A program made the position numbers and the translations under genes. DNA of 64,000 nucleotides from Oscillospiraceae bacterium (lineage in GTDB: Bacteria; Bacillota; Clostridia; Oscillospirales; Ruminococcaceae). Shown here piece after piece: positions 1 through 64,000 of this stretch. The stretch covers positions 186,001 to 250,000 of the forward strand of contig JAJQDP010000006.1 in NCBI GenBank assembly GCA_021202155.1, written 5' to 3'. How positions within the stretch are numbered: the first letter of the stretch is position 1; each line of letters starts with the position of its first letter. The notes under the pieces are model-generated. The model did no database searches. It was not told the origin of the DNA and saw nothing but the letters and a program-made list of their open reading frames with translations.

Positions 1-1028
1 GCTCAAACAGCTTGTCAACCCTTTGTCCTGTCTTTGCCGAGATGAATATGAACGGGACATAGTCCATAAAGCTGAGCTTCTCCTTCAGGTTATCGGAGAA
101 CTCCTTCATGGTGTTGGTATCTTTTTCAATTATATCCCACTTGTTGACGGCAACTATGCAAGCTTTGCCCTGCTCATGAGCATAGCCGGCAACCTTGGAA
201 TCCTGTTCGGTGAAGCCTACGGATGCATCTATGACAATAACGGCGACGTCGGCGTCATCAACCGCCATATAGGCTCTCAGGACGCTGTAGTGCTCGATAT
301 TCTCGTATACTTTCGACTTCTTTCTCATGCCGGCGGTATCTACGAAGGTGTATTTACCCCATTCGTTTTCAACCTCCGCATCTGTTGCATCTCTGGTAGT
401 TCCGGCGATGTCGGAGACTATAGCTCTCTCCTCGCCGGCGATTCTGTTGATAATTGAAGACTTACCGACATTCGGCTTGCCGATTACGGCTACGCGAATG
501 CTGTCCTTGTCCTCGTTTTCATCACTTACAGGAAGGTTCTCTAAAACTCTGTCCAAGAGGTCGCCAGTTCCATAGCCATGAACAGAGGAAACCTCGACAG
601 GGTCACCAAGACCCAAATTATAGAACTCATAGAATTCCGGCTCGGGTGGTCCGAGTCTGTCGCACTTATTGACGCAGAGAACAATGGGCTTTCCCGACTT
701 CTGGAGCATTGATGCCACTTCATAATCGTTTGCAGTAACACCAGAGCGTATGTCTGTTACAAGAATTATAACAGAAGCCTTATCAATTGCAATCTGAGCC
801 TGACGTCTCATCTGGATGAGTATTGTATCGGTTGTCTTAGGCTCGATTCCTCCTGTGTCTACAAGCATAAATTCACGGGTGCGCCACTCGCACTTTGAGT
901 AGATTCTGTCTCTTGTGACACCGGGCGTGTCGTCGACTATCGAAAGTCTCCTGCCTATGAGTTTATTGAATAATGTGGATTTTCCTACATTTGGTCGCCC
1001 CACAACGGCGACAATCGGCAAAGCCATG
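1..1028 (-). CDS. der: Ribosome biogenesis GTPase Der (EngA), 3' end outside window
   Basis: Tandem-GTPase protein that binds the 50S subunit during its assembly. Two G domains are visible: the first opens with GRPNVGKS near residue 8 and has NKCD as its G4 motif. The second has GKPNVGKS near residue 180 and NKWD. About 342 residues are present; the C-terminal KH-like domain lies beyond position 1. The ATG at 1028 is preceded by AAGGAGG at good spacing. The gene follows rpmF on the same strand but is separated from it by a terminator hairpin at 1075-1109. No convincing own promoter is seen in the short gap. Confidence 0.96.
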
Positions 1029-1074
1029 CTCCGCCTCCTTAATAGTAATCAGATATAATGGGTAGAAGTATTAA

Positions 1075-1109
1075 AAAATCAGAGAAGGAATCTCTCCTTC
1101 TCTGATTTT
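1075..1109 (-). terminator. Rho-independent terminator after rpmF
   Basis: A 15-bp perfect stem (arms 1075-1089 and 1095-1109) with a 5-nt loop. Read on the minus strand it ends in a T run. It lies between rpmF and der, so the yceD-rpmF transcript probably ends here, perhaps with read-through into der. Confidence 0.85.
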
Positions 1110-1135
1110 GAAGAAGACAAAGCTTCGTTTAAAGA

Positions 1136-1318
1136 CTATGCTTCCTTCTCGATAACCATGGTACCCTTATAGTAGCCGCAGTTACTGCAAACCTTGTGCG
1201 GCGAGGTCAAAGCACCGCAGTTGGAGCACCTTGAAAGTGCAGGAGCTTCAAGCTTCCATACGCTCGAACGTCTTTTGTCTCTTCTTGCTTTGGAGACTTT
1301 TCTCTTCGGTACTGCCAT
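1136..1318 (-). CDS. rpmF: Ribosomal protein bL32
   Basis: Sixty-residue 50S subunit protein starting MAVPKRKVSKAR. It keeps the zinc-ribbon form: two CxxC pairs (CSNCG near residue 31 and CSNCG near residue 44), so it is the zinc-binding paralog type. The ATG at 1318 has AGGAGGT seven bases upstream. A GTG three codons earlier would fall inside that ribosome binding site and is rejected. It lies 57 bp after yceD, the usual yceD-rpmF pairing. Confidence 0.97.
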   Translation of the reverse strand: MAVPKRKVSKARRDKRRSSVWKLEAPALSRCSNCGALTSPHKVCSNCGYYKGTMVIEKEA

Positions 1319-1375
1319 TTTCAGCACCTCCTCCTTGACGAATTATGACATAGCTACTTCGCGACGCTACTGTGA

Positions 1376-1846
1376 TTATTGGTCACTTTCGCATCCGCAA
1401 TCACCGTCATTGAGATTTTTGCCGCATGTCGGGCAGATACCCAGGCAATCTTCGCAGCAAAGAATTTTAGTCGGCATTGAAAGCAGCAAATCTGAGATAG
1501 CTAACTCGTTTAAATCAAGAGTTTCGCCGGAGCAGTAGACATACTCATCATCGTCGGGGAGATTTTCGTTGTCCTCGTCGCCTCTTACAAGGATGTGAGT
1601 ATAATCCTGATTATACCGGCGGGTGAATTCAGCCGAGCATCGATCACAAACATGGGAAACAGTGTAGTCAAGATTGTAGCTGAGTGTTACAATTCCTGCT
1701 CTGCAGACTGTCTTTCCTCTCAGGGTTACAGGAGTAATAAATTCTCCCACGCCTTTGTACTTGTCCATTTCGCTCACGGAGATGTCAGTTTCGACAGGAC
1801 GTTCTCCGTCCTCCCCGTCAAATAGCGGCTTAAGCTTCAACAGCAC
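1376..1846 (-). CDS. yceD: YceD/DUF177 family protein
   Basis: 156-residue protein of the YceD (DUF177) family. Bacterial members nearly always sit just upstream of rpmF, and their bacterial role is linked to rRNA or large-subunit biogenesis. Cysteine pairs CDRC near residue 68 and a C-terminal cysteine cluster (CCEDCLGICPTCG) suggest metal binding. The start is GTG at 1846: an ATG one base upstream is out of frame and stops at once, and GAGGTG lies five bases before the GTG. A consensus promoter is at 1871-1899. Confidence 0.9.
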   Translation of the reverse strand: MLLKLKPLFDGEDGERPVETDISVSEMDKYKGVGEFITPVTLRGKTVCRAGIVTLSYNLDYTVSHVCDRCSAEFTRRYNQDYTHILVRGDEDNENLPDDDEYVYCSGETLDLNELAISDLLLSMPTKILCCEDCLGICPTCGKNLNDGDCGCESDQ

Positions 1847-1870
1847 ATTACACCTCAGAATATCACAAAC

Positions 1871-1899
1871 ATTATACTTTAGCGAGAGCAGAATGTCAA
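1871..1899 (-). promoter_or_regulatory. Consensus sigma-A promoter for yceD-rpmF
   Basis: On the minus strand, -35 TTGACA (1894-1899), a 17-bp spacer and -10 TATAAT (1871-1876). Both hexamers match the consensus exactly. The start of transcription would be about 20 bases before the GTG start of yceD. Confidence 0.88.
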
Positions 1900-1943
1900 T
1901 ACTTTTGAAAAATTTTGCTTCTACTCCCGAAAACAGACTTCAT

Positions 1944-1972
1944 CTCCGCCGCAAAAACAGTTTACGGCGGAG
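1944..1972 (-). other. Hairpin after the P-loop gene
   Basis: Eight-bp perfect stem CTCCGCCG/CGGCGGAG with a 13-nt loop, downstream of the gene ending at 1991. There is no clear T run on either side, so it is a possible weak terminator or mRNA 3'-end stabiliser only. Confidence 0.45.
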
Positions 1973-1990
1973 AAGCTTACTTACAAAGAA

Positions 1991-2398
1991 TCAGTGCTCG
2001 ACGCGATTCAGAATACTCTCAGGGAGATTTTCCTTATCCTCGGAGACAGTGAAGACGATAAGAATGTCGGGAGCGACAGCCTCAATTCTCTCGAAGAGAA
2101 GCTCAAGCTCATCATAGTTTCTTCCGCCGATCTTAAGAATTCCGTCAACGAAAATCTCGGATATATCATAGTTTGCGGCAATAGTTCCAGTGATGAAGCC
2201 GTAGAACTTGTCGTAACTGTCAATCTTGTAGCCATCGACATCAACGAGTCTGACACTATAGGGTATGTCATAGGTAAGCTGCATACTCTTTTCGATGCAG
2301 ACTATATTTCCCTTTGTGTTAGCTACTGCGTCCTTGATAAGATCAAGCAGTATCTTGGTTTTGCCGGATCCCTTTTTGCCGGTGATCAGTTTAATCAT
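1991..2398 (-). CDS. Small P-loop NTPase of unknown function
   Basis: 135-residue protein beginning MIKLITGKKGSGKT, a clear Walker A motif at residues 7-14. A hydrophobic strand with a likely Walker B (ILIVFTV near residue 115) follows. No other domain fits, so the protein is little more than a minimal ATP-binding core. It sits 75 bp downstream of pgi on the same strand and may be cotranscribed; the gap holds a small GCCC/GGGC hairpin (around 2417-2428) without a T run. The substrate and role are not recognisable from sequence. Confidence 0.75.
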   Translation of the reverse strand: MIKLITGKKGSGKTKILLDLIKDAVANTKGNIVCIEKSMQLTYDIPYSVRLVDVDGYKIDSYDKFYGFITGTIAANYDISEIFVDGILKIGGRNYDELELLFERIEAVAPDILIVFTVSEDKENLPESILNRVEH

Positions 2399-2473
2399 AG
2401 TAACACTCCGTTTCCGCCCTTACGGGCTGTTTTGCTTTATCCAAACGACCTGAGTCGGTTGAATCAATTCTTG

Positions 2474-3811
2474 TTATTCTGCCTTGAGCTTTTCCTCAAG
2501 CTCGTTCTTGCGATCCTCATAGCCGGGCTTACCCAAAAGTGCAAACATGTTCTTCTTGTAGCTCTCGACACCAGGCTGGTTGAACGGGTTTACACCGAGC
2601 ATATAACCTGAAAGTGCGCAAGCCTTCTCGAAGAAGTAAACCATCTCACCGAAGTTGTACTCGTCAAGCTTGTCTACCTCGATGATGAGATTCGGAACTC
2701 CGCCCTCAGTGTGAGCAAGGACCGTTCCTTCCATTGCCTTGCGGTTTACGACGGACATATTCTGGTTTGTAAGGAAGTTCAAGCCGTCAAGGTTCTCAGC
2801 ATCATTCTCAAGGAACAAGTCCTTCTTGGGATTCTTGACATCGACGACGGTCTCAAACATGATTCTTGAGCCGTCCTGGACGAACTGTCCCATTGAATGA
2901 AGGTCAGTTGAGAAAATAGCACTTGAAGGATAGATACCCTTGTTGTCCTTGCCTTCGCTTTCGCCGAAGAGCTGTTTGAACCACTCGTTCATCATTGCGA
3001 AGCACGGCTCATAGGAGACGAGCATTTCAACCGACTTGCCCTTGCGATAGAGAATATTTCTCAGCGCGGCATACTTCTCGCAATCGTTGAGGTCATCTTC
3101 TAAGTATGCCTCTCTTGCGGCGGCGGCACCTTCCATAATCTTGTCGATGTCGCACCCAGCAACTGCTATCGGAAGAAGTCCTACTGCAGTGAGAACCGAA
3201 TATCTTCCTCCGACATCATCGGCGATAACGAAGGTCTCATAGCCCTCGGAATCAGAGAGCTCCTTCAGAGTTCCTCTTGCCTTGTCGGTTGTCGCAAAGA
3301 TTCTGGTCTTAGCCTCTTCCTTGCCGTACTTGTCCTCAAGAAGCTTCTTGAAGATTCTGAAAGCAAGTGCAGGCTCGGTTGTGGTTCCAGACTTTGAAAT
3401 GACGTTCACACAAACATCCTTGCCCTCGCAGATGGAAAGAATCTCGTTAAGATAAGTAGAGCTGATGTTGTTGCCGACGAAATAGATGTCGGGCGTGTCT
3501 TTCTTGAGATTGTTGTAATACGGGCTCGTTAAAAGCTCAATAGCCGCTCTTGCACCAAGGTAGGAGCCGCCAATACCGATTACGATAAGAACGTCTGCCT
3601 TCTCCTTGATTCTTGCCGCGGCGGCTTTGATACGGGCAAATTCTTCCTTGTCGTAGTCAACCGGAAGGTCGACCCAGCCCAAGAAGTCATTGCCCAAGCC
3701 ACTGCGCGAAGCAAGCGTGTTGTGAGCGGCGGTTATCTGAGGACGAATTGCTTCAAGCTCGTGAGGATTCACAAACTTTTCAGCGTACTTTGTTACTAAT
3801 TTAATAGACAT
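2474..3811 (-). CDS. pgi: Glucose-6-phosphate isomerase
   Basis: 445-residue cytosolic glycolytic enzyme interconverting glucose-6-phosphate and fructose-6-phosphate. Family motifs are present: [11 protein letters not shown], the phosphate-binding [18 protein letters not shown], the QLFGESEGK region and the C-terminal NPFNQPGVE. The length fits the Firmicutes form. The start chosen is the ATG at 3811, with GAGAGGG nine bases upstream. The open frame extends to 3928, but an ATG at 3820 abuts the Shine-Dalgarno and the longer extension overlaps the promoter at 3844-3872. Confidence 0.97.
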
Positions 3812-3843
3812 AGCTGTCATCCCTCTCATTTGTCTTTGTCTAT

Positions 3844-3872
3844 ATTCTAACACGAAACGGTCAATAATGCAA
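3844..3872 (-). promoter_or_regulatory. Promoter for pgi
   Basis: Minus strand -35 TTGCAT (3867-3872), 17-bp spacer, -10 TAGAAT (3844-3849). It places the transcript start about 25 bases before the ATG at 3811 and supports that start. Confidence 0.6.
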
Positions 3873-3917
3873 GGAATTTCAGTGAAAAATATTGTGCAAA
3901 TTCGGTAATTTGTTTTC

Positions 3918-5063
3918 TTACCCCGCAAACATGCCCGAAAGAAGTTTGAATACTGCAGACAAAAGCTTCATTCTGCCAACATTTTCAGTTGCAATGATAG
4001 AAATTGCGTATCTTTCTTCATCGTCTACAAGAAATACAACCCTGCCGACCTTGTCTCCGATATTAACCGGTGCTGTCACGTCGTCAAAATATTCTATCCT
4101 CATCTTCACTGATTCGAGCTCGCTGTTTCTCACGATAAAGCTACCAATCTCTGAAATATCTGCACTGACTGTCAGCTTGACTCCACCACTTACGGGGACA
4201 GGCTCAATATAAATATCTGTCCTTTTGGGAGTATAGAGAGTATATGCCGCGAAGCCGATGTTCATCTTCTCACGGGCTGTCGTAAACCTCTGATACTCGT
4301 CCGGCTCGCCTAAGATTACACACACCATTGTCAGGTCATTTCGCGTGGCAGTTGCTATCAGGCAATTCAGGCAGTCCTCACTGTAGTAGGCTTTCATTCC
4401 GGTGATTCCGATGTAGCTGAGGATCATCCGGTTCGTCGAAACAAGTTCCGTCTTGCCGCCTCGGACTGAAGTCATCCAGGTTGTGAAGTATGGTGTAAGC
4501 TCATCATAGTGGGAAAGCTCCGATGCAAGTGTTGCAATATCGCAAGCGGTTGTGATGTTACCATCCGCAGTTCCGGCAGGGTCAGTATAAACAGTTGAAA
4601 GCATTCCAAGCTCCTCTGCCCTTTGGTTCATGAGAGCCGTGAAATCGTCAACATTTCCGGAGACCGCTTCAGCTATTGCCACTGCGGCATCGTTTGCATT
4701 GCCCACGGTTATAGCCTTGACAAGCTCGTCGATTGTAATTTCTTCGCCGGTGTTGAGCCATATCTGCGCACCCTGCTGAGCATTGGCATTCGCAGAGGCT
4801 TTGACAACAGTATCGAAACTAAGGTTTCCCTCGCCTATCGCTTCCATCAGCAAAAGAAGCGTCATCAGCTTGGCGGAATGGAAAGCCGGAAACTCCGCAT
4901 TGCCGTTATTGGAATAGAGAAGAGTTCCGGTCTTGCCCTCCATCAGGACATAGGAATACGGTATGGTGTTCTCGCTGATTCGCGTTGCATTAACAGATAC
5001 GATTCCGAAAAGCAAAAGTGAAAGAGCCGTTACGGTGGCGGTGATTTTTGAGAATAGTCTCAT
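3918..5063 (-). CDS. DacF/PBP5-like exported protein lacking all three catalytic motifs
   Basis: 381-residue protein with an N-terminal signal peptide (about residues 1-26) and the overall plan of D-alanyl-D-alanine carboxypeptidases, including a C-terminal amphipathic segment. Active enzymes have SxxK, SxN and KTG. Here they read HSAK (residues 62-65), NAN (122-124) and KAY (224-226), so nucleophile, second serine and KTG are all replaced while flanking family sequence ([21 protein letters not shown]) is kept. The frame is open and otherwise conserved. This suggests a non-catalytic scaffold or muropeptide-binding role; that role is inferred. Confidence 0.85.
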
Positions 5064-5125
5064 GGCAAGGTCTCCTTAAGTAAAGATAGTCCATACTATG
5101 AGACGAGCCGCGGGAACTATTCATA

Positions 5126-5150
5126 AAAAAGACCGACTTGAAGCCGGTCT
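5126..5150 (-). terminator. Terminator after the HPr-like gene
   Basis: Stem AGACCG/CGGTCT (5145-5150 with 5130-5135) followed on the minus strand by a run of six T. It begins seven bases after the stop codon of the HPr-like gene. Confidence 0.8.
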
Positions 5151-5156
5151 CTCTTT

Positions 5157-5387
5157 TTACTTTACGATAAACTTGTCAATCTGCTTCAGAAGATCGTTGC
5201 AGTTCTCGGTGTGAGCCTGGAGCTCAACAGGCTTTTCCAAATCAAGGCTGAAAATGCCCATGATAGACTTTGCGTCGATAGAATACCTTCCGGAAACAAG
5301 GTCGATGTCATAATCACAAAGTGTGACAATGCTGACAAACTCCTTGACGTCATTGATTGTCTCAAGTTTAATTTTTACGGTTTGCAT
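5157..5387 (-). CDS. HPr-like protein without the phosphorylatable histidine
   Basis: 76-residue protein of the HPr fold. The regulatory-serine region is well kept (KSIMGIFSLDL, equivalent to Ser46 of HPr). The loop that should carry GIHARPA reads NDVKEFVS, so the His15 used for phosphotransfer is missing. It cannot act as an ordinary PTS phosphocarrier. A Crh-like regulatory role through HPr kinase is possible. Related His-less HPr proteins are common in Clostridia by my recollection. It is monocistronic, with a consensus promoter (5461-5488) and a terminator. Confidence 0.85.
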   Translation of the reverse strand: MQTVKIKLETINDVKEFVSIVTLCDYDIDLVSGRYSIDAKSIMGIFSLDLEKPVELQAHTENCNDLLKQIDKFIVK

Positions 5388-5460
5388 TTTGCGTTACCTC
5401 CGATTTGATGAGTTCCTTTGAAACCTTGAATATTCGCTAAGTTTCTAAAAGACTACTTTC

Positions 5461-5488
5461 AGTATAACAGAAATTTTCGGCTTGTCAA
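5461..5488 (-). promoter_or_regulatory. Promoter for the HPr-like gene
   Basis: Minus strand -35 TTGACA (5483-5488), 16-bp spacer, -10 TATACT (5461-5466). Confidence 0.75.
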
Positions 5489-5533
5489 GAGGGTATTTCG
5501 GGAGTTTTTTTAGAAAAAGTGAAGAATAAGCGG

Positions 5534-5562
5534 TTGACAGGGGCAAGTTTTGGGAGTATCAT
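5534..5562 (+). promoter_or_regulatory. Promoter for mtaB
   Basis: Plus strand -35 TTGACA (5534-5539), 17-bp spacer, -10 TATCAT (5557-5562). It overlaps the upstream part of the mtaB open frame and so argues for a start at 5595 rather than 5550. Confidence 0.75.
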
Positions 5563-5594
5563 TGGCTTTGAATAAATCCGCCAAGGGAGATGAG

Positions 5595-6902
5595 ATGATG
5601 ACTGTAGCTTACTGCACCTTCGGTTGCAAAGTGAATCAATACGAGACAGACTGCATAGCTGAACTGATGGAGCGAAACGGATTTGTTACAACAGATGATA
5701 TGATGACCGCTGATATAGTCATCATCAACTCCTGCACGGTGACACAATCTGCAGATGTCAAGCTTGGACAGCTTCTGAGAAGAGTAAGAAGGCAGAATCC
5801 GGAGGCTATCACAATAGTCGCCGGGTGCTATCCGCAGGCGCACGGAGAGACTGCGCTCATAAAAGATGCCGACATCATCATCGGCGAGGCTAACAAGACT
5901 AAAATCCCCGAGATAATTTCTGAATTTTTGGAAAAGCACGAGCGGCTTTGCGATATAACTCCTCACCAGAAAGGCGAAAAAATTGAGCGGATGAGCCTTT
6001 CAAGACGTGCTGACAAGACGAGAGCTATCATCAAGATTCAGGACGGTTGCGACCGGTTCTGTTCCTACTGCATTATTCCCTATGCCCGTGGGCGTTCTCG
6101 CTCAAAGCCAATTGAGGAGATTCAGGCTGAGGCAAGTGAGCTTGCTTTACAGGGACACAGAGAGCTTATCCTGGTCGGAATCAACCTTTCATGCTACGGC
6201 GAAGACTTGGGCGGAATTGACCTCGCCGATGCTGTTCATGCGGCTTGCTTATCCACCGCCGACAGAGTCAGGCTGGGCTCAATTGAGCCGGAAATGCTTA
6301 CTGAGAATATAATCAAAAGGCTTTCGCATGAAGCGAAGCTCTGTCCGCACTTTCATCTTTCTTTGCAATCCGGCTGTGACCGTACACTTGAGAGAATGAG
6401 AAGGCGGTACAACTCAAGTGAGTACCGGGAGCTTGTGAAGCTACTGAGAGCCTATTTTCCCTATTGCGCTATCACCACAGACGTTATGGTTGGATTCCCG
6501 GGCGAAACTGAAGAGGACTTTTTGGAGTCAGTGGAGTTTGTAAAGGAAATAGCCTTTGCAGGAGTTCATGTGTTCCCCTACTCTGAGCGAGAGGGTACGG
6601 TCGCCTCTAAAATGCCTGGCAGTGTTCCGAAAGCCGAGAGATACCGCCGAGCAGAAATAATGTCCGAAGCCGCCAAAATCGGCGAAGAAGCCTTCAGGGA
6701 AGCGCATTCAGGCAAAGTCGTCAGCGTTCTCTTTGAACACGAAAAAGACAGCAATTACCATCAGGGGCACACCAAGGACTATCTCATGGTTAAAGTCTCG
6801 AAAGTGCAGGACACGCTGTGGAAAGAGATAAGAGATGTGAAGATAACTGAATGTAAAGACAATTGCCTTTACGGAGAATTAATAAATCCGACTGCCGATT
6901 GA
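5595..6902 (+). CDS. mtaB: tRNA methylthiotransferase MtaB
   Basis: 435-residue radical-SAM enzyme that adds the 2-methylthio group to t6A at position 37 of tRNAs reading ANN codons. Order of domains: an N-terminal cluster-binding domain with cysteines in CTFGCKVNQYE, NSCTV and AGCYPQ; the radical-SAM CxxxCxxC motif (CDRFCSYC) near residue 155; and a C-terminal TRAM-like domain. The CTFGCKVNQYE opening is typical of MtaB rather than MiaB or RimO. The start is one of two adjacent ATG codons (5595/5598) behind AGGGAG. Confidence 0.94.
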   Translation: MMTVAYCTFGCKVNQYETDCIAELMERNGFVTTDDMMTADIVIINSCTVTQSADVKLGQLLRRVRRQNPEAITIVAGCYPQAHGETALIKDADIIIGEANKTKIPEIISEFLEKHERLCDITPHQKGEKIERMSLSRRADKTRAIIKIQDGCDRFCSYCIIPYARGRSRSKPIEEIQAEASELALQGHRELILVGINLSCYGEDLGGIDLADAVHAACLSTADRVRLGSIEPEMLTENIIKRLSHEAKLCPHFHLSLQSGCDRTLERMRRRYNSSEYRELVKLLRAYFPYCAITTDVMVGFPGETEEDFLESVEFVKEIAFAGVHVFPYSEREGTVASKMPGSVPKAERYRRAEIMSEAAKIGEEAFREAHSGKVVSVLFEHEKDSNYHQGHTKDYLMVKVSKVQDTLWKEIRDVKITECKDNCLYGELINPTAD

Positions 6903-6915
6903 CAGCCGGATTTTT
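6884..6915 (+). terminator. Terminator after mtaB
   Basis: Stem AAATCCG/CGGATTT (6884-6890 with 6907-6913) ending in a T run and overlapping the mtaB stop codon. Confidence 0.75.
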
Positions 6916-6936
6916 GATTCTCCTTTTATCTTTTCC

Positions 6937-7764
6937 CTATTCAGCCGTAACTGTGACGACTTCTGACTCTATGCCAGTAGCTTCAATCTTGAAGTCATAG
7001 CTCACGCCGGACTTGAGACCCGTGATGTTCACTTTATGCTTGGAAGTTGTGCCAGCGACCTTCCACTCGTCGGAGGAGGAATTTTTCCAGTAAATAGTGT
7101 ATGTTGCGTCGTCAACTATCCCATCCCACGAGAGCTTGATCTTGCCTAAAACGGTCTCGCCGGTGAGGTTGTAGGCTTCGCGAAAGCCATGGTACGAGGC
7201 GTTGCAATATTCGAGTACAGTTTCATCATAAGTGGAATCCAACCAGTTATAGAGCTGATAATATACGCCACCCTGGACGAAAACATAGCTTCCTGCACCA
7301 ATATCTTTACAGAAATAAACCTCAGTTCCATTGTCAAGAGTTGTCACAATTCCGCTGACCTTTGCCTTATAGACATAACCCTCTGTTTCCGATTTGCCGT
7401 CTTCACCCATTATGAAGCTACGAAGCTCCAATACCTTTTCATCGCGTTTAAAAGTAATAGACACATAATCCGGGTCGACGTAAATACTGATTTCATTTAA
7501 GTCAACGCCGTCAGGAAGATAGACTCCGTCCATCGCATAATAGAGATAACCCAAAAGTCTGCTTTCATAGTAGATTATGTGGTCGGTAGCAAAGTCCGTT
7601 TTGAGCCAATCGATATACTCTATCAATTCGGTCAAAGAGTCGAATTCAATTCCTCTTGTATCCCAATCTGTCGTTTCCGTTCCATCATCATCCGCCCAGA
7701 CCATTGTGGTCATCAAGGTGATGAGTAGGAGTCCTGCTAAAACTGTTGCCAATAACTTTTTCAT
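6937..7764 (-). CDS. Secreted protein with C-terminal fibronectin type III domain
   Basis: 275-residue exported protein. A signal peptide covers about residues 1-25 (MKKLLATVLAGLLLITLMTT, then an AxA-like site). The middle is acidic and unrecognised. The last 70-odd residues form an FnIII-like beta-sandwich (KIKLSWDG..ATYTIYWK..ITGLKSGVSYDFKI). The start at 7764 follows AAGGAGGAATT; an upstream in-frame extension to 7803 lacks a ribosome binding site. It is the third exported product in a row on this strand, 153 bp after the lipoprotein gene, so it may belong to the same regulon. Function unknown. Confidence 0.82.
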   Translation of the reverse strand: MKKLLATVLAGLLLITLMTTMVWADDDGTETTDWDTRGIEFDSLTELIEYIDWLKTDFATDHIIYYESRLLGYLYYAMDGVYLPDGVDLNEISIYVDPDYVSITFKRDEKVLELRSFIMGEDGKSETEGYVYKAKVSGIVTTLDNGTEVYFCKDIGAGSYVFVQGGVYYQLYNWLDSTYDETVLEYCNASYHGFREAYNLTGETVLGKIKLSWDGIVDDATYTIYWKNSSSDEWKVAGTTSKHKVNITGLKSGVSYDFKIEATGIESEVVTVTAE

Positions 7765-7866
7765 TATAATTCCTCCTTCGATTTGCAATAAAAATTGCTT
7801 CATACTTGTAATACACTTCAGGTGCGAGAATTATTGCAGAAATCAGAAAAAATTTTGAAGTTTTTT

Positions 7867-7888
7867 GCCCTCCGGGTGGGCGGAGGGC
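7867..7888. other. Intergenic GC hairpin
   Basis: Perfect 8-bp stem GCCCTCCG/CGGAGGGC with a 6-nt loop, 29 bases after the end of the lipoprotein gene at 7917. The expected T run on the minus strand is replaced by an A run, so it is not a standard terminator. Confidence 0.5.
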
Positions 7889-7916
7889 AGAAGTTATTTC
7901 TCCTCTTTTCTGACCG

Positions 7917-8714
7917 TTACTCAGCAACCTCATAGTTGCCGTTGATATAGTCATTAAGCTTTGCAGTTATGGCTGATTTTGCGGCAGAAGTAAGTCCAAC
8001 TTCGTCATATGCGGCTAAAACGCCGGAAATATCATCTGTGGTGATTCCTGCTTCGATGTAATCCTCAATGGAATGCTCATATACCCAATACAGAGAATAG
8101 AGATTGTCTTCCTTGCGAATTGCATTGTCAGAAGCAAAGTACTCAGCTACTGCCACATCATCGCCCGAAAGAAGCAAATTAATCTCTTCATCAGTCAATT
8201 CGTATTCTGAAATTCCCAATTGAAGGCTTTTAAGAGTTTTCCTGACTGTTTCATCGGGAATCTCAAAATACTTAATGAACGAGTATAAGTTAGCAGCTTC
8301 ACTGACGGATGTATACAAACCATCTGATGTTGAATAGAGTGCAACCCACTCGTAGGCAGCATCCCATCCAACCATATTGCAAAACGAAGCATCAATACCG
8401 TCCAGTTTATAATTAACCATCATGTAAAAAACATGATTCTCGTCACCACCAGAATTTTCTATAGATTTAAACGGTTCAGGCATAACATCGTATGTACCGT
8501 TCCACTCTTCATCTTCGGCAACGTCGGAAGACTCATTTATAGATTCCGATCTACTATCTTCTATAATCGACTCATCATCGACGCCAATATCGCTACCCGT
8601 CTCGATTTCGGTCGATGACAAGATTTTATCACTACCATTTGACGTGTCGCCACAAGCAACAAAAGCAGACATAATCAGCGTGGTAGATAACAATATTAGA
8701 AATATCTTTTTCAT
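7917..8714 (-). CDS. Lipoprotein of unknown function
   Basis: 265-residue protein with a lipoprotein signal peptide: a basic start, a hydrophobic core and lipobox AFVAC with the cysteine at about residue 21. A Ser/Asp/Glu-rich linker follows to about residue 70, then an unrecognised globular domain. AGGGGGAATTATAATG gives a clear start. It is 12 bp downstream of the M23 peptidase gene, so the two are almost certainly one operon. It would be anchored outside the membrane beside that cell-wall enzyme; a helper or substrate-presenting role is only inferred. Confidence 0.82.
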   Translation of the reverse strand: MKKIFLILLSTTLIMSAFVACGDTSNGSDKILSSTEIETGSDIGVDDESIIEDSRSESINESSDVAEDEEWNGTYDVMPEPFKSIENSGGDENHVFYMMVNYKLDGIDASFCNMVGWDAAYEWVALYSTSDGLYTSVSEAANLYSFIKYFEIPDETVRKTLKSLQLGISEYELTDEEINLLLSGDDVAVAEYFASDNAIRKEDNLYSLYWVYEHSIEDYIEAGITTDDISGVLAAYDEVGLTSAAKSAITAKLNDYINGNYEVAE

Positions 8715-8726
8715 TATAATTCCCCC

Positions 8727-9686
8727 TTATTGTGAAACCGTAAATTGAACATTCGGAAATACATATGTCGGGTCAATAGTGTTAGAGGTACTAAAATATG
8801 TCCCATATACATAACCTGCTGTATTTAGATCATAATGTAAATGGAATGCATTAGGACTTCCTTTATCACTTACAGTTCCTACTTGCTCTCCTGTTGCAAC
8901 ATACTTTCCAAGGTAAATGTTACTAGAAATATCCATGTGTAAATATCTGCTTGTTAATCCGTTTTCATGTAATACAGCGACACATGTAATACCATCGCTA
9001 AACAGCTCACAATATTTAACAGTTCCCGCAAGTGTGTTATAAACTGACCGACCCTTTATGGCTGTTTTGCTTCCAATAATATCTATTGCGTAGTGGTACT
9101 TGTCGGTGCCAGAACGATATTCACCATATACGCTTGAAAGGCAAGCGTCGTTTTCTGTATCAGTAAACATGTACGTAAACGGCGAAGTCGCATTTATTGT
9201 ATATGTACCAATAACCTGAACTTCAGAACTGGAAGTATTTAATATTCGTATGTATTTGACACCCGGTTCTTCTATCGTCAATGTGGCAACGAATAATCCG
9301 TTTGAAGCTGTCATGTACTGATAACCAGATGTTGCGCTATACACTCCCACTCTGATTGATGCTGAAGCCAATGTGTAAGACAGGTTAAAGATGACAGTAT
9401 CACCTTCAGACATAAAAACCTTGTCTTCTACCACCATTGCTGAACCACTTGGAATTGTCCATACAATCTGTGTTTCACCAGCTGTTGCATTAACAGAATA
9501 ACCGTCCAACGTAGAAACTTCGCCAATTATATCCCCTGAAATATCAACATCAGTTTCTATAGACCAGGTTTCTGCCTCCGAATATTCAGTGGCATGAGTT
9601 GCTGGCAACGCTGTTGCATATGTTACAATAAGTGTCATTGCCAACAACATTGATGTGAATGCCTTGCATATTATTCGTTTGTTCAT
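8727..9686 (-). CDS. Exported M23 family metallopeptidase
   Basis: 319-residue exported protein with an N-terminal signal peptide (about residues 1-32) and a beta-rich N-terminal region. The C-terminal LytM/M23 zinc peptidase domain keeps HYAID (HxxxD ligands), the SRYLHMD segment and the HLHYD (HxH) motif. Such enzymes cut peptide bridges of peptidoglycan. The ATG at 9686 is the best start but its Shine-Dalgarno (GAAGGG) is 15 bases away; an ATG at 9701 abuts it instead, so the exact start is uncertain. It is first gene of the exported operon, behind the promoter at 9789-9817. Confidence 0.88.
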   Translation of the reverse strand: MNKRIICKAFTSMLLAMTLIVTYATALPATHATEYSEAETWSIETDVDISGDIIGEVSTLDGYSVNATAGETQIVWTIPSGSAMVVEDKVFMSEGDTVIFNLSYTLASASIRVGVYSATSGYQYMTASNGLFVATLTIEEPGVKYIRILNTSSSEVQVIGTYTINATSPFTYMFTDTENDACLSSVYGEYRSGTDKYHYAIDIIGSKTAIKGRSVYNTLAGTVKYCELFSDGITCVAVLHENGLTSRYLHMDISSNIYLGKYVATGEQVGTVSDKGSPNAFHLHYDLNTAGYVYGTYFSTSNTIDPTYVFPNVQFTVSQ

Positions 9687-9731
9687 TATTGTTACAAACA
9701 TCCCTTCAAAATTATATTCAGCCCCGCGACC

Positions 9732-9764
9732 CTTTCCACTAACCCGTACGCTGAAAGTGGAAAG
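9732..9764 (-). other. Inverted repeat in the M23 leader
   Basis: Nine-bp perfect inverted repeat CTTTCCACT (9732-9740) and AGTGGAAAG (9756-9764) with a 15-nt loop, inside the untranslated leader of the M23 gene. The sequence ACTTTCAGC also found in the tandem repeats at 9820-9876 occurs here in the opposite direction. It may be a leader hairpin or a further operator. Confidence 0.55.
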
Positions 9765-9788
9765 TCTCGGCAAGTGGACTGTAAGCTC

Positions 9789-9817
9789 ATAATATCAGAA
9801 GGATAATAAGCTGTCAA
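9789..9817 (-). promoter_or_regulatory. Promoter for the M23-lipoprotein operon
   Basis: Minus strand -35 TTGACA (9812-9817), 17-bp spacer, -10 TATTAT (9789-9794). The -35 box ends two bases from the first 19-bp repeat. Confidence 0.78.
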
Positions 9818-9819
9818 CC

Positions 9820-9876
9820 AACTTTCACGAACTGCAAAAACTTTCAGCAATTGCAAGAACTTTCACCAACTGCAAG
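9820..9876. repeat. Three 19-bp direct repeats between divergent promoters
   Basis: Units at 9820-9838, 9839-9857 and 9858-9876 follow AACTTTCAnnAAyTGCAAr with no gap between them. A 19-bp period is close to two helical turns, so bound proteins would line up on one face. The array fills the space between the -35 boxes of a minus-strand promoter (2 bp away) and a plus-strand promoter (10 bp away), the expected position for an activator site serving both. Confidence 0.8.
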
Positions 9877-9886
9877 TCAAAATCTA

Positions 9887-9915
9887 TGGACATGAGAAAA
9901 ATTAGATGCTACAAT
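9887..9915 (+). promoter_or_regulatory. Promoter for the small secreted peptide gene
   Basis: Plus strand -35 TGGACA (9887-9892), 17-bp spacer, -10 TACAAT (9910-9915), each one base off the consensus. Start of transcription would be about 60 bases before the ATG at 9979. Confidence 0.68.
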
Positions 9916-9978
9916 TATATCTATCACAGCAAGGTAAAAGCCTAAGCTATGAAATAATACAATTAAGAGGTAAATACT

Positions 9979-10188
9979 ATGAAAAACTCAACAAGAAAAC
10001 TACTCGCAATACTCGCAACCATAACAATGGCACTTTCAGTCACTGTCAGTCAAGCTCCGCCATCTACCGACCTTTCCATTCCGCCTGAAGAAGTTGTCGA
10101 AGCTGAAGAAGATTCAGAGGACAGAGAGCCTGACTGTGAGCCAAATTGTGAAGATGATTACGAAAAGGATGGTATCAACAAATATTAA
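9979..10188 (+). CDS. Small secreted acidic peptide, candidate signal precursor
   Basis: 69-residue product with a signal peptide (KNSTRKLLAILATITMALS, likely cut near VSQA at about residue 26) and a very acidic tail rich in Glu, Asp and Pro, with two cysteines spaced DCEPNC and the end DGINKY. GAGG lies eight bases before the ATG, and a good promoter is upstream. Its stop codon shares the four bases TTAA with the stop of the convergent HTH-TPR regulator gene. The arrangement fits a pro-peptide for an RRNPP-type regulator; that function is inferred from context only. Confidence 0.65.
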   Translation: MKNSTRKLLAILATITMALSVTVSQAPPSTDLSIPPEEVVEAEEDSEDREPDCEPNCEDDYEKDGINKY

Positions 10189-11123
10189 GATAGATACTCG
10201 TCAATCAGCTTTTTAATGTTTTTGGCAAGAGTCGGAGATACGCGAGTATACTTTGCCATTAATTCGGTAAGTTCAAGAGCGTCATAAGCAAGTCTCTTAG
10301 CCTCTGCGACATCTCCAATCTCGTTCCGTCTTGCAAGAGACCATGCACAATTATACATAGTCTGTGGCAACGTACGTTGAATACCCGTATATTCGTGCCA
10401 GTAAATTCCATCACGTGCCACAGCGATGCTCTCATTATATTGTCCCGCAAGTCCATACATCTTAGAAAGATTGTAACAGAGAATAATTAAATAATTTGCT
10501 ACAACTACCTTGTCTTCGATGTAAAATTCCATAAAGCCTTTAACATGGCTATCAATTGCAATTGCTGTCTCTAACTGTCCAAGTTCAGAGTATGCAATTG
10601 CAATTTCGCTTAAAATCTGGCACTCCATATACGTCATATACAGTGGCAGATTATTCGGACGATAGTTTACAGCCGTCATGCGAAGCGCGTTCTCAAGCCT
10701 CTTGAGTTCTTCCGCGACAGAAATTTTATTGTCCTTTCGAGATAGTTCAGTTTCAAGCACAATCAGCCTTTGTTCGTTGGTAAAAGAAATATTGCGGCTA
10801 TCCTTGTTGATTCTATCACGTGTTTCGCGCACGATTCTCCAAGCCTCAACCCTGTTACCCAAAACATCTGCCTGATTAGCCTGACGTATCATTTGCCGGA
10901 CTGAGTAGTCATCCTCACTGATTATCTCATTGATAGAATCGGTCGACATCCCCAATCTCTCAAAAAGGCTGGGAATGTAGCTTCTTTCCCGAGTTCCAGC
11001 AGTGCCATTCTCAATTCTTGAAAGTGAAGAAGCACTGCAAATCCCAAGACAGAGATCCTCCTGGCTAATTTTGAGCTCCTTGCGGCGGTCTTTTATCAGG
11101 TTTCCAATCAAAACTTTATCCAT
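10185..11123 (-). CDS. HTH-TPR transcriptional regulator, RRNPP/PlcR-like
   Basis: 312-residue cytosolic regulator. Residues about 5-60 form an XRE-type helix-turn-helix (DRRKELKISQEDLC..SLSRIENG). The remainder is all alpha-helical with TPR-like pairs (AIAYSELGQLETAIAI, KMYGLAGQYNESIAVA). This is the plan of RRNPP regulators such as PlcR and Rgg, which bind imported peptides through the TPR part. The ATG at 11123 has GGAGGA seven bases upstream; the frame extends to a TTG inside that site. It has its own promoter (11152-11180) and is convergent with the small secreted peptide gene. Confidence 0.85.
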   Translation of the reverse strand: MDKVLIGNLIKDRRKELKISQEDLCLGICSASSLSRIENGTAGTRERSYIPSLFERLGMSTDSINEIISEDDYSVRQMIRQANQADVLGNRVEAWRIVRETRDRINKDSRNISFTNEQRLIVLETELSRKDNKISVAEELKRLENALRMTAVNYRPNNLPLYMTYMECQILSEIAIAYSELGQLETAIAIDSHVKGFMEFYIEDKVVVANYLIILCYNLSKMYGLAGQYNESIAVARDGIYWHEYTGIQRTLPQTMYNCAWSLARRNEIGDVAEAKRLAYDALELTELMAKYTRVSPTLAKNIKKLIDEYLS

Positions 11124-11151
11124 AGTACTGTCCTCCAATCCTGTTTTCTCT

Positions 11152-11180
11152 ATTTTACCACGTTCCTCCCCTCATTTCAA
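11152..11180 (-). promoter_or_regulatory. Promoter for the HTH-TPR regulator
   Basis: Minus strand -35 TTGAAA (11175-11180), 17-bp spacer, -10 TAAAAT (11152-11157). Confidence 0.62.
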
Positions 11181-11185
11181 GCGAC

Positions 11186-11209
11186 AAAAAAGCCCGACGA
11201 ATCGGGCTT
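11186..11209 (-). terminator. Terminator of the pgk-tpiA-gpmI operon
   Basis: Eight-bp perfect stem AAGCCCGA/TCGGGCTT (11190-11197, 11202-11209) with a 4-nt loop, followed by a T run on the minus strand. It lies 22 bases past the gpmI stop codon. Confidence 0.9.
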
Positions 11210-11231
11210 CTCTTGATATGACGTGATTAAC

Positions 11232-12800
11232 TTAAATCATGCTCTCTTCCCAGCAATCGGGAGAAGTGAGACCGAAGAGGGTGGCTACTGTCGGGGCGAC
11301 GTTGGCAAGACCGAAGTTGCCGTCCTTGATCTTCCAGTCGTGGTCGTTATCATAGATGATGAACGGAACGGGATTGAGGGAGTGGGCGGTTCTTACCTGA
11401 ATCTGACCCTTCTTGTTCTTTTCAAGCATCTCATCGGCATTGCCGTGGTCTGCGGTGATAAGAACGGTGACGTTCAGTTCATCCGCAACCTTCAGGACTC
11501 TTGCGATTCCGAGGTCAACTGACTCAACGCCGGTGATAGTGGCATCAAGGTTTCCGGTGTGACCGACCATGTCGCCGTTAGGGTAGTTGCATCTGATGAA
11601 GTCGTACTTTCCACTGCGCATAGCATTGATGAGGTCGTCGGTGATCTCTGCAGACTTCATCCAGGGACGCTCATCGAAGGAGACGTTATCGGAAGGGATT
11701 TCCTTGAAGGTTTCGAGCTCTTCCGAGAACTTCTCCGACTTGTTGCCATTCCAGAAGTAGGTCACGTGACCATATTTCTGAGTCTCGGAGACAGCGTACT
11801 GTCTCAAGCCATGAGCAACCAAAAGCTCAGAAAGGGTGTTCTTTATTTCCGGAGGATTTACGAGGAACTTTTCGGGGAGCTTGAGGTCTCCGTCATACTG
11901 GAGCATTCCGGCATAGATGACATCCGGGACAACTCCCCTGTCGAATGCTGTGAAGTCCTTGTTGTCAAATGCCTTTGAGATTTCGAGGGCACGGTCGCCT
12001 CTGAAGTTAAAGAGTATAACAGAATCGCCATCATTGATCTTTCCTACCGGCTCGCCGTTCTCAGCGATGACAAATGCCGGCAAATCCTGGTCGATGACGC
12101 CGTCGATTTCACTGCGGTAGGTCTCGATAGCCTCTTTAGCGGACGGGAACTGTCTTCCCTGACCGTGAACGTGGGTGTTCCAGCCGGCTTCAACCATGCC
12201 CCAGTTTGCCTCGTATCTGTCCATGGTTATCTTCATTCTTCCGCCACCGGAAGCAATCTTTGAATCGAATGTAGAGTCATTGAGAGAGTTAAGAAGAGTC
12301 TCAAGCTCATCGACATAGACGAGTGCTGAGGTCGCGGGAACATCTCTTCCGTCAAGTAGGATATGGCATCTTACATGCTCAACTCCGCACTCCTTAGCCT
12401 TGATAATCATCTGCTTTAAGTGAGAGATGTTGGAGTGGACGTTGCCATCAGAGAGAAGTCCCAAGAAATGAAGGGTTGAATGGTGAACCTTGCAGTTAGA
12501 AACGAGCTCATTCCATGTATCGGATTCAAACATCTTTCCTGACTCGATGGACTCGTTTACAAGCTTTGCGCCCTGAGAGTAAATCTGACCGCAACCAAGT
12601 GCGTTGTGTCCGACCTCGGAGTTGCCCATGTCATCATCAGAAGGAAGTCCGACAGCGGTTCCGTGAGCCTTGAGTCTGGTATTAGGACGCTCCTTAAGGA
12701 GCTTATCAAGATTGGGGGTATTGGCAAGTGTTACAGCATCTCCAAGGCCGGTCTTTGAGAAGCCGACACCGTCCATTACTATAAGTACAACAGGTTTCAT
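11232..12800 (-). CDS. gpmI: 2,3-bisphosphoglycerate-independent phosphoglycerate mutase
   Basis: 522-residue manganese-dependent enzyme converting 3-phosphoglycerate to 2-phosphoglycerate. The metal-binding opening MDGVGFSKTG, the catalytic serine in DDDMGNSEVGHNALG and the late ITADHGNADEM metal site are all present. The ATG at 12800 follows AAAGGGGA; a longer open frame to 13019 overlaps tpiA and is not coding. It is last gene of the pgk-tpiA-gpmI operon, 14 bp after tpiA. Confidence 0.97.
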   Translation of the reverse strand: MKPVVLIVMDGVGFSKTGLGDAVTLANTPNLDKLLKERPNTRLKAHGTAVGLPSDDDMGNSEVGHNALGCGQIYSQGAKLVNESIESGKMFESDTWNELVSNCKVHHSTLHFLGLLSDGNVHSNISHLKQMIIKAKECGVEHVRCHILLDGRDVPATSALVYVDELETLLNSLNDSTFDSKIASGGGRMKITMDRYEANWGMVEAGWNTHVHGQGRQFPSAKEAIETYRSEIDGVIDQDLPAFVIAENGEPVGKINDGDSVILFNFRGDRALEISKAFDNKDFTAFDRGVVPDVIYAGMLQYDGDLKLPEKFLVNPPEIKNTLSELLVAHGLRQYAVSETQKYGHVTYFWNGNKSEKFSEELETFKEIPSDNVSFDERPWMKSAEITDDLINAMRSGKYDFIRCNYPNGDMVGHTGNLDATITGVESVDLGIARVLKVADELNVTVLITADHGNADEMLEKNKKGQIQVRTAHSLNPVPFIIYDNDHDWKIKDGNFGLANVAPTVATLFGLTSPDCWEESMI

Positions 12801-12814
12801 TTTGCAGTCCCCTT

Positions 12815-13585
12815 TCAACCGTTTGTTGCGGCGTTGATAATAGTCGCAAAGTCGGGAGCCTTGAGCGATGCGCCGCCAATAAGTCCGCCGTCGACGTTGG
12901 TCTTGGAAAGGAGCTCTGCCGCGTTGCCTGCGTTCATGGAGCCGCCATACTGGATTGTGATCTTCTCGGCGACATCTGCGCCATAGAGTCCAGCCAGAAC
13001 ATTTCTTATGAAGGCACAAACCTCCTCCGCCTGGTCAGCGGTTGCGGTCTTGCCGGTTCCGATTGCCCATACAGGCTCGTAAGCTATGATGCAGTTCATA
13101 AGCTCATCGGCAGAGATTCCAGCAAAGTCAAGCTTGATCTGGCGGGAGATAACTTCCTCAGTGATGTTAGCTTCCCTTTCCCAAAGAAGCTCGCCAACAC
13201 AAACTATCGGCTTGAGTCCAGCCTCAAGAGCCGCCTTGGTTCTCTTGTTGACAGTTTCGTCGGTCTCACAGAAGTACTGTCTGCGCTCGCTGTGGCCGAG
13301 AACAACATACTCTACCCCGACTTCCTTGAGCATATCTGCGCTTACTTCGCCGGTATATGCACCGGACTTCGCGAAATGGCAGTTCTGTGCGCCGACCTTG
13401 ATATTGGTGCCGGCGGTGAGCCTTACTGCTGTTTCAAGATTTGTGAACGGAACACAGATTACAACTTCACAGCCTGCGCTCTCTGCCAAGGGCTTGAGAG
13501 CAGTGATGAGAGCTTCAGCCTCAGGGCGGGTTTTATTCATCTTCCAGTTGCCGGCGATAACTGCGCGGCGAATATCTTTTTTCAT
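12815..13585 (-). CDS. tpiA: Triosephosphate isomerase
   Basis: 256-residue TIM barrel interconverting dihydroxyacetone phosphate and glyceraldehyde-3-phosphate. Catalytic landmarks: the lysine in AGNWKMN, the histidine in LGHSERR, the glutamate in AYEPVWAIGTG and the phosphate-binding DGGLIGGASL. The ATG at 13585 has AAAGGA eight bases upstream; the frame extending to 13726 runs into pgk and is rejected. It is the middle gene of the glycolytic operon. Confidence 0.97.
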   Translation of the reverse strand: MKKDIRRAVIAGNWKMNKTRPEAEALITALKPLAESAGCEVVICVPFTNLETAVRLTAGTNIKVGAQNCHFAKSGAYTGEVSADMLKEVGVEYVVLGHSERRQYFCETDETVNKRTKAALEAGLKPIVCVGELLWEREANITEEVISRQIKLDFAGISADELMNCIIAYEPVWAIGTGKTATADQAEEVCAFIRNVLAGLYGADVAEKITIQYGGSMNAGNAAELLSKTNVDGGLIGGASLKAPDFATIINAATNG

Positions 13586-13617
13586 GAAATCTATCCTTTC
13601 GTCATCATTCGCAGATG

Positions 13618-13642
13618 GAGCGGAACTTGACGCTCCGCTCCA
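13618..13642 (-). other. Intercistronic hairpin between pgk and tpiA
   Basis: Perfect 8-bp stem GGAGCGGA/TCCGCTCC with a 9-nt loop in the 70-bp gap between pgk and tpiA. No T run follows, so it more likely affects mRNA processing or stability than termination. Confidence 0.55.
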
Positions 13643-13655
13643 AATAGGTATCTGA

Positions 13656-14879
13656 TTACTTGTCGGCGATAACGTCGATTCCGGGGAGAACCTTGCCTTC
13701 GAGATATTCGAGGGATGCTCCGCCACCGGTGGAGATGTGGGTCATCTTGTCAGCAAAACCGAGGTTGATGACAGCCGCGGCAGAGTCTCCGCCGCCGATA
13801 ACGGTTGTAGCGTCAGTCTCAGCCATAGCCTTTGCAACAGAGAGTGTTCCCTTTGCAAGAGTCGGGTTCTCAAATACGCCCATAGGTCCGTTCCAGACAA
13901 CAGTCTTGGCAGAATGAACTTCGTTAGCGAAAAGCTCAGCAGTCTTAGATCCGATGTCAAGACCCATGCAATCTGCAGGAATTTTATCGGAATCTACGAC
14001 AGTAGTCTCAATCTCGCCATCGATAGGATCAGGGAAAGACTTTGCAACAACGGTATCAATCGGGAGAAGAAGCTTCTTGCCCATTGACTTTGCCTTTTCG
14101 AGCATCTCTGCACAGTAGGAAAGCTTTTCATCGTCTACGAGAGATGTGCCGATTTCATAGCCCTCAGCCTTGAGGAAAGTGTAAGCCATACCGCCGCCGA
14201 TGATAAGTGTATCGCACTTTTCGAGGAGGTTAGAGATAACATTGAGCTTATCTGCAACCTTTGCGCCGCCAAGGATTGCTACGAAAGGTCTGACAGGAGT
14301 CTCAACTGCATTACCGAGGTAAGTGATTTCCTTCTGCATGAGGTAACCAACAGCAGTCTCTTTTACGAACTTGGTGACACCTGCGGTGGAAGCGTGAGCT
14401 CTGTGAGCGGAGCCGAAAGCATCCATAACAAATACCTCGTCGTCAACCAAATCTGCAAGCTCCTTTGAGAAGCCTTCGCCGTTCTTGGTCTCTTCGTTTC
14501 CGCGGAATCTGGTGTTCTCCAAAACTACGATTTCGCCTTCATTCATCTCAGCGACTGCCTTCTTGGCGTTCTCGCCTACTACCTCGTCGTCTTTGGCGAA
14601 TGTGACCTTTGTACCCTCCATGAGCTCTGCAAGTCTTTCAGCCGCGGGCTTGAGAGAGAACTTGTCCTCGGGACCGTTCTTCGGCTTGCCGAGGTGAGAG
14701 CAAAGTACAACCTTGCCACCGTCCGCAACTAACTTCTTGATAGTGGGAAGTGCCGCTGTGATTCTGTTGTCGTTGGTGATAACTCCGTCCTTGAGCGGAA
14801 CGTTGAAGTCAACACGAACAAGAACTTTCTTGCCCTTCACGCTGATGTCGTCAATACTGACCTTATTTAATCCTGCCAT
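13656..14879 (-). CDS. pgk: Phosphoglycerate kinase
   Basis: 407-residue cytosolic kinase making ATP from 1,3-bisphosphoglycerate. Typical motifs: [11 protein letters not shown] near residue 20, the SHLGKPK substrate loop, the [11 protein letters not shown] region, the hinge GGAKVADKL and the nucleotide-binding IGGGDSAAA near residue 365. The ATG at 14879 follows AAAGGAG. It is first gene of the operon, with a promoter at 14940-14968. gapA, which often precedes pgk, is not in this neighbourhood. Confidence 0.97.
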
Positions 14880-14939
14880 TGAATATATCTCCTTTGCTTT
14901 TAATAATACTATTCAATGCCGCACTTAGCGACTATAGCT

Positions 14940-14968
14940 ATTATATAAAATTTCTCCGAAAATAGCAA
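14940..14968 (-). promoter_or_regulatory. Promoter of the glycolytic operon
   Basis: Minus strand -35 TTGCTA (14963-14968), 17-bp spacer, -10 TATAAT (14940-14945). Confidence 0.72.
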
Positions 14969-14991
14969 TAGGTAACCCCGAATTTTTCCAA

Positions 14992-15044
14992 GAAAAATTC
15001 CGCCGAAAGCCACTTTTTGCGTAAAAGCGAGCGTTTGGCGGAAT
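14992..15044 (-). terminator. Terminator after the permease pair
   Basis: Stem ATTCCGCC/GGCGGAAT (14997-15004 with 15037-15044) with a long loop, followed on the minus strand by TTTTTC. It is 12 bases past the stop codon at 15057. Confidence 0.7.
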
Positions 15045-15056
15045 GTAAATACGGTT

Positions 15057-17657
15057 TTAACGGTCCTCGCGGAGCATTTCCATGATGGAATATTTATTTA
15101 TACTCAGTTTTGACCCGAAGCAGATTGCAAATGTGATGAGGAATACAATAGCAAGTATCGCTATCAGCAACGGCACCGTCAGCCCATATCCCGCCAGTGT
15201 CGAGAACATAGTCCCAAGCACCGCAATCGGGCTTGTACCCTCAAGTATAACCGAGATATTCATCACGAGATAGTATGCAATATAGCTCACCACCGCCACC
15301 GCAATCGCAATAACGCTTCTTAAAGCGGCTCTTCTGCCAAGCTCAATATTGCGCTGTCTGCGAGACATGCCGATTGCCTGCAAAATGCCATAACGTCGTT
15401 TTTCGCTTTCAGTCTCAAGCCTTAATGTGCTCACAAGAATCAGAAGCACCACTATCGCAATGCACACGCCGCTTATGGTGGTCATAATCAGCGACTGCTG
15501 GTAGACCTGTGCGTTTGCATAGTTGATTTCACGGAGGTTAGACAGCACGAAATAGTTTTCGTTAATTCCCACTACCGTTGTAAGGTAAATCTGGTTTATA
15601 ATATTTATCATTGCCGCGTCTGCCGAAAGGTCGCCGGCGTTCATGTCGGTAAAGATATACGCTTCCTGATAGCCAACTTCTTGCTGACCTCTGAAGAAAC
15701 GCCAGTTGTTAGTCCACCATTTGGTGTTTTCTGGAATCTGATTGATAAGGTTCTGAATCACTGAATTTGAGCAGATAACATAGTAATCGAGAGTTTCGAG
15801 CGTAAACTTATAATCTCCCAAGCGGTCGGTCTCCAACAGAGAAACGAGAGTGTTCTCTCTGTCAATAATTTGCAATGAGTCTATGTCTACAGTGACAGTT
15901 GCCAATTCAGAGTTCAGAAGGGTGTCGGGCTCGTACATTTCTAACATACTGCGGTCAACAAATTCATATTCATAGGCGACAGACAACGTTATATCCGAGT
16001 AGTCAAATGTTGAGTTGTTTGCAATATAGCTTGATGATACAACCTGAACTATAACGCTTTCGCCGTTCTCAAATGCTTCTCTGTCGACTCCCTTTGTATC
16101 GACATACTTCTTGATGTCCTCCCATTCCATAGCGATTACTCTGCCATCAATGTCAATTAGACTGCCGTCATCCGTCGAGGTTACAATAGCATCAAAGTTG
16201 TTAAAGCCGACAAAGTCCGATATGCCTGGAGCGGAAAGAATCAGGTCTTCATAGTCGGATGTATTTGCCAATTCGCTGACAGGGATTCCGTCCTGCTGAC
16301 AGATATAGTAGGACCAGCGAGATGCCCAGTAGTTATATTCGCTTGCAGGTTCTGCTATATTGATAGTCGTAAACACTGCCGAAACGCATAGGAGTGTCGC
16401 CATAAGCATAATAAGTACTCTTCTGAAGCTAACAACGACTTTGTTCTTGCTTCTCTGCATTCCCATTCTGCCGGTAAGCGGAGTTGCAAGAGCAACCTGG
16501 AAAGTAATCATCCTGACAGCCAGAATTCCGACTATCCAGAGAGCAAGTGCCATGAAAAGATAATTCCACGGGATGCTGACGGCTACGTCAACAGAACCGG
16601 AATATACACTCACGCCAAGAAGAAGCTTGACGCCTAAGAATCCAAGAAGTATGCCTAAGACAACCGCCGGAATTGCAAGCATAAGAGTTTCGATTAATAT
16701 GAGAAGTCTCAGCTGACCTTTAGACCCGCCAATACTCCTGAATCTGACGATTCGCTTGACTTCAACCTGCATCTGCAAGATGTAAATCATGACGACCGCC
16801 AATATAGTAATCGCTAAAATAAGTGCAAGATAGACCATATTGGTCTGCGCCGCTTCTGTCTCCATATCGACAACCGGATTTATTGAGACAGTTCTGAATG
16901 AAGAACCCTCACGGACGCTGTAAAGATACCTGTTTACATCGCTTTCAGCAGTGCTTTCCATGCCCGATTTGACGGTGAAGAAATAGGTTTTGTCGTGGGT
17001 GTAAACAATATACTCACTGTTCCGAAGCCTGAGCTCCGCTTCGGCGACAATATCCGCCATCGATTCCTCTGATATGATTGCGGTATTCAACGTCGAGTCA
17101 ACGGTCCAGAGACCGGTGTATTCGCTGACAGCACCGACAATTCTGAAGGTTCTTTCAATGGTGACACCTTGCGTCTCGTCTTCGTTATAGAACACAAATT
17201 GCAGAGTGATTGAAGAGCCGACGTTGTAGTTGATTTCGGAAAGGGTTGCCGATTCAATCGCTATCTCGTCTACATCGTTCGGCATATGCCCGCTTTCAAG
17301 CCTGATTCCCATGTCGACAAGGCTTTCGTCGACAGTGCCGACATCAACACTGCCGGTTACCATATACGACACCATAACCGATGCCGAACCGTAGTTGACG
17401 CTCGTCCCGACATCCTCTACCCAATCTTCGCTTTCAAGATACTCCAAATCGCTGTCGATGCCATCCGTAATAGCCCCATACCACGAGCCGTATGTATCAA
17501 GCCGGAGCTGTGAGTTGGTTTCTGCAATGCTTGAGGTATAGCTAAGAAGTATTATCGCGAAAGTGAACGATACAAGCAGGACGAAGAAAATCAGGAGGGA
17601 TTGACGTTTTCTTCGTTTTATGCCTTCAAATGCGAGACCGAATATGGTTTTGAACAT
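15057..17657 (-). CDS. FtsX-like ABC transporter permease, copy 1
   Basis: 866-residue membrane protein. There is one N-terminal transmembrane helix (residues about 20-45), a large extracytoplasmic domain, a block of three helices near residues 275-395, a fourth helix, a second large outer domain, and three C-terminal helices ending GSKLSINKYSIMEML. This is the duplicated MacB/FtsX plan. The ATG at 17657 is chosen because the paralog uses the same codon behind a good site; a GTG at 17666 would overlap the upstream stop. No ATPase gene is adjacent, so the partner must be encoded elsewhere. Confidence 0.85.
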   Translation of the reverse strand: MFKTIFGLAFEGIKRRKRQSLLIFFVLLVSFTFAIILLSYTSSIAETNSQLRLDTYGSWYGAITDGIDSDLEYLESEDWVEDVGTSVNYGSASVMVSYMVTGSVDVGTVDESLVDMGIRLESGHMPNDVDEIAIESATLSEINYNVGSSITLQFVFYNEDETQGVTIERTFRIVGAVSEYTGLWTVDSTLNTAIISEESMADIVAEAELRLRNSEYIVYTHDKTYFFTVKSGMESTAESDVNRYLYSVREGSSFRTVSINPVVDMETEAAQTNMVYLALILAITILAVVMIYILQMQVEVKRIVRFRSIGGSKGQLRLLILIETLMLAIPAVVLGILLGFLGVKLLLGVSVYSGSVDVAVSIPWNYLFMALALWIVGILAVRMITFQVALATPLTGRMGMQRSKNKVVVSFRRVLIMLMATLLCVSAVFTTINIAEPASEYNYWASRWSYYICQQDGIPVSELANTSDYEDLILSAPGISDFVGFNNFDAIVTSTDDGSLIDIDGRVIAMEWEDIKKYVDTKGVDREAFENGESVIVQVVSSSYIANNSTFDYSDITLSVAYEYEFVDRSMLEMYEPDTLLNSELATVTVDIDSLQIIDRENTLVSLLETDRLGDYKFTLETLDYYVICSNSVIQNLINQIPENTKWWTNNWRFFRGQQEVGYQEAYIFTDMNAGDLSADAAMINIINQIYLTTVVGINENYFVLSNLREINYANAQVYQQSLIMTTISGVCIAIVVLLILVSTLRLETESEKRRYGILQAIGMSRRQRNIELGRRAALRSVIAIAVAVVSYIAYYLVMNISVILEGTSPIAVLGTMFSTLAGYGLTVPLLIAILAIVFLITFAICFGSKLSINKYSIMEMLREDR

Positions 17658-17663
17658 GTTTAT
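17425..17663 (-). repeat. 239-bp exact repeat, copy 1 (second copy 20010-20248)
   Basis: The first 78 or so codons of the two permease genes, with a few bases of leader, are identical over 239 bases, while the rest of the genes has diverged. This points to recent gene conversion or a very recent partial recombination between the paralogs. Confidence 0.93.
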
Positions 17664-20242
17664 CACCTGTCTTCTCTTAACATTTCCATGATGGAATACT
17701 TATTTATACTTAGCTTCGAGCCGAAGCAGATTGCGAATGTTACCACAAACATAACCAGTAGCATTATAAGAAGCACAGGCGTTGTTAAGCCATAAGTCGC
17801 AAGAGCTGTGAACAGTGTTGAAATAATGGCAGTCGGGCTTACACCTGTAATAAGACTTGAGATATTGAGAAGCAAGTAATATCCCAGATAGCTGAAAACT
17901 GCCACAACTACCGACACAATGCTTCTCACCATAGATTTCCGAATAAGCTCAATATTCCTCTGCCGCTTCGACATTCCGATTGCCTGCAATATGCCATATC
18001 GTTTCTTTTCGCTTTCGGTTTCGAGCCTCAGTGTGCTTACAAGAATCAGAAGCACCACAATCGCTATGCACACGCCGCTCACAATAATCATGATGATAGA
18101 TTGCTGGTAAACCTGGGCATTGGCATAGTTGATTTCTCTTTGGCTGTTGAGCCTGTAGAAGAAAACATCTTGTATATCATTTGTAGGATCTTTTGTCAGC
18201 TTCAGGATATTCGACATTGCAGTATCGGTTGCAAGGTTCTCGGCGTTTGTATTTGTGTAAACCAAAGCTTGGTAATACTCTGCCTCGCTTTGACCGTGAT
18301 ATAACATTACGTCGTCGATATTCCAAACCTTGTTTTCGGGGATTTCGTCAAGGATATTCTGGAGAAGTGCCTTTGAACATATGACAAAATCGGTGTCAAA
18401 CATAGCAGTACCGTTTCCGGCAAATTCGAATGTATCAGAGATAAACTCCATAGTGAATGGCAACGTATCACTGATAGTTGGAACTGTCTGTAAAGAAGCG
18501 ACATTTACTGATATGCTTACCAACTCCGATGGATCTTCACTGAGAACATAGCCATAAACACCCATACTATTTGCATAGTCGATATTGACGGTGGCATCAT
18601 CGTCGACTTCGAGCGCAGTTTCTCCCACGCCTTCTACAGTCTGAACAATAACCGATTCGCCATTTTCATATTCGGTTTCATCTACACCGGCAACGTCAAG
18701 GAACTTTGCTACATCTTCATAATCCATTACAATCACGCTTGCATTCATCGCCGCGTCGCTACTGCCAGTTGTAAGAACAGAGTAGAAGCATGAGAAGGCT
18801 ACTACATCAGTAACCCCGGGAGCCGATGAAATCTCGGATAACGTACTGTTATCAAGATAAACCGCAACATTGTTATGACCTTGATATGGATAGAAGCAAT
18901 ATGACCACTTTGAAGTCCATTCCTGATAGTTGTTCAGCGGCTCAGCTACGTTTATTGTCGTGAAGATGGTAGAAACAGAGAGAAGAATCGCCATTAGCAT
19001 TATAAGGACACGGCGGAATTTGCCATAGAAGTTCGACTTTTTGCGTTGCATTCCCATTCTTCCGGTGAGAGGAGTTGCGAGGGCTACCTGAATGGTGAGC
19101 ATTCTGACGAGAAGCACTCCCACAATCCAGACGGCAGCCGAGGTGAGAAGATAGTTCCATGGGAGACTTACCGCAATATTGACCGAGCCGGAATAGACAC
19201 TCAGCCCAAGAAGAGCCTTGATTCCGACAAGTCCGAGCAAAGTTCCCAACAGAAGAGCCGGAACGCAGAGCATAAGTGCTTCCACAAGAATAAGCAGTCT
19301 GACCTGACCTTTTGATGAGCCAATGCTCCTGAGCCTTACAATCTTCCTGACATCCGATTGCATTTGCAGGATATAAATCATGACGACCGCCAACAGAGTT
19401 ACAGCTAAGACAAGCCAAACGTAGAAAGTATTGAGCTGAGCCTCTTCGGCTTCCATAGACATGACAGAGTTTACGGAGACATATCTGACGTTCAGGTCTT
19501 CCCTTACGCTCCACAGATAACTGTTGACCTCCGATTCAAATGTTCTTTCATAGCCGGATCTGACGGTGAAGAAATATGTATACTCGGGAGAAACGCTTGC
19601 CTCCGAGTCGAGAGATTCTGTCGCCTCAGCCAACAATTCGTTTATGCCATCTTCCGAGAGAATAGCTTCGTTGAGCGAGGCGTTTGTGTCCCAGAGACCC
19701 GTGTACTGCTTGATAACTCCGACAATCTTATAGGTCTTCTCTATAACCGTGGATTCTTCACCGGATTCCGAATAGAAAGTAAATCTCAGAGTGATTGAAG
19801 AAGCGGAAGCTAAGCCAAACTCAGTAAGCTCAGTCGATTCTATAGCAATTTCGTTGCTTGCCTTGGGAAGCCTTCCACTTTCTAAGATTATGCCCATATC
19901 AAGCATGGAGTCGTCGACTGTTCCGAAATTCAAAGATCCCATAACAGTATCGCCAAGCACGGCATTGGTAGCCCCATAGTTTACGCTTGTTGCGATGTCG
20001 TCAACCCACTCTTCGCTTTCAAGATACTCCAAATCGCTGTCGATGCCATCCGTAATAGCCCCATACCACGAGCCGTATGTATCAAGCCGGAGCTGTGAGT
20101 TGGTTTCTGCAATGCTTGAGGTATAGCTAAGAAGTATTATCGCGAAAGTGAACGATACAAGCAGGACGAAGAAAATCAGGAGGGATTGACGTTTTCTTCG
20201 TTTTATGCCTTCAAATGCGAGACCGAATATGGTTTTGAACAT
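17663..20242 (-). CDS. FtsX-like ABC transporter permease, copy 2
   Basis: 859-residue paralog of the following gene, with the same membrane layout. The N-terminal 78 or so residues are identical at base level, the central and outer domains have diverged, and the C-terminus FAICFGSKLSINKYSIM is again the same. The ATG at 20242 has AAAGGAG at good spacing. Its stop lies 5 bp before the ATG of copy 1, so the two are translated from one message and could form a heterodimeric permease. A promoter is at 20286-20314. The substrate is unknown; family members export peptides, lipoproteins or antibiotics. Confidence 0.85.
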   Translation of the reverse strand: MFKTIFGLAFEGIKRRKRQSLLIFFVLLVSFTFAIILLSYTSSIAETNSQLRLDTYGSWYGAITDGIDSDLEYLESEEWVDDIATSVNYGATNAVLGDTVMGSLNFGTVDDSMLDMGIILESGRLPKASNEIAIESTELTEFGLASASSITLRFTFYSESGEESTVIEKTYKIVGVIKQYTGLWDTNASLNEAILSEDGINELLAEATESLDSEASVSPEYTYFFTVRSGYERTFESEVNSYLWSVREDLNVRYVSVNSVMSMEAEEAQLNTFYVWLVLAVTLLAVVMIYILQMQSDVRKIVRLRSIGSSKGQVRLLILVEALMLCVPALLLGTLLGLVGIKALLGLSVYSGSVNIAVSLPWNYLLTSAAVWIVGVLLVRMLTIQVALATPLTGRMGMQRKKSNFYGKFRRVLIMLMAILLSVSTIFTTINVAEPLNNYQEWTSKWSYCFYPYQGHNNVAVYLDNSTLSEISSAPGVTDVVAFSCFYSVLTTGSSDAAMNASVIVMDYEDVAKFLDVAGVDETEYENGESVIVQTVEGVGETALEVDDDATVNIDYANSMGVYGYVLSEDPSELVSISVNVASLQTVPTISDTLPFTMEFISDTFEFAGNGTAMFDTDFVICSKALLQNILDEIPENKVWNIDDVMLYHGQSEAEYYQALVYTNTNAENLATDTAMSNILKLTKDPTNDIQDVFFYRLNSQREINYANAQVYQQSIIMIIVSGVCIAIVVLLILVSTLRLETESEKKRYGILQAIGMSKRQRNIELIRKSMVRSIVSVVVAVFSYLGYYLLLNISSLITGVSPTAIISTLFTALATYGLTTPVLLIMLLVMFVVTFAICFGSKLSINKYSIMEMLREDR

Positions 20243-20248
20243 GTTTAT
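20010..20248 (-). repeat. 239-bp exact repeat, copy 2
   Basis: Direct-repeat partner of 17425-17663, offset by 2585 bp. Recombination between the two would delete one permease and leave a single hybrid gene. Confidence 0.93.
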
Positions 20249-20285
20249 TTCTCCTTTCGTCTCCATTCAATTAAATCATAGTAAT

Positions 20286-20314
20286 ACTATACCATATTTC
20301 TACCAGTTTGTCAA
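20286..20314 (-). promoter_or_regulatory. Promoter of the permease pair
   Basis: Minus strand -35 TTGACA (20309-20314), 17-bp spacer, -10 TATAGT (20286-20291). Confidence 0.78.
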
Positions 20315-20360
20315 CTATCATTTTTACATAACTTTCATAATTTGCGGAAAACACTTAAAA

Positions 20361-20390
20361 AAGAAAAAGTCCGACTTGAATCGGACTTTT
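20361..20390 (-). terminator. Terminator after trmL
   Basis: Nine-bp stem AAAGTCCGA/TCGGACTTT (20366-20374, 20381-20389) with a 6-nt loop and T-rich sequence after it on the minus strand. Confidence 0.85.
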
Positions 20391-20400
20391 GGTATAATGG

Positions 20401-20898
20401 CTAATCCCAGTTGAATCTTGTAAGCTTGCCCTCCCTGGTGAGGTCGGGGTAGTCCCACTGGCGGAGGATTTCGTAGGTCGCGATGGCGACGCTGTTCGAG
20501 AGGTTCAGGCTTCTGAGGTCAGGACGCATCGGAATTCTGACGCAGGTGTCAGGATTTTCGTGGAGAAGTTCCTCTGGGAGTCCCCTGTCCTCTCTGCCAA
20601 AAAGAATGTAGCAGTTATCTTCATAGCTGACGTCGCTGTGGACGTGCCTGCCTTTGGTTGTAAAGTAGTAGTACTTGCCGCCATTGGTTCTTTCAAAGAA
20701 GTCGGATAGATTGTCATAGTATGTTATGTCAAGCTTATCCCAATAGTCGAGACCGGCGCGCTTGAGGTGCTTGTCATCGACTTCAAATCCAAGAGGCTTG
20801 ATTAAGTGAAGCTTGGCACCGGTTACTGCACACGTACGAGAGATGTTTCCTGTATTCTGCGGAATCTGAGGCTCGACCAAGACGATATTTAAGTTCAT
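20401..20898 (-). CDS. trmL: tRNA (cytidine(34)-2'-O)-methyltransferase TrmL
   Basis: 165-residue SPOUT-fold methyltransferase that modifies the wobble base of tRNA-Leu in characterised relatives. It starts MNLNIVLVEPQIPQNTGNI and has the knot-forming segments ILFGREDRGLP and IPMRPDLRSLNLSNSVAI. The length is normal. It is 9 bp downstream of the kinase gene and almost certainly in its operon. Confidence 0.94.
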   Translation of the reverse strand: MNLNIVLVEPQIPQNTGNISRTCAVTGAKLHLIKPLGFEVDDKHLKRAGLDYWDKLDITYYDNLSDFFERTNGGKYYYFTTKGRHVHSDVSYEDNCYILFGREDRGLPEELLHENPDTCVRIPMRPDLRSLNLSNSVAIATYEILRQWDYPDLTREGKLTRFNWD

Positions 20899-20907
20899 AT
20901 TGCCTCC

Positions 20908-21768
20908 TCACAATGCCGAATAGTCGGTGAAGCTGGTTCTGTTGATGAGCTCCGGCAGGCACTTTTCGAGCATGACGCCCTCACGCGGATTTGTTCCATA
21001 GCCATAGGTTGTCTTAATGGCGTACTCAAGGAAGGAGGTTGCCCTGCTCATTGCTATCGGAAGACTGTCGCCCGAGATGAGACCGCCAGTCAGGACGCTT
21101 GCAAATAGGTCGCCTGTTCCGGGATAGTGCTTGGGTATGATTTCATATGGTACGCGCCAGAAGGAGCTGTTCTTTCTGTCATAGCCGACGTTGCAGGAGG
21201 TGCCATCCATCATCGGGACGCTGGTTATAACAACCGTGTCCGGACCTTTGCCGGAAAGACGGACAAGCATACTTCTTACTTCGCTGATTGTAAGACGCGA
21301 AACCGGATAGGAAATTCCCAACAGTATCGAAGCTTCGGTGAGATTCGGAGTGATGACGTCTGCCACCGACACAAGCTCAGCCATCCGGCGGCAAAGCTCA
21401 TCTGTGTAGGTTCTGTATCTCTTGCCCTGGTCGCCCATTACCGGGTCGACAACTTTAAGTGCATCCGGGTAAGCCTTGAAGAAATCAAGACAGCAGTCGA
21501 CCTGACCTCCGGAAGCTAAGAATCCGGAATAGATGCAGTCGAAGCTTACTCCTGCAGTCTCGTAATGCCTGAGGGCTTTCGGGATGTATGAAGTCATGTC
21601 CTCCATGACAACATCTCCGAAGCCGCTTGTATGTGAGCTCATGAGTGCTGTAGGAACTGCACATACCTGGATTCCCATAATCGACAAAGTCGGAAGTATA
21701 ACCGAAAGCGAGCATCTTCCGACGCCTGAAAGGTCGTGGATTGCCGCTACTCTGTGTTGTTCATTCAT
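20908..21768 (-). CDS. Pyridoxal/pyridoxamine kinase-like protein (ribokinase fold)
   Basis: 286-residue kinase of the PdxK/PdxY group, which phosphorylates B6 vitamers in the salvage pathway. Seen: the N-terminal HDLSGVGRCSL substrate loop, the DPVMGD segment, TPNLTEA, and the anion-hole motif GTGDLFAS holding the catalytic aspartate. The start ATG at 21768 follows GAAGGGGA; a longer frame to 22011 has no support and crosses the promoter. Vitamer specificity cannot be told from sequence alone. Confidence 0.88.
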   Translation of the reverse strand: MNEQHRVAAIHDLSGVGRCSLSVILPTLSIMGIQVCAVPTALMSSHTSGFGDVVMEDMTSYIPKALRHYETAGVSFDCIYSGFLASGGQVDCCLDFFKAYPDALKVVDPVMGDQGKRYRTYTDELCRRMAELVSVADVITPNLTEASILLGISYPVSRLTISEVRSMLVRLSGKGPDTVVITSVPMMDGTSCNVGYDRKNSSFWRVPYEIIPKHYPGTGDLFASVLTGGLISGDSLPIAMSRATSFLEYAIKTTYGYGTNPREGVMLEKCLPELINRTSFTDYSAL

Positions 21769-21805
21769 TGTAATATCCCCTTCAATCTGATTCTTGACCG
21801 TTACG

Positions 21806-21834
21806 ATTATATCACTTTTCCTGGCGCAAAACAA
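21806..21834 (-). promoter_or_regulatory. Promoter of the kinase-trmL operon
   Basis: Minus strand -35 TTGTTT (21829-21834), 17-bp spacer, -10 TATAAT (21806-21811). Confidence 0.62.
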
Positions 21835-21901
21835 TCTTTTGTGAGTATTTTTTTGAAAACAGTGCAAAATACAATTACCAAGCCGAAAAGGAGAGATTTT
21901 A

Positions 21902-22081
21902 ATGAACATGAATATTCCTTCACTCTGCAAAGGAATAGCTGTAGGCGTTGTGACAGGTGCGGCGGTATACGCCGTGACGAACGCCACGAAATCCAACAAG
22001 AGAATGGTCAAGTCAAACGCAATGAAGGCAGTCCGTTCTGTCAGCTCGATGCTTGAAGGGCTCGGGTGTATGTTTTCTTAA
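21902..22081 (+). CDS. Small membrane-associated protein, 59 residues
   Basis: Short gene with a strong ribosome binding site (AAGGAGA, seven bases before the ATG). The product has one small Gly/Ala/Val-rich hydrophobic segment (GIAVGVVTGAAVYAV, residues 11-25), a basic stretch (KSNKRMVKSNAMKAV) and a hydrophobic end (MLEGLGCMF). The pattern recalls short YtxH-like Clostridial proteins with one helix and a positive linker. It is divergent from the kinase operon and followed by a hairpin at 22092-22123. Function unknown. Confidence 0.7.
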   Translation: MNMNIPSLCKGIAVGVVTGAAVYAVTNATKSNKRMVKSNAMKAVRSVSSMLEGLGCMFS

Positions 22082-22091
22082 CGCCTGCAAA

Positions 22092-22123
22092 ATGCCGCCG
22101 AAGCAAATCTGCAACGGCGGCAT
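22092..22123. terminator. Bidirectional hairpin between convergent genes
   Basis: Perfect 9-bp stem ATGCCGCCG/CGGCGGCAT with a 14-nt loop between the 59-residue gene and the convergent DUF624 gene. T runs are short on both sides, so termination efficiency is uncertain. Confidence 0.6.
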
Positions 22124-22144
22124 ACATATTGCCATAGAATATTA

Positions 22145-23104
22145 TTATCTGATGGTCTTTTTTCTTCCGGATCCGGAAGTTCTGGGTGCGGAGTTTGAGC
22201 CTGTTTCTTTTCTGTGGAAGATGCCTCCGGATTTCTCCTTTGGAGGTGCTTCCTCAAGCTCGGGAGCATCAACGAATACAGTCTCACCATCTTCATCGAC
22301 ATAGTCGAGCTCAGGATTGCGCTCGCCTCTTTCATCATAATAAGGCTGGATGACGTACTTCCTGATGACAGGATAGCAAATAAATGCATACAGGAACGCC
22401 ATAAATGTCGGAAGTATAATAACCAAAATCGCTGTGTACGGGAAGAAGATAACGACACATATAAGGACTATCGCCGTGACGACAAGGTTAACTATAGAGC
22501 CCTTGATGTCGATAGCCGTCAGCAGGAATGAGTTCTTGAAAATCTTCCATAGTCCAAGGTCAGTTGTCACTATCAGGAAGTAGATGTAGAAGTGCATCAT
22601 CAGGAAGATCACCGAACAGATAAGGCAGACAGCAAACGGAATATAGAAGGTGCTGTTGCTCTCAGCCATATTGTAGTACATTGGGAACGAAACCGAGACA
22701 GCGGAAATAAAGAGCATATCGATAACGCCCATAAATGCTCCCTGCTTGAAGTTCGACTTGAAAGCCGCCCAAAAATCATGCCACAAGAACGTTGGCTTTT
22801 CGATAGACATATTTCTTGTCAGTTTTGCCACAGCGCACGTCGCCGGACCGATGAATATTCCGCAGAGTACTACTATAAGGTAGAATGCAAGATAGTAGAG
22901 ATTGGAATCCTCACTGATAAACAACTGCATCACGATTATTCCCGCAAACATTGGTAAAAAACAGATAATGTAGATGAAGTTGAGGAGAATCAGCTTTGAG
23001 AAGTGCCCGAAGTAGAGCTCAAAAAACCTGAAGAACGGCAGCTTCTGGTCAGGATTTTTGGGAACGCCTTTTCCCGGCTCCTCGTATTTTGAAAAAAGAC
23101 CCAT
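22145..23104 (-). CDS. DUF624/YesL-like membrane protein
   Basis: 319-residue integral membrane protein with about six hydrophobic segments. Typical DUF624 features: PFFRFFELYFGHFSKLILLN near the start, the GPATCAVAKLTRNM segment near residue 90, and paired later helices. The C-terminal 80 residues are charged, with Pro and Gly, and probably cytoplasmic. It is last gene of a three-gene operon (TPR membrane protein, SpoIIM-like, this). DUF624 members often accompany sugar transporters, but none is here. Confidence 0.8.
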   Translation of the reverse strand: MGLFSKYEEPGKGVPKNPDQKLPFFRFFELYFGHFSKLILLNFIYIICFLPMFAGIIVMQLFISEDSNLYYLAFYLIVVLCGIFIGPATCAVAKLTRNMSIEKPTFLWHDFWAAFKSNFKQGAFMGVIDMLFISAVSVSFPMYYNMAESNSTFYIPFAVCLICSVIFLMMHFYIYFLIVTTDLGLWKIFKNSFLLTAIDIKGSIVNLVVTAIVLICVVIFFPYTAILVIILPTFMAFLYAFICYPVIRKYVIQPYYDERGERNPELDYVDEDGETVFVDAPELEEAPPKEKSGGIFHRKETGSNSAPRTSGSGRKKTIR

Positions 23105-23128
23105 GATTATAAACTTCCTTTCGGTCCG

Positions 23129-23707
23129 CTAAAACAGTCCGTGCGCATTCATCACGCGAAGTGCCAGACACCCAAGCGCGCTGACTACGGCACAGGAGAG
23201 AAGATATATGAAAAATCTGAAAATGTACTCTCTGAATTCGTTTGCCATTCCGAGGCGATTTTCAGTTGTAATCGAAATTGAAAAGTAACCCATCGACATC
23301 GAAACGGAGTCTCTCGCCTGAAAAATAAGAATCCCGGACGAAATTACCGAAAACAGCAGGAAAACAAGAAGCTTTGACAGGACATTTTCGCCTGCGTAAA
23401 CACACCTTGCAATAAGTCCGAGTCCCAATCCCTTGAATGCCACGAGCAGTACTTCAAAAGGCTGGAACACCGCACAGAAGCCCATGAGGAAAACCACTAC
23501 CACAAACGTTGCTGAGCTTATGAAGAATGATAGAAACGACTCAATAGCACTTTCTCTGTATGTAAGAAAGCTTGTCTCGATTAAGGACGAAATCTCGCTT
23601 TCGGGGAGATTAACGCCGATAATCGCACCTGCTAAAATTCCCACTATCAGCGCAACTACAAGCACTGTTTCAACACTTATACCGGTTTCTTTTGCGTCAC
23701 TGTTCAC
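23129..23707 (-). CDS. SpoIIM-like (DUF95) membrane protein
   Basis: 192-residue protein with about five hydrophobic segments. The central FQPFEVLLVAFKGLGLGLIA resembles the conserved core of stage II sporulation protein M, part of the engulfment complex with SpoIID and SpoIIP, so a sporulation or membrane-remodelling role is plausible. The frame starts at a GTG (23707) with GGAGG nine bases upstream; an ATG between them reads into a stop at once. It lies 24 bp before the DUF624 gene. The assignment is by motif resemblance only. Confidence 0.62.
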   Translation of the reverse strand: MNSDAKETGISVETVLVVALIVGILAGAIIGVNLPESEISSLIETSFLTYRESAIESFLSFFISSATFVVVVFLMGFCAVFQPFEVLLVAFKGLGLGLIARCVYAGENVLSKLLVFLLFSVISSGILIFQARDSVSMSMGYFSISITTENRLGMANEFREYIFRFFIYLLSCAVVSALGCLALRVMNAHGLF

Positions 23708-23761
23708 TTCATATCGCCTCCTTGTCCATACTATGAGGACAGGTTGGCAAATATGATTGTA

Positions 23762-24712
23762 CTATTCCTCAGAAGACTCTTCTTCGGAAGAAGCCTCTTC
23801 CTTGCGTTCCTCCTCTTCAAGGGCATAGGCAGTCTCAATCTTCTTGAGGAGCTTAAGGATGTCCTCGCTCTGACGAGGAGTTTTCTTGAACTTGCTGAGA
23901 GCGACGACGGTCTTTCTTGCGTTTTCGTTCTTGTGCTGGCGGAGGAATATAAGACCTAAGTACATACCAGCCCAGACCCTGATTTCGTTATTGCGAGACC
24001 TGAGAAGAGGCTTGAAGGAGTTTTCCGCGCCCTCGTAATCCTTCTGAGCATACAGAAGTAGCGCGCTCACAAAGTCCATCTCCGAGCTGTCCTTGATCTT
24101 CTCAGCGAACGGTACGCCAAGGTCAATCGCAAAGCCTGCGTTTTCAAGGTTTCCTGTTAAAATGAATATGTAAGCATAGAGCGCGTAGTAGTGAGCGGCG
24201 TCCCTGACCTTGAACTTGTCTATATCTACGTTCCTGAGGAGTTCAAGAGCGGTGTCATATCTTCGCCCATCGCTGTATTCTTTCGCAAGGCACAAATCAT
24301 TTACCGCTTCGAGATAGCTTCCTCTGAGATGCTTTTTCTTCTTTTCCAAGAGAGCGAAATACTCGGCGGAGTAGCCGGTCTTTCTTAAGACCTTCTTTGC
24401 CTTTGAACGCTGAGAAGCAAGGATACATTTTACAATGAGATAGACCAAAAGAACTATCAGAGCTATTGCAAGCATCACGCATAAAAGGCTGACTCCAAAG
24501 CTGAAATTTTCTTTGACGAACTGAGGAAGCTCGTTTCCTGCTATTGTCCCTTCTATCACAAGCCCAAAATTCAGAAATGGAAACATACTATAAAGCAGAG
24601 AATCATCAAGCAGTCCTAAAAATGGAGTCGCTATGAGAAGTGCCCAGAAAAACAGAGTCAGGCATATCATCCATATTTTAAAGTTTTTTATTTCAGTACG
24701 AGTCTTTATCAT
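23762..24712 (-). CDS. Membrane-anchored TPR-like protein
   Basis: 316-residue protein with two N-terminal transmembrane helices (about residues 14-36 and 74-96) and a cytoplasmic all-helical part with tetratricopeptide-like repeats (YALYAYIFILTGNLENAGFAI, LLLYAQKDYEGAENSF). It ends in a Glu/Ser-rich acidic tail. It is first gene of the operon behind the promoter at 24764-24792. It is likely a scaffold for other membrane proteins such as its two operon partners. Confidence 0.75.
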   Translation of the reverse strand: MIKTRTEIKNFKIWMICLTLFFWALLIATPFLGLLDDSLLYSMFPFLNFGLVIEGTIAGNELPQFVKENFSFGVSLLCVMLAIALIVLLVYLIVKCILASQRSKAKKVLRKTGYSAEYFALLEKKKKHLRGSYLEAVNDLCLAKEYSDGRRYDTALELLRNVDIDKFKVRDAAHYYALYAYIFILTGNLENAGFAIDLGVPFAEKIKDSSEMDFVSALLLYAQKDYEGAENSFKPLLRSRNNEIRVWAGMYLGLIFLRQHKNENARKTVVALSKFKKTPRQSEDILKLLKKIETAYALEEEERKEEASSEEESSEE

Positions 24713-24763
24713 ATAAACACCTCAAATTAAGCACGGCTTGATGCCGCCCATTCACATACAATT

Positions 24764-24792
24764 AGTGTATCATATTTTCGCGATAATTACAA
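24764..24792 (-). promoter_or_regulatory. Promoter of the TPR/SpoIIM-like/DUF624 operon
   Basis: Minus strand -35 TTGTAA (24787-24792), 17-bp spacer, -10 TACACT (24764-24769). Confidence 0.55.
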
Positions 24793-24849
24793 CTACTTTT
24801 TTTGCCCGAACTCAGAGTTTTGTAAAATTTCATATTTCCCAATAAGGTG

Positions 24850-24899
24850 ATTTAATGAAAACGAAAGGCATTAAATTTCTTCACATTTTCACATTAAAT
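24850..24899. promoter_or_regulatory. Candidate MarR operator
   Basis: ATTTAATG (24850-24857) and CATTAAAT (24869-24876) form an inverted repeat, and a third copy CATTAAAT (24892-24899) ends two bases before the -35 box of the marR promoter. AT-rich palindromes of this size are typical MarR-family sites. Confidence 0.6.
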
Positions 24900-24901
24900 G
24901 C

Positions 24902-24930
24902 TTGACAATTTTTGTGGGCTATGTTATGAT
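24902..24930 (+). promoter_or_regulatory. Promoter of the marR-ABC exporter operon
   Basis: Plus strand -35 TTGACA (24902-24907), 17-bp spacer, -10 TATGAT (24925-24930). Confidence 0.82.
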
Positions 24931-24982
24931 TCTAATGTTAAATAGTTTTTATCAAAACTTCATTGAAAGGATAGTGTTATTT

Positions 24983-25438
24983 ATGGCAAACACCAGAAAA
25001 GAACAATACGAAAAGTGCATCAACCAGTTCGCAAGATTCGACCGTCTTCGTCGCCAGCAGATAGACAAGTATGTTGACACCCTCGGTTTAAGAGGAAGCC
25101 AGCATTCAATGCTTATCGAAGCAAGCCGCGACTCAAGACTCTGCCAGAAGGATTTGGCTGAGAAGATGGAAATCTCCCCTGCCGCTGTAACTGTTACTCT
25201 CAAGAAGCTCGAAACCCAGGGCTACATCGAAAGAACTCCTTCTTCCGACGACTCAAGAGTCAACAACATTGCAATCACTTCCAAGGGCAAGAACATCGTC
25301 AAGAAGACAAATGATTTCTTAGCTGTTATCGATGAGACCTCCTTCGAGGGCTTCACTGATGAAGAAATTGCAACCTTCAGCGGTTACATGAAGAGACTTA
25401 TCGAGAACATTAAGGCATATGCTAATGCTGAAAATTGA
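24983..25438 (+). CDS. MarR family transcriptional regulator
   Basis: 151-residue winged-helix repressor-type protein. The DNA-binding part is clear (QKDLAEKMEISPAAVTVTLKKLETQGYIERTPSSDDSRVN), framed by dimerisation helices. The ATG at 24983 lies 11 bases after AAAGGA; a GTG three codons earlier is too close to it. It is 13 bp upstream of the ABC exporter genes in the same operon, the common layout in which the regulator senses the exported compound and represses its own promoter. Confidence 0.9.
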   Translation: MANTRKEQYEKCINQFARFDRLRRQQIDKYVDTLGLRGSQHSMLIEASRDSRLCQKDLAEKMEISPAAVTVTLKKLETQGYIERTPSSDDSRVNNIAITSKGKNIVKKTNDFLAVIDETSFEGFTDEEIATFSGYMKRLIENIKAYANAEN

Positions 25439-25451
25439 GGGGAGCTAAAGG

Positions 25452-27191
25452 GTGAAACGCTGGTACAAATACATTAAACCATATTTGCCTCTTTTCATCA
25501 TCACTCCTATCTGTATGCTCGTTGAAGTGTTCGGCGAGGTAATAATCCCAAGGCTGATGGCAATTATAATCAATCAGCAGAACGCGGGAACACTGACACT
25601 TTCGACCTGCCTGCTTGTTATGTTCGGAATAGTTGTTTGTGCTGTCATTATGATGGCTGGTGGTGCCGGTGGCTCCTACTTCGGAGCCAAGGCATCGGTC
25701 AATTTTGCCTGCGACTTAAGACAGGATGTATTTGAGAAGGTGCAGACCTTCTCTTTTGCAAATATAGACCGATTCTCCACAAGTTCATTAGTAACCAGAC
25801 TGACTAACGATATTACTCAGATGCAGAACTTCGTTAATCAGCTTCTGAGAATGGCATTCCGTGCGCCCGGAATGATGATTATGGCACTTATTATGGCTAT
25901 AAGCATTAGTCCTTCCCTCTCAGCAGTTTTCGCTGTGGCAATTCCTGTACTTCTCTGCAGCGTGGGAACGATAATCTACAAAGGCTTCTCGAAATTCCAA
26001 ACCGTCCAGAAAAAACTTGATGGTCTTAATGCGACTGTCCGTGAAAATGTCACTAACGTACGCGTTGTCAAGAGCTTTGTAAGAGAAGACAAGGAAATCG
26101 ACAAATTTGGCAAAGCAAACGGCGATTATAAGTCGGCATCACTCAGTGCCATGAAGATCATGATTTTCATCGGTCCTGTCATGACACTTATAATGAACGT
26201 CACAACCATATGTATTATCTACTTTGGTGGACAGATTGTTCTTGACAATGGCATGGAAGTAGGAAACCTGACTGCGTTCATCACATACGCGGCTCAGATT
26301 CTTTCGTCACTCATGATGGTTTCTATGCTTCTGATGACCTCATCAAGAGCTTTGGTCAGTGCAAGAAGAATCTCTCAGGTTCTTGACGAAGAGCCAGACA
26401 TATCTGACGAAAGTGCTACCCACAAGGAACTCACAGTTCAGAATGGCGAGATTGAGTTCAGAAATGTCACCTTCCGTTACTACAAGAACTCCGAGGACAG
26501 TGTTCTCACAGATATTAATCTCAAGATTCCCGCTCACTCTACTGTCGGAATAGTTGGTTCTACCGGTTGCGGTAAGACAACGCTTGTTTCTATGATTGCA
26601 AGACTCTACGACACAGATGAGGGCGAAGTTTTGGTCGACGGAGTTAACGTCAGGGATTATTCCCTTTACAACCTTCGAGAAGGAATCGGCATGGTTCTGC
26701 AGAACAACACCCTGTTCTCAGGAACCATTGAAGAGAACCTTCGCTGGGGCAACGAGAATGCAACCGAGGAAGAGATAAGAGCCGCCGCACAGAGTGCTCA
26801 GGCTGATAAATTCGTCTCCTCCTTCAAGGACGGTTATGAGACGGCAATTGACCAGGGCGGTACTAACGTCTCAGGTGGACAGAAGCAAAGACTCTGTATT
26901 GCAAGAGCGTTGCTCAAGAATCCGAAGGTTCTGATTCTTGATGATTCGACAAGTGCTGTCGATACTGCAACTGAAGCTCAGATAAGGCTTGCTTTCAGAA
27001 ACGAGCTCAAAGACTCCACAAAGATAATCATTGCCCAGAGAATCAGTTCCGTCAAGGACGCTGACATGATAATCGTCATGAACGAGGGCAAGATTTCAGG
27101 AGTCGGAACGCATGATGAGCTCCTCGAAAATAATGAGGCATATCAGGAGATTTACTACTCCCAGAATGACTCAGAAAAGAAGGCGGTGTAA
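25452..27191 (+). CDS. ABC exporter half-transporter, subunit with degenerate ATP site
   Basis: 579-residue type I exporter subunit: a six-helix membrane domain (residues 1-315) followed by a nucleotide-binding domain. Walker A is GSTGCGKTT and the signature is canonical (NVSGGQKQR). Walker B ends LILDDSTSAVD with Asp in place of the catalytic Glu, and the switch histidine is Gln (IIAQRIS). With the next gene it forms a heterodimer in which this subunit supplies the good signature to the active site and owns the degenerate one. It starts at GTG 25452 behind GGGGAG. Confidence 0.92.
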   Translation: MKRWYKYIKPYLPLFIITPICMLVEVFGEVIIPRLMAIIINQQNAGTLTLSTCLLVMFGIVVCAVIMMAGGAGGSYFGAKASVNFACDLRQDVFEKVQTFSFANIDRFSTSSLVTRLTNDITQMQNFVNQLLRMAFRAPGMMIMALIMAISISPSLSAVFAVAIPVLLCSVGTIIYKGFSKFQTVQKKLDGLNATVRENVTNVRVVKSFVREDKEIDKFGKANGDYKSASLSAMKIMIFIGPVMTLIMNVTTICIIYFGGQIVLDNGMEVGNLTAFITYAAQILSSLMMVSMLLMTSSRALVSARRISQVLDEEPDISDESATHKELTVQNGEIEFRNVTFRYYKNSEDSVLTDINLKIPAHSTVGIVGSTGCGKTTLVSMIARLYDTDEGEVLVDGVNVRDYSLYNLREGIGMVLQNNTLFSGTIEENLRWGNENATEEEIRAAAQSAQADKFVSSFKDGYETAIDQGGTNVSGGQKQRLCIARALLKNPKVLILDDSTSAVDTATEAQIRLAFRNELKDSTKIIIAQRISSVKDADMIIVMNEGKISGVGTHDELLENNEAYQEIYYSQNDSEKKAV

Positions 27192-27193
27192 GT

Positions 27194-29131
27194 ATGGCAA
27201 GAGACTTAACAGCCCTTCAAAAGCAGTATAACAAAAAAGCCGCAGACCAGAGAGGCGGTCCTGGCGGTCCAGGTGGACCTGGACACGGTCCGAGAGGTGG
27301 GCGTGGAGACGGCGGAAGACCTAAGGACACCGGAAAAGTTATCAGACGACTTGTCGGGTACCTCACCGAGTATAAGTTCAGATTACTTTTGGTTCTTGTG
27401 TGTATGCTCGTGACTACCGTCACTTCCCTCTTCTGCTCATATCTTCTGGCACCTATTATCAACAAGTTAACGCTTGCAGTAACAGGCGTAGAACAAGAAA
27501 TGAGTACGATGGAGAAGTTTGCGGACAACATTCTTGCAAGCATTACAGGAGACTGTGAGGTACTTGAGTACATAGTCAGAGTTTCATTGGTTCTCCTCTG
27601 CATCTATCTTGTGGGTATCATCACAAACTATCTGCAGTCCCGTCTGATGGTGACAATTTCGCACAATGCGATTGAGAAGATAAGAAACGACCTGTTTGAA
27701 AAGCTCCAGAAGCTTCCTGTCAGGTACTTTGACTCTCATCCGACAGGCGAAATCATGTCAAGGTTCACAAACGACATTGACAACATCGACACGATGATCA
27801 ATAACACGCTTACCTCGCTTATATCCAGTGTCATTACACTCCTTGGCACGTTTGTCTTCATGATAACGACCAACTGGATACTAACGATTGTAACGATTGT
27901 GTTTATTCCGATATTCGCATTTGGCGGTTCGGCTATAGCGAAACGCTCATCCAAGTATTATACTGGTCAGCAGGCGGCTCTGGGAGCTGTCAACGGCTAC
28001 GTTGAAGAAACAATCACCGGTCAGAAGGTGGTAAAGGTCTTCAACCACGAGGATACAGCGGTTGAGGAGTTCAGCCAGCTTAATGATGATATGCGTGACA
28101 AGCAGTTCAGGGCGCAGTTCTGGGGCTCTGTAATGGGACCTATCATGGGCAACACCTCTCAGATTGCATATGGCATAACGATAGGCGTCGGAGGAATACT
28201 GATGCTCACAGGCAACCTTTCAACCGGTGCACTGACTGTATTCTCCAACTACTCAAAGGAATTCTCACGACCGATAAATCAGATGTCTCAGCAGATGTCA
28301 ACCATCTTTGCAGCACTTGCGGGTGCCGAGAGAGTGTTTGAGGTTATGGATTCTGAGCCGGAGGTTGCTGATTGCGAAAATGCACTCACAACTCCTATTC
28401 AGGGTGAAGTTGTCCTCAAGGACGTCACATTTGGCTATGTTCCAGATAAGATAGTTTTGAAGCATATCAGCCTCTGGGCACATCAAGGACAGAAGATAGC
28501 ATTTGTAGGCTCTACCGGTGCAGGAAAGACAACCGTTACGAATCTTCTCAACCGCTTCTATGACATCAACGAGGGCGAAATCCTGATTGACGGTCATGAG
28601 GTCAAGGAGTACAACCGTGAGTACCTGAGAAAGAATATCGCTATGGTGCTTCAGGACACCCACCTGTTCACTGGAACTGTTATGGAGAATATCCGCTACG
28701 GCAGGCTTGATGCGACCGATGACGAGGTTATCGCCGCGGCAAAGACTGCGAGTGCGCACTCCTTCATTATGAGACTTGAGGACGGCTACAACACCGTTCT
28801 TGAAAGCGATGGAGCTAACCTCTCACAAGGTCAGAGACAGCTTCTGAACATCGCAAGAGCGGCTCTCTCGAAGGCTCCGATACTCGTTTTGGACGAGGCT
28901 ACATCCTCGGTTGATACAAGAACAGAACGTCACATAGAGCACGGTCTCGACAGGCTCATGAACGGCAGAACGACATTCGTCATCGCCCACAGACTTTCAA
29001 CTGTAAGGAATGCAGAAGCCATCATGGTTCTTGAAAACGGTGAGATTATTGAGCGTGGTAGCCACGACGATTTGCTCAAGCTTAAAGGCAGGTATTACGA
29101 GCTATACACAGGCAAGAAAGAGCTTGACTGA
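27194..29131 (+). CDS. ABC exporter half-transporter, catalytic subunit
   Basis: 645-residue partner of the preceding subunit, starting two bases after its stop codon. A cytoplasmic Gly/Pro/Arg-rich tail (GGPGGPGGPGHGPRGG, residues about 17-33) precedes the membrane domain. The ATPase has Walker A GSTGAGKTT, full Walker B LVLDEATSSVD and the switch histidine (VIAHRLS), but its signature is LSQGQ. It therefore complements the other subunit to give one catalytic and one degenerate site. Substrate unknown; MarR linkage suggests a drug or toxic metabolite. Confidence 0.92.
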   Translation: MARDLTALQKQYNKKAADQRGGPGGPGGPGHGPRGGRGDGGRPKDTGKVIRRLVGYLTEYKFRLLLVLVCMLVTTVTSLFCSYLLAPIINKLTLAVTGVEQEMSTMEKFADNILASITGDCEVLEYIVRVSLVLLCIYLVGIITNYLQSRLMVTISHNAIEKIRNDLFEKLQKLPVRYFDSHPTGEIMSRFTNDIDNIDTMINNTLTSLISSVITLLGTFVFMITTNWILTIVTIVFIPIFAFGGSAIAKRSSKYYTGQQAALGAVNGYVEETITGQKVVKVFNHEDTAVEEFSQLNDDMRDKQFRAQFWGSVMGPIMGNTSQIAYGITIGVGGILMLTGNLSTGALTVFSNYSKEFSRPINQMSQQMSTIFAALAGAERVFEVMDSEPEVADCENALTTPIQGEVVLKDVTFGYVPDKIVLKHISLWAHQGQKIAFVGSTGAGKTTVTNLLNRFYDINEGEILIDGHEVKEYNREYLRKNIAMVLQDTHLFTGTVMENIRYGRLDATDDEVIAAAKTASAHSFIMRLEDGYNTVLESDGANLSQGQRQLLNIARAALSKAPILVLDEATSSVDTRTERHIEHGLDRLMNGRTTFVIAHRLSTVRNAEAIMVLENGEIIERGSHDDLLKLKGRYYELYTGKKELD

Positions 29132-29145
29132 TTAGAGATAAAAAA

Positions 29146-29174
29146 TTCCGGGGCAGAAATGCCTCGGATTTTTT
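29146..29174 (+). terminator. Terminator of the ABC exporter operon
   Basis: Stem TCCGGGGC/GCCTCGGA with one mismatch, flanked by an A run and followed by TTTTTT, 15 bases past the stop codon. Confidence 0.85.
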
Positions 29175-29219
29175 ATGGGAAGGTATGAGATTTATGATAT
29201 TCTGTTATGGTAAATGAAA

Positions 29220-29325
29220 TCTTCAGCTTGGCTGAAGAAGAAATCTGAAACTTAGTTTCAGATGAAATCAGTCCGACTTTGTCGGACTGGATGAAAATAG
29301 CACCCATTCTGGGTGCTATTTTCAT
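29220..29325. repeat. Array of four consecutive perfect hairpins
   Basis: Four different inverted repeats follow one another with 1-5 bases between them: 29220-29238 (8-bp arms, TTG loop), 29243-29263 (9-bp arms, TTA loop), 29269-29289 (9-bp arms, TTT loop) and 29291-29325 (15-bp arms, 5-nt loop). The spacers repeat GAAAT/GATGAAAT. The array lies between the exporter terminator and the tRNA-Ser 3' end, and the last hairpin could end the tRNA transcript. Confidence 0.88.
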
Positions 29326-29414
29326 GGCGGAGAAAGAGGGATTTGAACCCTCGCGCCGGTAACCCGACCTACTCCCTTAGCAGGGGAGCCCCTTCACCAC
29401 TTGGGTATTTCTCC
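29325..29414 (-). tRNA. tRNA-Ser(GCU)
   Basis: Ninety-base class II tRNA on the minus strand. The acceptor stem GGAGAAA/TTTCTCC closes, the anticodon loop CTGCTAA in a CTCCC/GGGAG stem gives anticodon GCU, the variable arm is long as in serine tRNAs, and the T arm carries GGTTCAAATCC. CCA is encoded (29325-29327). It decodes AGC and AGU. Confidence 0.95.
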
Positions 29415-29455
29415 AGGTGACTGTGTTTCTTGCTATAGTGACAAGCGACTATATT

Positions 29456-29484
29456 ATTATAGCGACCGTCGGGGAAAAAGTCAA
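29456..29484 (-). promoter_or_regulatory. Promoter of tRNA-Ser
   Basis: Minus strand -35 TTGACT (29479-29484), 17-bp spacer, -10 TATAAT (29456-29461), about 40 bases upstream of the tRNA 5' end. Confidence 0.8.
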
Positions 29485-29506
29485 GCCTTTTTTCACATTT
29501 ATTTTT

Positions 29507-30868
29507 TTATTGCCCGCCATTCTCTTCGATTTCCTTCTTGTCCTTCTCTCCCCACTTAGTTGTCTTGAAGAATGTGATGGACATGACAGTTGAAATACTC
29601 CAGCCCACGGGCCAAGCGCACCAGATTCCGGTTATTCCGAGAGAGGTTTTTGAGAGGACAAGTGCGAGCACAACTCTTATAATCAAATCAGTGAATGTAG
29701 CCGCCATGAATTTCTTCATGAGCCCTGCACCCCTGAGAACGCCGTCGGTCACAAGCTTCGCGGCGACTACAAAGTAGAAGGGCGAGATTATTCTTAAGAA
29801 CGAGACGCCGACATCAACCGATTCCCCTGTCGGGCTTTCAAGGAATAAATAGAGGATGTTGCTTGAGAATATCCAGTAGACAAGAACAATCGGAACGCAT
29901 AGGACGAATACAATTTTGAGTCCTGCCTTCCAGCCGAGTGCTATTCTTGAGTACTTCTTCGCTCCAAGATTCTGGGCTGTAAAGCTTGATATGCCGTTTC
30001 CAAGAGTTGTGAGAGATGTTACAACCATGTTATTGAGCTTGACAGCGGCCGAGTAGCCAGCCATTGCGGCTGTTCCAAAGCCGTTGATGACGCTTTGAAT
30101 GACTATGTTTCAGACCGAGATGAAGCTCTGCTGTAGGATACTCGGAATTGCAACCACTGCAAACTGCCTGACGCAATCCCAGGAGAATATCTGAACCTTT
30201 CCTTCGGTTTTTATCTTCGAGAATCTCACAAAAACAACTGCCACCGCTAAAATACAGCTTATGCCCTGGCAGATGAGTGTTGCCAGCGCAACGCCCGCTA
30301 CGCCCATGTCAAAGACAGCCACGAAGAGAATGTCTACTCCTATATTTGCAACTGATGAGCACATAAGGAAGAAGAACGGAGTTTTTGAATCGCCGAGTGC
30401 AGAGAATATTCCGGTGGCGATATTATAGAAGAACATGAATGGAAGACCGCATATATAGATGTCAAGATACAGCTTAGAATCGGCAAAAACCTCATCGGGG
30501 GTATTTATGAGCCTGAGAAGTGCTCCGCAGAAAATAAGTCCGAAAATCATCAGGATTGCACAGAGAACTGCACTGACTATCAGTGCTGAATAGACAGCAG
30601 TCTTGAGCTCCTTATACTTCTTTGCACCGAAAAGCTGAGCAGAGATTACCGAGCAGCCGATATTGCAACCGAATGCAAAAGCTATGAATATAAGGGTAAT
30701 CTCATAGCTGTTTCCTACTGCCGCCAATGCATCGTTTCCGATAAACTTTCCGGCAACTAAGCTGTCAGCGATGTTATAAAGCTGCTGAAAGATTATGCTT
30801 CCGAAAAGCGGTATGCAAAATTTCAGCAACACTCTCGTGGGATCGGACGTTGTTAAATCTCTGTTCAT
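29507..30868 (-). pseudogene. MATE family efflux protein interrupted by an in-frame TGA
   Basis: The reading frame would give a 453-residue, twelve-helix MATE exporter. It starts at ATG 30868 behind GGAGGAAAATT and shows the usual FGSIIFQQLYNIADSLVAGK opening and NNMVVTSLTTLGNGISSF in the second half. A TGA at 30110-30112 follows ILQQSFISV, where relatives have Gly-Asn; the next codons continue in the same frame (NIVIQSVINGFG). One base change, GGA to TGA, would explain it. Both halves are otherwise intact, so the mutation is recent or a sequencing error. Confidence 0.85.
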
Positions 30869-30905
30869 AATTTTCCTCCGTTTATAAAAAAAGCGTGAAA
30901 AGCTA

Positions 30906-30955
30906 TTGACTCTTTTTCAAGCTCATATTATAATACCAATGTGAATTTCAGTCAA
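30906..30955. promoter_or_regulatory. Two opposed promoters sharing one -10 region
   Basis: Plus strand: TTGACT (30906-30911), 17 bp, TATAAT (30929-30934). Minus strand: TTGACT (30950-30955), 17 bp, TATAAT (30927-30932). The two -10 boxes overlap in the palindrome ATTATAAT, so polymerase can use only one at a time. The minus promoter serves the MATE gene; the plus promoter faces the truncated yfcE. Confidence 0.72.
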
Positions 30956-31061
30956 TAAGAAAAATCGACTTTTTTTGATTATCAACGCTATTCACAGCTT
31001 TTTAAGAAACCGGTTGAAAACTTTTTTGAAATTTGTGATTACTACTATGAGGTGAAATTAC

Positions 31062-31200
31062 ATGAAACTGATGATTGCATCTGATATACATGGCTCAGCA
31101 TACTACTGCCGAATGCTTATAGAGAGATATGAGAGTGAGAAGCCTGAAAAGCTTATACTTTTGGGTGATATATTGTACCACGGTCCAAGAAACGCCTTGC
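31062..31200 (+). pseudogene. yfcE: Truncated phosphodiesterase YfcE (5' fragment)
   Basis: The first 46 or so residues match the metallophosphoesterase YfcE well: MKLMIASDIHGSAYYC with the metal ligands of DxH, then LILLGDILYHGPRNALP. After this point the frame continues into unrelated residues and stops at 31277, and the remaining motifs (GNxD, GHxH) are missing. The break near 31195-31205 joins it to the 3' end of a DUF4179-type gene in another frame. The start codon and promoter remain, but the product cannot be active. Confidence 0.8.
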
Positions 31201-31603
31201 CGAAGCTTTCTTTGACGGCGATGAGGTGTTTGACGGCTCATGGAGCTTCGAGTTCACTGTTGACATCGGAGACATAACTACTATAGAACTGACAACCGAT
31301 ATTCCCGGAATCTCGGAGCTTGAAATCACGGAATTCGGAAGCAGTTATCTCTACACAATAACCGACGATACGGATTACCCCGTGCATTTGGTTGCAGTCA
31401 TGAAGGACGGTACCGAAGTAAGTTCCACCGGCGGAACCGGCTATGTAGAGCGTGACGAAAACGGCGACCGACTCATGAACTATTCCTACTCGCACTACTA
31501 TTACCAGTGGGAAGTCCCCATAAGCCTTGACGAAGTGGATTATCTCTACTTTGTGGATGGTGCGGGAGATTTCATTGAGGGAACGGTTATTGAGGTGGGA
31601 TGA
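31200..31603 (+). pseudogene. 3' fragment of a DUF4179-type anti-sigma gene
   Basis: From about 31200 a second frame reads LAEAFFDGDEVFDGSWSFEF and continues to a normal end (EGTVIEVG). This resembles the C-terminal third of the anti-sigma protein encoded at 32545-33561 (FNGGVWDFEFT, VPIDLDE, EEIIEIG). The N-terminal membrane segment and sigma-binding part are absent. It appears to be the remains of a second sigma/anti-sigma locus after a deletion. Confidence 0.7.
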
Positions 31604-31616
31604 GCCTCGGAAACCG

Positions 31617-31855
31617 TAGCAGTTGCCCTTCGGGCAACTGCGCGCCTCCCTCTGGTCGGCGCACCCCTCAGTCGCACTTCGTGCGCCAGCTCCCCTTGCC
31701 AGGGGAGCCTTTTATATTCTCCCACAAACTCTCACCTATGGCAGTCAAAGCCTCCCCTGTCAAGGGGAGGGGGACCGCCGCCGAAGGCGGTGGTGGAGGG
31801 GTGCGCCGACCGGAGGGAGGCGCGTCGGCGGAGACGACGCAAGTCGTCGTAGCCG
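31617..31855. repeat. Modular hairpin element R1 with 28-bp terminal inverted repeats
   Basis: Complete copy (31642-31823), orientation B. Outer inverted repeats 31642-31669 and 31796-31823 match at 27 of 28 bases. Inside are a CAG-type half (GCAC-TTCG-type hairpin plus an AGCTCCCC/GGGGAGC hairpin), an AT-richer spacer, and a GGTGG-type half (CCTCCCC/GGGGAGG hairpin and an ACCGCCGCC-GAAG stem). Extra palindromes flank it (TTGCCCTTCGGGCAA and one near 31830-31850). It starts about a dozen bases after the stop codon at 31603. The rest of the 31604-31987 gap holds only this and the inverted repeat at 31924-31946. Confidence 0.85.
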
Positions 31856-31923
31856 ACTTATGGATGTGCTGGCGCATCTGGACTTCCCTCCTCAAATCTG
31901 CTAAAATAAATTCAGAATTTTTG

Positions 31924-31946
31924 CACCCATCTTCAACACTTGGGTG
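31924..31946 (+). promoter_or_regulatory. Inverted repeat upstream of the ECF sigma gene
   Basis: CACCCA (31924-31929) and TGGGTG (31941-31946) with 11 bases between, about 40 bases before the sigma gene start. No good sigma-A promoter is seen here, consistent with an auto-regulated ECF promoter or an operator. Confidence 0.4.
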
Positions 31947-31987
31947 TCTATTATAGTGAAATCCAAAAAGAAAGTGAGGGGTGAGCG

Positions 31988-32548
31988 ATGGACGATCAAA
32001 GGCTTGTCAAGCGGCTTCGGTGCGGGGACGAGAGTGTTCTTTCGGAGATTATTTTCAAGTACAACCGATATGTTTCTACTGTCGTAGCGAATCAGCTTCG
32101 GGATTTCAAGAATACTGCAGTGATTGAAGAGCTGGCGTCGGACGTGTTCTTTGAGCTCTGGCAGAACCGGGATAGGCTCACCACTTCTCACCTGAAAGGC
32201 TGGCTTTCTACAGTTTCCCGGAACAAGGCGAAAAACTACATACGGGCTCAGAAGATTCAGACCGAAAGTCTCGACGAGAAGATTGAAGAAGATTTGGACG
32301 ACTTCGTCGCAATTCCGGAGGAGTTTCTGAATCTTGAAAGAGAGGAACAGGCACAGGAGTTGCGGCTCGCTCTTAAGAAGCTAAAGAAGCATGAGAGGGA
32401 AACGGTCGTCCGGTACTACTTCTACAACCAGACTGTGACGAAAATCTCGGAGGAGACCGGCACGAATATTGAAACGGTCAAGTCAAGACTCCGCCGCGGG
32501 CGGGACAGTCTGAAAGAAATTCTTATGAATGGAGGGGGTTCAAAATGA
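31988..32548 (+). CDS. ECF-type RNA polymerase sigma factor
   Basis: 186-residue sigma-70 family protein with region 2 (residues about 20-85: EELASDVFFELWQN, LKGWLSTVSRNKAKNYIR) and region 4 (residues about 125-180: LKKHERETVVRYYFYNQTVTKISEETGTNIETVKSRLRRGR), and no regions 1 or 3. The start codon ATG at 31988 follows GAGGGGTGAGCG. It overlaps the anti-sigma gene by four bases (ATGA), so the pair is translationally coupled. Confidence 0.93.
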   Translation: MDDQRLVKRLRCGDESVLSEIIFKYNRYVSTVVANQLRDFKNTAVIEELASDVFFELWQNRDRLTTSHLKGWLSTVSRNKAKNYIRAQKIQTESLDEKIEEDLDDFVAIPEEFLNLEREEQAQELRLALKKLKKHERETVVRYYFYNQTVTKISEETGTNIETVKSRLRRGRDSLKEILMNGGGSK

Positions 32549-33561
32549 ACATGAATCTTAAGGACGTTTTCGACTGCTACAGCGATGAGGATATTCGCCT
32601 CAAGGATTCGCCATCCTCGAGTGATGACAGAGTCTGTTCCCTCACAAACACCAAGCTTGGAAGAGAAAATGCAGTTTTCAAAAAGAGATTAAGAAAGTAC
32701 CCGGTTATACTTGTTGCAGTAATTGCGGTTGTCCTCCTGATGGGTGCCGGCTTCGTCGCCGCAAGCGACAGCATCGACGGCTGGTTCAGGACTAAATGGG
32801 AAAAAGTCACCGGGGAAGAGATGAGCGACGCTCAGTATGAAACTATTGCAAGCCTCAGCCAGTATATAGGCTTAAGCCAGAGCTCCGACGGCGTCACAGT
32901 GACTGTCGACTCGGCGACCCTGGGTGAAGACATCATGTATGTCCTCCTCTATGTTGAGAGCGACGATGCCAAATTCGCTCCGAAAGTATCGGCTGGCACT
33001 TCATTTGCGACTGCCTCGATTGAGCTCGACGCCCCTATCACCCGATTCTCACACGTCGGTGCGTCGTGGCAATATACAGATGACAACGGAAAAATCTGCT
33101 TCGTGATTTCAAAAACCTTTGAGTCTGAAGACACTGACGAGCCAATCAACGTCACCCTCCACTTAGAAGACTTCTGCGCCTACTACGCCGAGGACACCGG
33201 GCTTACCGGCACTTTCAACGGCGGAGTCTGGGACTTTGAATTCACCCTTGAAAGGACTGAAACCCACCTTATCGAGCTTACCATCCCCGACACATGGGTT
33301 GGAATCCACGAGCTGTCCGTCTCGGAGTTCACCCTCTACGCAGTATATGACTACCCGTCGTACGACGTATACCCGAGAGGCATTCGCTTCGGCAAGGTCT
33401 ATGCCGTCACTGAAAGCGGCGGCGAAATCTACTCCGGATTCTCCTACTCAATCAGCGATGACAGCGGCGTTACAACCGCCGAGTATCACTGGGCAGTCCC
33501 CATCGACCTTGATGAGATTGTGGGGATTAAGATTGGGGAGGAGATTATAGAGATAGGGTGA
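32545..33561 (+). CDS. DUF4179-type membrane protein, probable anti-sigma factor
   Basis: 338-residue protein with a cytoplasmic N-terminus (residues 1-50), a single transmembrane helix (PVILVAVIAVVLLMGAGFVAA, about residues 53-73) and a beta-rich outer domain. A short cytoplasmic part, one helix and an outer sensor directly after an ECF sigma gene is the usual layout for a membrane-bound anti-sigma factor. A truncated relative lies at 31200-31603. Start overlaps the sigma stop codon. The inducing signal is unknown. Confidence 0.82.
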   Translation: MNMNLKDVFDCYSDEDIRLKDSPSSSDDRVCSLTNTKLGRENAVFKKRLRKYPVILVAVIAVVLLMGAGFVAASDSIDGWFRTKWEKVTGEEMSDAQYETIASLSQYIGLSQSSDGVTVTVDSATLGEDIMYVLLYVESDDAKFAPKVSAGTSFATASIELDAPITRFSHVGASWQYTDDNGKICFVISKTFESEDTDEPINVTLHLEDFCAYYAEDTGLTGTFNGGVWDFEFTLERTETHLIELTIPDTWVGIHELSVSEFTLYAVYDYPSYDVYPRGIRFGKVYAVTESGGEIYSGFSYSISDDSGVTTAEYHWAVPIDLDEIVGIKIGEEIIEIG

Positions 33562-33612
33562 ACCCCTCCACCATGCTTCGCATGGTCCCCCTCCCCTTTC
33601 AGGGGAGGCTTT
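33562..33612. repeat. Hairpin element R2, half copy (CCACC type)
   Basis: Directly after the anti-sigma stop codon: ACCCCTCC, the stem ACCATGC-TTCG-CATGGT-type hairpin, then CCTCCCC-TTTC-AGGGGAGG and a T run. It could act as the transcription terminator of the sigma operon. Confidence 0.8.
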
Positions 33613-33622
33613 TTTCGCCAAA

Positions 33623-33654
33623 ATTACGCATTACGCATTACGAATTACGCATTA
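33623..33654. repeat. Short tandem ATTACGC repeats
   Basis: Four imperfect copies of ATTACGCATT/ATTACGAATT in a row. The same words occur near 52528-52600, so this is a second dispersed motif, not tied to a gene. Confidence 0.7.
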
Positions 33655-33670
33655 TAGCTCAATCTGTATC

Positions 33671-33710
33671 TTGATTTTTCCTCGATTTTCTGCTACTATT
33701 ATAGTAGCAG
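33671..33710 (+). promoter_or_regulatory. Promoter with overlapping palindrome
   Basis: -35 TTGATT (33671-33676), 17-bp spacer, -10 TACTAT (33694-33699). The perfect inverted repeat CTGCTACTA (33690-33698) / TAGTAGCAG (33702-33710) covers the -10 box, so a repressor bound there would block polymerase. It drives the lipoprotein gene at 33757. Confidence 0.6.
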
Positions 33711-33756
33711 TAATTATTGGGTTTTGTTTTGTCCGTTCAGGAAAGGATATATTGCT

Positions 33757-34365
33757 ATGAAAAAATTTTTGACTGCCGCCCTGTGTTTTGTTCTGACTCT
33801 CACTCTTCTCACTGCTTGCGGGTCAAGTGAGCTTGACATGGACTTGGTCATGGGTTCGGTTTCGGACGGGGTTTATACTAACGAGTATGCAGGGCTCACC
33901 TTCTCCCCTACCTCCGACTGGAGCTTTTATGACGAGTCGGAGCTACTTGAGATGATGGACATCTCGGAGGACTCGGTCGACACAGCATCGAAACGGCAGA
34001 ACGTTCTCTCACGTGTGCAGACCCTCTACACAGCGATGGCCATGGACGAAATCGGTGCAAACATTATCTTTGGGTTCGAGAATCTGACCCTCTCGACCGA
34101 CGGGACAACCTACACAAGCTCGGATTATGCCGAAGCCCTCGTCACTCAGTGCACCGAGTCGGGCTACACATTCGGCGACATCACGACAATTGAGATTGGT
34201 GGGAACACCTACTACGAGGCGGTCGGGACAATTGAAGAAAGCGGCTACAACATGACGCAGGCATTTTTGGTGAGAAGAATCGACGACTACATGTGCTTCA
34301 TAATAATCACGACCATCGACGATTACACAATCGCACCGGATGAAGTTATTGCAATGCTTGGGTGA
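33757..34365 (+). CDS. Lipoprotein of unknown function
   Basis: 202-residue protein with signal peptide and lipobox LLTAC (cysteine near residue 20). The mature part has the pattern of surface proteins that carry a segment like NEYAGLTFSPTSDWSFYDE followed by an alpha/beta domain; no enzyme motif is visible. The start at 33757 follows GAAAGGATA. The msrC-like gene starts one base after its stop codon, so the two are coupled. Confidence 0.78.
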   Translation: MKKFLTAALCFVLTLTLLTACGSSELDMDLVMGSVSDGVYTNEYAGLTFSPTSDWSFYDESELLEMMDISEDSVDTASKRQNVLSRVQTLYTAMAMDEIGANIIFGFENLTLSTDGTTYTSSDYAEALVTQCTESGYTFGDITTIEIGGNTYYEAVGTIEESGYNMTQAFLVRRIDDYMCFIIITTIDDYTIAPDEVIAMLG

Positions 34366-34366
34366 T

Positions 34367-34852
34367 ATGATGACAAATTATGAAATACTCGCCGCTTCGG
34401 TCAGGGCTCTTACGGACGGAGAAAACGATCTGATCGCGAACTTATCCAACGTCAGCGCGGCTATATTCGAGAGCCTTGAAGATGTAAACTGGGCGGGATT
34501 CTATGCCCTCCGGAGAGATACTCTCCGGGGCGATACCCTCGTCCTCCACCCGTTTCAGGGGAAGCCGGCCTGCATCCGGATTCCTGTCGGCAAGGGCGTC
34601 TGCGGGACGGCAGTCGCGCTTGATAAGGCTCAGCTTGTCCCGGACGTTCACGATTTTCCGGGGCATATTGCCTGCGATAGCGCGTCGAACTCAGAAATCG
34701 TGATTCCACTTCATGCTAATGGCGAGATTGTCGGAGTCTTAGACATCGACAGCCCGACGGTCGGGCGGTTCACGGAAGAAGATTTAAACGGGCTTATGCT
34801 CTCTGCCGAGGCTATTGAACTTGCATGGGAACGCTCTTTAAATAAAAATTGA
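34367..34852 (+). CDS. msrC: Free methionine-(R)-sulfoxide reductase (GAF domain, fRMsr)
   Basis: 161-residue GAF-domain enzyme that reduces free methionine-R-sulfoxide in the cytosol. The three family cysteines are present (PACIRIP, GKGVCGTA, HIACDSAS) along with the substrate-pocket segments EDVNWAGFY and GVLDIDSP. The ATG at 34367 (or 34370) lies one base past the lipoprotein stop with no strong Shine-Dalgarno, so translation is probably coupled. Confidence 0.92.
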   Translation: MMTNYEILAASVRALTDGENDLIANLSNVSAAIFESLEDVNWAGFYALRRDTLRGDTLVLHPFQGKPACIRIPVGKGVCGTAVALDKAQLVPDVHDFPGHIACDSASNSEIVIPLHANGEIVGVLDIDSPTVGRFTEEDLNGLMLSAEAIELAWERSLNKN

Positions 34853-34870
34853 CAGAATAGAGGGAACAAT

Positions 34871-36592
34871 ATGACAGACAAGCAAGTAATAATCAAGCGA
34901 GTTCTTATCGGCATAGGCATTGCGGCGATTTTAGTCAGCATCATAAGCTTTGTGGTTCTGAACTGGAACACGATGGGTGAGGAGACCTTCTCGTTTCAAT
35001 CAACATATCAGGGCGACGAGGTCACTCTGAAAGCCACAATCTGGGAGGATGACGACGCGGAATATGCGGTTTTAATCTGCCCCGGCTACTCCTGTGACAG
35101 GCAGAAGTGGCGTCCGATTGCCAACCTCTTCACATCAAACGGCATGACCGTCATGAGCTTTGACTACTCCGGTCAGGGCGGATCGAATGGCACAATAGGC
35201 TTTGACAACGCCAAAACCGACGACATCGCAGTCGAAATCGCCGACGCGATTGAAGTTTTACACGAGAGAACCGGAATCGACTATGATCACATTATTTTAG
35301 TGGGTCATTCGATGGGCGGACGCTCAATCCTCCGGCTTCTGCAGGACTACAACAACCCCGACGCGGTCACAACCGTCACCAAGCGTGACATTGAAAACGT
35401 CATCCTCATAGCTCCCGAGGTCAACTACTATGCAAACGCTCAGGCGAGCCTCTTTGCAGGCACAACTGACGCCGAGGAGGAGCCGTGGTCATACTATAAC
35501 GAGAGTTTCATTGCAGGCACTAACGTCTATATCTACGGCTCGACGGCTGATGATATAGTCTCAGATAAAGACATCTTAGCGATTTACGAGCACCTTGGCG
35601 GCGTCGATGTCCCCGAAAGCGGCACTTGGGAAGCAACCCAGGTCAACAGCTACGGTAGCAAGATTACCGTCGGCGTGACTTCGGGAGTCCTTCACTCCTA
35701 TCAGATGTACTCAGCAAAGTTCGCAGAGTATGTGAATGAAGCCGTGAGTGACATCACAGGTACTGAGTCAAGCTTCAATGCAGGTCTTATGCGGCTCGTC
35801 TATGTCGGCTGGTTCAGCGCGCTTATCGGAATCTTCACACTTCTTTATGGGCTCAACATGGGCTCAAAGATTACAACTGAGGGCGAGAGTCTGCTGGTTC
35901 TTGAGGACAGAAAGTCATTCCTTATAAGAAAGCTCATCATGTGGATTCCGGGAATTTTGATGGCGTTCGTAATATGCTGTATATGCGTCGTGATGCCGTT
36001 CGGAAGCCCTATCATGAATATCCCCTACATGTGCTTCATCGCGGGCTATGGTCTTGTGATGCTCCTGGCGTATCGTAAAGGCACATTCAAGGGAACTGTA
36101 GGATCGCTCCCGAAGCCGAATCTTAAGACAAAATCCGACTGGAAGCATAATCTCTACTGCTTCGGAATCGTGGCACTCCTCTGCATTTTCGCGTGGTACG
36201 TCCTGAGAGCGTCGATGTATCGGTTGATGCCGTTTAACTTCAGGCTCTTCTGGCTCATCTTCAACGGTGCGTTGATGACCGTCGGCTACTATGTTTCCGG
36301 AGCGGAGCAGGATATGCTCGAAAATGCGGGTGCAAGCCGTGGAACAAGGTTCTTATACAGCCTGATTCAGTATGTGCCGCTCTTCCTGTTCGTCCTCTTC
36401 TATCTCGTCATCAAGAGCTATTCGGGACTCATCGGGCAGATTGTGAACGTTCTTCTCATGTACATTCTCTGCATCCCAATTGGCACTTTTGTCCGTCATC
36501 GCACCGGTAACCGCCTTATTGCCGCAATACTGACGGCGGTTCTCTTCCAGCTACTTATGATTAACAGTGCGGCACTGATTTCGATGTTCTGA
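34871..36592 (+). CDS. Membrane protein with extracytoplasmic alpha/beta-hydrolase domain
   Basis: 573-residue protein. One helix at residues 9-30 is followed by an alpha/beta-hydrolase domain with the nucleophile elbow GHSMGG (serine near residue 144) and an oxyanion segment CPGYSCDRQKW. From about residue 315 on there are some seven hydrophobic helices. The hydrolase would face outwards or lie at the membrane. The fusion of an esterase-like domain to a multi-helix membrane part is unusual, and the substrate cannot be told. It starts 18 bp after msrC. Confidence 0.8.
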   Translation: MTDKQVIIKRVLIGIGIAAILVSIISFVVLNWNTMGEETFSFQSTYQGDEVTLKATIWEDDDAEYAVLICPGYSCDRQKWRPIANLFTSNGMTVMSFDYSGQGGSNGTIGFDNAKTDDIAVEIADAIEVLHERTGIDYDHIILVGHSMGGRSILRLLQDYNNPDAVTTVTKRDIENVILIAPEVNYYANAQASLFAGTTDAEEEPWSYYNESFIAGTNVYIYGSTADDIVSDKDILAIYEHLGGVDVPESGTWEATQVNSYGSKITVGVTSGVLHSYQMYSAKFAEYVNEAVSDITGTESSFNAGLMRLVYVGWFSALIGIFTLLYGLNMGSKITTEGESLLVLEDRKSFLIRKLIMWIPGILMAFVICCICVVMPFGSPIMNIPYMCFIAGYGLVMLLAYRKGTFKGTVGSLPKPNLKTKSDWKHNLYCFGIVALLCIFAWYVLRASMYRLMPFNFRLFWLIFNGALMTVGYYVSGAEQDMLENAGASRGTRFLYSLIQYVPLFLFVLFYLVIKSYSGLIGQIVNVLLMYILCIPIGTFVRHRTGNRLIAAILTAVLFQLLMINSAALISMF

Positions 36593-36610
36593 GATTTGGG
36601 GATAGGTTAA

Positions 36611-37453
36611 ATGAAAAAGGCTGATATTCTGGTTACGCTCGACTCCGGCTACATAGCACAGCTCTGCATAATGCTCTGCTCGATTACCACGTCTAATCCG
36701 GATTTACGTCTTAATGTGTATATTCTACACACTTCTCTTGATGACGACGACATAAAAGCCGCTGAGAGTGCCATTTCAGGCTTCGGGGAGATTATCCCCA
36801 TCAAGGTTTCGGAGGATGAATTCTCCGACGCCCCGACTACTGACCGCTATCCTCACGAGATGTATTTCCGGCTGTTTGCCTCGGAATATCTTCCGGAGGA
36901 TCTGGAAAGGGTTCTGTATCTTGATCCCGATGTTGTCGTCAGAAAAGACATAAGCGAGCTTTTTGAACTTCCGCTTGGTGACAACCTCATCGCCGCGGCG
37001 ACTCACGTCGGGAAGACGTTTACACACCTTAACTACGTCAGAAACGCTCCCCAATACGACATTCATGACGAGGACAAGCCATACATCAACTCAGGCGTTA
37101 TGATTATGAATCTCAGGGAACTCCGCAAGCTCCCTATCCGTGAGGATGTCTACGGCTTTATTGAAAGCCACAAGGGCAGGCTCTTTCTCCCGGATCAAGA
37201 TATACTCAGCGGTCTCTATGGCTCAAGAATCATGATTTTGGACTGCTACAAGTACAATATGACAGAACGGCTATTTCTCCTCAGGAAGGACAAATACCCC
37301 TGGCTCACCGCCGACTGGGTCAAAGAAAACTCCGCCATCATCCACTTCTGCGGAAGAAACAAGCCGTGGAAGCAGGGCTATGTCGGAAAGTTCGGGGAAT
37401 GCTACTTTGAAGCGGAGAGAGCGTATCTACAAAAAATCGCACAGGCTGAATAG
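36611..37453 (+). CDS. Glycosyltransferase family 8 protein
   Basis: 280-residue retaining glycosyltransferase with the GT8 landmarks: an N-terminal nucleotide-binding strand (DILVTLDSGYI), the metal-binding DxD in YLDPDVVV near residue 103, NSGVMIMNL, DQDILS and the C-terminal HFCGRNKPW. Relatives use UDP-glucose or UDP-galactose on LPS, teichoic acid or exopolysaccharide. It lies 18 bp after the hydrolase gene; the acceptor is unknown. Confidence 0.9.
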   Translation: MKKADILVTLDSGYIAQLCIMLCSITTSNPDLRLNVYILHTSLDDDDIKAAESAISGFGEIIPIKVSEDEFSDAPTTDRYPHEMYFRLFASEYLPEDLERVLYLDPDVVVRKDISELFELPLGDNLIAAATHVGKTFTHLNYVRNAPQYDIHDEDKPYINSGVMIMNLRELRKLPIREDVYGFIESHKGRLFLPDQDILSGLYGSRIMILDCYKYNMTERLFLLRKDKYPWLTADWVKENSAIIHFCGRNKPWKQGYVGKFGECYFEAERAYLQKIAQAE

Positions 37454-37513
37454 TTTTTGACTTTGGAAAATACAAAAGCTACGCAGTGCGTAGCGCATTC
37501 ACGGAGGCAAAAC

Positions 37514-38536
37514 ATGAATCAGGTTTTCTATGACGAAATTAAGATAATTATTGAAAATGCCCGTAATAAAGTTTACAGAACTGCAAATTTTGCTATGGTT
37601 GAAGCATATTGGAACATAGGAAAATCTATCGTTGATGAACAAGGTGGCAAAGATAGAGCCGAGTATGGAACCGGTCTAATAAAGGAACTTTCAAAGCGCA
37701 TGACCGAGGATTTCGGTAGAGGCTTTACTGTTGCCAATTTAAAAAACATGAGGCAATTTTATCTGACGTTTTCAAATAGCTACGCGCTGAGTAGCGAATT
37801 GAGCTGGACTCATTACCGTTTACTGATGCGTGTTGAAAACGAAGATGCAAGAGAATTTTACACAAAAGAGGCAATCAGATCTCAGTGGAGTACAAGACAG
37901 CTCGAAAGACAAATTAATACTTTTTTCTATGAGAGACTACTGTCCAGCAAAAACAAAGCGGGAGTTGCTGCTGAAATACAAACTCTTGAACCTGCGAGTA
38001 CACCAGAGGATATAATCCGCGACCCTTATGTCTTGGAGTTTTTAGGACTCACTCCTAATGATGACTTTTACGAAAGTGACCTTGAGCAAGCTCTCATTAC
38101 ACATCTGCAAAAGTTTTTACTTGAATTAGGAAGAGGATTTTCTTTTGTAGGCAGGCAAAAAAGAATCACTTTTGATGGACGTCATTTCCGAATTGACCTT
38201 GTTTTCTATAACTACATACTAAAGTGTTTTGTTCTCATTGACCTAAAGGTCGGAGATTTAACGCATCAGGACTTAGGACAGATGCAGATGTATGTACACT
38301 ACTACGAGAGGGAAATGATGAATGAAGGAGACAATCCTCCAATTGGAATCGTACTATGCGCAGACAGAAGCGAGAGTATTGTGAAATATACTCTTCCGGA
38401 GAATGAAAAAAACATTTTCGCATCCAAGTACCACTTATATCTTCCAAGTGAGGACGAACTGAAAAAAGAGCTACAGCAAGAGTATCAGGCTTTAGAGAAT
38501 TTTGATGAAGTCGAAAATGATGAAGATAATTCTTAA
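37514..38536 (+). CDS. YhcG/DUF1016 family PD-(D/E)XK nuclease
   Basis: 340-residue protein. The N-terminal DUF1016 domain holds EAYWNIGKSIVDEQ, GFTVANLKNMRQFY and SWTHYRLLMRV. The C-terminal nuclease domain has the catalytic set in FRIDLVFYNYILKCFVLIDLKVG (D..D-x-K), followed by a Q-containing helix. Such proteins occur near restriction and other defence genes. The gene looks more AT-rich than its neighbours, suggesting transfer. The start ATG at 37514 follows GGAGGC; a hairpin GCTACGC/GCGTAGC (37478-37494) lies just upstream. Confidence 0.9.
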   Translation: MNQVFYDEIKIIIENARNKVYRTANFAMVEAYWNIGKSIVDEQGGKDRAEYGTGLIKELSKRMTEDFGRGFTVANLKNMRQFYLTFSNSYALSSELSWTHYRLLMRVENEDAREFYTKEAIRSQWSTRQLERQINTFFYERLLSSKNKAGVAAEIQTLEPASTPEDIIRDPYVLEFLGLTPNDDFYESDLEQALITHLQKFLLELGRGFSFVGRQKRITFDGRHFRIDLVFYNYILKCFVLIDLKVGDLTHQDLGQMQMYVHYYEREMMNEGDNPPIGIVLCADRSESIVKYTLPENEKNIFASKYHLYLPSEDELKKELQQEYQALENFDEVENDEDNS

Positions 38537-38566
38537 ATAGACAGCACGACTCAAGAAGTTTATGTA

Positions 38567-38614
38567 ACTTTCTACTTTCCAAAAAAGCTGATTTTAGAAA
38601 GTAACATATATAAT
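38567..38614 (+). promoter_or_regulatory. Inverted repeat and -10 box before the nitroreductase gene
   Basis: ACTTTCTA (38567-38574) and TAGAAAGT (38595-38602) form an 8-bp inverted repeat ending six bases before a TATAAT (38609-38614). The -35 region is poor, as in activated or redox-regulated promoters. Confidence 0.45.
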
Positions 38615-38630
38615 ACAGGAGGTACACATC

Positions 38631-39155
38631 ATGAAAGAAACATTACAGGATTTATTGTCAAGAAGGAGTTGCCGCAAGTATCGCGACGAGCAGATTAAAG
38701 ACTGCGAGCTCAACGCTATTTTGGAGGCTGGAACCTACGCGCCCACTGGAATGGGAAAGCAGAGCCCGGTTATCGTCGCAATTCAGAACAAAGCTGACAG
38801 AGACGAGCTCTCCAGACTCAACGCAAAAGTTATGGGAAGAGAGGGTGTTGACCCATTCTATGGCGCACCAACTGTTGTCGTTGTCTTGGTTCCCGCAGAC
38901 TTCCCCACCGGTCGCGATGACGGAAACATGGTCATCGGAAATCTATTGAACGCCGCCCACGCTGTCGGAGTCGACTCCTGCTACATCTACAGAGCCCGCG
39001 AGGTCTTCGAGATGGATGAAGGCAAGGCACTTCTTAAGAAGTGGGGCGTCGAGGGCGACTATGTCGGCGTCGGAAACGTAATCTTAGGCTACGGCGAGCC
39101 GGACGGAGTAAGACCCGCGGCGGAGAGGAAGACGGGGTATATCGTTAAGGTTTGA
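38631..39155 (+). CDS. Nitroreductase family protein
   Basis: 174-residue FMN-dependent oxidoreductase of the small one-domain type. The opening RRSCRKYRDEQI and the FMN/phosphate segments AGTYAPTGMGKQSP and GVGNVILGYG are typical. It reduces nitro compounds or quinones with NAD(P)H in relatives; the natural substrate is unknown. GGAGGTACACATC precedes the ATG. It is followed by repeat element R3. Confidence 0.88.
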   Translation: MKETLQDLLSRRSCRKYRDEQIKDCELNAILEAGTYAPTGMGKQSPVIVAIQNKADRDELSRLNAKVMGREGVDPFYGAPTVVVVLVPADFPTGRDDGNMVIGNLLNAAHAVGVDSCYIYRAREVFEMDEGKALLKKWGVEGDYVGVGNVILGYGEPDGVRPAAERKTGYIVKV

Positions 39156-39156
39156 C

Positions 39157-39315
39157 GCACTACGTGCGCCCTCTCAAAGGCTTGTGATGAGGGGAAGTTT
39201 GCAAATTTCGTTGTGCGTGAATCAAAAGTAGTGCTTAAGCAGTTAAGGCTCTCCTTTTCAAGGAGAGCTGTCAGCCCAACGGGCTGACTGAGAGGTGCGC
39301 CCACACAGTGGGCGC
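39157..39315. repeat. Hairpin element R3, degenerate left half
   Basis: Starts just after the nitroreductase stop codon. Ends GCGCCCTCTC (39166-39175) and GAGAGGTGCGC are inverted. The right half is well formed: CTCTCCTT-type hairpin, then CAGCCC-AACG-GGGCTG, then GAGAGG and a GCGCCCAC/GTGGGCGC palindrome. The left half has decayed. The GAGAG version of the end links it to R6. Confidence 0.7.
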
Positions 39316-39370
39316 GTCGTCCGAAGGGTGACAAATTCCGCATAACACATTTAACAGTTGGGGGTAAAAT

Positions 39371-40174
39371 ATGAATCTGCTACTAATTTTAGCCTATCTT
39401 TTCTTCATTGGCTCAGTTTTGGGCTGGTGGATGGAGCTATTCTTCCGGAGATTCTTCTCAAAAGCCAATCCGGAAAGAAAATGGATCAACCCCGGCTTCT
39501 GCACGGGTCCATATCTGCCGCTTTATGGGACAGGGCTATGCACGCTCTATTTACTCGCGTCGCTCGAAAACTACCTGCCGTTTGAGAGCGTTGTCGTTAC
39601 GAGAATTGTACTGTTTGTCCTGATGGCTGTGATGATGACTGTCATCGAATTCATCGCGGGATTTATCTCGCTCAAGGTCAGCAAAGTCAGGCTCTGGGAC
39701 TACACCGAGGAGAAGGGCAACATCATGGGCATCATCTGCCCGAAGTTCTCGCTCTTCTGGGCAATACTCGGCGGAGTCTACTACTTCTTCATCCACCCGT
39801 ACATAAAGGAATCGCTCGTGTGGCTGAGTCAGAACTTAGCGTTCTCCTTCTTCATCGGGTTGTTCTTCGGCGTGTTTATCGTCGACTTGTGCAACTCGGC
39901 ACAGCTACTTGTCAAGCTCAAGCACTTCGCGGAGGAGAACGAGGTCGTACTCAGGTACGAGAACATCAAGGCGCAAATCAGAGCCCGCAACGAGGAAATC
40001 ATGAAGCGTGCCGCAGACCGCTCCTCCCGCAGACGCCGCTACCAGTTCGTCCACCCCTTCGCCACCGACAAGCCTCTTAACGAGGTTCTGAAAGAATACA
40101 TGGAAGAGCTTGAGGAGAGAACAAGCGAGCTTCGCAAGAAGATTGACCCGAAGGAACGGAAGAGGGAAGACTGA
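39371..40174 (+). CDS. CmpB-type membrane protein (putative ABC permease family)
   Basis: 267-residue membrane protein with about six hydrophobic segments and the CmpB signature pieces NPGFCTGPYLPLYGTG, EFIAGFISLK and ICPKFSLFWA. The C-terminal 80 residues are charged and probably coiled. Despite the family name there is no ATPase nearby and no demonstrated transport role that I know of. The ATG at 39371 follows GGGGG. Confidence 0.85.
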   Translation: MNLLLILAYLFFIGSVLGWWMELFFRRFFSKANPERKWINPGFCTGPYLPLYGTGLCTLYLLASLENYLPFESVVVTRIVLFVLMAVMMTVIEFIAGFISLKVSKVRLWDYTEEKGNIMGIICPKFSLFWAILGGVYYFFIHPYIKESLVWLSQNLAFSFFIGLFFGVFIVDLCNSAQLLVKLKHFAEENEVVLRYENIKAQIRARNEEIMKRAADRSSRRRRYQFVHPFATDKPLNEVLKEYMEELEERTSELRKKIDPKERKRED

Positions 40175-40192
40175 TATTTTGGAGGTGTCAAG

Positions 40193-40525
40193 GTGAATAA
40201 AATACTCAGCTTGCAGGAAATTGCAGAAATTGTCAAGCCGATTGCGGAAAAGTATGGGCTTCGGGCAGTATATCTGTATGGCTCGTATGCACGCGGGACT
40301 GCGGACGCAGAGAGCGACATCGACCTTGTAGTTGACACCACAGGTACTTCTATCAGGGGGCTGTTCGCCCTCGGAGCACTCTATTCTGAACTTTCCGATG
40401 CCCTCGGCAAAGAAATCGACCTGATAACCCTGTCATCCCTCACCCAATCGCCTCAAATGCCAAGTGAAATCGGGTTCAGGGACAATGTGGAGAAAGAGAA
40501 GGTGAATCTGTATGCAGTCGCTTGA
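40193..40525 (+). CDS. mntA: MntA-type nucleotidyltransferase antitoxin
   Basis: 110-residue minimal nucleotidyltransferase with GSYARGTADAESDIDLVVD, the GS-x10-DxD active site, near residue 31. In characterised MntA-HepT (type VII) modules this protein AMPylates the HepT toxin and so silences it. It starts at GTG 40193 behind GGAGGTGT and overlaps hepT by 14 bases. Confidence 0.9.
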   Translation: MNKILSLQEIAEIVKPIAEKYGLRAVYLYGSYARGTADAESDIDLVVDTTGTSIRGLFALGALYSELSDALGKEIDLITLSSLTQSPQMPSEIGFRDNVEKEKVNLYAVA

Positions 40526-40859
40526 CAAACAAAGGCTCAGCCACATGTTCGACTATTGCAAAGAAATCGAGAAAACGATAAACCGCTACGGAAAATCGTT
40601 CGAGATTTTCAATGAAGATGCCGACTACCAGCGTTCAGTGTCCTTCTGTATCCTTCAGATTGGAGAACTCAGCGGCGGCTTGTCTCCCGAGTTCAGAAGT
40701 GAAACGGCAGATCTCATGCAATGGTCTGCGATGAAAGGAATGCGTAACTTAGTTGCGCACAATTATGGAAGCATGAGCCGAGCCGTCATCTGGGAAACTG
40801 CCATGAATGACATTCCGGTTCTGAAAGATTTCTGCGAAAAGCAGTTGCAGGATAATTGA
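40512..40859 (+). CDS. hepT: HepT-like (DUF86) ribonuclease toxin
   Basis: 115-residue all-helical HEPN-family protein. The catalytic R-x4-H motif and the following tyrosine targeted by MntA are seen as RNLVAHNY near residue 77. In this family the toxin is an RNase, or cuts tRNA ends, when unmodified. The overlap with mntA couples synthesis of antitoxin and toxin. A terminator follows directly. Confidence 0.9.
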   Translation: MQSLDKQRLSHMFDYCKEIEKTINRYGKSFEIFNEDADYQRSVSFCILQIGELSGGLSPEFRSETADLMQWSAMKGMRNLVAHNYGSMSRAVIWETAMNDIPVLKDFCEKQLQDN

Positions 40860-40862
40860 AAT

Positions 40863-40886
40863 AAAACCGCCTTGGTGGGCGGTTTT
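40863..40886 (+). terminator. Terminator after hepT
   Basis: Stem AAAACCGCC/GGCGGTTTT with a 6-nt loop, four bases after the hepT stop codon. Confidence 0.88.
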
Positions 40887-40893
40887 CTTATGC

Positions 40894-40926
40894 AAAAACT
40901 CCTCCTACCCAGGTCGGGTGGAGGAG
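40894..40926 (-). terminator. Terminator after the HTH antitoxin-like gene
   Basis: Stem CTCCTCC..ACCC / GGGT..GGAGGAG (40899-40926) followed on the minus strand by TTTTT. With the hepT terminator it separates the two convergent toxin-antitoxin modules. Confidence 0.85.
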
Positions 40927-40930
40927 CTTT

Positions 40931-41560
40931 TTAGCCTTTGAGCTCTTCCGGAGTGCAGTTCAGGGCTCTTGCAAGCCTTATGACTATATCTGTCTGCGCT
41001 CTGGAGATGTCTTTGGTTTTCTGCTCATAGGCGCGGATGGTGTTGATGGAGACGCCGGAAGCCTCGGACAGTGCTTTCTGGGTCATGCCGGAGCGGGTGC
41101 GGAGGGATTTTAATCTGCTCCCTCCGGCTTTGAAATGCTTATCAAGGACTTCGTAGCTCTTCTCGATTGCCGCTTCATGGAGGGTCGGATATAGTCCAAG
41201 AAGTTCGCTATAGGGAACAGTATCTGAAATGCTACGAAAGCTCCGTCCTGAGTACCACTGATAGTGCGTGAGCATCCAGCCGACCCAATACTCGGGACTG
41301 CGGTCATAGCTCTCGATGAGTCCTACCTTTGGGCTCTTGCCGGAGGTCTTCTCGATAACCTCAAGGCAGAGCTCCAAGCCACTCCTTCCTGCGATATACT
41401 TCGGATTCCCCGACTCAATTTCGCCTGCTATTCCCGACTGAATGAACCGCCCAAGGAAGTCTCCACCATCAATTCCGAATTCGTAAACCGCGTCGTGGAG
41501 CATGTTTCCGACAGCCGCGGAGGCTTTAGCGAGATATAACTGACTGTAGGCGTGGGTCAT
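40931..41560 (-). CDS. HTH protein paired with a DUF3990-type toxin
   Basis: 209-residue protein. Residues about 145-205 form an XRE helix-turn-helix (LKSLRTRSGMTQKALSEASG, SINTIRAYEQ). The N-terminal 140 residues are unrecognised and could be the part that binds or neutralises the partner. It overlaps the partner gene by 35 bases, and its terminator is at 40894-40926. It is the probable antitoxin and auto-repressor acting on the palindromes at 42246-42293; this is inferred from layout. Confidence 0.75.
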   Translation of the reverse strand: MTHAYSQLYLAKASAAVGNMLHDAVYEFGIDGGDFLGRFIQSGIAGEIESGNPKYIAGRSGLELCLEVIEKTSGKSPKVGLIESYDRSPEYWVGWMLTHYQWYSGRSFRSISDTVPYSELLGLYPTLHEAAIEKSYEVLDKHFKAGGSRLKSLRTRSGMTQKALSEASGVSINTIRAYEQKTKDISRAQTDIVIRLARALNCTPEELKG

Positions 41561-42227
41561 CTGGCGTCATGTCCTCCCTCATAATATCCAAAATGAAAAT
41601 ATCATCCTTGAGCTGTTGCAGGCTCTTCTTTCTTGCGGCATATGCTTCACGCGCGCTCCTGTCCCTGAGCGTTCTCTTGAAGTAGTATTCGCGATAGTCG
41701 ACCGTTTCATAACCGGTAAACTCGATTCTACCGAACGACTTTTCGGAAATGAGCACCACCTGCTCGCCAAGAGTGCCAAGTTGCATTGCAAGGTTCAGAT
41801 CGCGAAGGGAAATTGTGTTGTTGACGAAATCCTCGGCAAACGAGAAGTAGGAATCGTCCGCACGGTAGCCAATCATTATGTCGACATTTTGGGTGTCGGG
41901 CATAAACCTATCGGTGATGAAATCCCTCGCATTGCTCCCAACCGCGGAGGTGATGTCAAACTTTCTGTGAGCAAGCAGAACCGCAAGCCAATTGAGAATA
42001 TTGAACTTTCCTCGGGTGAGGTGCATGACGTTTAATCCATCAAGATGCAGGGAATACTTATTCGCATAGCCGTCGTTCTTTATGGGGCAAGCCCACTCAC
42101 GGGCGAGCTCAATATTTTCGGTGCAGTAGAAGCCCTGACCGTAGTCGTTATACTCCTTCCCCACTCCAAAGAGAGGAATCTCCACAATCTGCTGAGAGCC
42201 GTGATAGATTTTCAGGTCTTTATACAT
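41526..42227 (-). CDS. DUF3990-type, ADP-ribosyltransferase-like toxin candidate
   Basis: 233-residue protein whose N-terminus IYHGSQQIVEIPLFGVGKEYNDYGQGFYCTE carries the HGS...(D/Y)xGxGFY pattern of the DUF3990 group. This is distantly related to NAD-using ADP-ribosyltransferases and recurs in toxin-antitoxin pairs. It starts at ATG 42227 behind AAGGAGATG. It is first gene of the two-gene module and under two operator-like palindromes. Toxic activity is inferred from family and context. Confidence 0.72.
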   Translation of the reverse strand: MYKDLKIYHGSQQIVEIPLFGVGKEYNDYGQGFYCTENIELAREWACPIKNDGYANKYSLHLDGLNVMHLTRGKFNILNWLAVLLAHRKFDITSAVGSNARDFITDRFMPDTQNVDIMIGYRADDSYFSFAEDFVNNTISLRDLNLAMQLGTLGEQVVLISEKSFGRIEFTGYETVDYREYYFKRTLRDRSAREAYAARKKSLQQLKDDIFILDIMREDMTPDDPRLQSVISR

Positions 42228-42245
42228 GCCATCATCTCCTTGTAT

Positions 42246-42302
42246 GTAATACTATAGTATTACTCCTGACTATATTATAATACTATAGTATTACTTTGTC
42301 AA
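42246..42302 (-). promoter_or_regulatory. Promoter with twin 16-18 bp palindromes for the DUF3990/HTH module
   Basis: Minus strand -35 TTGACA (42297-42302), 17-bp spacer, -10 TATAAT (42274-42279). The perfect palindrome GTAATACTATAGTATTAC lies at 42246-42263 and its 16-bp core again at 42278-42293, inside the spacer. Their centres are 31 bp apart, three helical turns. This is a typical auto-repression operator pair. Confidence 0.88.
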
Positions 42303-42329
42303 GAGTTTTGAAAAAATCTAATTTCCCTC

Positions 42330-42387
42330 TTGACAAATACCCCGGCAGGGTATATAATGCTTATAGAGCGATACCCTCTGGGGGTAT
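42330..42387 (+). promoter_or_regulatory. csoR promoter with two CsoR-type operators
   Basis: Plus strand -35 TTGACA (42330-42335), 17-bp spacer, -10 TATAAT (42353-42358). The spacer contains TACCCCGGCAGGGTA and a second site ATACCCTCTGGGGGTAT follows at 42371-42387. G/C-tract pseudo-palindromes flanked by TA are the known CsoR site type. Confidence 0.87.
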
Positions 42388-42409
42388 TTTATACAACGAG
42401 GTGATTATA

Positions 42410-42709
42410 ATGAGCAAGAAATGCTGTTGCGGGAAGACCACTGAGCGGTCGGACGATGAATACAAAAAGCTTATGAACCGGCTGAACAGGATTGAGGGGC
42501 AGATCCGCGGGCTCAAGCGGATGCTTGAGGAGTCGGCATACTGCCCGGACATACTGACCCAGTCAGCGGCGGTCTCCTCCGCCATCAACTCCTTCAACCG
42601 AGAGCTCCTGTCGAGCCACATCCGCCACTGCGTCGCCCGCGACATCCGGAACGGCGACGACGAGACGATTGAAGAGCTGGTTGTGACGATGCAGAAATTG
42701 ATGAAGTGA
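42410..42709 (+). CDS. csoR: Copper-sensing repressor CsoR
   Basis: 99-residue DUF156 four-helix repressor that leaves DNA on binding Cu(I). The copper ligands Cys45, His70 and Cys74 (AYCPDIL, SSHIRHC) are present at the family positions. An extra cysteine triplet lies at residues 5-7 (KKCCCGK). The start ATG at 42410 follows GAGGTGATTATA. The gene precedes copA, with element R4 in between. Confidence 0.95.
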   Translation: MSKKCCCGKTTERSDDEYKKLMNRLNRIEGQIRGLKRMLEESAYCPDILTQSAAVSSAINSFNRELLSSHIRHCVARDIRNGDDETIEELVVTMQKLMK

Positions 42710-42912
42710 CCCCTCAGTCGCCTGCGGCGATGCGCCTCCTGCGTGGGCGCACCCCTCCACCACCGCACTTTGCGCGGCGGTCCCCCTCCCCTTTCAGGGG
42801 AGGCTATAGCATCCTCAGGTAGGAACCTGCGAGAGAAGCAGGTTAGGCTCCCCTGACAAGGGGAGCTGGCACGAAGTGCCTGAGGGGTGCGCCCACGCAG
42901 TGGGCGCGCGAT
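42710..42912. repeat. Modular hairpin element R4 with 19-bp terminal inverted repeats
   Basis: Complete copy, orientation A, starting at the csoR stop codon. The inverted ends are 42739-42757 and 42882-42900, 19 of 19 matching. CCACC-type half with stem ACCGC/GCGGT region, CCTCCCC-TTTC-AGGGGAGG hairpin, spacer, GGCTCCCC/GGGGAGCT hairpin, GGCAC-GAAG-TGCC stem, then GAGGGG. A CAG-type hairpin fragment precedes it at 42713-42730. It lies inside the csoR-copA intergenic region. Confidence 0.86.
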
Positions 42913-42955
42913 TGCCAGATGCAACTGCAAAAGTAGCATAGAAAGGATGAAATAT

Positions 42956-45478
42956 ATGACTCAATACAACGTCACCGGCATGAGTTGCGCGGCTTGCAGT
43001 GCCAGGGTTGAGAAAGCCGTATCAAAGGTGGAGGGGGTTACCTCCTGCTCGGTGAGCCTTCTCACCAACTCCATGGGAGTTGAGGGGACGGCAAAGCCCA
43101 CCGACATTATCTCGGCTGTTGAGAACGCCGGGTATGGTGCGTCACTAAAGGGTGCGGAAAAGGCGGCTTCGTCAAATTCTGACGATGTCGACTCTCTCAA
43201 AGATACCGAAACGCCGAAGCTTAAGCGGCGGCTGATTGCATCTTTGGTCTTTCTGGTGGTACTTCTCTACTTCTCGATGGGACACATGATGTGGGGATTT
43301 CCACTGCCTGCATTCTTTGAGGATAACCACATTGCAATGGGACTGGTGCAACTGCTTTTAGCCGGCATTGTCATGGTCATCAACCAGAAATTCTTCATAA
43401 GCGGCTTCAAGGGGCTCATCCACAGAGCTCCGAATATGGACACCTTGGTCGCACTTGGCTCATCCGCGGCGTTCGTCTACTCGACCTACGCACTATTCAT
43501 GATGACCGATGCACAGCTTAAGGGCGACATGGAAGCGGTCATGAATTATATGAATGACTTCTATTTCGAGTCAGCGGCGATGATTCTCACGCTTATCACA
43601 GTCGGAAAGATGCTTGAGGCGCGTTCAAAAGGCAAGACCACCGATGCACTCAAGGGGCTCATGAAGCTTGCTCCGAAGACGGCGACTGTCCTCAAAAACG
43701 GCGTCGAGACTGAGGTTGCAATCAAGGAAGTCAACGTCGGGGACATATTTGTAGTACGTCCCGGAGAGAGTATTCCCGTGGATGGCGTTATCGTTGAAGG
43801 CTCAAGTGCCGTGAACGAGTCGGCACTTACTGGCGAGAGCATTCCCGTCGACAAGGAGACCGGCGACGGAGTTTCAGCCGCCACCATCAACCAGTCCGGC
43901 TTCATCAAGTGCCGCGCCACTCGCGTTGGCGAGGACACCACCCTCTCCCAGATAATTAAAATGGTCAGCGATGCCGCCGCAACAAAGGCTCCAATCGCCA
44001 AGGTTGCAGACAAAGTCTCGGGAATCTTCGTCCCGACGGTCATCACAATCGCAGTTATCACTATAATAGTATGGCTATTGGTCGGGCAGACGTTCAGCTA
44101 CGCGCTTGCAAGAGGAATCTCGGTTTTAGTCATCAGTTGCCCGTGCGCATTGGGACTTGCGACCCCGGTTGCAATCATGGTTGGAAACGGTGTCGGCGCG
44201 AAGAACGGTATACTATTCAAAACGGCAGAATCTCTTGAAGAAACCGGCAAAACCGAGACGGTTGTCCTCGACAAGACGGGCACCATCACTGCCGGCACTC
44301 CGACTGTTACCGACATAATTCCATGCGAGGGCGTCTCGGAAGAGGAACTGATTTCTCTCGCGCTGTCCCTCGAAAAAGGCAGTGAGCACCCGCTCGCAAA
44401 GGCTATCATGACCTACGGCGAGGAGAATAATCTTGAGTGCTCCGATGTCCAGGACTTCCGCGCCCTTCCCGGGAATGGGCTGACGGCGAATTTGGAGGGC
44501 GAAGTGCTCTATGGCGGAAGCTTCTCATTTATCGGAACGGTTGCAGAGTTTCCCGATGGCTTGGATGAGACATTCAACCGCCTTGCCGGCGAAGGCAAAA
44601 CGCCACTATTCTTCTCTAAATCCGGAAAGCTTGTCGGCATAATCGCCGTTGCTGACGTTATAAAATCTGACAGTGCGGAAGCTATTTCGGAGCTCAAGGG
44701 CATGGGAATCCGTGTTGTAATGCTCACCGGCGACAACGAAAGGACTGCAAACGCCATCGGCTCTCAGGCGGGAGTCGACGAGGTCATCGCGGGGGTTCTC
44801 CCTGACGGCAAGGAAAGCGTTATCAGGCGTCTCAAGGAGAGTGGCAAGGTCGCCATGGTCGGCGACGGAATCAACGACGCTCCGGCTCTTACCCGTGCGG
44901 ACATCGGAATCGCAATTGGTGCGGGAGCGGATGTCGCGGTGGATGCCGCGGATGTCGTCCTCATGAAGAGCAGTCTTATGGACGTTCCGGCGGCAATCAG
45001 GCTCAGCCGGTCGACTCTTCGGAACATTCACGAGAACCTCTTCTGGGCGTTCTTCTACAATACAATCGGAATTCCGCTTGCGGCAGGAGTCTATATCAAC
45101 CTCTTCGGCTGGGAGCTGAACCCGATGTTCGCGGCGGCGGCGATGAGTCTTTCGAGCTTCTGCGTCGTCTCAAACGCTCTCCGCTTGAATTTCGCCGACA
45201 TAAGGTCAAGTAAGCATGACAGAAAAATCAGGCATAAAAATCAGAACAGAGAGAAGGTGGAAAACATGACAGTTACCATGAATATTGAAAGCATGATGTG
45301 CGGGCACTGCGAAGCAAGAGTCAAGAAGACCCTTGAAGCCATCCCCGGCGTTTCATCTGCTGAGGTCAGCCACACCGCCGGCACAGCAGTAGTAACCCTC
45401 AGCGAGCCTGTCGAAGACAGCGTTCTCAGGAATGCTGTTGAGGCGCAGGATTATAAGGTGGTGGGGATTGTAAGGTAA
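42956..45478 (+). CDS. copA: Copper-exporting P-type ATPase with C-terminal CopZ-like domain
   Basis: 840-residue P1B-type ATPase that pumps Cu(I) out. Order: N-terminal heavy-metal domain with GMSCAACS (CxxC at residues 11-14), membrane helices, the ion-path SCPCAL, the phosphorylated DKTGT, the SEHPLAKA motif, [10 protein letters not shown], then the last helices. A charged linker leads into a second heavy-metal domain ([12 protein letters not shown]) at the extreme C-terminus, an unusual place. The start ATG at 42956 follows GAAAGG. It is regulated by CsoR upstream. Confidence 0.95.
45266..45478 (+). CDS. Possible separate CopZ-like chaperone from an internal start in copA
   Basis: In frame within copA, an ATG at 45266 is preceded by AGAAGGTGG at ideal spacing. 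From here the frame encodes a complete 70-residue heavy-metal-associated domain ([20 protein letters not shown]), exactly a free CopZ. The cell could make both a fusion and a free copper chaperone from one gene. The coding frame is certain; independent translation is inferred. Confidence 0.6.
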
Positions 45479-45510
45479 AGCAGTTGATCCACAGACACGC
45501 ACATCTCCCC

Positions 45511-45556
45511 CAAAAAAGAACCTCCCCGCCATGCACAAATATGGCGGGGAGTTCTT
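45511..45556. terminator. Bidirectional terminator between copA and the surface-protein gene
   Basis: Stem CCTCCCCGCCAT/ATGGCGGGGA with an 8-nt loop; TTTTTT follows on the minus strand and a shorter T-rich end on the plus strand. Confidence 0.85.
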
Positions 45557-45625
45557 GCTTCTGCGCCAATGCTCTGGCAACAGAGGCAATGACATTTGAA
45601 GAAAATTGGATTTGTCTTAATTAAA

Positions 45626-47302
45626 TCAATCTACAGGAATGAGTACCTGGATGCTCGTAATCTTGTAGCTTGCGGAGGTGTTTGAGATGAATACTAACTT
45701 ATCTCCACCTGCGGCATAGTTGCCGGCTTCCCAAGCCGCGTAGATTGTTGCGCCGTCATAGATTGCGGTTGTACCGTCGTCGGAGAGGCAGTCGATCAGG
45801 TCTTCCTCATCAGCGGAGGTGTGACCGGCAGTTCCGAGGGCTATCGTCTTGTTGTCGTTAGACCACCATGAATCGATAAGCAGGAACTTCTCATAGTCGC
45901 CGTTTGCGTAGGAAGTAGAGGTCGCTGAGTCTCTTGTGATGACAAGTATTGCTCCATCCTCTGCCAAAGCTTCAATAAGCCCAAGGTCATCAAGCTCAAC
46001 CTGAGTCCAGTTGCTGGCGGAAATGCTCTTATCGTAAGAATATGCGACCTCATAGGTGACGTCGCCGACAGTTACGGTCTCGACCGCCTCTTCCTCACCA
46101 TCGCTGAACTGCTCGTGGCAAGTGTCGCAGATGCCGTCGCCGTTGGCGTCATCATGCGGGATACTGATTAAGAATCTCCTGCCGTTTCTTGTGATGACGA
46201 GACCGTGGTAATCCTCATTGACATAGATCAAGCCAAAGATGCCGTCAGCACCGGCGACAACCGTAGGAGTAGGACCACCGTTACCGGTACCGGTGACTAT
46301 CTTGATGTAAGCATACTTCGAGTACCCATAAGTAGTAGCCACAGTCGAACCGGTGTAGCTTCTTGCAGAAGTGCTCGTGCCCAATGCGCTCAGGTTTGAA
46401 GCGTCTGAACCGTAGTAGAAGTAAGCCGGCTCAGTGCTCATAATGACATGCGCATACTTATTATAGTTGGTCGAAGTTCCAAGTGCCATATTGATTCCGC
46501 CGTCCGCAATCACTGTCGAATTTCCTGTAACAGTGAAACCGCAGGCTTCAATGGCAGGAGTACCTGATGTTGTAACAGTACATGTCAGCTGAGAATTGTC
46601 AACTGTATATGCCGAAGTGGTTGCACTCAATGTCTGCAGTGAACTATATATACACTTATCCGTAGTAGTAATATCAATGGCAGAATCAGTAAAGGTACCA
46701 GTTGCAGAACCATATATACCATATTTAGTGCCAGTTATCGTGACGGTAGAATTGGTGACGTCAAAAGTATAGTTTGTAGAGGTTTGAATACCAGCGTATG
46801 TCGTGTTGGTGAAAGTAAGTGTGCAGTCAGAGATACTGAGACTTCTGCCAGTTATATATAAACCTCTGTATAGACCATCGCCTGTCAATGTTCCGTTATT
46901 CGTACTTATGACTTGTAATTGACAATAGTTAGCACAAATGCCATAGTTATTGGTAGCAGCAGCATTTGGAACGATAGTATTGTCACCAACAAGTTTGATG
47001 GTTAATCCATTTGCAGGACTATTGCTATTGGTACAATTGATAGTGATACCATAGTAACTTTTTGAAGTTGAAGATGTCGGATAACACACAATTGTCGCAT
47101 TGGTAAGAGTCAATGTGTCGGTGCTCGGGTCGAAAACCGCTGTTCCATCGCCACATTGAACTGTGTAGTCGCTTACTGTAAGAAGGTCTACACCGTTGAC
47201 CCAGATTTTAGAATAATTGCTTGCATCCGCCGATACACCCATTGGCAGAAGCGACACAACCATCAGCACGCTCAATAGAACGCACAAGAGTTTTTTTGCC
47301 AT
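45626..47302 (-). CDS. Secreted beta-solenoid surface protein
   Basis: 558-residue exported protein with a clear signal peptide (residues 1-26). Residues about 60-300 are Thr/Ser/Asn-rich with short repeated strand patterns (LTLTNATI, STVTITGTKYGI, TVTGNSTVIADGG) as in right-handed beta-helix proteins. A calcium-binding-like DDANGDGICDTC lies near residue 390, then an unrecognised C-terminal domain. No LPXTG anchor or transmembrane tail is seen. It may bind carbohydrate or act as an adhesin. Its message has a long structured leader. Confidence 0.78.
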   Translation of the reverse strand: MAKKLLCVLLSVLMVVSLLPMGVSADASNYSKIWVNGVDLLTVSDYTVQCGDGTAVFDPSTDTLTLTNATIVCYPTSSTSKSYYGITINCTNSNSPANGLTIKLVGDNTIVPNAAATNNYGICANYCQLQVISTNNGTLTGDGLYRGLYITGRSLSISDCTLTFTNTTYAGIQTSTNYTFDVTNSTVTITGTKYGIYGSATGTFTDSAIDITTTDKCIYSSLQTLSATTSAYTVDNSQLTCTVTTSGTPAIEACGFTVTGNSTVIADGGINMALGTSTNYNKYAHVIMSTEPAYFYYGSDASNLSALGTSTSARSYTGSTVATTYGYSKYAYIKIVTGTGNGGPTPTVVAGADGIFGLIYVNEDYHGLVITRNGRRFLISIPHDDANGDGICDTCHEQFSDGEEEAVETVTVGDVTYEVAYSYDKSISASNWTQVELDDLGLIEALAEDGAILVITRDSATSTSYANGDYEKFLLIDSWWSNDNKTIALGTAGHTSADEEDLIDCLSDDGTTAIYDGATIYAAWEAGNYAAGGDKLVFISNTSASYKITSIQVLIPVD

Positions 47303-47349
47303 AAAAATTTCCTCCTCAAAATATCAATAAGACGTCTAAGGAGGATAGA

Positions 47350-47468
47350 TATAAAAACGACCTCCAAAGCACGTGTCGTGTCCGGAGGTTAGCGGGAACC
47401 CAAAAACGAGTACCCCCCCGCAAGGCAAAGCCCTGTCAGAAGCGCAGGAATTTTTGCGCCTCTAAATA
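47350..47468 (-). ncRNA. Structured leader with terminator before the surface-protein gene
   Basis: From a start near 47468 the minus-strand leader runs about 165 bases to the ATG at 47302. It can form a GCGCA/TGCGC hairpin, a small GGC-TTT-GCC hairpin, a GCGGG/CCCGC stem, and finally ACCTCC (47384-47389) with GGAGGT (47360-47365) plus an inner CACG/CGTG pair followed by TTTTT. The last is an intrinsic terminator about 50 bases before the gene, so expression likely needs antitermination. I cannot match it to a known riboswitch class. Confidence 0.6.
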
Positions 47469-47475
47469 CGTCTAT

Positions 47476-47504
47476 ATCATAACATATTTTTGGCAGGGGC
47501 GCAA
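47476..47504 (-). promoter_or_regulatory. Promoter of the surface-protein gene
   Basis: Minus strand -35 TTGCGC (47499-47504), 17-bp spacer, -10 TATGAT (47476-47481). Confidence 0.6.
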
Positions 47505-47585
47505 GGGGGAATTTTAAACTTGCGTGAGATTTGGTGATAGTGCACAAATTGGGAGGTTCGGGGTTGTGCACCTTGCACAGAAGTC

Positions 47586-47802
47586 GCGCTCCGCGCGACG
47601 CGCCAGCAAAGCTGGCGCACCCCTCCACCGCCCTTCGGGCGGTCCCCCTCCCCTTTCAGGGGAGGCTTTAACTGCCTCTTTGCAGGCGTTTGCGAGAGAA
47701 TACAAATAGGCTCCCCTGAAAGGGGAGCTGTCAGCGAAGCTGACTGAGGGGTGCTATTTTCGGCTCGCCGAAAATAGCGTGGCTCGCCAAAGGCGAGCCA
47801 CC
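47586..47802. repeat. Modular hairpin element R5 with flanking palindromes
   Basis: Complete copy, orientation A. Core 47617-47754 between GCACCCCTC and GAGGGGTGC: ACCGCCC-TTCG-GGCGGT stem, CCTCCCC-TTTC-AGGGGAGG, spacer, GGCTCCCC-TGAA-AGGGGAGC, TCAGC-GAA-GCTGA, GAGGGG. Outside the core are further palindromes: CGCCAG/CTGGCG at the left, and GCTATTTTCGG/CCGAAAATAGC and GTGGCTCGCC/GGCGAGCCAC at the right. It ends just before the aspS stop codon. Confidence 0.86.
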
Positions 47803-47818
47803 AATTGCACATTCTGAA

Positions 47819-49588
47819 TTATTTAACAATCTCCAATCCCAGTTCTCTGAGCTGTGCTTCATCGACCTCTGTCGGGCAGTTGCTCATGAGTTCGCTGGCG
47901 TTCTGAACCTTCGGGAAGGCGACAACGTCTCTAAGGCTGTCTGCGTCGCAGAGGAGCATCGCAAGTCTGTCAAGACCCATGCCGAGTCCGCCGTGCGGGG
48001 GTGCGCCGTATTTGTAGGCGTCGACAAGGAAGCCGAATTTCGCGGCTATCTCCTCGTTGGTCATGCCGAGAGCTCTGAACATGTGCTCCTGGAGCTCTCT
48101 ATCTGTAATTCTCATCGAACCGGAGCAGAGCTCAACGCCGTTCAAGACCAGATCATAGCACTTCGCCCGGACGTTCGCGGGGTCTGTGTCAAGATACGGG
48201 AGACACTCATCGAGCGGCATCGTGAACGGGTGATGCATTGCATCCCAGTGCCCGGTTTCGTCGTTATACTCAAAGAAGGGCATTTCGACAATCCAGAGGA
48301 GGTTGTACTTATCTTTCGGGATGATGTCGAGCTTCTTCGCACAGATAAGTCTCAAAGCTCCCAAAGTCGGGAGTACTACTTTGTCCTTGTCCGCGACGAT
48401 GAGGACGACGTCGCCCTTTTCTGCACCAAGTGTGGAGAGAATCGAGTCGAGCTCGCCCTCTTTCAGGAACTTCGCAAACGAGCAGTTCGGGGCGTCCTCA
48501 ACCCACCTGACATAGGCAAGACCCTTTGCACCGATTCCCTTGGCGTGCTCAGTGAGCTTGTCGATTTCCTTTCTTGTGTAGACCGATGCACCGCCCTTGA
48601 CGACAATCGCCCTGACCGAGCCGCCCATTTCGAGGGCGTTCTTAAAGACGGGGAACTCGCAGTCTTTGACCGTCTCTGAAAGATCCTGAATTTCCATACC
48701 GAATCTGGTGTCCGGCTTGTCAGAGCCGTAGCGGTTCATCGCGTCCTTATAGGAGAGGCGCGGAAGCGGAGTCTCGATGTCGACGCCCTTTACCTCCTTG
48801 AAAAGCCGCTTCATGAAGCCCTCGGTTATCTCCAAAATGTCGTCGACGTCGACGAATGACATCTCAAGGTCAATCTGGGTGAACTCCGGCTGTCTGTCGG
48901 CGCGGAGGTCTTCGTCTCTGAAGCACCTTGCGAGCTGGATGTAGCGGTCGAGACCGGCAATCATAAGAAGCTGTTTGTAAATCTGCGGCGACTGCGGAAG
49001 GGCATAGAAGCTTCCCTTGTGGACTCTTGACGGGACGAGATAGTCCCTCGCGCCCTCGGGAGTTGAGCGAATCATCATCGGCGTTTCAATCTCCACAAAG
49101 CCGTTTTCGTAGAAATATTCCCTTGCAATCCTTGCGATTTCGTGACGGGTGATAAGATTTCTGGTCAGTTTTTCGCTTCTTAAATCGAGATAGCGATACT
49201 TGAGCTTCAATTCGTCGTTGACCTTGTCCGAATTCGAGACCTCAAACGGCGGCGTCTGAGCCTTCGAGAGGAGCTTGAGCTCCGTGACTCTGATCTCATA
49301 AGCACCGGTCTTGATGTCTTTGTTGATGCTCTCCCTCGGCGTGACCGTTCCCTTTGCCATAACGACGTACTCGTTACGTAAGGTCTCCGCCTTCTCGAAC
49401 ACGTCCCTTGGGGTGTCGTCCCCAAAAGCAAGCTGAACGAGACCGGTGCGGTCTCTCAGGTCGATGAAGATAAGATTTCCCAAGTTTCTTACTCTCTGAA
49501 CGAATCCACCGACAACAACCTCGACCCCGCCCTCAAGCGGAATCTCAGCACAATAGTGGGTTCTGCGCATATTTCCCATGGTGTCCAT
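47819..49588 (-). CDS. aspS: Aspartyl-tRNA synthetase
   Basis: 589-residue class II synthetase of the bacterial type: N-terminal OB anticodon domain, catalytic core with motif 2 FRDEDLRADRQPEFTQ, the bacterial GAD insertion, and motif 3 GLGMGLDRLAM near the C-terminus. The ATG at 49588 follows GAAGGAGATACAATT; an extension to 49786 lies in repeat element R6 and is not coding. It is second gene after hisS, so probably under the same T-box. Confidence 0.97.
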   Translation of the reverse strand: MDTMGNMRRTHYCAEIPLEGGVEVVVGGFVQRVRNLGNLIFIDLRDRTGLVQLAFGDDTPRDVFEKAETLRNEYVVMAKGTVTPRESINKDIKTGAYEIRVTELKLLSKAQTPPFEVSNSDKVNDELKLKYRYLDLRSEKLTRNLITRHEIARIAREYFYENGFVEIETPMMIRSTPEGARDYLVPSRVHKGSFYALPQSPQIYKQLLMIAGLDRYIQLARCFRDEDLRADRQPEFTQIDLEMSFVDVDDILEITEGFMKRLFKEVKGVDIETPLPRLSYKDAMNRYGSDKPDTRFGMEIQDLSETVKDCEFPVFKNALEMGGSVRAIVVKGGASVYTRKEIDKLTEHAKGIGAKGLAYVRWVEDAPNCSFAKFLKEGELDSILSTLGAEKGDVVLIVADKDKVVLPTLGALRLICAKKLDIIPKDKYNLLWIVEMPFFEYNDETGHWDAMHHPFTMPLDECLPYLDTDPANVRAKCYDLVLNGVELCSGSMRITDRELQEHMFRALGMTNEEIAAKFGFLVDAYKYGAPPHGGLGMGLDRLAMLLCDADSLRDVVAFPKVQNASELMSNCPTEVDEAQLRELGLEIVK

Positions 49589-49637
49589 AATTGTATCTCC
49601 TTCGTAGTTCTGCTTAGTCTGTAGGTATCGCGCTATG

Positions 49638-49762
49638 CGCGCCCTCTCAGTCTGCCCTGCGGGCAGACAGCTCTCCCAGAGGGAGAGCCAAGAAATGCGC
49701 CTTCCGGAAAACTCGGCTCCCCCTTTGGGGGAGCTGTCGGCGAAGCCGACTGAGAGGGCGCG
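49638..49762. repeat. Hairpin element R6 inside the hisS-aspS operon
   Basis: Complete 125-bp copy whose ends CGCGCCCTCTCAGTC (49638-49652) and GACTGAGAGGGCGCG (49748-49762) are perfect inverted repeats. Both halves are of the CAG type, with stems TCTGCCC-TGC-GGGCAGA and TCGGC-GAA-GCCGA; inner hairpins are CTCTCCC and GGCTCCCC/GGGGGAGC. The GAGAG ends group it with R3. Confidence 0.83.
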
Positions 49763-49810
49763 ACCGTAGGGAGCGTAATTGCGCATAGAAGTTGTTTCGC
49801 AACTTCCGAA

Positions 49811-51112
49811 TTATTCACTGATTCCTTCAAGTTCAAACATATCATCCAGCAATACCGGCACAAAGCCGTTCTTGAAGTCGGCAAGATTTACCGGGGTTTC
49901 GTCGCCGGTGCGCATATTCTTGAGCTTCGCCTGACCGGATTCTATCTCGTTGTCGCCGAGGACGCAGACGAATTTCGCGCCGACCTTGTTGGCGTAGCGC
50001 ATCTGTGGCTTGAGTCCCCTGCCGACTATGTCGAACTCGGCGGAGTAGCCGTCCTCTCTCAGCTCCTGGCAAAGCTTCGAGGCAACTCCATATGCCTGCT
50101 CACCCATCGGGGCGAAATAGATGTCGGGGGTGACCGGGTCAAGGAATTCTACTCCCTCGCCTTCCATCGTCATTATAAGCCGCTCAAGACCCATACCGAA
50201 TCCAAGAGCCGGGGTCGGCTGTCCTCCAAGGGAATTTACAAGCCCGTCATAACGACCTCCGCCACAGACAGTTCCCTGAGCTCCGATTCCGTCATAGATA
50301 AACTCGAAAACGGTTTTCGTGTAGTAGTCGAGACCTCTTACAATCTTCGGGTTGACGGTGTACTCAATTTTATATGAGTCAAGGATGGCCTGGAGTTTTT
50401 CAAAGTGCTCGCGGCAGTCGTCGCAGAGATAATCAAGAATGACCGGCGCGTCTTTCGCAATACTCGCACACTTCGGGACTTTGCAGTCAAGAAGTCTCAT
50501 CGGGTTCTTCACGAGCCTTTCCTGGCAGGTCTCGCAGAGGTCTTCTTTCCTCTGAGAAAAGTACTCAACCAACGCTTCCTGGTACTTTTTGCGGCACTCG
50601 GGACAGCCGATTGAGTTGATATTGAGCTTGACGCTCTCGATTCCGCAGGTTGAGAGAACTTCGCGCGCCAGCATGATGACATCAGCATCGGCATATGGAG
50701 ATGAAGTTCCGAACATCTCGACGCCGAACTGGTGGAATTCGCGGAGTCTTCCCGCCTGAGGCTTCTCGTGGCGGAAGCAAGGTGTGATATAATAGACCTT
50801 TTGCGGAAAGCCCTCGTTCATGAGCCCGTTTTCGAGCATCGCTCTAACGACTCCCGCCGTTCCCTCCGGCTTGAGGGTAAAGGTGTGCTCGCCCTTTGAG
50901 GAGACGGTGTACATCTCCTTTGTGACGACGTCCGATGTGTCGCCAACTGAGCGGACGAACAGCCCTGTTTCCTCGAACACAGGGGTTCTTATCTCACGGA
51001 AGCCGAATCTCTCGGCGCAGTCTCTTGCCGCCTGCTCGACCGTTCGCCACTTATTTGACTCAGCGGGAATCATGTCTTGGGTTCCCTTTGGTCTTTGCAC
51101 AGAAAGTGCCAT
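49811..51112 (-). CDS. hisS: Histidyl-tRNA synthetase
   Basis: 433-residue class II synthetase. It starts MALSVQRPKGTQDMIP and shows motif 1, motif 2 RHEKPQAGRLREFHQ, the histidine-binding RGLDYYTKTVFE and motif 3 GFGMGLERL, then the anticodon domain. The ATG at 51112 follows AGGAGGAAAAACT. It is under the T-box leader at 51113-51407. Confidence 0.97.
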   Translation of the reverse strand: MALSVQRPKGTQDMIPAESNKWRTVEQAARDCAERFGFREIRTPVFEETGLFVRSVGDTSDVVTKEMYTVSSKGEHTFTLKPEGTAGVVRAMLENGLMNEGFPQKVYYITPCFRHEKPQAGRLREFHQFGVEMFGTSSPYADADVIMLAREVLSTCGIESVKLNINSIGCPECRKKYQEALVEYFSQRKEDLCETCQERLVKNPMRLLDCKVPKCASIAKDAPVILDYLCDDCREHFEKLQAILDSYKIEYTVNPKIVRGLDYYTKTVFEFIYDGIGAQGTVCGGGRYDGLVNSLGGQPTPALGFGMGLERLIMTMEGEGVEFLDPVTPDIYFAPMGEQAYGVASKLCQELREDGYSAEFDIVGRGLKPQMRYANKVGAKFVCVLGDNEIESGQAKLKNMRTGDETPVNLADFKNGFVPVLLDDMFELEGISE

Positions 51113-51118
51113 AGTTTT

Positions 51119-51407
51119 TCCTCCTATTTTTAGATAAAAAGAGACGGCAATGCCCCATGATAGGGACGACTGCCGCCGTGGTACCACCCTTATTACCGGT
51201 CACTGACCGGTGTCTCGTTTGCCCTGATAACGCACGGCTGTGCGCCGCGGCTTTGTCACCGCGAAGCTAAGGAGATGTCCTTCCCGCCATAATCCCGACC
51301 GGCATTCTCACCACAGACCGATGGCGGCTCACAAAAGTCCGTCCCACAGTCCATCATGCCGTTCTCTTTAGTCGAAAATTAAGGGGTACTCTTCTCCCTC
51401 AATGCCT
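51119..51407 (-). ncRNA. T-box riboswitch before hisS-aspS
   Basis: Minus-strand leader with all T-box parts: the GAGTACC motif near the 5' end of stem I, the conserved T-box AAGGGTGGTACCACGG (51176-51191) that pairs with the tRNA CCA end, and a terminator built from CGGCA/TGCCG plus GTC..CCC/GGGG..(51141-51175) before a T run. The specifier position, just before the helix TCTCC closing stem I, reads GGACA: Asp codon GAC at 51277-51279, overlapping a His CAU. Confidence 0.9.
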
Positions 51408-51413
51408 TTTAGA

Positions 51414-51442
51414 TTTATACAGTTCCTGCCATTATCACGGAA
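51414..51442 (-). promoter_or_regulatory. Promoter of the T-box leader
   Basis: Minus strand -35 TTCCGT, 17-bp spacer, -10 TATAAA (51414-51419). The -35 overlaps the end of mgsA. Confidence 0.5.
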
Positions 51443-51824
51443 TTCTGTAGTCAAGGTCTCCCCTGTCTAATGCCATGATTAAGGCGTCGGCTGTTGCAAT
51501 ATTTGTTGCCACTGGAATGTTATATACGTCACAGAGCCTGAGAATATCTCTTTCATCCGGCTCGCTTGTTTTACGGTTGATAGGGTCTCTGAAGAACAGA
51601 AGCAGATCAATCTCGTTGCAGGAGATCTTCGCACTAATCTGTTGACAACCGCCCTGAGAACCGGCGAGGTATTTTTCGATCTTGAGTCCTGTTGCTTCGG
51701 CGACTTGCTTTCCGGTAGTGCCCGTAGCACAGAGGTTGTGTTTTCCCAAAATTCCGCTGTATGCAGTACAGAACTGAATCATGAGTTCTTTTTTGGCGTC
51801 GTGAGCTATGAGAGCGATATTCAT
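51435..51824 (-). CDS. mgsA: Methylglyoxal synthase-like protein with altered active site
   Basis: 129-residue protein of the MgsA family, which converts dihydroxyacetone phosphate to methylglyoxal. AHD near residue 8, TGTTG at residues 34-38 and FFRDP (Asp80) are kept. The motif GGDQQ, whose aspartate is the catalytic base (Asp71 in E. coli), reads GGCQQ with Cys60. The later catalytic histidine (His98 in E. coli) is Ser87. Activity is therefore doubtful or different. It precedes the T-box of hisS on the same strand, with its own promoter at 51869-51897. Confidence 0.85.
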   Translation of the reverse strand: MNIALIAHDAKKELMIQFCTAYSGILGKHNLCATGTTGKQVAEATGLKIEKYLAGSQGGCQQISAKISCNEIDLLLFFRDPINRKTSEPDERDILRLCDVYNIPVATNIATADALIMALDRGDLDYRIP

Positions 51825-51868
51825 AGGCTACCCCCTTTAAAATATTGCGGGTAAAATCCGCTTCTTAT

Positions 51869-51897
51869 AGCATACCACATTATAACCAAAAAGTCAA
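51869..51897 (-). promoter_or_regulatory. Promoter of mgsA
   Basis: Minus strand -35 TTGACT (51892-51897), 17-bp spacer, -10 TATGCT (51869-51874). Confidence 0.5.
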
Positions 51898-52031
51898 TCA
51901 TTTTTGACGTGAAATTTTGGTTAAATATTATACCAGATTTCAGGCTGAAAGCCAAAATTGAAGCCTGCACTGACTTTTGCCAGTGGTTTTAAGCCATCAT
52001 CTGTTGCAAAAAGCCCTGCCATCACAGCCAA

Positions 52032-52508
52032 TCAGCCGTCAGTGTTGAGCTCTGAGTCGTCGCCAACGCCGAACATCGCCTCGAACTCGTCGCGGTCGAT
52101 GCCTTCCTCCCAGAGAATGTCGACCTCTTCCTCATCCTCGTCGACAGTTGTTGTAACAGTTGTCGTGGCTTCGGTGGTTGTCGCTTTGGTTGTGGTAGTA
52201 GCGGCAGTTGTGGTGGTAGCGGTGGTTGTAGTCGCCGCTGTTGTCGACTCAGATGTCGTTGTGGTGGCGGCTTCTGTCTCTGATTCAGGAGCGGTTGTGA
52301 CTGCAGACTCCTCGGTAGTAGCTTCTGTAGCCTCAGTCTCATCAGGAATCACGTCGGTCACATCCTCAGAAGCAACCGTCACCGGCAAATCAGCAGGAGT
52401 TATGTCCTCGGTGACGTCACCGGTGGTGACAGCGTCGCCGTTCCCACCGCAGGCGGTAAGCATTATTGCGGTCATCAAAGCCATAACAATTAATAATAAC
52501 TTTTTCAT
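52032..52508 (-). CDS. Small lipoprotein with Thr-rich low-complexity tail
   Basis: 158-residue lipoprotein: signal peptide with lipobox MLTAC (Cys near residue 20), then a long region dominated by Thr, Ala and Glu with AATTTT-like runs (residues about 55-125), and an acidic end (DEDEEEVDILW) with a short helix. The Thr-rich part would be extended and possibly glycosylated. The start at 52508 follows GAGG. Function unknown. The opposite strand carries a long open frame (51958-52536) that is only an effect of the repetitive composition. Confidence 0.75.
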   Translation of the reverse strand: MKKLLLIVMALMTAIMLTACGGNGDAVTTGDVTEDITPADLPVTVASEDVTDVIPDETEATEATTEESAVTTAPESETEAATTTTSESTTAATTTTATTTTAATTTTKATTTEATTTVTTTVDEDEEEVDILWEEGIDRDEFEAMFGVGDDSELNTDG

Positions 52509-52527
52509 ATTGAAACCTCGCAAACTC

Positions 52528-52600
52528 AATTCGTAATGCGTAATGCGTAATGCGCAATTGTGCAACTGAACCTGCTCGTTAATTACGAATTACGCATTAT
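52528..52600. repeat. Inverted ATTACG/CGTAAT repeat tracts
   Basis: Tandem TAATGCG copies (52528-52559) are followed at 52581-52600 by the inverted words ATTACGAATTACGCATTA, so the two parts can pair. The same words occur at 33623-33654. Confidence 0.7.
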
Positions 52601-52635
52601 TTATCCGTTTCCAGCAATACTATCGTGGAAAGCAT

Positions 52636-52669
52636 AACGCGCCCCGCTTTGGGTTTTAAGCGGAGCGCG
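52636..52669 (-). terminator. Hairpin terminator after rpsT
   Basis: Stem CGCGCCCCGCTT/AAGCGGAGCGCG with one mismatch and an 8-nt loop, 15 bases past the rpsT stop; the T run is weak. Confidence 0.65.
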
Positions 52670-52684
52670 ATCAAAGCGTTGTTA

Positions 52685-52930
52685 TCAGCCGTTAAGCTTC
52701 TTAGCGAGCTGGGACTTTTTCCTTGCCGCCTTGTTCTTGTGGATGATTCCCTTGGCAGCAGCCTGGTCAACCTTCTTGGTTGCAAGCTTTACTGCGGCGG
52801 TCTTCTCCTCACCCTCTGCCGCATCAACCTTCTTGATAGCGGTCTTGAGCGCGCTCTTGGTAGCCTTGTTCTGAGCCGCCTTCTTCTCGTTTACCAGAAC
52901 TCTCTTCTTGGCAGACTTGATATTTGCCAT
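52685..52930 (-). CDS. rpsT: Ribosomal protein bS20
   Basis: 81-residue, very basic 30S subunit protein ([24 protein letters not shown]), almost entirely helical. GGAGGTGTCTT precedes the ATG. It is divergent from gpr, a neighbour pairing common in spore-forming Firmicutes, and has a long structured leader. Confidence 0.97.
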
Positions 52931-53106
52931 AAGACACCTCCTTAGTTAATATTCCGCGGGAGCTTCCGCAAGCGGGTTAACCCCGCAGAGTAAACTTAGT
53001 TGGATACCCGGTGCACGACTGAGAGAAAGTGCGCCTTGGGGTTAATGACTCCCCAGCTATTCAACAAGTACCTGTAGACCCTGAACTTGTTTGCACAGAC
53101 CTACAA
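52931..53106 (-). ncRNA. Structured rpsT leader
   Basis: About 175 untranslated bases from the promoter at 53112-53140 to the rpsT start. Predicted pairings by eye: AACAAGT/ACTTGTT, GGGG/CCCC, GGCGCAC/GTGC, and GCGGGGTTAACCCGC near the ribosome binding site. Long leaders of ribosomal protein genes are often sites of feedback control by the protein itself; that role is inferred here. Confidence 0.5.
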
Positions 53107-53111
53107 CGTAT

Positions 53112-53140
53112 AATATACCATTACTCGCGTCAAATTGCAA
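53112..53140 (-). promoter_or_regulatory. Promoter of rpsT
   Basis: Minus strand -35 TTGCAA (53135-53140), 17-bp spacer, -10 TATATT (53112-53117). Confidence 0.6.
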
Positions 53141-53179
53141 GTGTTTTTTTGAATTTTTCTTTGGAAAAGAGGATTTTTT

Positions 53180-54004
53180 ATGATTTTTCAGCCAGAAACT
53201 AAGAGAACCGACCTCGCGATGGAGCTTTCAGACGACCTTCCGGAGGGTGTGGAAGTAAAAAATGACGTATTGGGAGGGTTCGCCGTCACCGATATTCAAC
53301 TGAAAAGCGAGTCCGCCGCCAGAGCTGTCGGGAAAGCGGTCGGAAGGTACCTGACTCTTGAGCCGCGTGACAGCTTTGAAATGATACCATCAAATGCGGA
53401 CGAATACTCAATTGGGCTTTCGGAGAAGCTCCGGGAGCTTCTTCAGGACGCAAGCTCGGTTTTCGTCGCCGGTCTTGGGAACGAGTGCATCACTCCCGAC
53501 AGCTTAGGTCCGCGGGTTGTCTCCCACATATTCGCCACGCGGCATATTCCGACCGACGCGCCGGAACTTGACACAAAAGGTCTCGGGCTCGTCTCCTGCG
53601 CCGCGCCGGGAGTCATGGGTCAGACGGGAATCGAAACGGCGGAGTTTTTGAACTCGCTCATCGAGAAGGTTTCGCCCGACGCGGTTATCGTCATCGACGC
53701 TCTCGCCTGCCAGAATCCCCGTCACTTGGGCAGAACTATCCAGCTCACCGACGCCGGAATCTCACCCGGAAGCGGAGTCATGAATTCCCGTAGCGAAGTT
53801 TCAAGAAGAACTCTTGGCATCCCATGCATAGCAATCGGCGTCCCGACCGTCGCCGACGCCGGCACAAAGGACGAGCCGCTGATGGTCACTCCCAAAAATA
53901 TCGACAAGCTGATTTCGACCTGCGCCATGATTATTTCGGGAGGGATTAATAAGTGTTTGCATGAAGGGTTGACGTTAGGGGAACTGAGACTACTGACGGC
54001 GTGA
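53180..54004 (+). CDS. gpr: Germination protease GPR
   Basis: 274-residue aspartic-type protease that degrades small acid-soluble spore proteins during germination. The N-terminus FQPETKRTDLAMEL resembles the propeptide cleavage region, and GLGNECITPDSLGPRV, VIDALACQNPRHLGRTIQLTDAGI and GSGVMNSR are family core motifs. It is shorter at the C-terminus than Bacillus GPR, within the range of Clostridial forms as I recall them. Expected to be made in the forespore; no standard sigma-A promoter is obvious. It indicates a spore-forming organism. Confidence 0.95.
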   Translation: MIFQPETKRTDLAMELSDDLPEGVEVKNDVLGGFAVTDIQLKSESAARAVGKAVGRYLTLEPRDSFEMIPSNADEYSIGLSEKLRELLQDASSVFVAGLGNECITPDSLGPRVVSHIFATRHIPTDAPELDTKGLGLVSCAAPGVMGQTGIETAEFLNSLIEKVSPDAVIVIDALACQNPRHLGRTIQLTDAGISPGSGVMNSRSEVSRRTLGIPCIAIGVPTVADAGTKDEPLMVTPKNIDKLISTCAMIISGGINKCLHEGLTLGELRLLTA

Positions 54005-54228
54005 CCCCCCCTCCACCGACTTCACTGGCTGAAGACGACTTGGCTGACGCCAAGTCGGCAAGTTCGGCTTTGCCGAACTTGCACCCCTCCACCACCGCCT
54101 TCGGCGGCGGTCCCCCTCCCCCTTCGGGGGAGGCTATTTGTCTTCTCTTAAAAGCTTGCAAGAGAACAAAAAAAGGCTCCCCTGAAAGGGGAGCTGTCAG
54201 CCCCGAAAGGGGCTGACTGAGGGGTTTC
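54005..54228. repeat. Modular hairpin element R7 with flanking palindromes
   Basis: Complete copy, orientation A, core 54081-54225, starting right at the gpr stop codon. CCACC-type half: ACCACCGCC-TTCG-GGCGGCGGT and CCTCCCCC-TTCG-GGGGGAGG. Right half: GGCTCCCC-TGAA-AGGGGAGC, CAGCCCC-GAAA-GGGGCTG, GAGGGG. Left flank holds two more palindromes: GACTTGG../CCAAGTC and GCAAGTTCGGC/GCCGAACTTGC. R10 has relatives of both. Confidence 0.86.
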
Positions 54229-54234
54229 CAAACG

Positions 54235-55677
54235 CTATTCCGCATCCGGGTCATACGCCGCGATGGACTCGTTCAACTGGTTGACGTAATACTCAAGCTG
54301 TTCGTTATATGTCTCCTTGAGCTGTGCCCATGTGGTCGGGTCTTCAGCGTAGGCAATGCCTTCGTAGTTATAGATAACCGCATAGAGCTTGTCGCCGTAG
54401 CCTTCGTAGTAGGTGATGACAACCTTGTCTATCTGTGTGGTGAGGTCGTAGCACTCATCCCACATTTCGAGCATCTCTTCAGTCCAGAGGTATGTCTCCT
54501 CAAGCTGGACTCTGTCGATGTCGACAACAGTCGGGTCAAGAACCTTGAATCTCATGCAAGCCGCTAAGAGAGCAACGCCCTCGGGGTTCGGAGCACCGTT
54601 TACGATGCAATAGCCGTCGGCTGTGGATTCCATGTAGTAGATGCCGTCGCCGTCATCATCTCTCGGAAGCGGAACGAACATGACTTCGCCCTCTTCGATG
54701 TCGCCCCAGATGGAGTTGACGGTCTCGACAGTGTCGGTGAATTCGGAGGTTTCTGCGATGCAGAAGAGCTGGAGTCCTTCCTTGATGCCGCCGCCGGAAA
54801 CGCCGTTACGGATTGACCAATCCTTGTTCCAGAGCGGGTATACGCACTCGTTCTTGCCAAGGTTATAGAGAAGGTTCGCCGCGCGCTCAACAGCCGCTGA
54901 ATCAATATTACTCTCAAATTGCTGTGTTTCGGTGTTATACTGTACTATCATCTCGCCGCAGGAATGCATAAGAGCCGCGCTGTAGTACCAGCCGTCAAGA
55001 GCATATCTGTCCTCGTCGGGGTCGGAGAAGTCAACACACATCTCATAGAAAGCGTCCCATGTCCACTCGTCGTTCCAATAGAGCTCTGCGGGGTCGTCGT
55101 AACCAAATTCCTCGATAACTCTTCTGTTATAAACAACAACGTGACCGAAAGCGTTATCATAAACGATAACATAGGGTCTGTTCTTCAGGGAGTAGTAGTC
55201 ATAGGCGAATTCCTTTTCGCCTGCCCAAAGAGCGTCGTCATAGTCTATGTAGGTGTCAACCGGCTGGAACATGCCCTTGATACAGCTTGTCGGGAAAATC
55301 TCGTTGCCGCCAGGGTAGAAGTCGGGAGAATTGGAAGCCAAAATGAGGTTGGCAAGATCGTCAAAACGAGTGTCCCATGAGCACTCATACCACTCGATAG
55401 AACAGCCGTATTTTTCCTGGAATGTCCAATATCCTGAATTGATAATTTCGTCGTCTGAGTAGTTCTGCATGTCGTCATACCAGCAGAACCATGTGATGGT
55501 TGAATTTGCCGCTTCGGTCTCCTCTACGTCGGGAAGATAAATTCCCGCGGCATTAAGGATAGCCTCGGCATCCTGTGTAGCAAAGGTAAGCTGAACAACC
55601 TCTCTACTTGTACTGCCGCATCCGACCAAAGCCATGATCATGATTCCGGCAAGAAGAAGTGCAATCACCTTCTTCAT
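54235..55677 (-). CDS. Extracellular solute-binding lipoprotein, copy 1
   Basis: 480-residue lipoprotein (lipobox ALVGC) with the plan of family 1 sugar-binding proteins of ABC importers: ITWFCWYDD opening, NSPDFYP, VVYNRRVIEEFGYDDPAELYWNDEWTWD near residue 200, and PNPEGVALLAACMRF. About 65 percent or more of the sequence matches copy 2 by eye. No permease or ATPase gene is adjacent, so it either serves a remote transporter or acts as a sensor or binding protein. Promoter at 55710-55738; start ATG 55677 behind GGAGGTGCT. Confidence 0.86.
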   Translation of the reverse strand: MKKVIALLLAGIMIMALVGCGSTSREVVQLTFATQDAEAILNAAGIYLPDVEETEAANSTITWFCWYDDMQNYSDDEIINSGYWTFQEKYGCSIEWYECSWDTRFDDLANLILASNSPDFYPGGNEIFPTSCIKGMFQPVDTYIDYDDALWAGEKEFAYDYYSLKNRPYVIVYDNAFGHVVVYNRRVIEEFGYDDPAELYWNDEWTWDAFYEMCVDFSDPDEDRYALDGWYYSAALMHSCGEMIVQYNTETQQFESNIDSAAVERAANLLYNLGKNECVYPLWNKDWSIRNGVSGGGIKEGLQLFCIAETSEFTDTVETVNSIWGDIEEGEVMFVPLPRDDDGDGIYYMESTADGYCIVNGAPNPEGVALLAACMRFKVLDPTVVDIDRVQLEETYLWTEEMLEMWDECYDLTTQIDKVVITYYEGYGDKLYAVIYNYEGIAYAEDPTTWAQLKETYNEQLEYYVNQLNESIAAYDPDAE

Positions 55678-55690
55678 TACAGCACCTCCT
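55598..55690 (-). repeat. 93-bp exact repeat, copy 1 (second copy 57375-57467)
   Basis: The ribosome binding site, start and signal-peptide codons of the two solute-binding genes are identical over 93 bases while the mature parts have diverged. Confidence 0.92.
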
Positions 55691-55709
55691 AAAAGAATTT
55701 TGCCCATTT

Positions 55710-55738
55710 ATTATACACCATTTCGACGTAAATTTCAA
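55710..55738 (-). promoter_or_regulatory. Promoter of solute-binding copy 1
   Basis: Minus strand -35 TTGAAA (55733-55738), 17-bp spacer, -10 TATAAT (55710-55715). The leader is short, about 25 bases, and has no terminator. Confidence 0.78.
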
Positions 55739-55827
55739 TTGAGCATTGTGCACAATAAACGGGAATGGGATTTGTGCAGATTGCACAGGTAGGATCGTGC
55801 CTCGTGTGATGCGCTCCTTTCGGTCGC

Positions 55828-55987
55828 GCACCCCTCCACCACGCTTCGCGTGGTCCCCCTCCGGAAGTTCGCTTGCGAACTTCATGTCAGAGGGAGGCTT
55901 AGTTTCGCTCTCCCAAAAGCTTGCAAAGGCGCAAAAAAGGCTCCCCTGAAAGGGGAGCTGGCTGCCCGAAGGGCAGACTGAGGGGGT
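55828..55987. repeat. Modular hairpin element R8 with a replaced hairpin tip
   Basis: Complete copy, orientation A. Left half ACCACGC-TTCG-CGTGGT, then CCCTCC closing with GGAGGG, but the usual loop is replaced by a whole palindrome GAAGTTCGC-TT-GCGAACTTC. Spacer, GGCTCCCC-TGAA-AGGGGAGC, CTGCCC-GAAG-GGGCAG and GAGGGGG follow. It ends ten bases before the stop codon of solute-binding copy 2. Confidence 0.84.
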
Positions 55988-55996
55988 TCCCCAGTC

Positions 55997-57454
55997 TTAT
56001 CCTTCGTAATCATTCATTTCATACGGGTCGTAAGATTCAATCTGAGCGTTCAGCTCGGCAACATAGTACTCAAGCTGTTCGTTATAGGCTTCCTTGATCT
56101 GTGCCCATGTGGAGGCGTCGGAGGAGTCTGCGATTGACTCATACTTCTCGGTTACAGCCTGGAGCTTGTCGCCCAAGCCTGAATCGTAAACAACGATGAG
56201 GTTCTCAGCGGAAGAAGCGAGTCTGTAGCACTCGTCGTACATTTCGAGCATCTCTTCAGTCCAGAGATAGGTCTCCTCAAGCTGAATTCTGTCGATTGAG
56301 ATAACAGTCGGGTCCAAAACCTTGAATCTCATGCAGGAAGCAAGAAGTACAACGCCCTCGGGGTTCGATGCGCCCTGAACTATGCAATAGCCAAGGGATG
56401 TCGACTCGGTGTAGTAGTAACCGTCGCTGTCGTCATCTCTGGGAAGCGGAACGAACATGAGCTCGCCCTCGGTTACATCGCCGAATACCGCGCTGATTTC
56501 AGAAACAGTTCCTGTGAATACCCAAGAACCACGGATGTAGAAGAGAAGAAGTCCTTCCTTCATGCCGCCGCCCTCGGTACTGTTACGGATGCTCCAACCG
56601 TTATTCCATCTCGGATAGATGCAGTCGTTCTTATTGAGGTCATAGAGAAGCTGTGCCGCACGCTCGATAGCGGGTGAATCAACATTGATTTCATACTGCT
56701 GTGTCTCGGTGTTGTAGACGATTATCGTCTCACCACTGGAGTGCATGATTCCGTGGTTATAGCCCCACCCATCGAGAGCGTATCTGTCCTCGTCGGGGTC
56801 GGAGAAGTCTACGCACATTTCATAGAAGACATCCCATGTCCACTCGTCGTTCCAATAGAGCTCAGCAGGATCGTCATAGCCCCATTCTTCGATGACTCTT
56901 CTGTTGTAAGCAACAACGTTGCCAAAGGAGTTATCATAGACGATTATGTAGGGTCTGCCCTTGATTGAGAAATAGTTGTAAGCGTATTCTTTCTCACCTG
57001 CCCAGAGTTCATCGTCATAGCTCATGTAGTCGTCAACGGGGACGAACATTCCTTTTACACATCTTGTCGGGAAGATTTCGTTATCTCCGGGATAGAAGTC
57101 GGGGGAGTTGGAAGCGAGTATAAGGGTTGCAAGCTCGTCATATCTTGTATCCCATGTGCACTCGTCCCACTTGATTGCGCAACCGTACTTCTCCTGGAAA
57201 GTCCAGTAGCCGGAATTGATGATTTCGTCTTCAGAGTAGTTTTGCATTGAATCATACCAGGCAAACCATCTTATGGTGGTGCCTGCCGCCGCTGTCTCCT
57301 CAGCATCGGGAAGATAGATACCTGCAGCATTGAGGATTGCCTCGGCGTCCTGAGTTGCAAAAGTAAGCTGGACGACCTCTCTACTTGTACTGCCGCATCC
57401 GACCAAAGCCATGATCATGATTCCGGCAAGAAGAAGTGCAATCACCTTCTTCAT
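55997..57454 (-). CDS. Extracellular solute-binding lipoprotein, copy 2
   Basis: 485-residue paralog of copy 1 with the same lipobox and domain plan (IRWFAWYDSMQNYSEDEI, VVAYNRRVIEEWGYDDPAE, NPEGVVLLASCMRF). Start ATG 57454. Unlike copy 1 it has a leader of about 130 bases with an intrinsic terminator at 57504-57525, so the two paralogs are controlled differently. Again no transporter genes adjoin. Ligand unknown; family members bind sugars or oligosaccharides. Confidence 0.86.
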   Translation of the reverse strand: MKKVIALLLAGIMIMALVGCGSTSREVVQLTFATQDAEAILNAAGIYLPDAEETAAAGTTIRWFAWYDSMQNYSEDEIINSGYWTFQEKYGCAIKWDECTWDTRYDELATLILASNSPDFYPGDNEIFPTRCVKGMFVPVDDYMSYDDELWAGEKEYAYNYFSIKGRPYIIVYDNSFGNVVAYNRRVIEEWGYDDPAELYWNDEWTWDVFYEMCVDFSDPDEDRYALDGWGYNHGIMHSSGETIIVYNTETQQYEINVDSPAIERAAQLLYDLNKNDCIYPRWNNGWSIRNSTEGGGMKEGLLLFYIRGSWVFTGTVSEISAVFGDVTEGELMFVPLPRDDDSDGYYYTESTSLGYCIVQGASNPEGVVLLASCMRFKVLDPTVISIDRIQLEETYLWTEEMLEMYDECYRLASSAENLIVVYDSGLGDKLQAVTEKYESIADSSDASTWAQIKEAYNEQLEYYVAELNAQIESYDPYEMNDYEG

Positions 57455-57467
57455 TACAGCACCTCCT
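57375..57467 (-). repeat. 93-bp exact repeat, copy 2
   Basis: Partner of 55598-55690, offset by 1777 bp. Confidence 0.92.
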
Positions 57468-57503
57468 TGGAGTATGTCCTAAGTTAATGAGCCCCAAAAA
57501 TTC

Positions 57504-57525
57504 AAAAACCGCGCTACACGCACGG
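57504..57525 (-). terminator. Leader terminator upstream of solute-binding copy 2
   Basis: Stem CCGTGC/GCGCGG (57520-57525 with 57509-57514) with loop GTGTA followed by TTTTTGAATTTTT on the minus strand. It lies between promoter and gene, the arrangement of an attenuator. Confidence 0.68.
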
Positions 57526-57592
57526 CTGTTTTCAACCCCGATGTCCAGAAGAGAAAGGAGGAGGTACGAAAATGAAATTTCAGTGCACACTC

Positions 57593-57621
57593 ATTATACA
57601 CCTTTTCACAAAACTTTGCAA
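57593..57621 (-). promoter_or_regulatory. Promoter of solute-binding copy 2
   Basis: Minus strand -35 TTGCAA (57616-57621), 17-bp spacer, -10 TATAAT (57593-57598). Confidence 0.78.
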
Positions 57622-57694
57622 CATGACATAATGCACAAGATATGAGTGCTTGTTTTGTGCAAGTTGCATAGGTGGGAAACTCTCCAGCAGTTAT

Positions 57695-57790
57695 CGCCCT
57701 GCGGACGATATGCCCCTTGCGGGGCAACCCCTCCACCGGCTTCGCCGGTCTCCCTCCCCCTTCAGGGAGGCTATTTTCATTCTGACAGAG
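57695..57790. repeat. Hairpin element R9, half copy (CCACC type)
   Basis: GCCCC-TTGC-GGGGC palindrome, ACCCCTCC, ACCGGC-TTCG-CCGGT stem and CCTCCC-CCTTCA-GGGAGG. No right half is recognisable. The rest of the 57455-57808 gap is the leader of the solute-binding gene. Confidence 0.78.
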
Positions 57791-57808
57791 GGTTCTGCAA
57801 AAACGATT

Positions 57809-58135
57809 TTATTCCAAATTAATTCCCTGCTTCAAGATATACGCCCAATTGCGGCGGCTGTAAAGAAATCTGACAACGTGGACGATGTCATCAACAATTA
57901 TGTAGAACGCGAGATAATTATTCACCATCGCAAAGCGAATTCCCCACGATTTGAGAATCGGGTCGTCAACGATGCGGTTTCTATCCGGGAATTCACTAAG
58001 TGTGGAGATTTTCCTTTCAAAATCATCTACCAGCTTATCAGCCGCAGTCGGATTTCTCAGATTGAATTCTATATAATCCGCGGCTTCTACTACGTCTTTG
58101 CTCGCTTTTTTAGTTACATGAATTCTATAATTCAT
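57809..58135 (-). CDS. RelE/ParE family toxin
   Basis: 108-residue protein of the ParE/RelE plasmid-stabilisation family (MNYRIHVTKKASKDVVEAADYIEFN, RFLYSRRNW near the end). Family members inhibit gyrase (ParE) or cut mRNA on the ribosome (RelE); the target cannot be told. Its start overlaps the antitoxin stop by four bases. Confidence 0.9.
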   Translation of the reverse strand: MNYRIHVTKKASKDVVEAADYIEFNLRNPTAADKLVDDFERKISTLSEFPDRNRIVDDPILKSWGIRFAMVNNYLAFYIIVDDIVHVVRFLYSRRNWAYILKQGINLE

Positions 58136-58395
58136 CTCATTCTACTCTCCCTGATTTCCTTCATTGCTTCGTCGAGCGGCAATGTCCTGCCGGCTTTTAC
58201 GTCATCAAGACCTTCCTGAAGGAGTCCGTAGAGTTCAAAGCGACCGGTGAGCTGTTCATAGGATTCCATGCTCATGGTAACTATATCCCCGCGACCGTTC
58301 TTTGTGATAAAAACAGGCTCCATTGTTTCATGGCATAAGGTTGAGACTTCGTTATAGTGGTTTCTTAAATCGGTACTCGATATGATTGTTGGCAT
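58132..58395 (-). CDS. Phd/YefM family antitoxin
   Basis: 87-residue antitoxin starting MPTIISSTDLRNHYNEVSTLC, the typical DNA-binding N-terminus of Phd/YefM, with a C-terminal helix that would wrap the toxin. The ATG at 58395 follows AGAGGTGATATT; an extension to 58524 crosses the promoter. A fully consensus promoter lies at 58418-58446 and is probably auto-repressed. Confidence 0.9.
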   Translation of the reverse strand: MPTIISSTDLRNHYNEVSTLCHETMEPVFITKNGRGDIVTMSMESYEQLTGRFELYGLLQEGLDDVKAGRTLPLDEAMKEIRESRMR

Positions 58396-58417
58396 AATAT
58401 CACCTCTTTCTAAAGAA

Positions 58418-58446
58418 ATTATATCAGAATTCGTCAAGAATGTCAA
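58418..58446 (-). promoter_or_regulatory. Consensus promoter of the Phd/ParE module
   Basis: Minus strand -35 TTGACA (58441-58446), 17-bp spacer, -10 TATAAT (58418-58423). Confidence 0.87.
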
Positions 58447-58530
58447 TAGCCGAAATAGTGCAATTTCGGATTTCGGAATCCTCCCCACTACTGCGTTTCT
58501 CCGTAAAAGAAACTGTAACCCCATCGTAAC

Positions 58531-58559
58531 TTGACAATTTCCCCGTCTTAGAGTAATAT
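58531..58559 (+). promoter_or_regulatory. Promoter of glmM
   Basis: Plus strand -35 TTGACA (58531-58536), 17-bp spacer, -10 TAATAT (58554-58559). Confidence 0.72.
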
Positions 58560-58593
58560 ATTATAATAGTATTTCTTGATAAGGAGACTTGGT

Positions 58594-59967
58594 ATGTCTA
58601 AGTATTTCGGAACCGATGGGTTTCGGGGTGAGGCTAACGTCGGACTTACGGCGGAGCACGCTTTCAAGGTTGGAAGATTTTTGGGATGGTATTACACCGA
58701 GCTTCGCCATCGTAATGGCGACGACAGCCCGGCTAAAATAGTTATAGGAAAAGACACCCGGCGTTCGAGCTATATGTTTGAGTATTCCCTCGGAGGAGGC
58801 TTGACCGCTTCCGGAGCGGACGCTTATCTGCTCCACGTCACGACCACTCCGTCGGTGGCACACGTCGTCGCTACTGAGGATTTCGACTGCGGAATCATGA
58901 TTTCCGCAAGCCACAATCCATACTACGACAACGGCATCAAGCTCATCGGGACGAGTGGCGAGAAGATGGACGAAGAGGTTATTTCCCTCGTTGAGGATTA
59001 TCTTGACGGCAAGCTGAATGTCTTTGGGAAAGACTACCCCGAGATTCCGTTCGCGCACAAGGAAAAAATCGGCAGGACTGTCGACTACATCGAGGGCAGA
59101 AACCGCTACATAGGCTATCTTATCTCTCTCGGAATGTTCTCATTCCGTGGCGTCAAGGTCGGGCTCGACTGCGCCAACGGCTCAAGCTGGCACATTGCGA
59201 AGGCTGTTTTCGACGCATTGGGAGCTAAGACATATGCCATAAACACCGAGCCGAACGGGTTCAATATAAACGATAATGCGGGTTCTACCCATATCGAAGC
59301 TCTGCAGAAGCATGTTTTGGAGAACCACCTCGATGTCGGATTCGCCTATGACGGCGACGCAGACAGGTGCATAGCGGTCGATGAGAAGGGAAACGTCGTC
59401 ACCGGCGACCACATTTTATACATATGCGGAAAGTACATGCGCTCACGTGGGGAGCTCCCGAATAACACGGTTGTAACTACGGTCATGTCGAACCTCGGAC
59501 TCTACAAGGCTTTTGACCGCGAGGGAATCGACTATGCCAAAACCGCTGTCGGCGACAAGTATGTTTATGAATATATGAGTGCGAACGGCTGTCGCCTTGG
59601 CGGCGAGCAGTCGGGACACATCATCTTCTCAAAGTATTCGGGAACAGGCGACGGAATCCTCACGAGCTTAAAGCTCATGGAGGTCATACTTTCCGAGAAG
59701 AAGACGCTGTCCCAGCTCTGCGAGGGATTGCTTATCTACCCGCAGTTACTGGTGAACGTGAAAGTAGCTGATAAAGAAGCAACTCTCAACGACCCGAAGG
59801 TAAAAGAGGCTATCGAGAGTGCGTCTCAGGCACTTGGCGATTCGGGAAGGATTTTAGTGAGAGCATCCGGGACAGAGCCGCTGGTCAGAGTTATGGCGGA
59901 AGCCGAGACGGAAGAATTATGTAAGAAATATACGGATGAGATAGTAGGGGTTATTAAGGCAATATAA
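58594..59967 (+). CDS. glmM: Phosphoglucosamine mutase
   Basis: 457-residue enzyme converting glucosamine-6-phosphate to glucosamine-1-phosphate for UDP-GlcNAc and cell-wall synthesis. MSKYFGTDGFRG opening, the phosphoserine loop SASHNPYYDNGIKL near residue 105, the metal loop DGDADR and the C-terminal phosphate-binding RASGTEPLVRVM are present. The ATG at 58594 follows AAGGAGAC. It is followed by glmS, the preceding step of the pathway. Confidence 0.97.
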   Translation: MSKYFGTDGFRGEANVGLTAEHAFKVGRFLGWYYTELRHRNGDDSPAKIVIGKDTRRSSYMFEYSLGGGLTASGADAYLLHVTTTPSVAHVVATEDFDCGIMISASHNPYYDNGIKLIGTSGEKMDEEVISLVEDYLDGKLNVFGKDYPEIPFAHKEKIGRTVDYIEGRNRYIGYLISLGMFSFRGVKVGLDCANGSSWHIAKAVFDALGAKTYAINTEPNGFNINDNAGSTHIEALQKHVLENHLDVGFAYDGDADRCIAVDEKGNVVTGDHILYICGKYMRSRGELPNNTVVTTVMSNLGLYKAFDREGIDYAKTAVGDKYVYEYMSANGCRLGGEQSGHIIFSKYSGTGDGILTSLKLMEVILSEKKTLSQLCEGLLIYPQLLVNVKVADKEATLNDPKVKEAIESASQALGDSGRILVRASGTEPLVRVMAEAETEELCKKYTDEIVGVIKAI

Positions 59968-59977
59968 CTTCTGTGCA

Positions 59978-60078
59978 GACGACTTGACTGCGTCAAGTCG
60001 GCAACTTTCGCCGTTGGCGAAAGTTGCACCCCTCAGGCGGCTACGCCGCCAGCTCCCCTTGTCAGGGGAGCCTTAAGT
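59978..60078. repeat. Hairpin element R10, half copy (CAG type) between glmM and glmS
   Basis: Two flank palindromes, GACTTGACTGCGTCAAGTC and GCAACTTTCGCC/GGCGAAAGTTGC, then GCACCCCT, CAGGCGGC-TACG-CCGCCAG, AGCTCCCC-TTGTC-AGGGGAGC. The flank palindromes are variants of those at R7. There is no glmS ribozyme here. Confidence 0.82.
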
Positions 60079-60112
60079 GCTCTTTACGACTGTAACAAAG
60101 GAGGCAAAAATT

Positions 60113-61951
60113 ATGTGTGGTATTGTTGGATATTCGGGATTGAAGCAGGCGGGTCCGATGCTTTTGGATGGGCTTTCGAGGCTTGAGTATCGCGGATATG
60201 ACTCTGCCGGAATCGCCGTCAGGGATGGCGACGGGGAGATTAATATCGTCAAGGCTAAGGGCAGGCTTTCAGTTCTCATCGAGAAGACCGACGGGGGAAA
60301 GTCTCTTTCCGGAACATGCGGAGTCGGGCACACAAGATGGGCGACGCACGGCGCACCCTCCGAGATAAACGCCCATCCCCATCATTCTGACGACGGCAAC
60401 GTTGTCGGAATCCACAACGGAATTATCGAGAATTATAAAGAGCTCAAGGAGCTGTTGGAGAAAAACGGCTACAGCTTCTACTCCTCCACTGACACCGAGG
60501 TTGCCATCAAACTCATCGACTACTATTATAAAAAGGGCTCTGAAAGCCCGATTGAAGCTTTGACCAGAGCCATGACGAGAATCAGCGGCTCATATGCCTT
60601 TGCAGTGATGTTCAAGGACTATCCTGACGAGATTTTTGCCGCAAGAAAAGACAGTCCGATTATTGTCGGCGTCAACGGCGACGAGTCGTTCTTAGCTTCT
60701 GATGTCCCTGCTATCTTAAAGTATACAAGAAGCGTCTACTACATCGGGAACTACGAGATTGCGCACCTTTCGGGCGGGAAAGTCGACTTCTACAATATCG
60801 ACGGCGAGAAGATTGAAAAAGAGCCAAGCGAGATAAAATGGGACGCCGCAACCGCCGAAAAAGCGGGCTACGAGCATTTCATGATAAAGGAAATTCACGA
60901 ACAGCCGGAAGCGGTGAAGAATACGCTTTCCTCGGTCATTCACAATGGGAAAATCGACCTGAGTCCGGTCGGGGTCTCGGATGAAGAGCTTAAGAGCATA
61001 AGCCAGATTTACATAGTCGCATGTGGCTCGGCATACCACGTCGGAGCGGTCATGCAGTATGTGATTGAAGATTTAGCGGGAATTCCCGTGCGGGTTGAGC
61101 TTGCCTCCGAATTCAGGTATCGCAAACCGGTTTTAGATAAGAACGGTCTCTGCATCATCATCAGCCAGTCGGGAGAGACGGCTGACAGCTTAGCGGCACT
61201 TCGTGAAGCCAAGAACCGTGGGCTTCGGACTCTTGCCATCGTCAACGTTGTCGGAAGTTCAATCGCTCGCGAGGCGGACAACGTCTTCTACACGCTTGCC
61301 GGTCCCGAGATTGCCGTCGCGACCACCAAGGCATATTCGGCACAGTTGGTTGCCGGGTACACCTTTGCTGTTCAGCTTGCCTATGTTTTGGGAAGACTTG
61401 ACGATGCCAAGTACACTGATTTGATAGGAGAATTACTCGCGCTCCCCGGGAAGATTGAGAAGATTCTTGAAGATAAAGAGCGGCTTCAGTGGTTCGCCGC
61501 GAAGCAGTCGTCGTCTACGGACATATTCTTCATCGGACGCGGCATCGACTATGCCATAAGCCTTGAGGGAAGCCTCAAGATGAAGGAAATCTCCTACATC
61601 CACTCGGAATCCTACGCCGCCGGCGAGCTTAAGCACGGTGCCATAAGCCTCATTGAGGACGGAACGTTGGTCGTCGGTTGCCTCACCCAGAGTGAGCTCT
61701 ACGAGAAGACGGTCAGCAACATGGTCGAGTGCCAGTCACGCGGCGCGTACCTCATGGCGGTCACCACCGAGGGCAACTACAACACCGAGGACATCGCCGA
61801 CTTCACCGTCTACATTCCCGAAACCGACTCCCACTTCGCGGCATCGCTTGCAGTAGTCCCGCTACAGCTCATGAGCTACTACGTCTCCCTTGCCAAGGGA
61901 TTGGATGTAGATAAGCCGAGGAATTTAGCGAAGAGTGTGACGGTGGAATAG
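60113..61951 (+). CDS. glmS: Glutamine-fructose-6-phosphate aminotransferase
   Basis: 612-residue enzyme making glucosamine-6-phosphate. The catalytic Cys follows the initiator Met (MCGIVGYSG). The glutaminase domain shows YRGYDSAGI, GHTRWATHG and HNGIIEN. Two SIS isomerase domains follow (SQSGETADSLAAL; SYAAGELKHGAIS) and the end DKPRNLAKSVTVE is standard. The start at 60113 follows AAAGGAGGC. Probably cotranscribed with glmM. Confidence 0.98.
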   Translation: MCGIVGYSGLKQAGPMLLDGLSRLEYRGYDSAGIAVRDGDGEINIVKAKGRLSVLIEKTDGGKSLSGTCGVGHTRWATHGAPSEINAHPHHSDDGNVVGIHNGIIENYKELKELLEKNGYSFYSSTDTEVAIKLIDYYYKKGSESPIEALTRAMTRISGSYAFAVMFKDYPDEIFAARKDSPIIVGVNGDESFLASDVPAILKYTRSVYYIGNYEIAHLSGGKVDFYNIDGEKIEKEPSEIKWDAATAEKAGYEHFMIKEIHEQPEAVKNTLSSVIHNGKIDLSPVGVSDEELKSISQIYIVACGSAYHVGAVMQYVIEDLAGIPVRVELASEFRYRKPVLDKNGLCIIISQSGETADSLAALREAKNRGLRTLAIVNVVGSSIAREADNVFYTLAGPEIAVATTKAYSAQLVAGYTFAVQLAYVLGRLDDAKYTDLIGELLALPGKIEKILEDKERLQWFAAKQSSSTDIFFIGRGIDYAISLEGSLKMKEISYIHSESYAAGELKHGAISLIEDGTLVVGCLTQSELYEKTVSNMVECQSRGAYLMAVTTEGNYNTEDIADFTVYIPETDSHFAASLAVVPLQLMSYYVSLAKGLDVDKPRNLAKSVTVE

Positions 61952-61954
61952 ACC

Positions 61955-62127
61955 CCGTGCGAAACGCGCTCGCCCTATGGGCTCGCGCACCCCTCAGGCG
62001 CGCCTTGCGCCAGCTCCCCTTTCAGGGGAGCCTTTTTTGTGCCTCTTTGTAAGCTTTTGAGAGAATAATAAAAGCCTCCCCTGAAAGGGGAGGGGAACCG
62101 CCGGCGTAAGCCGGTGGTGGAGGGGTT
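61955..62127. repeat. Modular hairpin element R11
   Basis: Complete copy, orientation B, core 61987-62127, between the convergent glmS and RNA methyltransferase genes and touching the latter's stop codon. CAG-type half GGCGC-GCCTT-GCGCC, AGCTCCCC-TTTC-AGGGGAGC with T run, spacer, CCTCCCC-TGAA-AGGGGAGG, ACCGCCGGC-GTAA-GCCGGTGGT, GAGGGG. The T run makes it a likely glmS terminator. Confidence 0.86.
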
Positions 62128-63242
62128 TACAAGTAATACTGATACAACCAGCACCGTATCATACCATTATAGAGCTTCCGTCTCTTATCGGCTTTTTTGC
62201 CGAAGAGGCGTTCAAACTCTTCGTGCGGGGAGATGATGTAGCAGGGGTGGTCTTTTGAAGGGACGAGAACCTGCCCCATCACCTTATAGAGCTCCTCCGC
62301 TTCCTTGAGCTCAAGGAGGCGTTCGCCATAGGGCGGGTTGCAGACGGTGATTGTGCCGTCCTTGGGCTTGAAGCTCTTGATGTCGGCTTTCGCCGCTTTG
62401 ATGTAGTCCCCTACTCCCGCAAGCCTTGAGTTCTGAAGAGTCAGTGCAACCGCCAGCTCATCTATGTCCGAGCCTGTGCCGGTGAAGCCGCCACTCAGGT
62501 TCGCCTGCTCGCGGGCAAGGTCTCGCTCGGTCTTCCAGATGGTCTTCGGAATACTCTCCCAGCTTTCTGCGGAGAAGTGGCGCATAAGACCCGGCGCGAT
62601 TCTCATCGACTTGTATGCCGACTCGATAAGAAGCGTTCCGCTTCCGCACATCGGGTCGACAACCTGGCTTCCGGTCTTGACGCGGGCAAAATCGGCAATT
62701 GCGGCGGCGAGGGTTTCCTTGATGGGAGCCTCGTTTGCGTCCTTGCGATAGCCGCGCTTGTGAAGACCGACGCCGGAGGTGTCAAGATAGACTGTGCACC
62801 TGTCCTTATAGATGTTGAACTGAATCTGGTGGAGCGAGCCGGTTTCCTCGAAATGCTCGATTCCGTATTTTTTAGACAGCCTTGTGACTGCCGCCTTTTT
62901 TATTATCGACTGGCAATCGGGAATGCTGTGAAGCTGGGAATTCAGCGAGCTTCCCTTGACGGGGAATCTGTCAAATTTCCCGATGAAATTCTCGAACGGC
63001 AGTGCCTTCACGCCCTGGAATAGCTGTTCAAAGGTTTTCGCCTCGAAGCTCCCGAGCTCTATCATCACTCTCTCAGCGGTCGACAGTCTGATATTGGCTC
63101 TTGCGAGCATGGAAATATCGCCATCGAATGAGATTCTACCGTCCGAAACAGTAAGGTTCTCTCCGCCTATTCTCTTAATCTCAAAGGACAACACGCTCTC
63201 CACGCCGAAAAGGCAGGGACAGCAGTACCTTATCCCATCCAT
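62127..63242 (-). CDS. Class I SAM-dependent RNA methyltransferase (RlmL-type, THUMP)
   Basis: 371-residue methyltransferase: a THUMP-like N-terminal RNA-binding region (residues about 45-155) and a Rossmann domain with VDPMCGSGTLLIE (SAM-binding) near residue 195 and the N6/N2 catalytic motif NPPYGERL near residue 308. It resembles the single-domain YpsC/RlmL group that modifies a guanine in 23S rRNA; the exact target is inferred. The ATG at 63242 follows GAGGTG. Confidence 0.9.
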   Translation of the reverse strand: MDGIRYCCPCLFGVESVLSFEIKRIGGENLTVSDGRISFDGDISMLARANIRLSTAERVMIELGSFEAKTFEQLFQGVKALPFENFIGKFDRFPVKGSSLNSQLHSIPDCQSIIKKAAVTRLSKKYGIEHFEETGSLHQIQFNIYKDRCTVYLDTSGVGLHKRGYRKDANEAPIKETLAAAIADFARVKTGSQVVDPMCGSGTLLIESAYKSMRIAPGLMRHFSAESWESIPKTIWKTERDLAREQANLSGGFTGTGSDIDELAVALTLQNSRLAGVGDYIKAAKADIKSFKPKDGTITVCNPPYGERLLELKEAEELYKVMGQVLVPSKDHPCYIISPHEEFERLFGKKADKRRKLYNGMIRCWLYQYYL

Positions 63243-63317
63243 CAAAACACCTCAATGTTATTTCATATTACCAATGGCAATGCATTTGCGGGCGGATAAT
63301 ATCTGCCCCTACAATTT

Positions 63318-64000
63318 TTAATAAAACTCTCTGAGAATCTCAGTGATATACGTGTAGTTATTTCCGGTCAGCTCGATATAGTCGTTCAGATCGACGCCGT
63401 CGGTGACGATGCAGGCTGTTGCACTTGAAGAGAGTGCAGAAAGTGTCTCATCAAGCTCGGTGACCTCGTGAACGCCCGAGCAGGTTGCCGGGATGTTGGT
63501 CTTCTTGTAGTACCCTATAGCAGTGCTTGTGCAGTTGCTTCCGGCGATAAGTCCGGTCTCGGTGCAGTATTCACGGGTTACGACCGACGAGCAGGTGTCA
63601 AATGTCGTGACCTCTCCCGCGTCAGCTATGTCTCCGAAAATATTCTTCCACATGACCGCCGAGCCGTAGCAGTTGTCGGTGTCAATCTCCTCGGGGGTGT
63701 CGTGACCAATCCAGAGACCGGTCACATACTCGGGAGTACAACCGATGAACCAGAGGTCGCACCAGTCCTGGGTTGTACCGGTTTTCGCGATGAGCTCAAC
63801 GTTGTCAAGCTTGGCGTTACGCGCCGTTCCTCTTGAGGAGGAGACGACCGATTCGAGCATTCTGTTCATGACATACGCTGTGGATTCGTCGATGACCTGC
63901 TCTCCGACAAGAGAGTGCGTGTAGATAGCCTCGCCGGTGCTGTCCAAAATTCTTGTAATAAACGTTGACTCATAGTACTTTCCGCCGTTGCCGAAAATCT
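63318..64000 (-). CDS. Class A penicillin-binding protein, C-terminal part
   Basis: The last 226 or so residues of a PBP1A-type enzyme; the rest lies beyond the window. The transpeptidase KTG box is seen as IAKTGTTQDWCDLWF followed by WIGHDTPEEID. The C-terminal extension after about residue 130 of this part is Cys- and Thr-containing and unrecognised. The enzyme would polymerise and cross-link peptidoglycan at the outer membrane face. The frame is open to position 64000, where it reads GNGGKYYEST. Confidence 0.92.
   Translation of the reverse strand, partial: IFGNGGKYYESTFITRILDSTGEAIYTHSLVGEQVIDESTAYVMNRMLESVVSSSRGTARNAKLDNVELIAKTGTTQDWCDLWFIGCTPEYVTGLWIGHDTPEEIDTDNCYGSAVMWKNIFGDIADAGEVTTFDTCSSVVTREYCTETGLIAGSNCTSTAIGYYKKTNIPATCSGVHEVTELDETLSALSSSATACIVTDGVDLNDYIELTGNNYTYITEILREFY

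Follow-up and report, generated by a model that had tools for sequence, protein, structure and literature searches.

A candidate RRNPP-type peptide-signalling cassette with a predicted leader RNA in Oscillospiraceae-type gut bacteria

In the PlcR layout, the pro-peptide gene is co-directional with the regulator gene, and known RRNPP signals are short, unlike the very acidic, Cys-bearing tail considered here. Compared with PlcR-PapR of the Bacillus cereus group (16-19% identity to our regulator), the locus described below has a convergent and overlapping candidate pro-peptide gene, a long acidic Cys-bearing tail on its product, and a divergent cargo promoter with a predicted structured leader RNA. 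Rgg/SHP and ComR/ComS of streptococci likewise combine an HTH-TPR fold with a small peptide gene beside the regulator; their pro-peptides are described as smaller and leaving by PptAB (PMC9765709), whereas the small protein here carries an N-terminal Sec-type signal. The locus fits the size and distance rules that are given for RRNPP_Detector (receptor, 250-500 aa; pro-peptide, 10-100 aa; distance, -60 to 400 bp; PMC10075063). Neither PMC10075063 nor PMC12700828 (structural tree) contains the string "Ruminococc" or "Oscillospir" in its main text; the clusters in their figures or supplements may include relatives. Literature searches listed no report of an RRNPP system for Ruminococcaceae, Ruminococcus, or Oscillospiraceae, and none that joins quorum sensing and a propeptide in Oscillospiraceae.

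The DNA analyzed (the window) is a 64,000-nucleotide stretch of an Oscillospiraceae bacterium genome (2.25 Mb, 54 contigs). Its features, of which the promoters, operators, and leader are predicted, are as follows.

6937..7764, minus strand: exported protein with an FnIII-like C-terminal part, possible cargo gene 3 (fn3 just under the cut-off; relatives in other cargo clusters)
7917..8714, minus strand: lipoprotein, cargo gene 2 (open reading frame; orthologue in the same position in locus L058)
8727..9686, minus strand: exported M23 peptidase, cargo gene 1 (Pfam)
9714..9786, minus strand: structured leader RNA, 73 nt, at the start of the cargo transcript (alignment, folds, pair counts, covariance model)
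9789..9817, minus strand: cargo promoter, TTGACA at 9812-9817, 17-bp spacer, TATTAT at 9789-9794 (sequence; same layout in relatives)
9820..9837, minus strand: operator copy 3, adjoining the cargo -35 box (pattern searches)
9839..9856, minus strand: operator copy 2 (pattern search)
9858..9875, minus strand: operator copy 1, TTGCA-N6-GAAAGTT (pattern search)
9887..9915, plus strand: peptide promoter, TGGACA at 9887-9892, 17-bp spacer, TACAAT at 9910-9915 (sequence; same layout in relatives)
9965-9971, plus strand: putative ribosome site of the 69-aa gene, AAGAGGT (sequence)
9979..10188, plus strand: small acidic exported protein, 69 aa, candidate pro-peptide (open reading frame; relatives similarly placed)
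10185-10188: TTAA common to the stop codons of the regulator and the 69-aa gene (convergent overlap)
10185..11123, minus strand: XRE-HTH plus TPR regulator, 312 aa (open reading frame; ATG at 11123, stop at 10185)

Pfam placed HTH_3 in the regulator over the cut-off (E 1.5e-6), with RNPP_C (E 0.018, 15 of 26.5 bits) and TPR models under it. Peptidase_M23 was over the cut-off in the 8727..9686 product (E 3.5e-11), and fn3 just under it in the 6937..7764 product (E 5.4e-5, 23.8 bits versus a cut-off of 25); the lipoprotein gave weak sub-threshold matches only, and the 69-aa protein matched no Pfam family. The structure model of the regulator (pLDDT 91.4) had PlcR-PapR as its top match in both Foldseek and VIA-align, with ComR (5jub, Foldseek E 5.9e-5), Rgg2 (4yv6, Foldseek E 8.2e-4), Rap, and NprR as further matches; other TPR proteins score near PlcR in this fold comparison, and phmmer against solved structures gave weak matches (best E 0.042). 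The regulator is predicted to be an HTH plus TPR receptor with a PlcR-like fold. The first-pass annotation of this DNA had read the regulator as of the RRNPP/PlcR plan, with which HTH_3 and the PlcR-like model agree, and its anatomy of the locus (the open reading frames, the shared TTAA, and three exported products on the far side of the small gene) holds; the promoters, the operators at 9820-9875, and the leader RNA at 9714-9786 were absent from it.

Regulator homologues (E<=1e-15) were found in 21 of 149 genomes, 18 of them in the genus, the window genome included. The 46 rows of the homologue table correspond to 45 genes, two rows being pieces of one gene; 44 loci were analyzed with their flanks, and the 45th gene (G068:C29, later L160) is without a convergent small open reading frame. 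A profile search (E<=1e-20) found regulators in 15 of 396 family genomes, and all of its 20 loci outside the genus were compared. Metagenome-assembled genome records with relatives, from a search of one conserved stretch (17 loci), are labeled Oscillospiraceae bacterium, Ruminococcus sp., Clostridiales bacterium, and uncultured Clostridia. A 3,892-bp contig in an Alistipes bin (L120) carries a regulator beside a small protein the same as that of L117 and was probably put in the wrong bin.

The earlier reading had paired the regulator with the adjacent small frame, a pairing that close homologues without such a frame would put in doubt. A convergent small frame overlapping the regulator 3' end is present at 25 of the 44 loci (24/43 excluding the window), each time encoding 52-79 aa with an export-type N-terminus and preceded by a ribosome site, and the same convergent frame stands -8 to +17 nt from the regulator stop at 11 of the 20 loci of other genera (one, L150, being the same place as L085 of the 44-locus set). 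The pairing recurs, also in the 83% and 76% identical relatives of the regulator; the doubt applies in part, the frame being missing from all seven paralogs at 68-71% identity, which together with a frameshifted relic visible in the raw sequence (L062) and eleven more diverged loci make up the other 19. Three regulator paralogs occur in the window genome itself (69, 42, and 33% identity), of which the 42% paralog has a convergent relative of the 69-aa peptide overlapping its stop (34% identity, E 4.2e-6), and the other two are without a convergent small frame. Because a peptide relative stands at the corresponding place beside the 42% paralog and the arrangement recurs at 25/44 loci, it is more than chance. 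On the regulator tree, the 68-71% paralogs, save the window genome's own copy, form a separate branch next to that of the window, and the small gene needs ten changes and the leader two. These seven paralogs resemble the orphan or "eavesdropper" RRNPPA receptors described in PMC9765709 in having no adjacent pro-peptide gene, and differ from them in keeping an operator-TTGACA unit directly behind the regulator.

All 26 aligned small proteins (the 25 and L111) have a hydrophobic export-type N-terminus, called by a hydrophobicity rule rather than by a signal-peptide program, and an acidic tail. Most have a Cys near the end followed by acidic residues, and the near group has EPxCxPNC or close variants near the C-terminus; the tail Cys is absent in some diverged members (L069, L073, L085). 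Mirror-tree correlations were 0.59-0.73 for the tail or C-terminus and 0.69-0.73 for the signal part, and were dropped as proof of peptide recognition, the signal part correlating as highly as the tail.

The gap between the -35 boxes of the two back-to-back promoters is filled by three 19-bp repeats of TTGCA-N6-GAAAGTT. Five exact sites of this pattern occur in the 2.25-Mb genome (control, 0), three here and two ahead of the gene for the 42% paralog itself (L003 1390-1430; G000:C45:55791-55829), which raises the possibility that one of the peptide systems regulates the other. The paralog operator, CGTTGC-N7-GCAACG, has one exact place, and allowing one mismatch adds three, about the control level (3). 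The -35 to -35 distance is 31-35 bp with one operator, 55 bp with two, and 69 bp with three (17 loci, leader-bearing clades), and the repeats vary by clade (CTTnC-N7-GnAAG, CGTTGC-N7-GCAACG, TTTGC-N7-GCAAA, and others, by eye). Scored as inverted repeats, the operators of 14 among 24 loci clearly beat shuffles (at most 6 of 300); the observed score was reached by 110 of 300 shuffles for the window, 189 for the 83% relative, and 1 for the single-copy site of the 76% relative.

Searching for the extended operator plus TTGACA (up to 3 mismatches) gave four sites in the window genome: at the window locus, after the orphan paralog, and ahead of two genes for FtsX-type permeases. Across seven genomes, the same search gave 14 sites (control, 0; one 3-mismatch site in G029). 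These sites suggest that the regulon is small and that the two peptide systems may be linked. An exact operator-TTGACA unit away from any regulator lies at L138 2023-2700 onward (reverse strand of G006:C5), preceding an ECF-sigma-factor-like and then an ABC-exporter-like open reading frame (by eye). A tandem pair of FtsX-type permease genes at window 15057-20266 (minus strand) looks by eye like the permeases carried as cargo in other cassettes; the TTGACA of its promoter is preceded at about 15 bp by a TGAAAGTT half-site, and there is no leader.

Cargo behind the promoter and leader is of two types: exported peptidases with FnIII-type proteins or lipoproteins, and small exported Cys-rich proteins with FtsX-type permeases and ATPases. 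The peptidases are M23 (window, L058), C39-like (L046, L054, L055; two of three under the Pfam cut-off), or trypsin-like (L072, under the Pfam cut-off). Between the window and L058, the M23 peptidases are 66% and the lipoproteins 64% identical and the regulators 45%, and therefore cargo and regulator have either recombined or evolved at unequal rates. The window M23 and the C39-like peptidases group at 27% identity (L010 and L058 versus L046, L054, L056, and L062), apparently through a common N-terminal domain ahead of exchanged catalytic domains. At L059, two recombinase-like open reading frames follow the FtsX permease and ATPase genes on the reverse strand (by eye), perhaps a mobile element beside the cassette. 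Locus comparison bears out the proposal of an RRNPP-type regulator with an exported small protein and exported target genes; the further label of a cell-wall remodelling programme is not supported as such and is too narrow for such exchangeable exported cargo: with the same promoter and leader ahead, other loci encode peptidases of C39-like or trypsin-like type, or ABC transporters of the FtsX type.

We consider it likely that the locus is an RRNPP-type cassette for signalling between cells, belonging to a PlcR-like subfamily of Oscillospiraceae-type gut bacteria. The small protein would be exported and then trimmed, its C-terminal Cys-acidic part imported by an oligopeptide importer (two SBP_bac_5 proteins were over the cut-off in a search of the window genome for binding proteins), and the imported peptide bound by the TPR domain of the regulator. 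The peptide-bound regulator would act at the operators, which by their place between the divergent -35 boxes could control the small protein and the exported cargo alike, and increase expression of its own signal and of the cargo; that it would activate and not repress is suggested by the position of the operators beside -35 boxes. Alternatively, the regulator might sense some other cue, with the small protein a further exported member of the regulon that serves, for example, the secreted peptidases as partner or inhibitor. This would suit the operator region that the small gene has in common with the cargo, the long, acidic, Cys-bearing tail, and the seven near paralogs, which function without an adjacent small gene; yet the small gene tracks the regulator 3' end, in other genera too, while the cargo varies widely, and the predicted fold of the regulator is PlcR-like, and we judge this alternative rather unlikely.

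In this reading, the cargo message begins with the conserved 73-nt stem-loop leader, which belongs to the cassette. Just downstream of the promoter, the 5' regions of both peptide systems in the window genome align, and fourteen leaders from a pattern search were aligned and then modelled. Eleven of the 31 genus genomes contain matches to the leader model, 18 copies in total, all within 3.6 kb of a regulator gene and 14 within 0.5 kb; the remaining four precede a second unit in one clade, again after an operator and TTGACA. The small gene is intact at 17 of the 18 leader loci and a relic at one. A search of the 149 relatives and a sample of 396 family genomes found no leader outside the genus, under stricter filters by which weak matches may be lost. 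A general element was rejected as the leader's identity, 18/18 copies in the 31 genus genomes being near a regulator. L058 also gave a second match to the leader model (17.6 bits, E 0.76), which was treated as a chance hit. A known riboswitch was likewise rejected, with no Rfam match at the leader at E<=1; Rfam gave one tRNA only in the whole window at the gathering score, one weak match away from the leader in window 7500-11300 at E<=1 (rsmX, 11187-11261, E 0.11), and none in L003 and L006 at E<=1. Literature searches on leaders or protease control gave nothing relevant, and the papers listed for RNA motifs concern other riboswitches; the 73-nt leader is apparently undescribed.

Single-sequence folds of eight leaders gave z below -2 in six; the other two, L054 (z -1.58) and L055 (z -0.33), were not clearly more stable than shuffles. 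Proposed pairs were formed in 90.2% of cells in the MAFFT alignment (35-53% when slid) and in 87.6% in the model-fitted alignment (33-57% when slid; 18 distinct rows, the weak L058 match among them), where 16 cells had changed on both sides. By the count of pairs with two-sided changes, the leaders do no better than shuffled controls, of which 56 and 62 in 500 attain that count; other measures do exceed their controls. RNAalifold on the MAFFT alignment did not predict helix P1, which rests on single-sequence folds and pair counts; among its five pairs, one is open in 8 of the 15 rows counted. All 17 distinct leaders keep a 6-nt palindrome in the apical loop, in several versions; shuffled sets average 8.6, and none of 5,000 is as high (relatedness ignored). 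In CGG-type loops, the covarying bases are two apart and cannot pair within the hairpin, and therefore a two-molecule contact or a DNA site is needed.

The leader would most likely set the stability or translation of the cargo message, perhaps responding to a partner. We tentatively raise the possibility of a second layer, one of RNA, in the cassette, in which the leader is a regulatory RNA in its own right and acts through its self-complementary apical loop (kissing leaders or a partner RNA) or through a ligand at the conserved internal loop, so that cargo output would depend on both peptide and RNA. If the 73 bp instead worked at the DNA level, as a downstream binding site or as one of recombination for cargo exchange, and not as an RNA, the apical palindrome and the varied cargo behind the same leader would be accounted for, and paired CpG transitions could likewise produce palindromes. 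Against this stand the many G-U pairs and compensatory changes in helix P2, the position of the leader directly behind the -10 box, and a cargo list of leader loci in which no recombinase recurs, L059 alone having its two recombinase-like frames; we regard a DNA-level element as improbable.

For the small frame, pN was below pS in 14 of 14 pairs (one pair with two changes only, and one with dS saturated), a substitution pattern by which it is taken to evolve as a coding sequence under purifying selection. That it is a chance, non-coding frame whose overlap reflects an antisense transcript end only would fit its being missing at 19/44 regulator loci, L062 being a frameshifted relic, but is scarcely credible against this pattern and the conservation of its export signal and C-terminal core even where the regulators have diverged. 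The transcript of the small gene possibly bears a 5' hairpin as well: an imperfect inverted repeat stands at its start (window 9921-9955, plus strand) and, by eye, seems conserved, with some changes, in L046 and L047.

Our best reading of the subfamily is a new RRNPP/PlcR-like pheromone group that would drive exchangeable exported cargo. Peptide signalling in these gut bacteria is scarcely described, and at this locus receptor, candidate signal, operator, and output are together in about 4 kb. The cassettes swap operator and cargo yet keep the receptor with the candidate signal gene, and they carry a predicted structured RNA found only with them.
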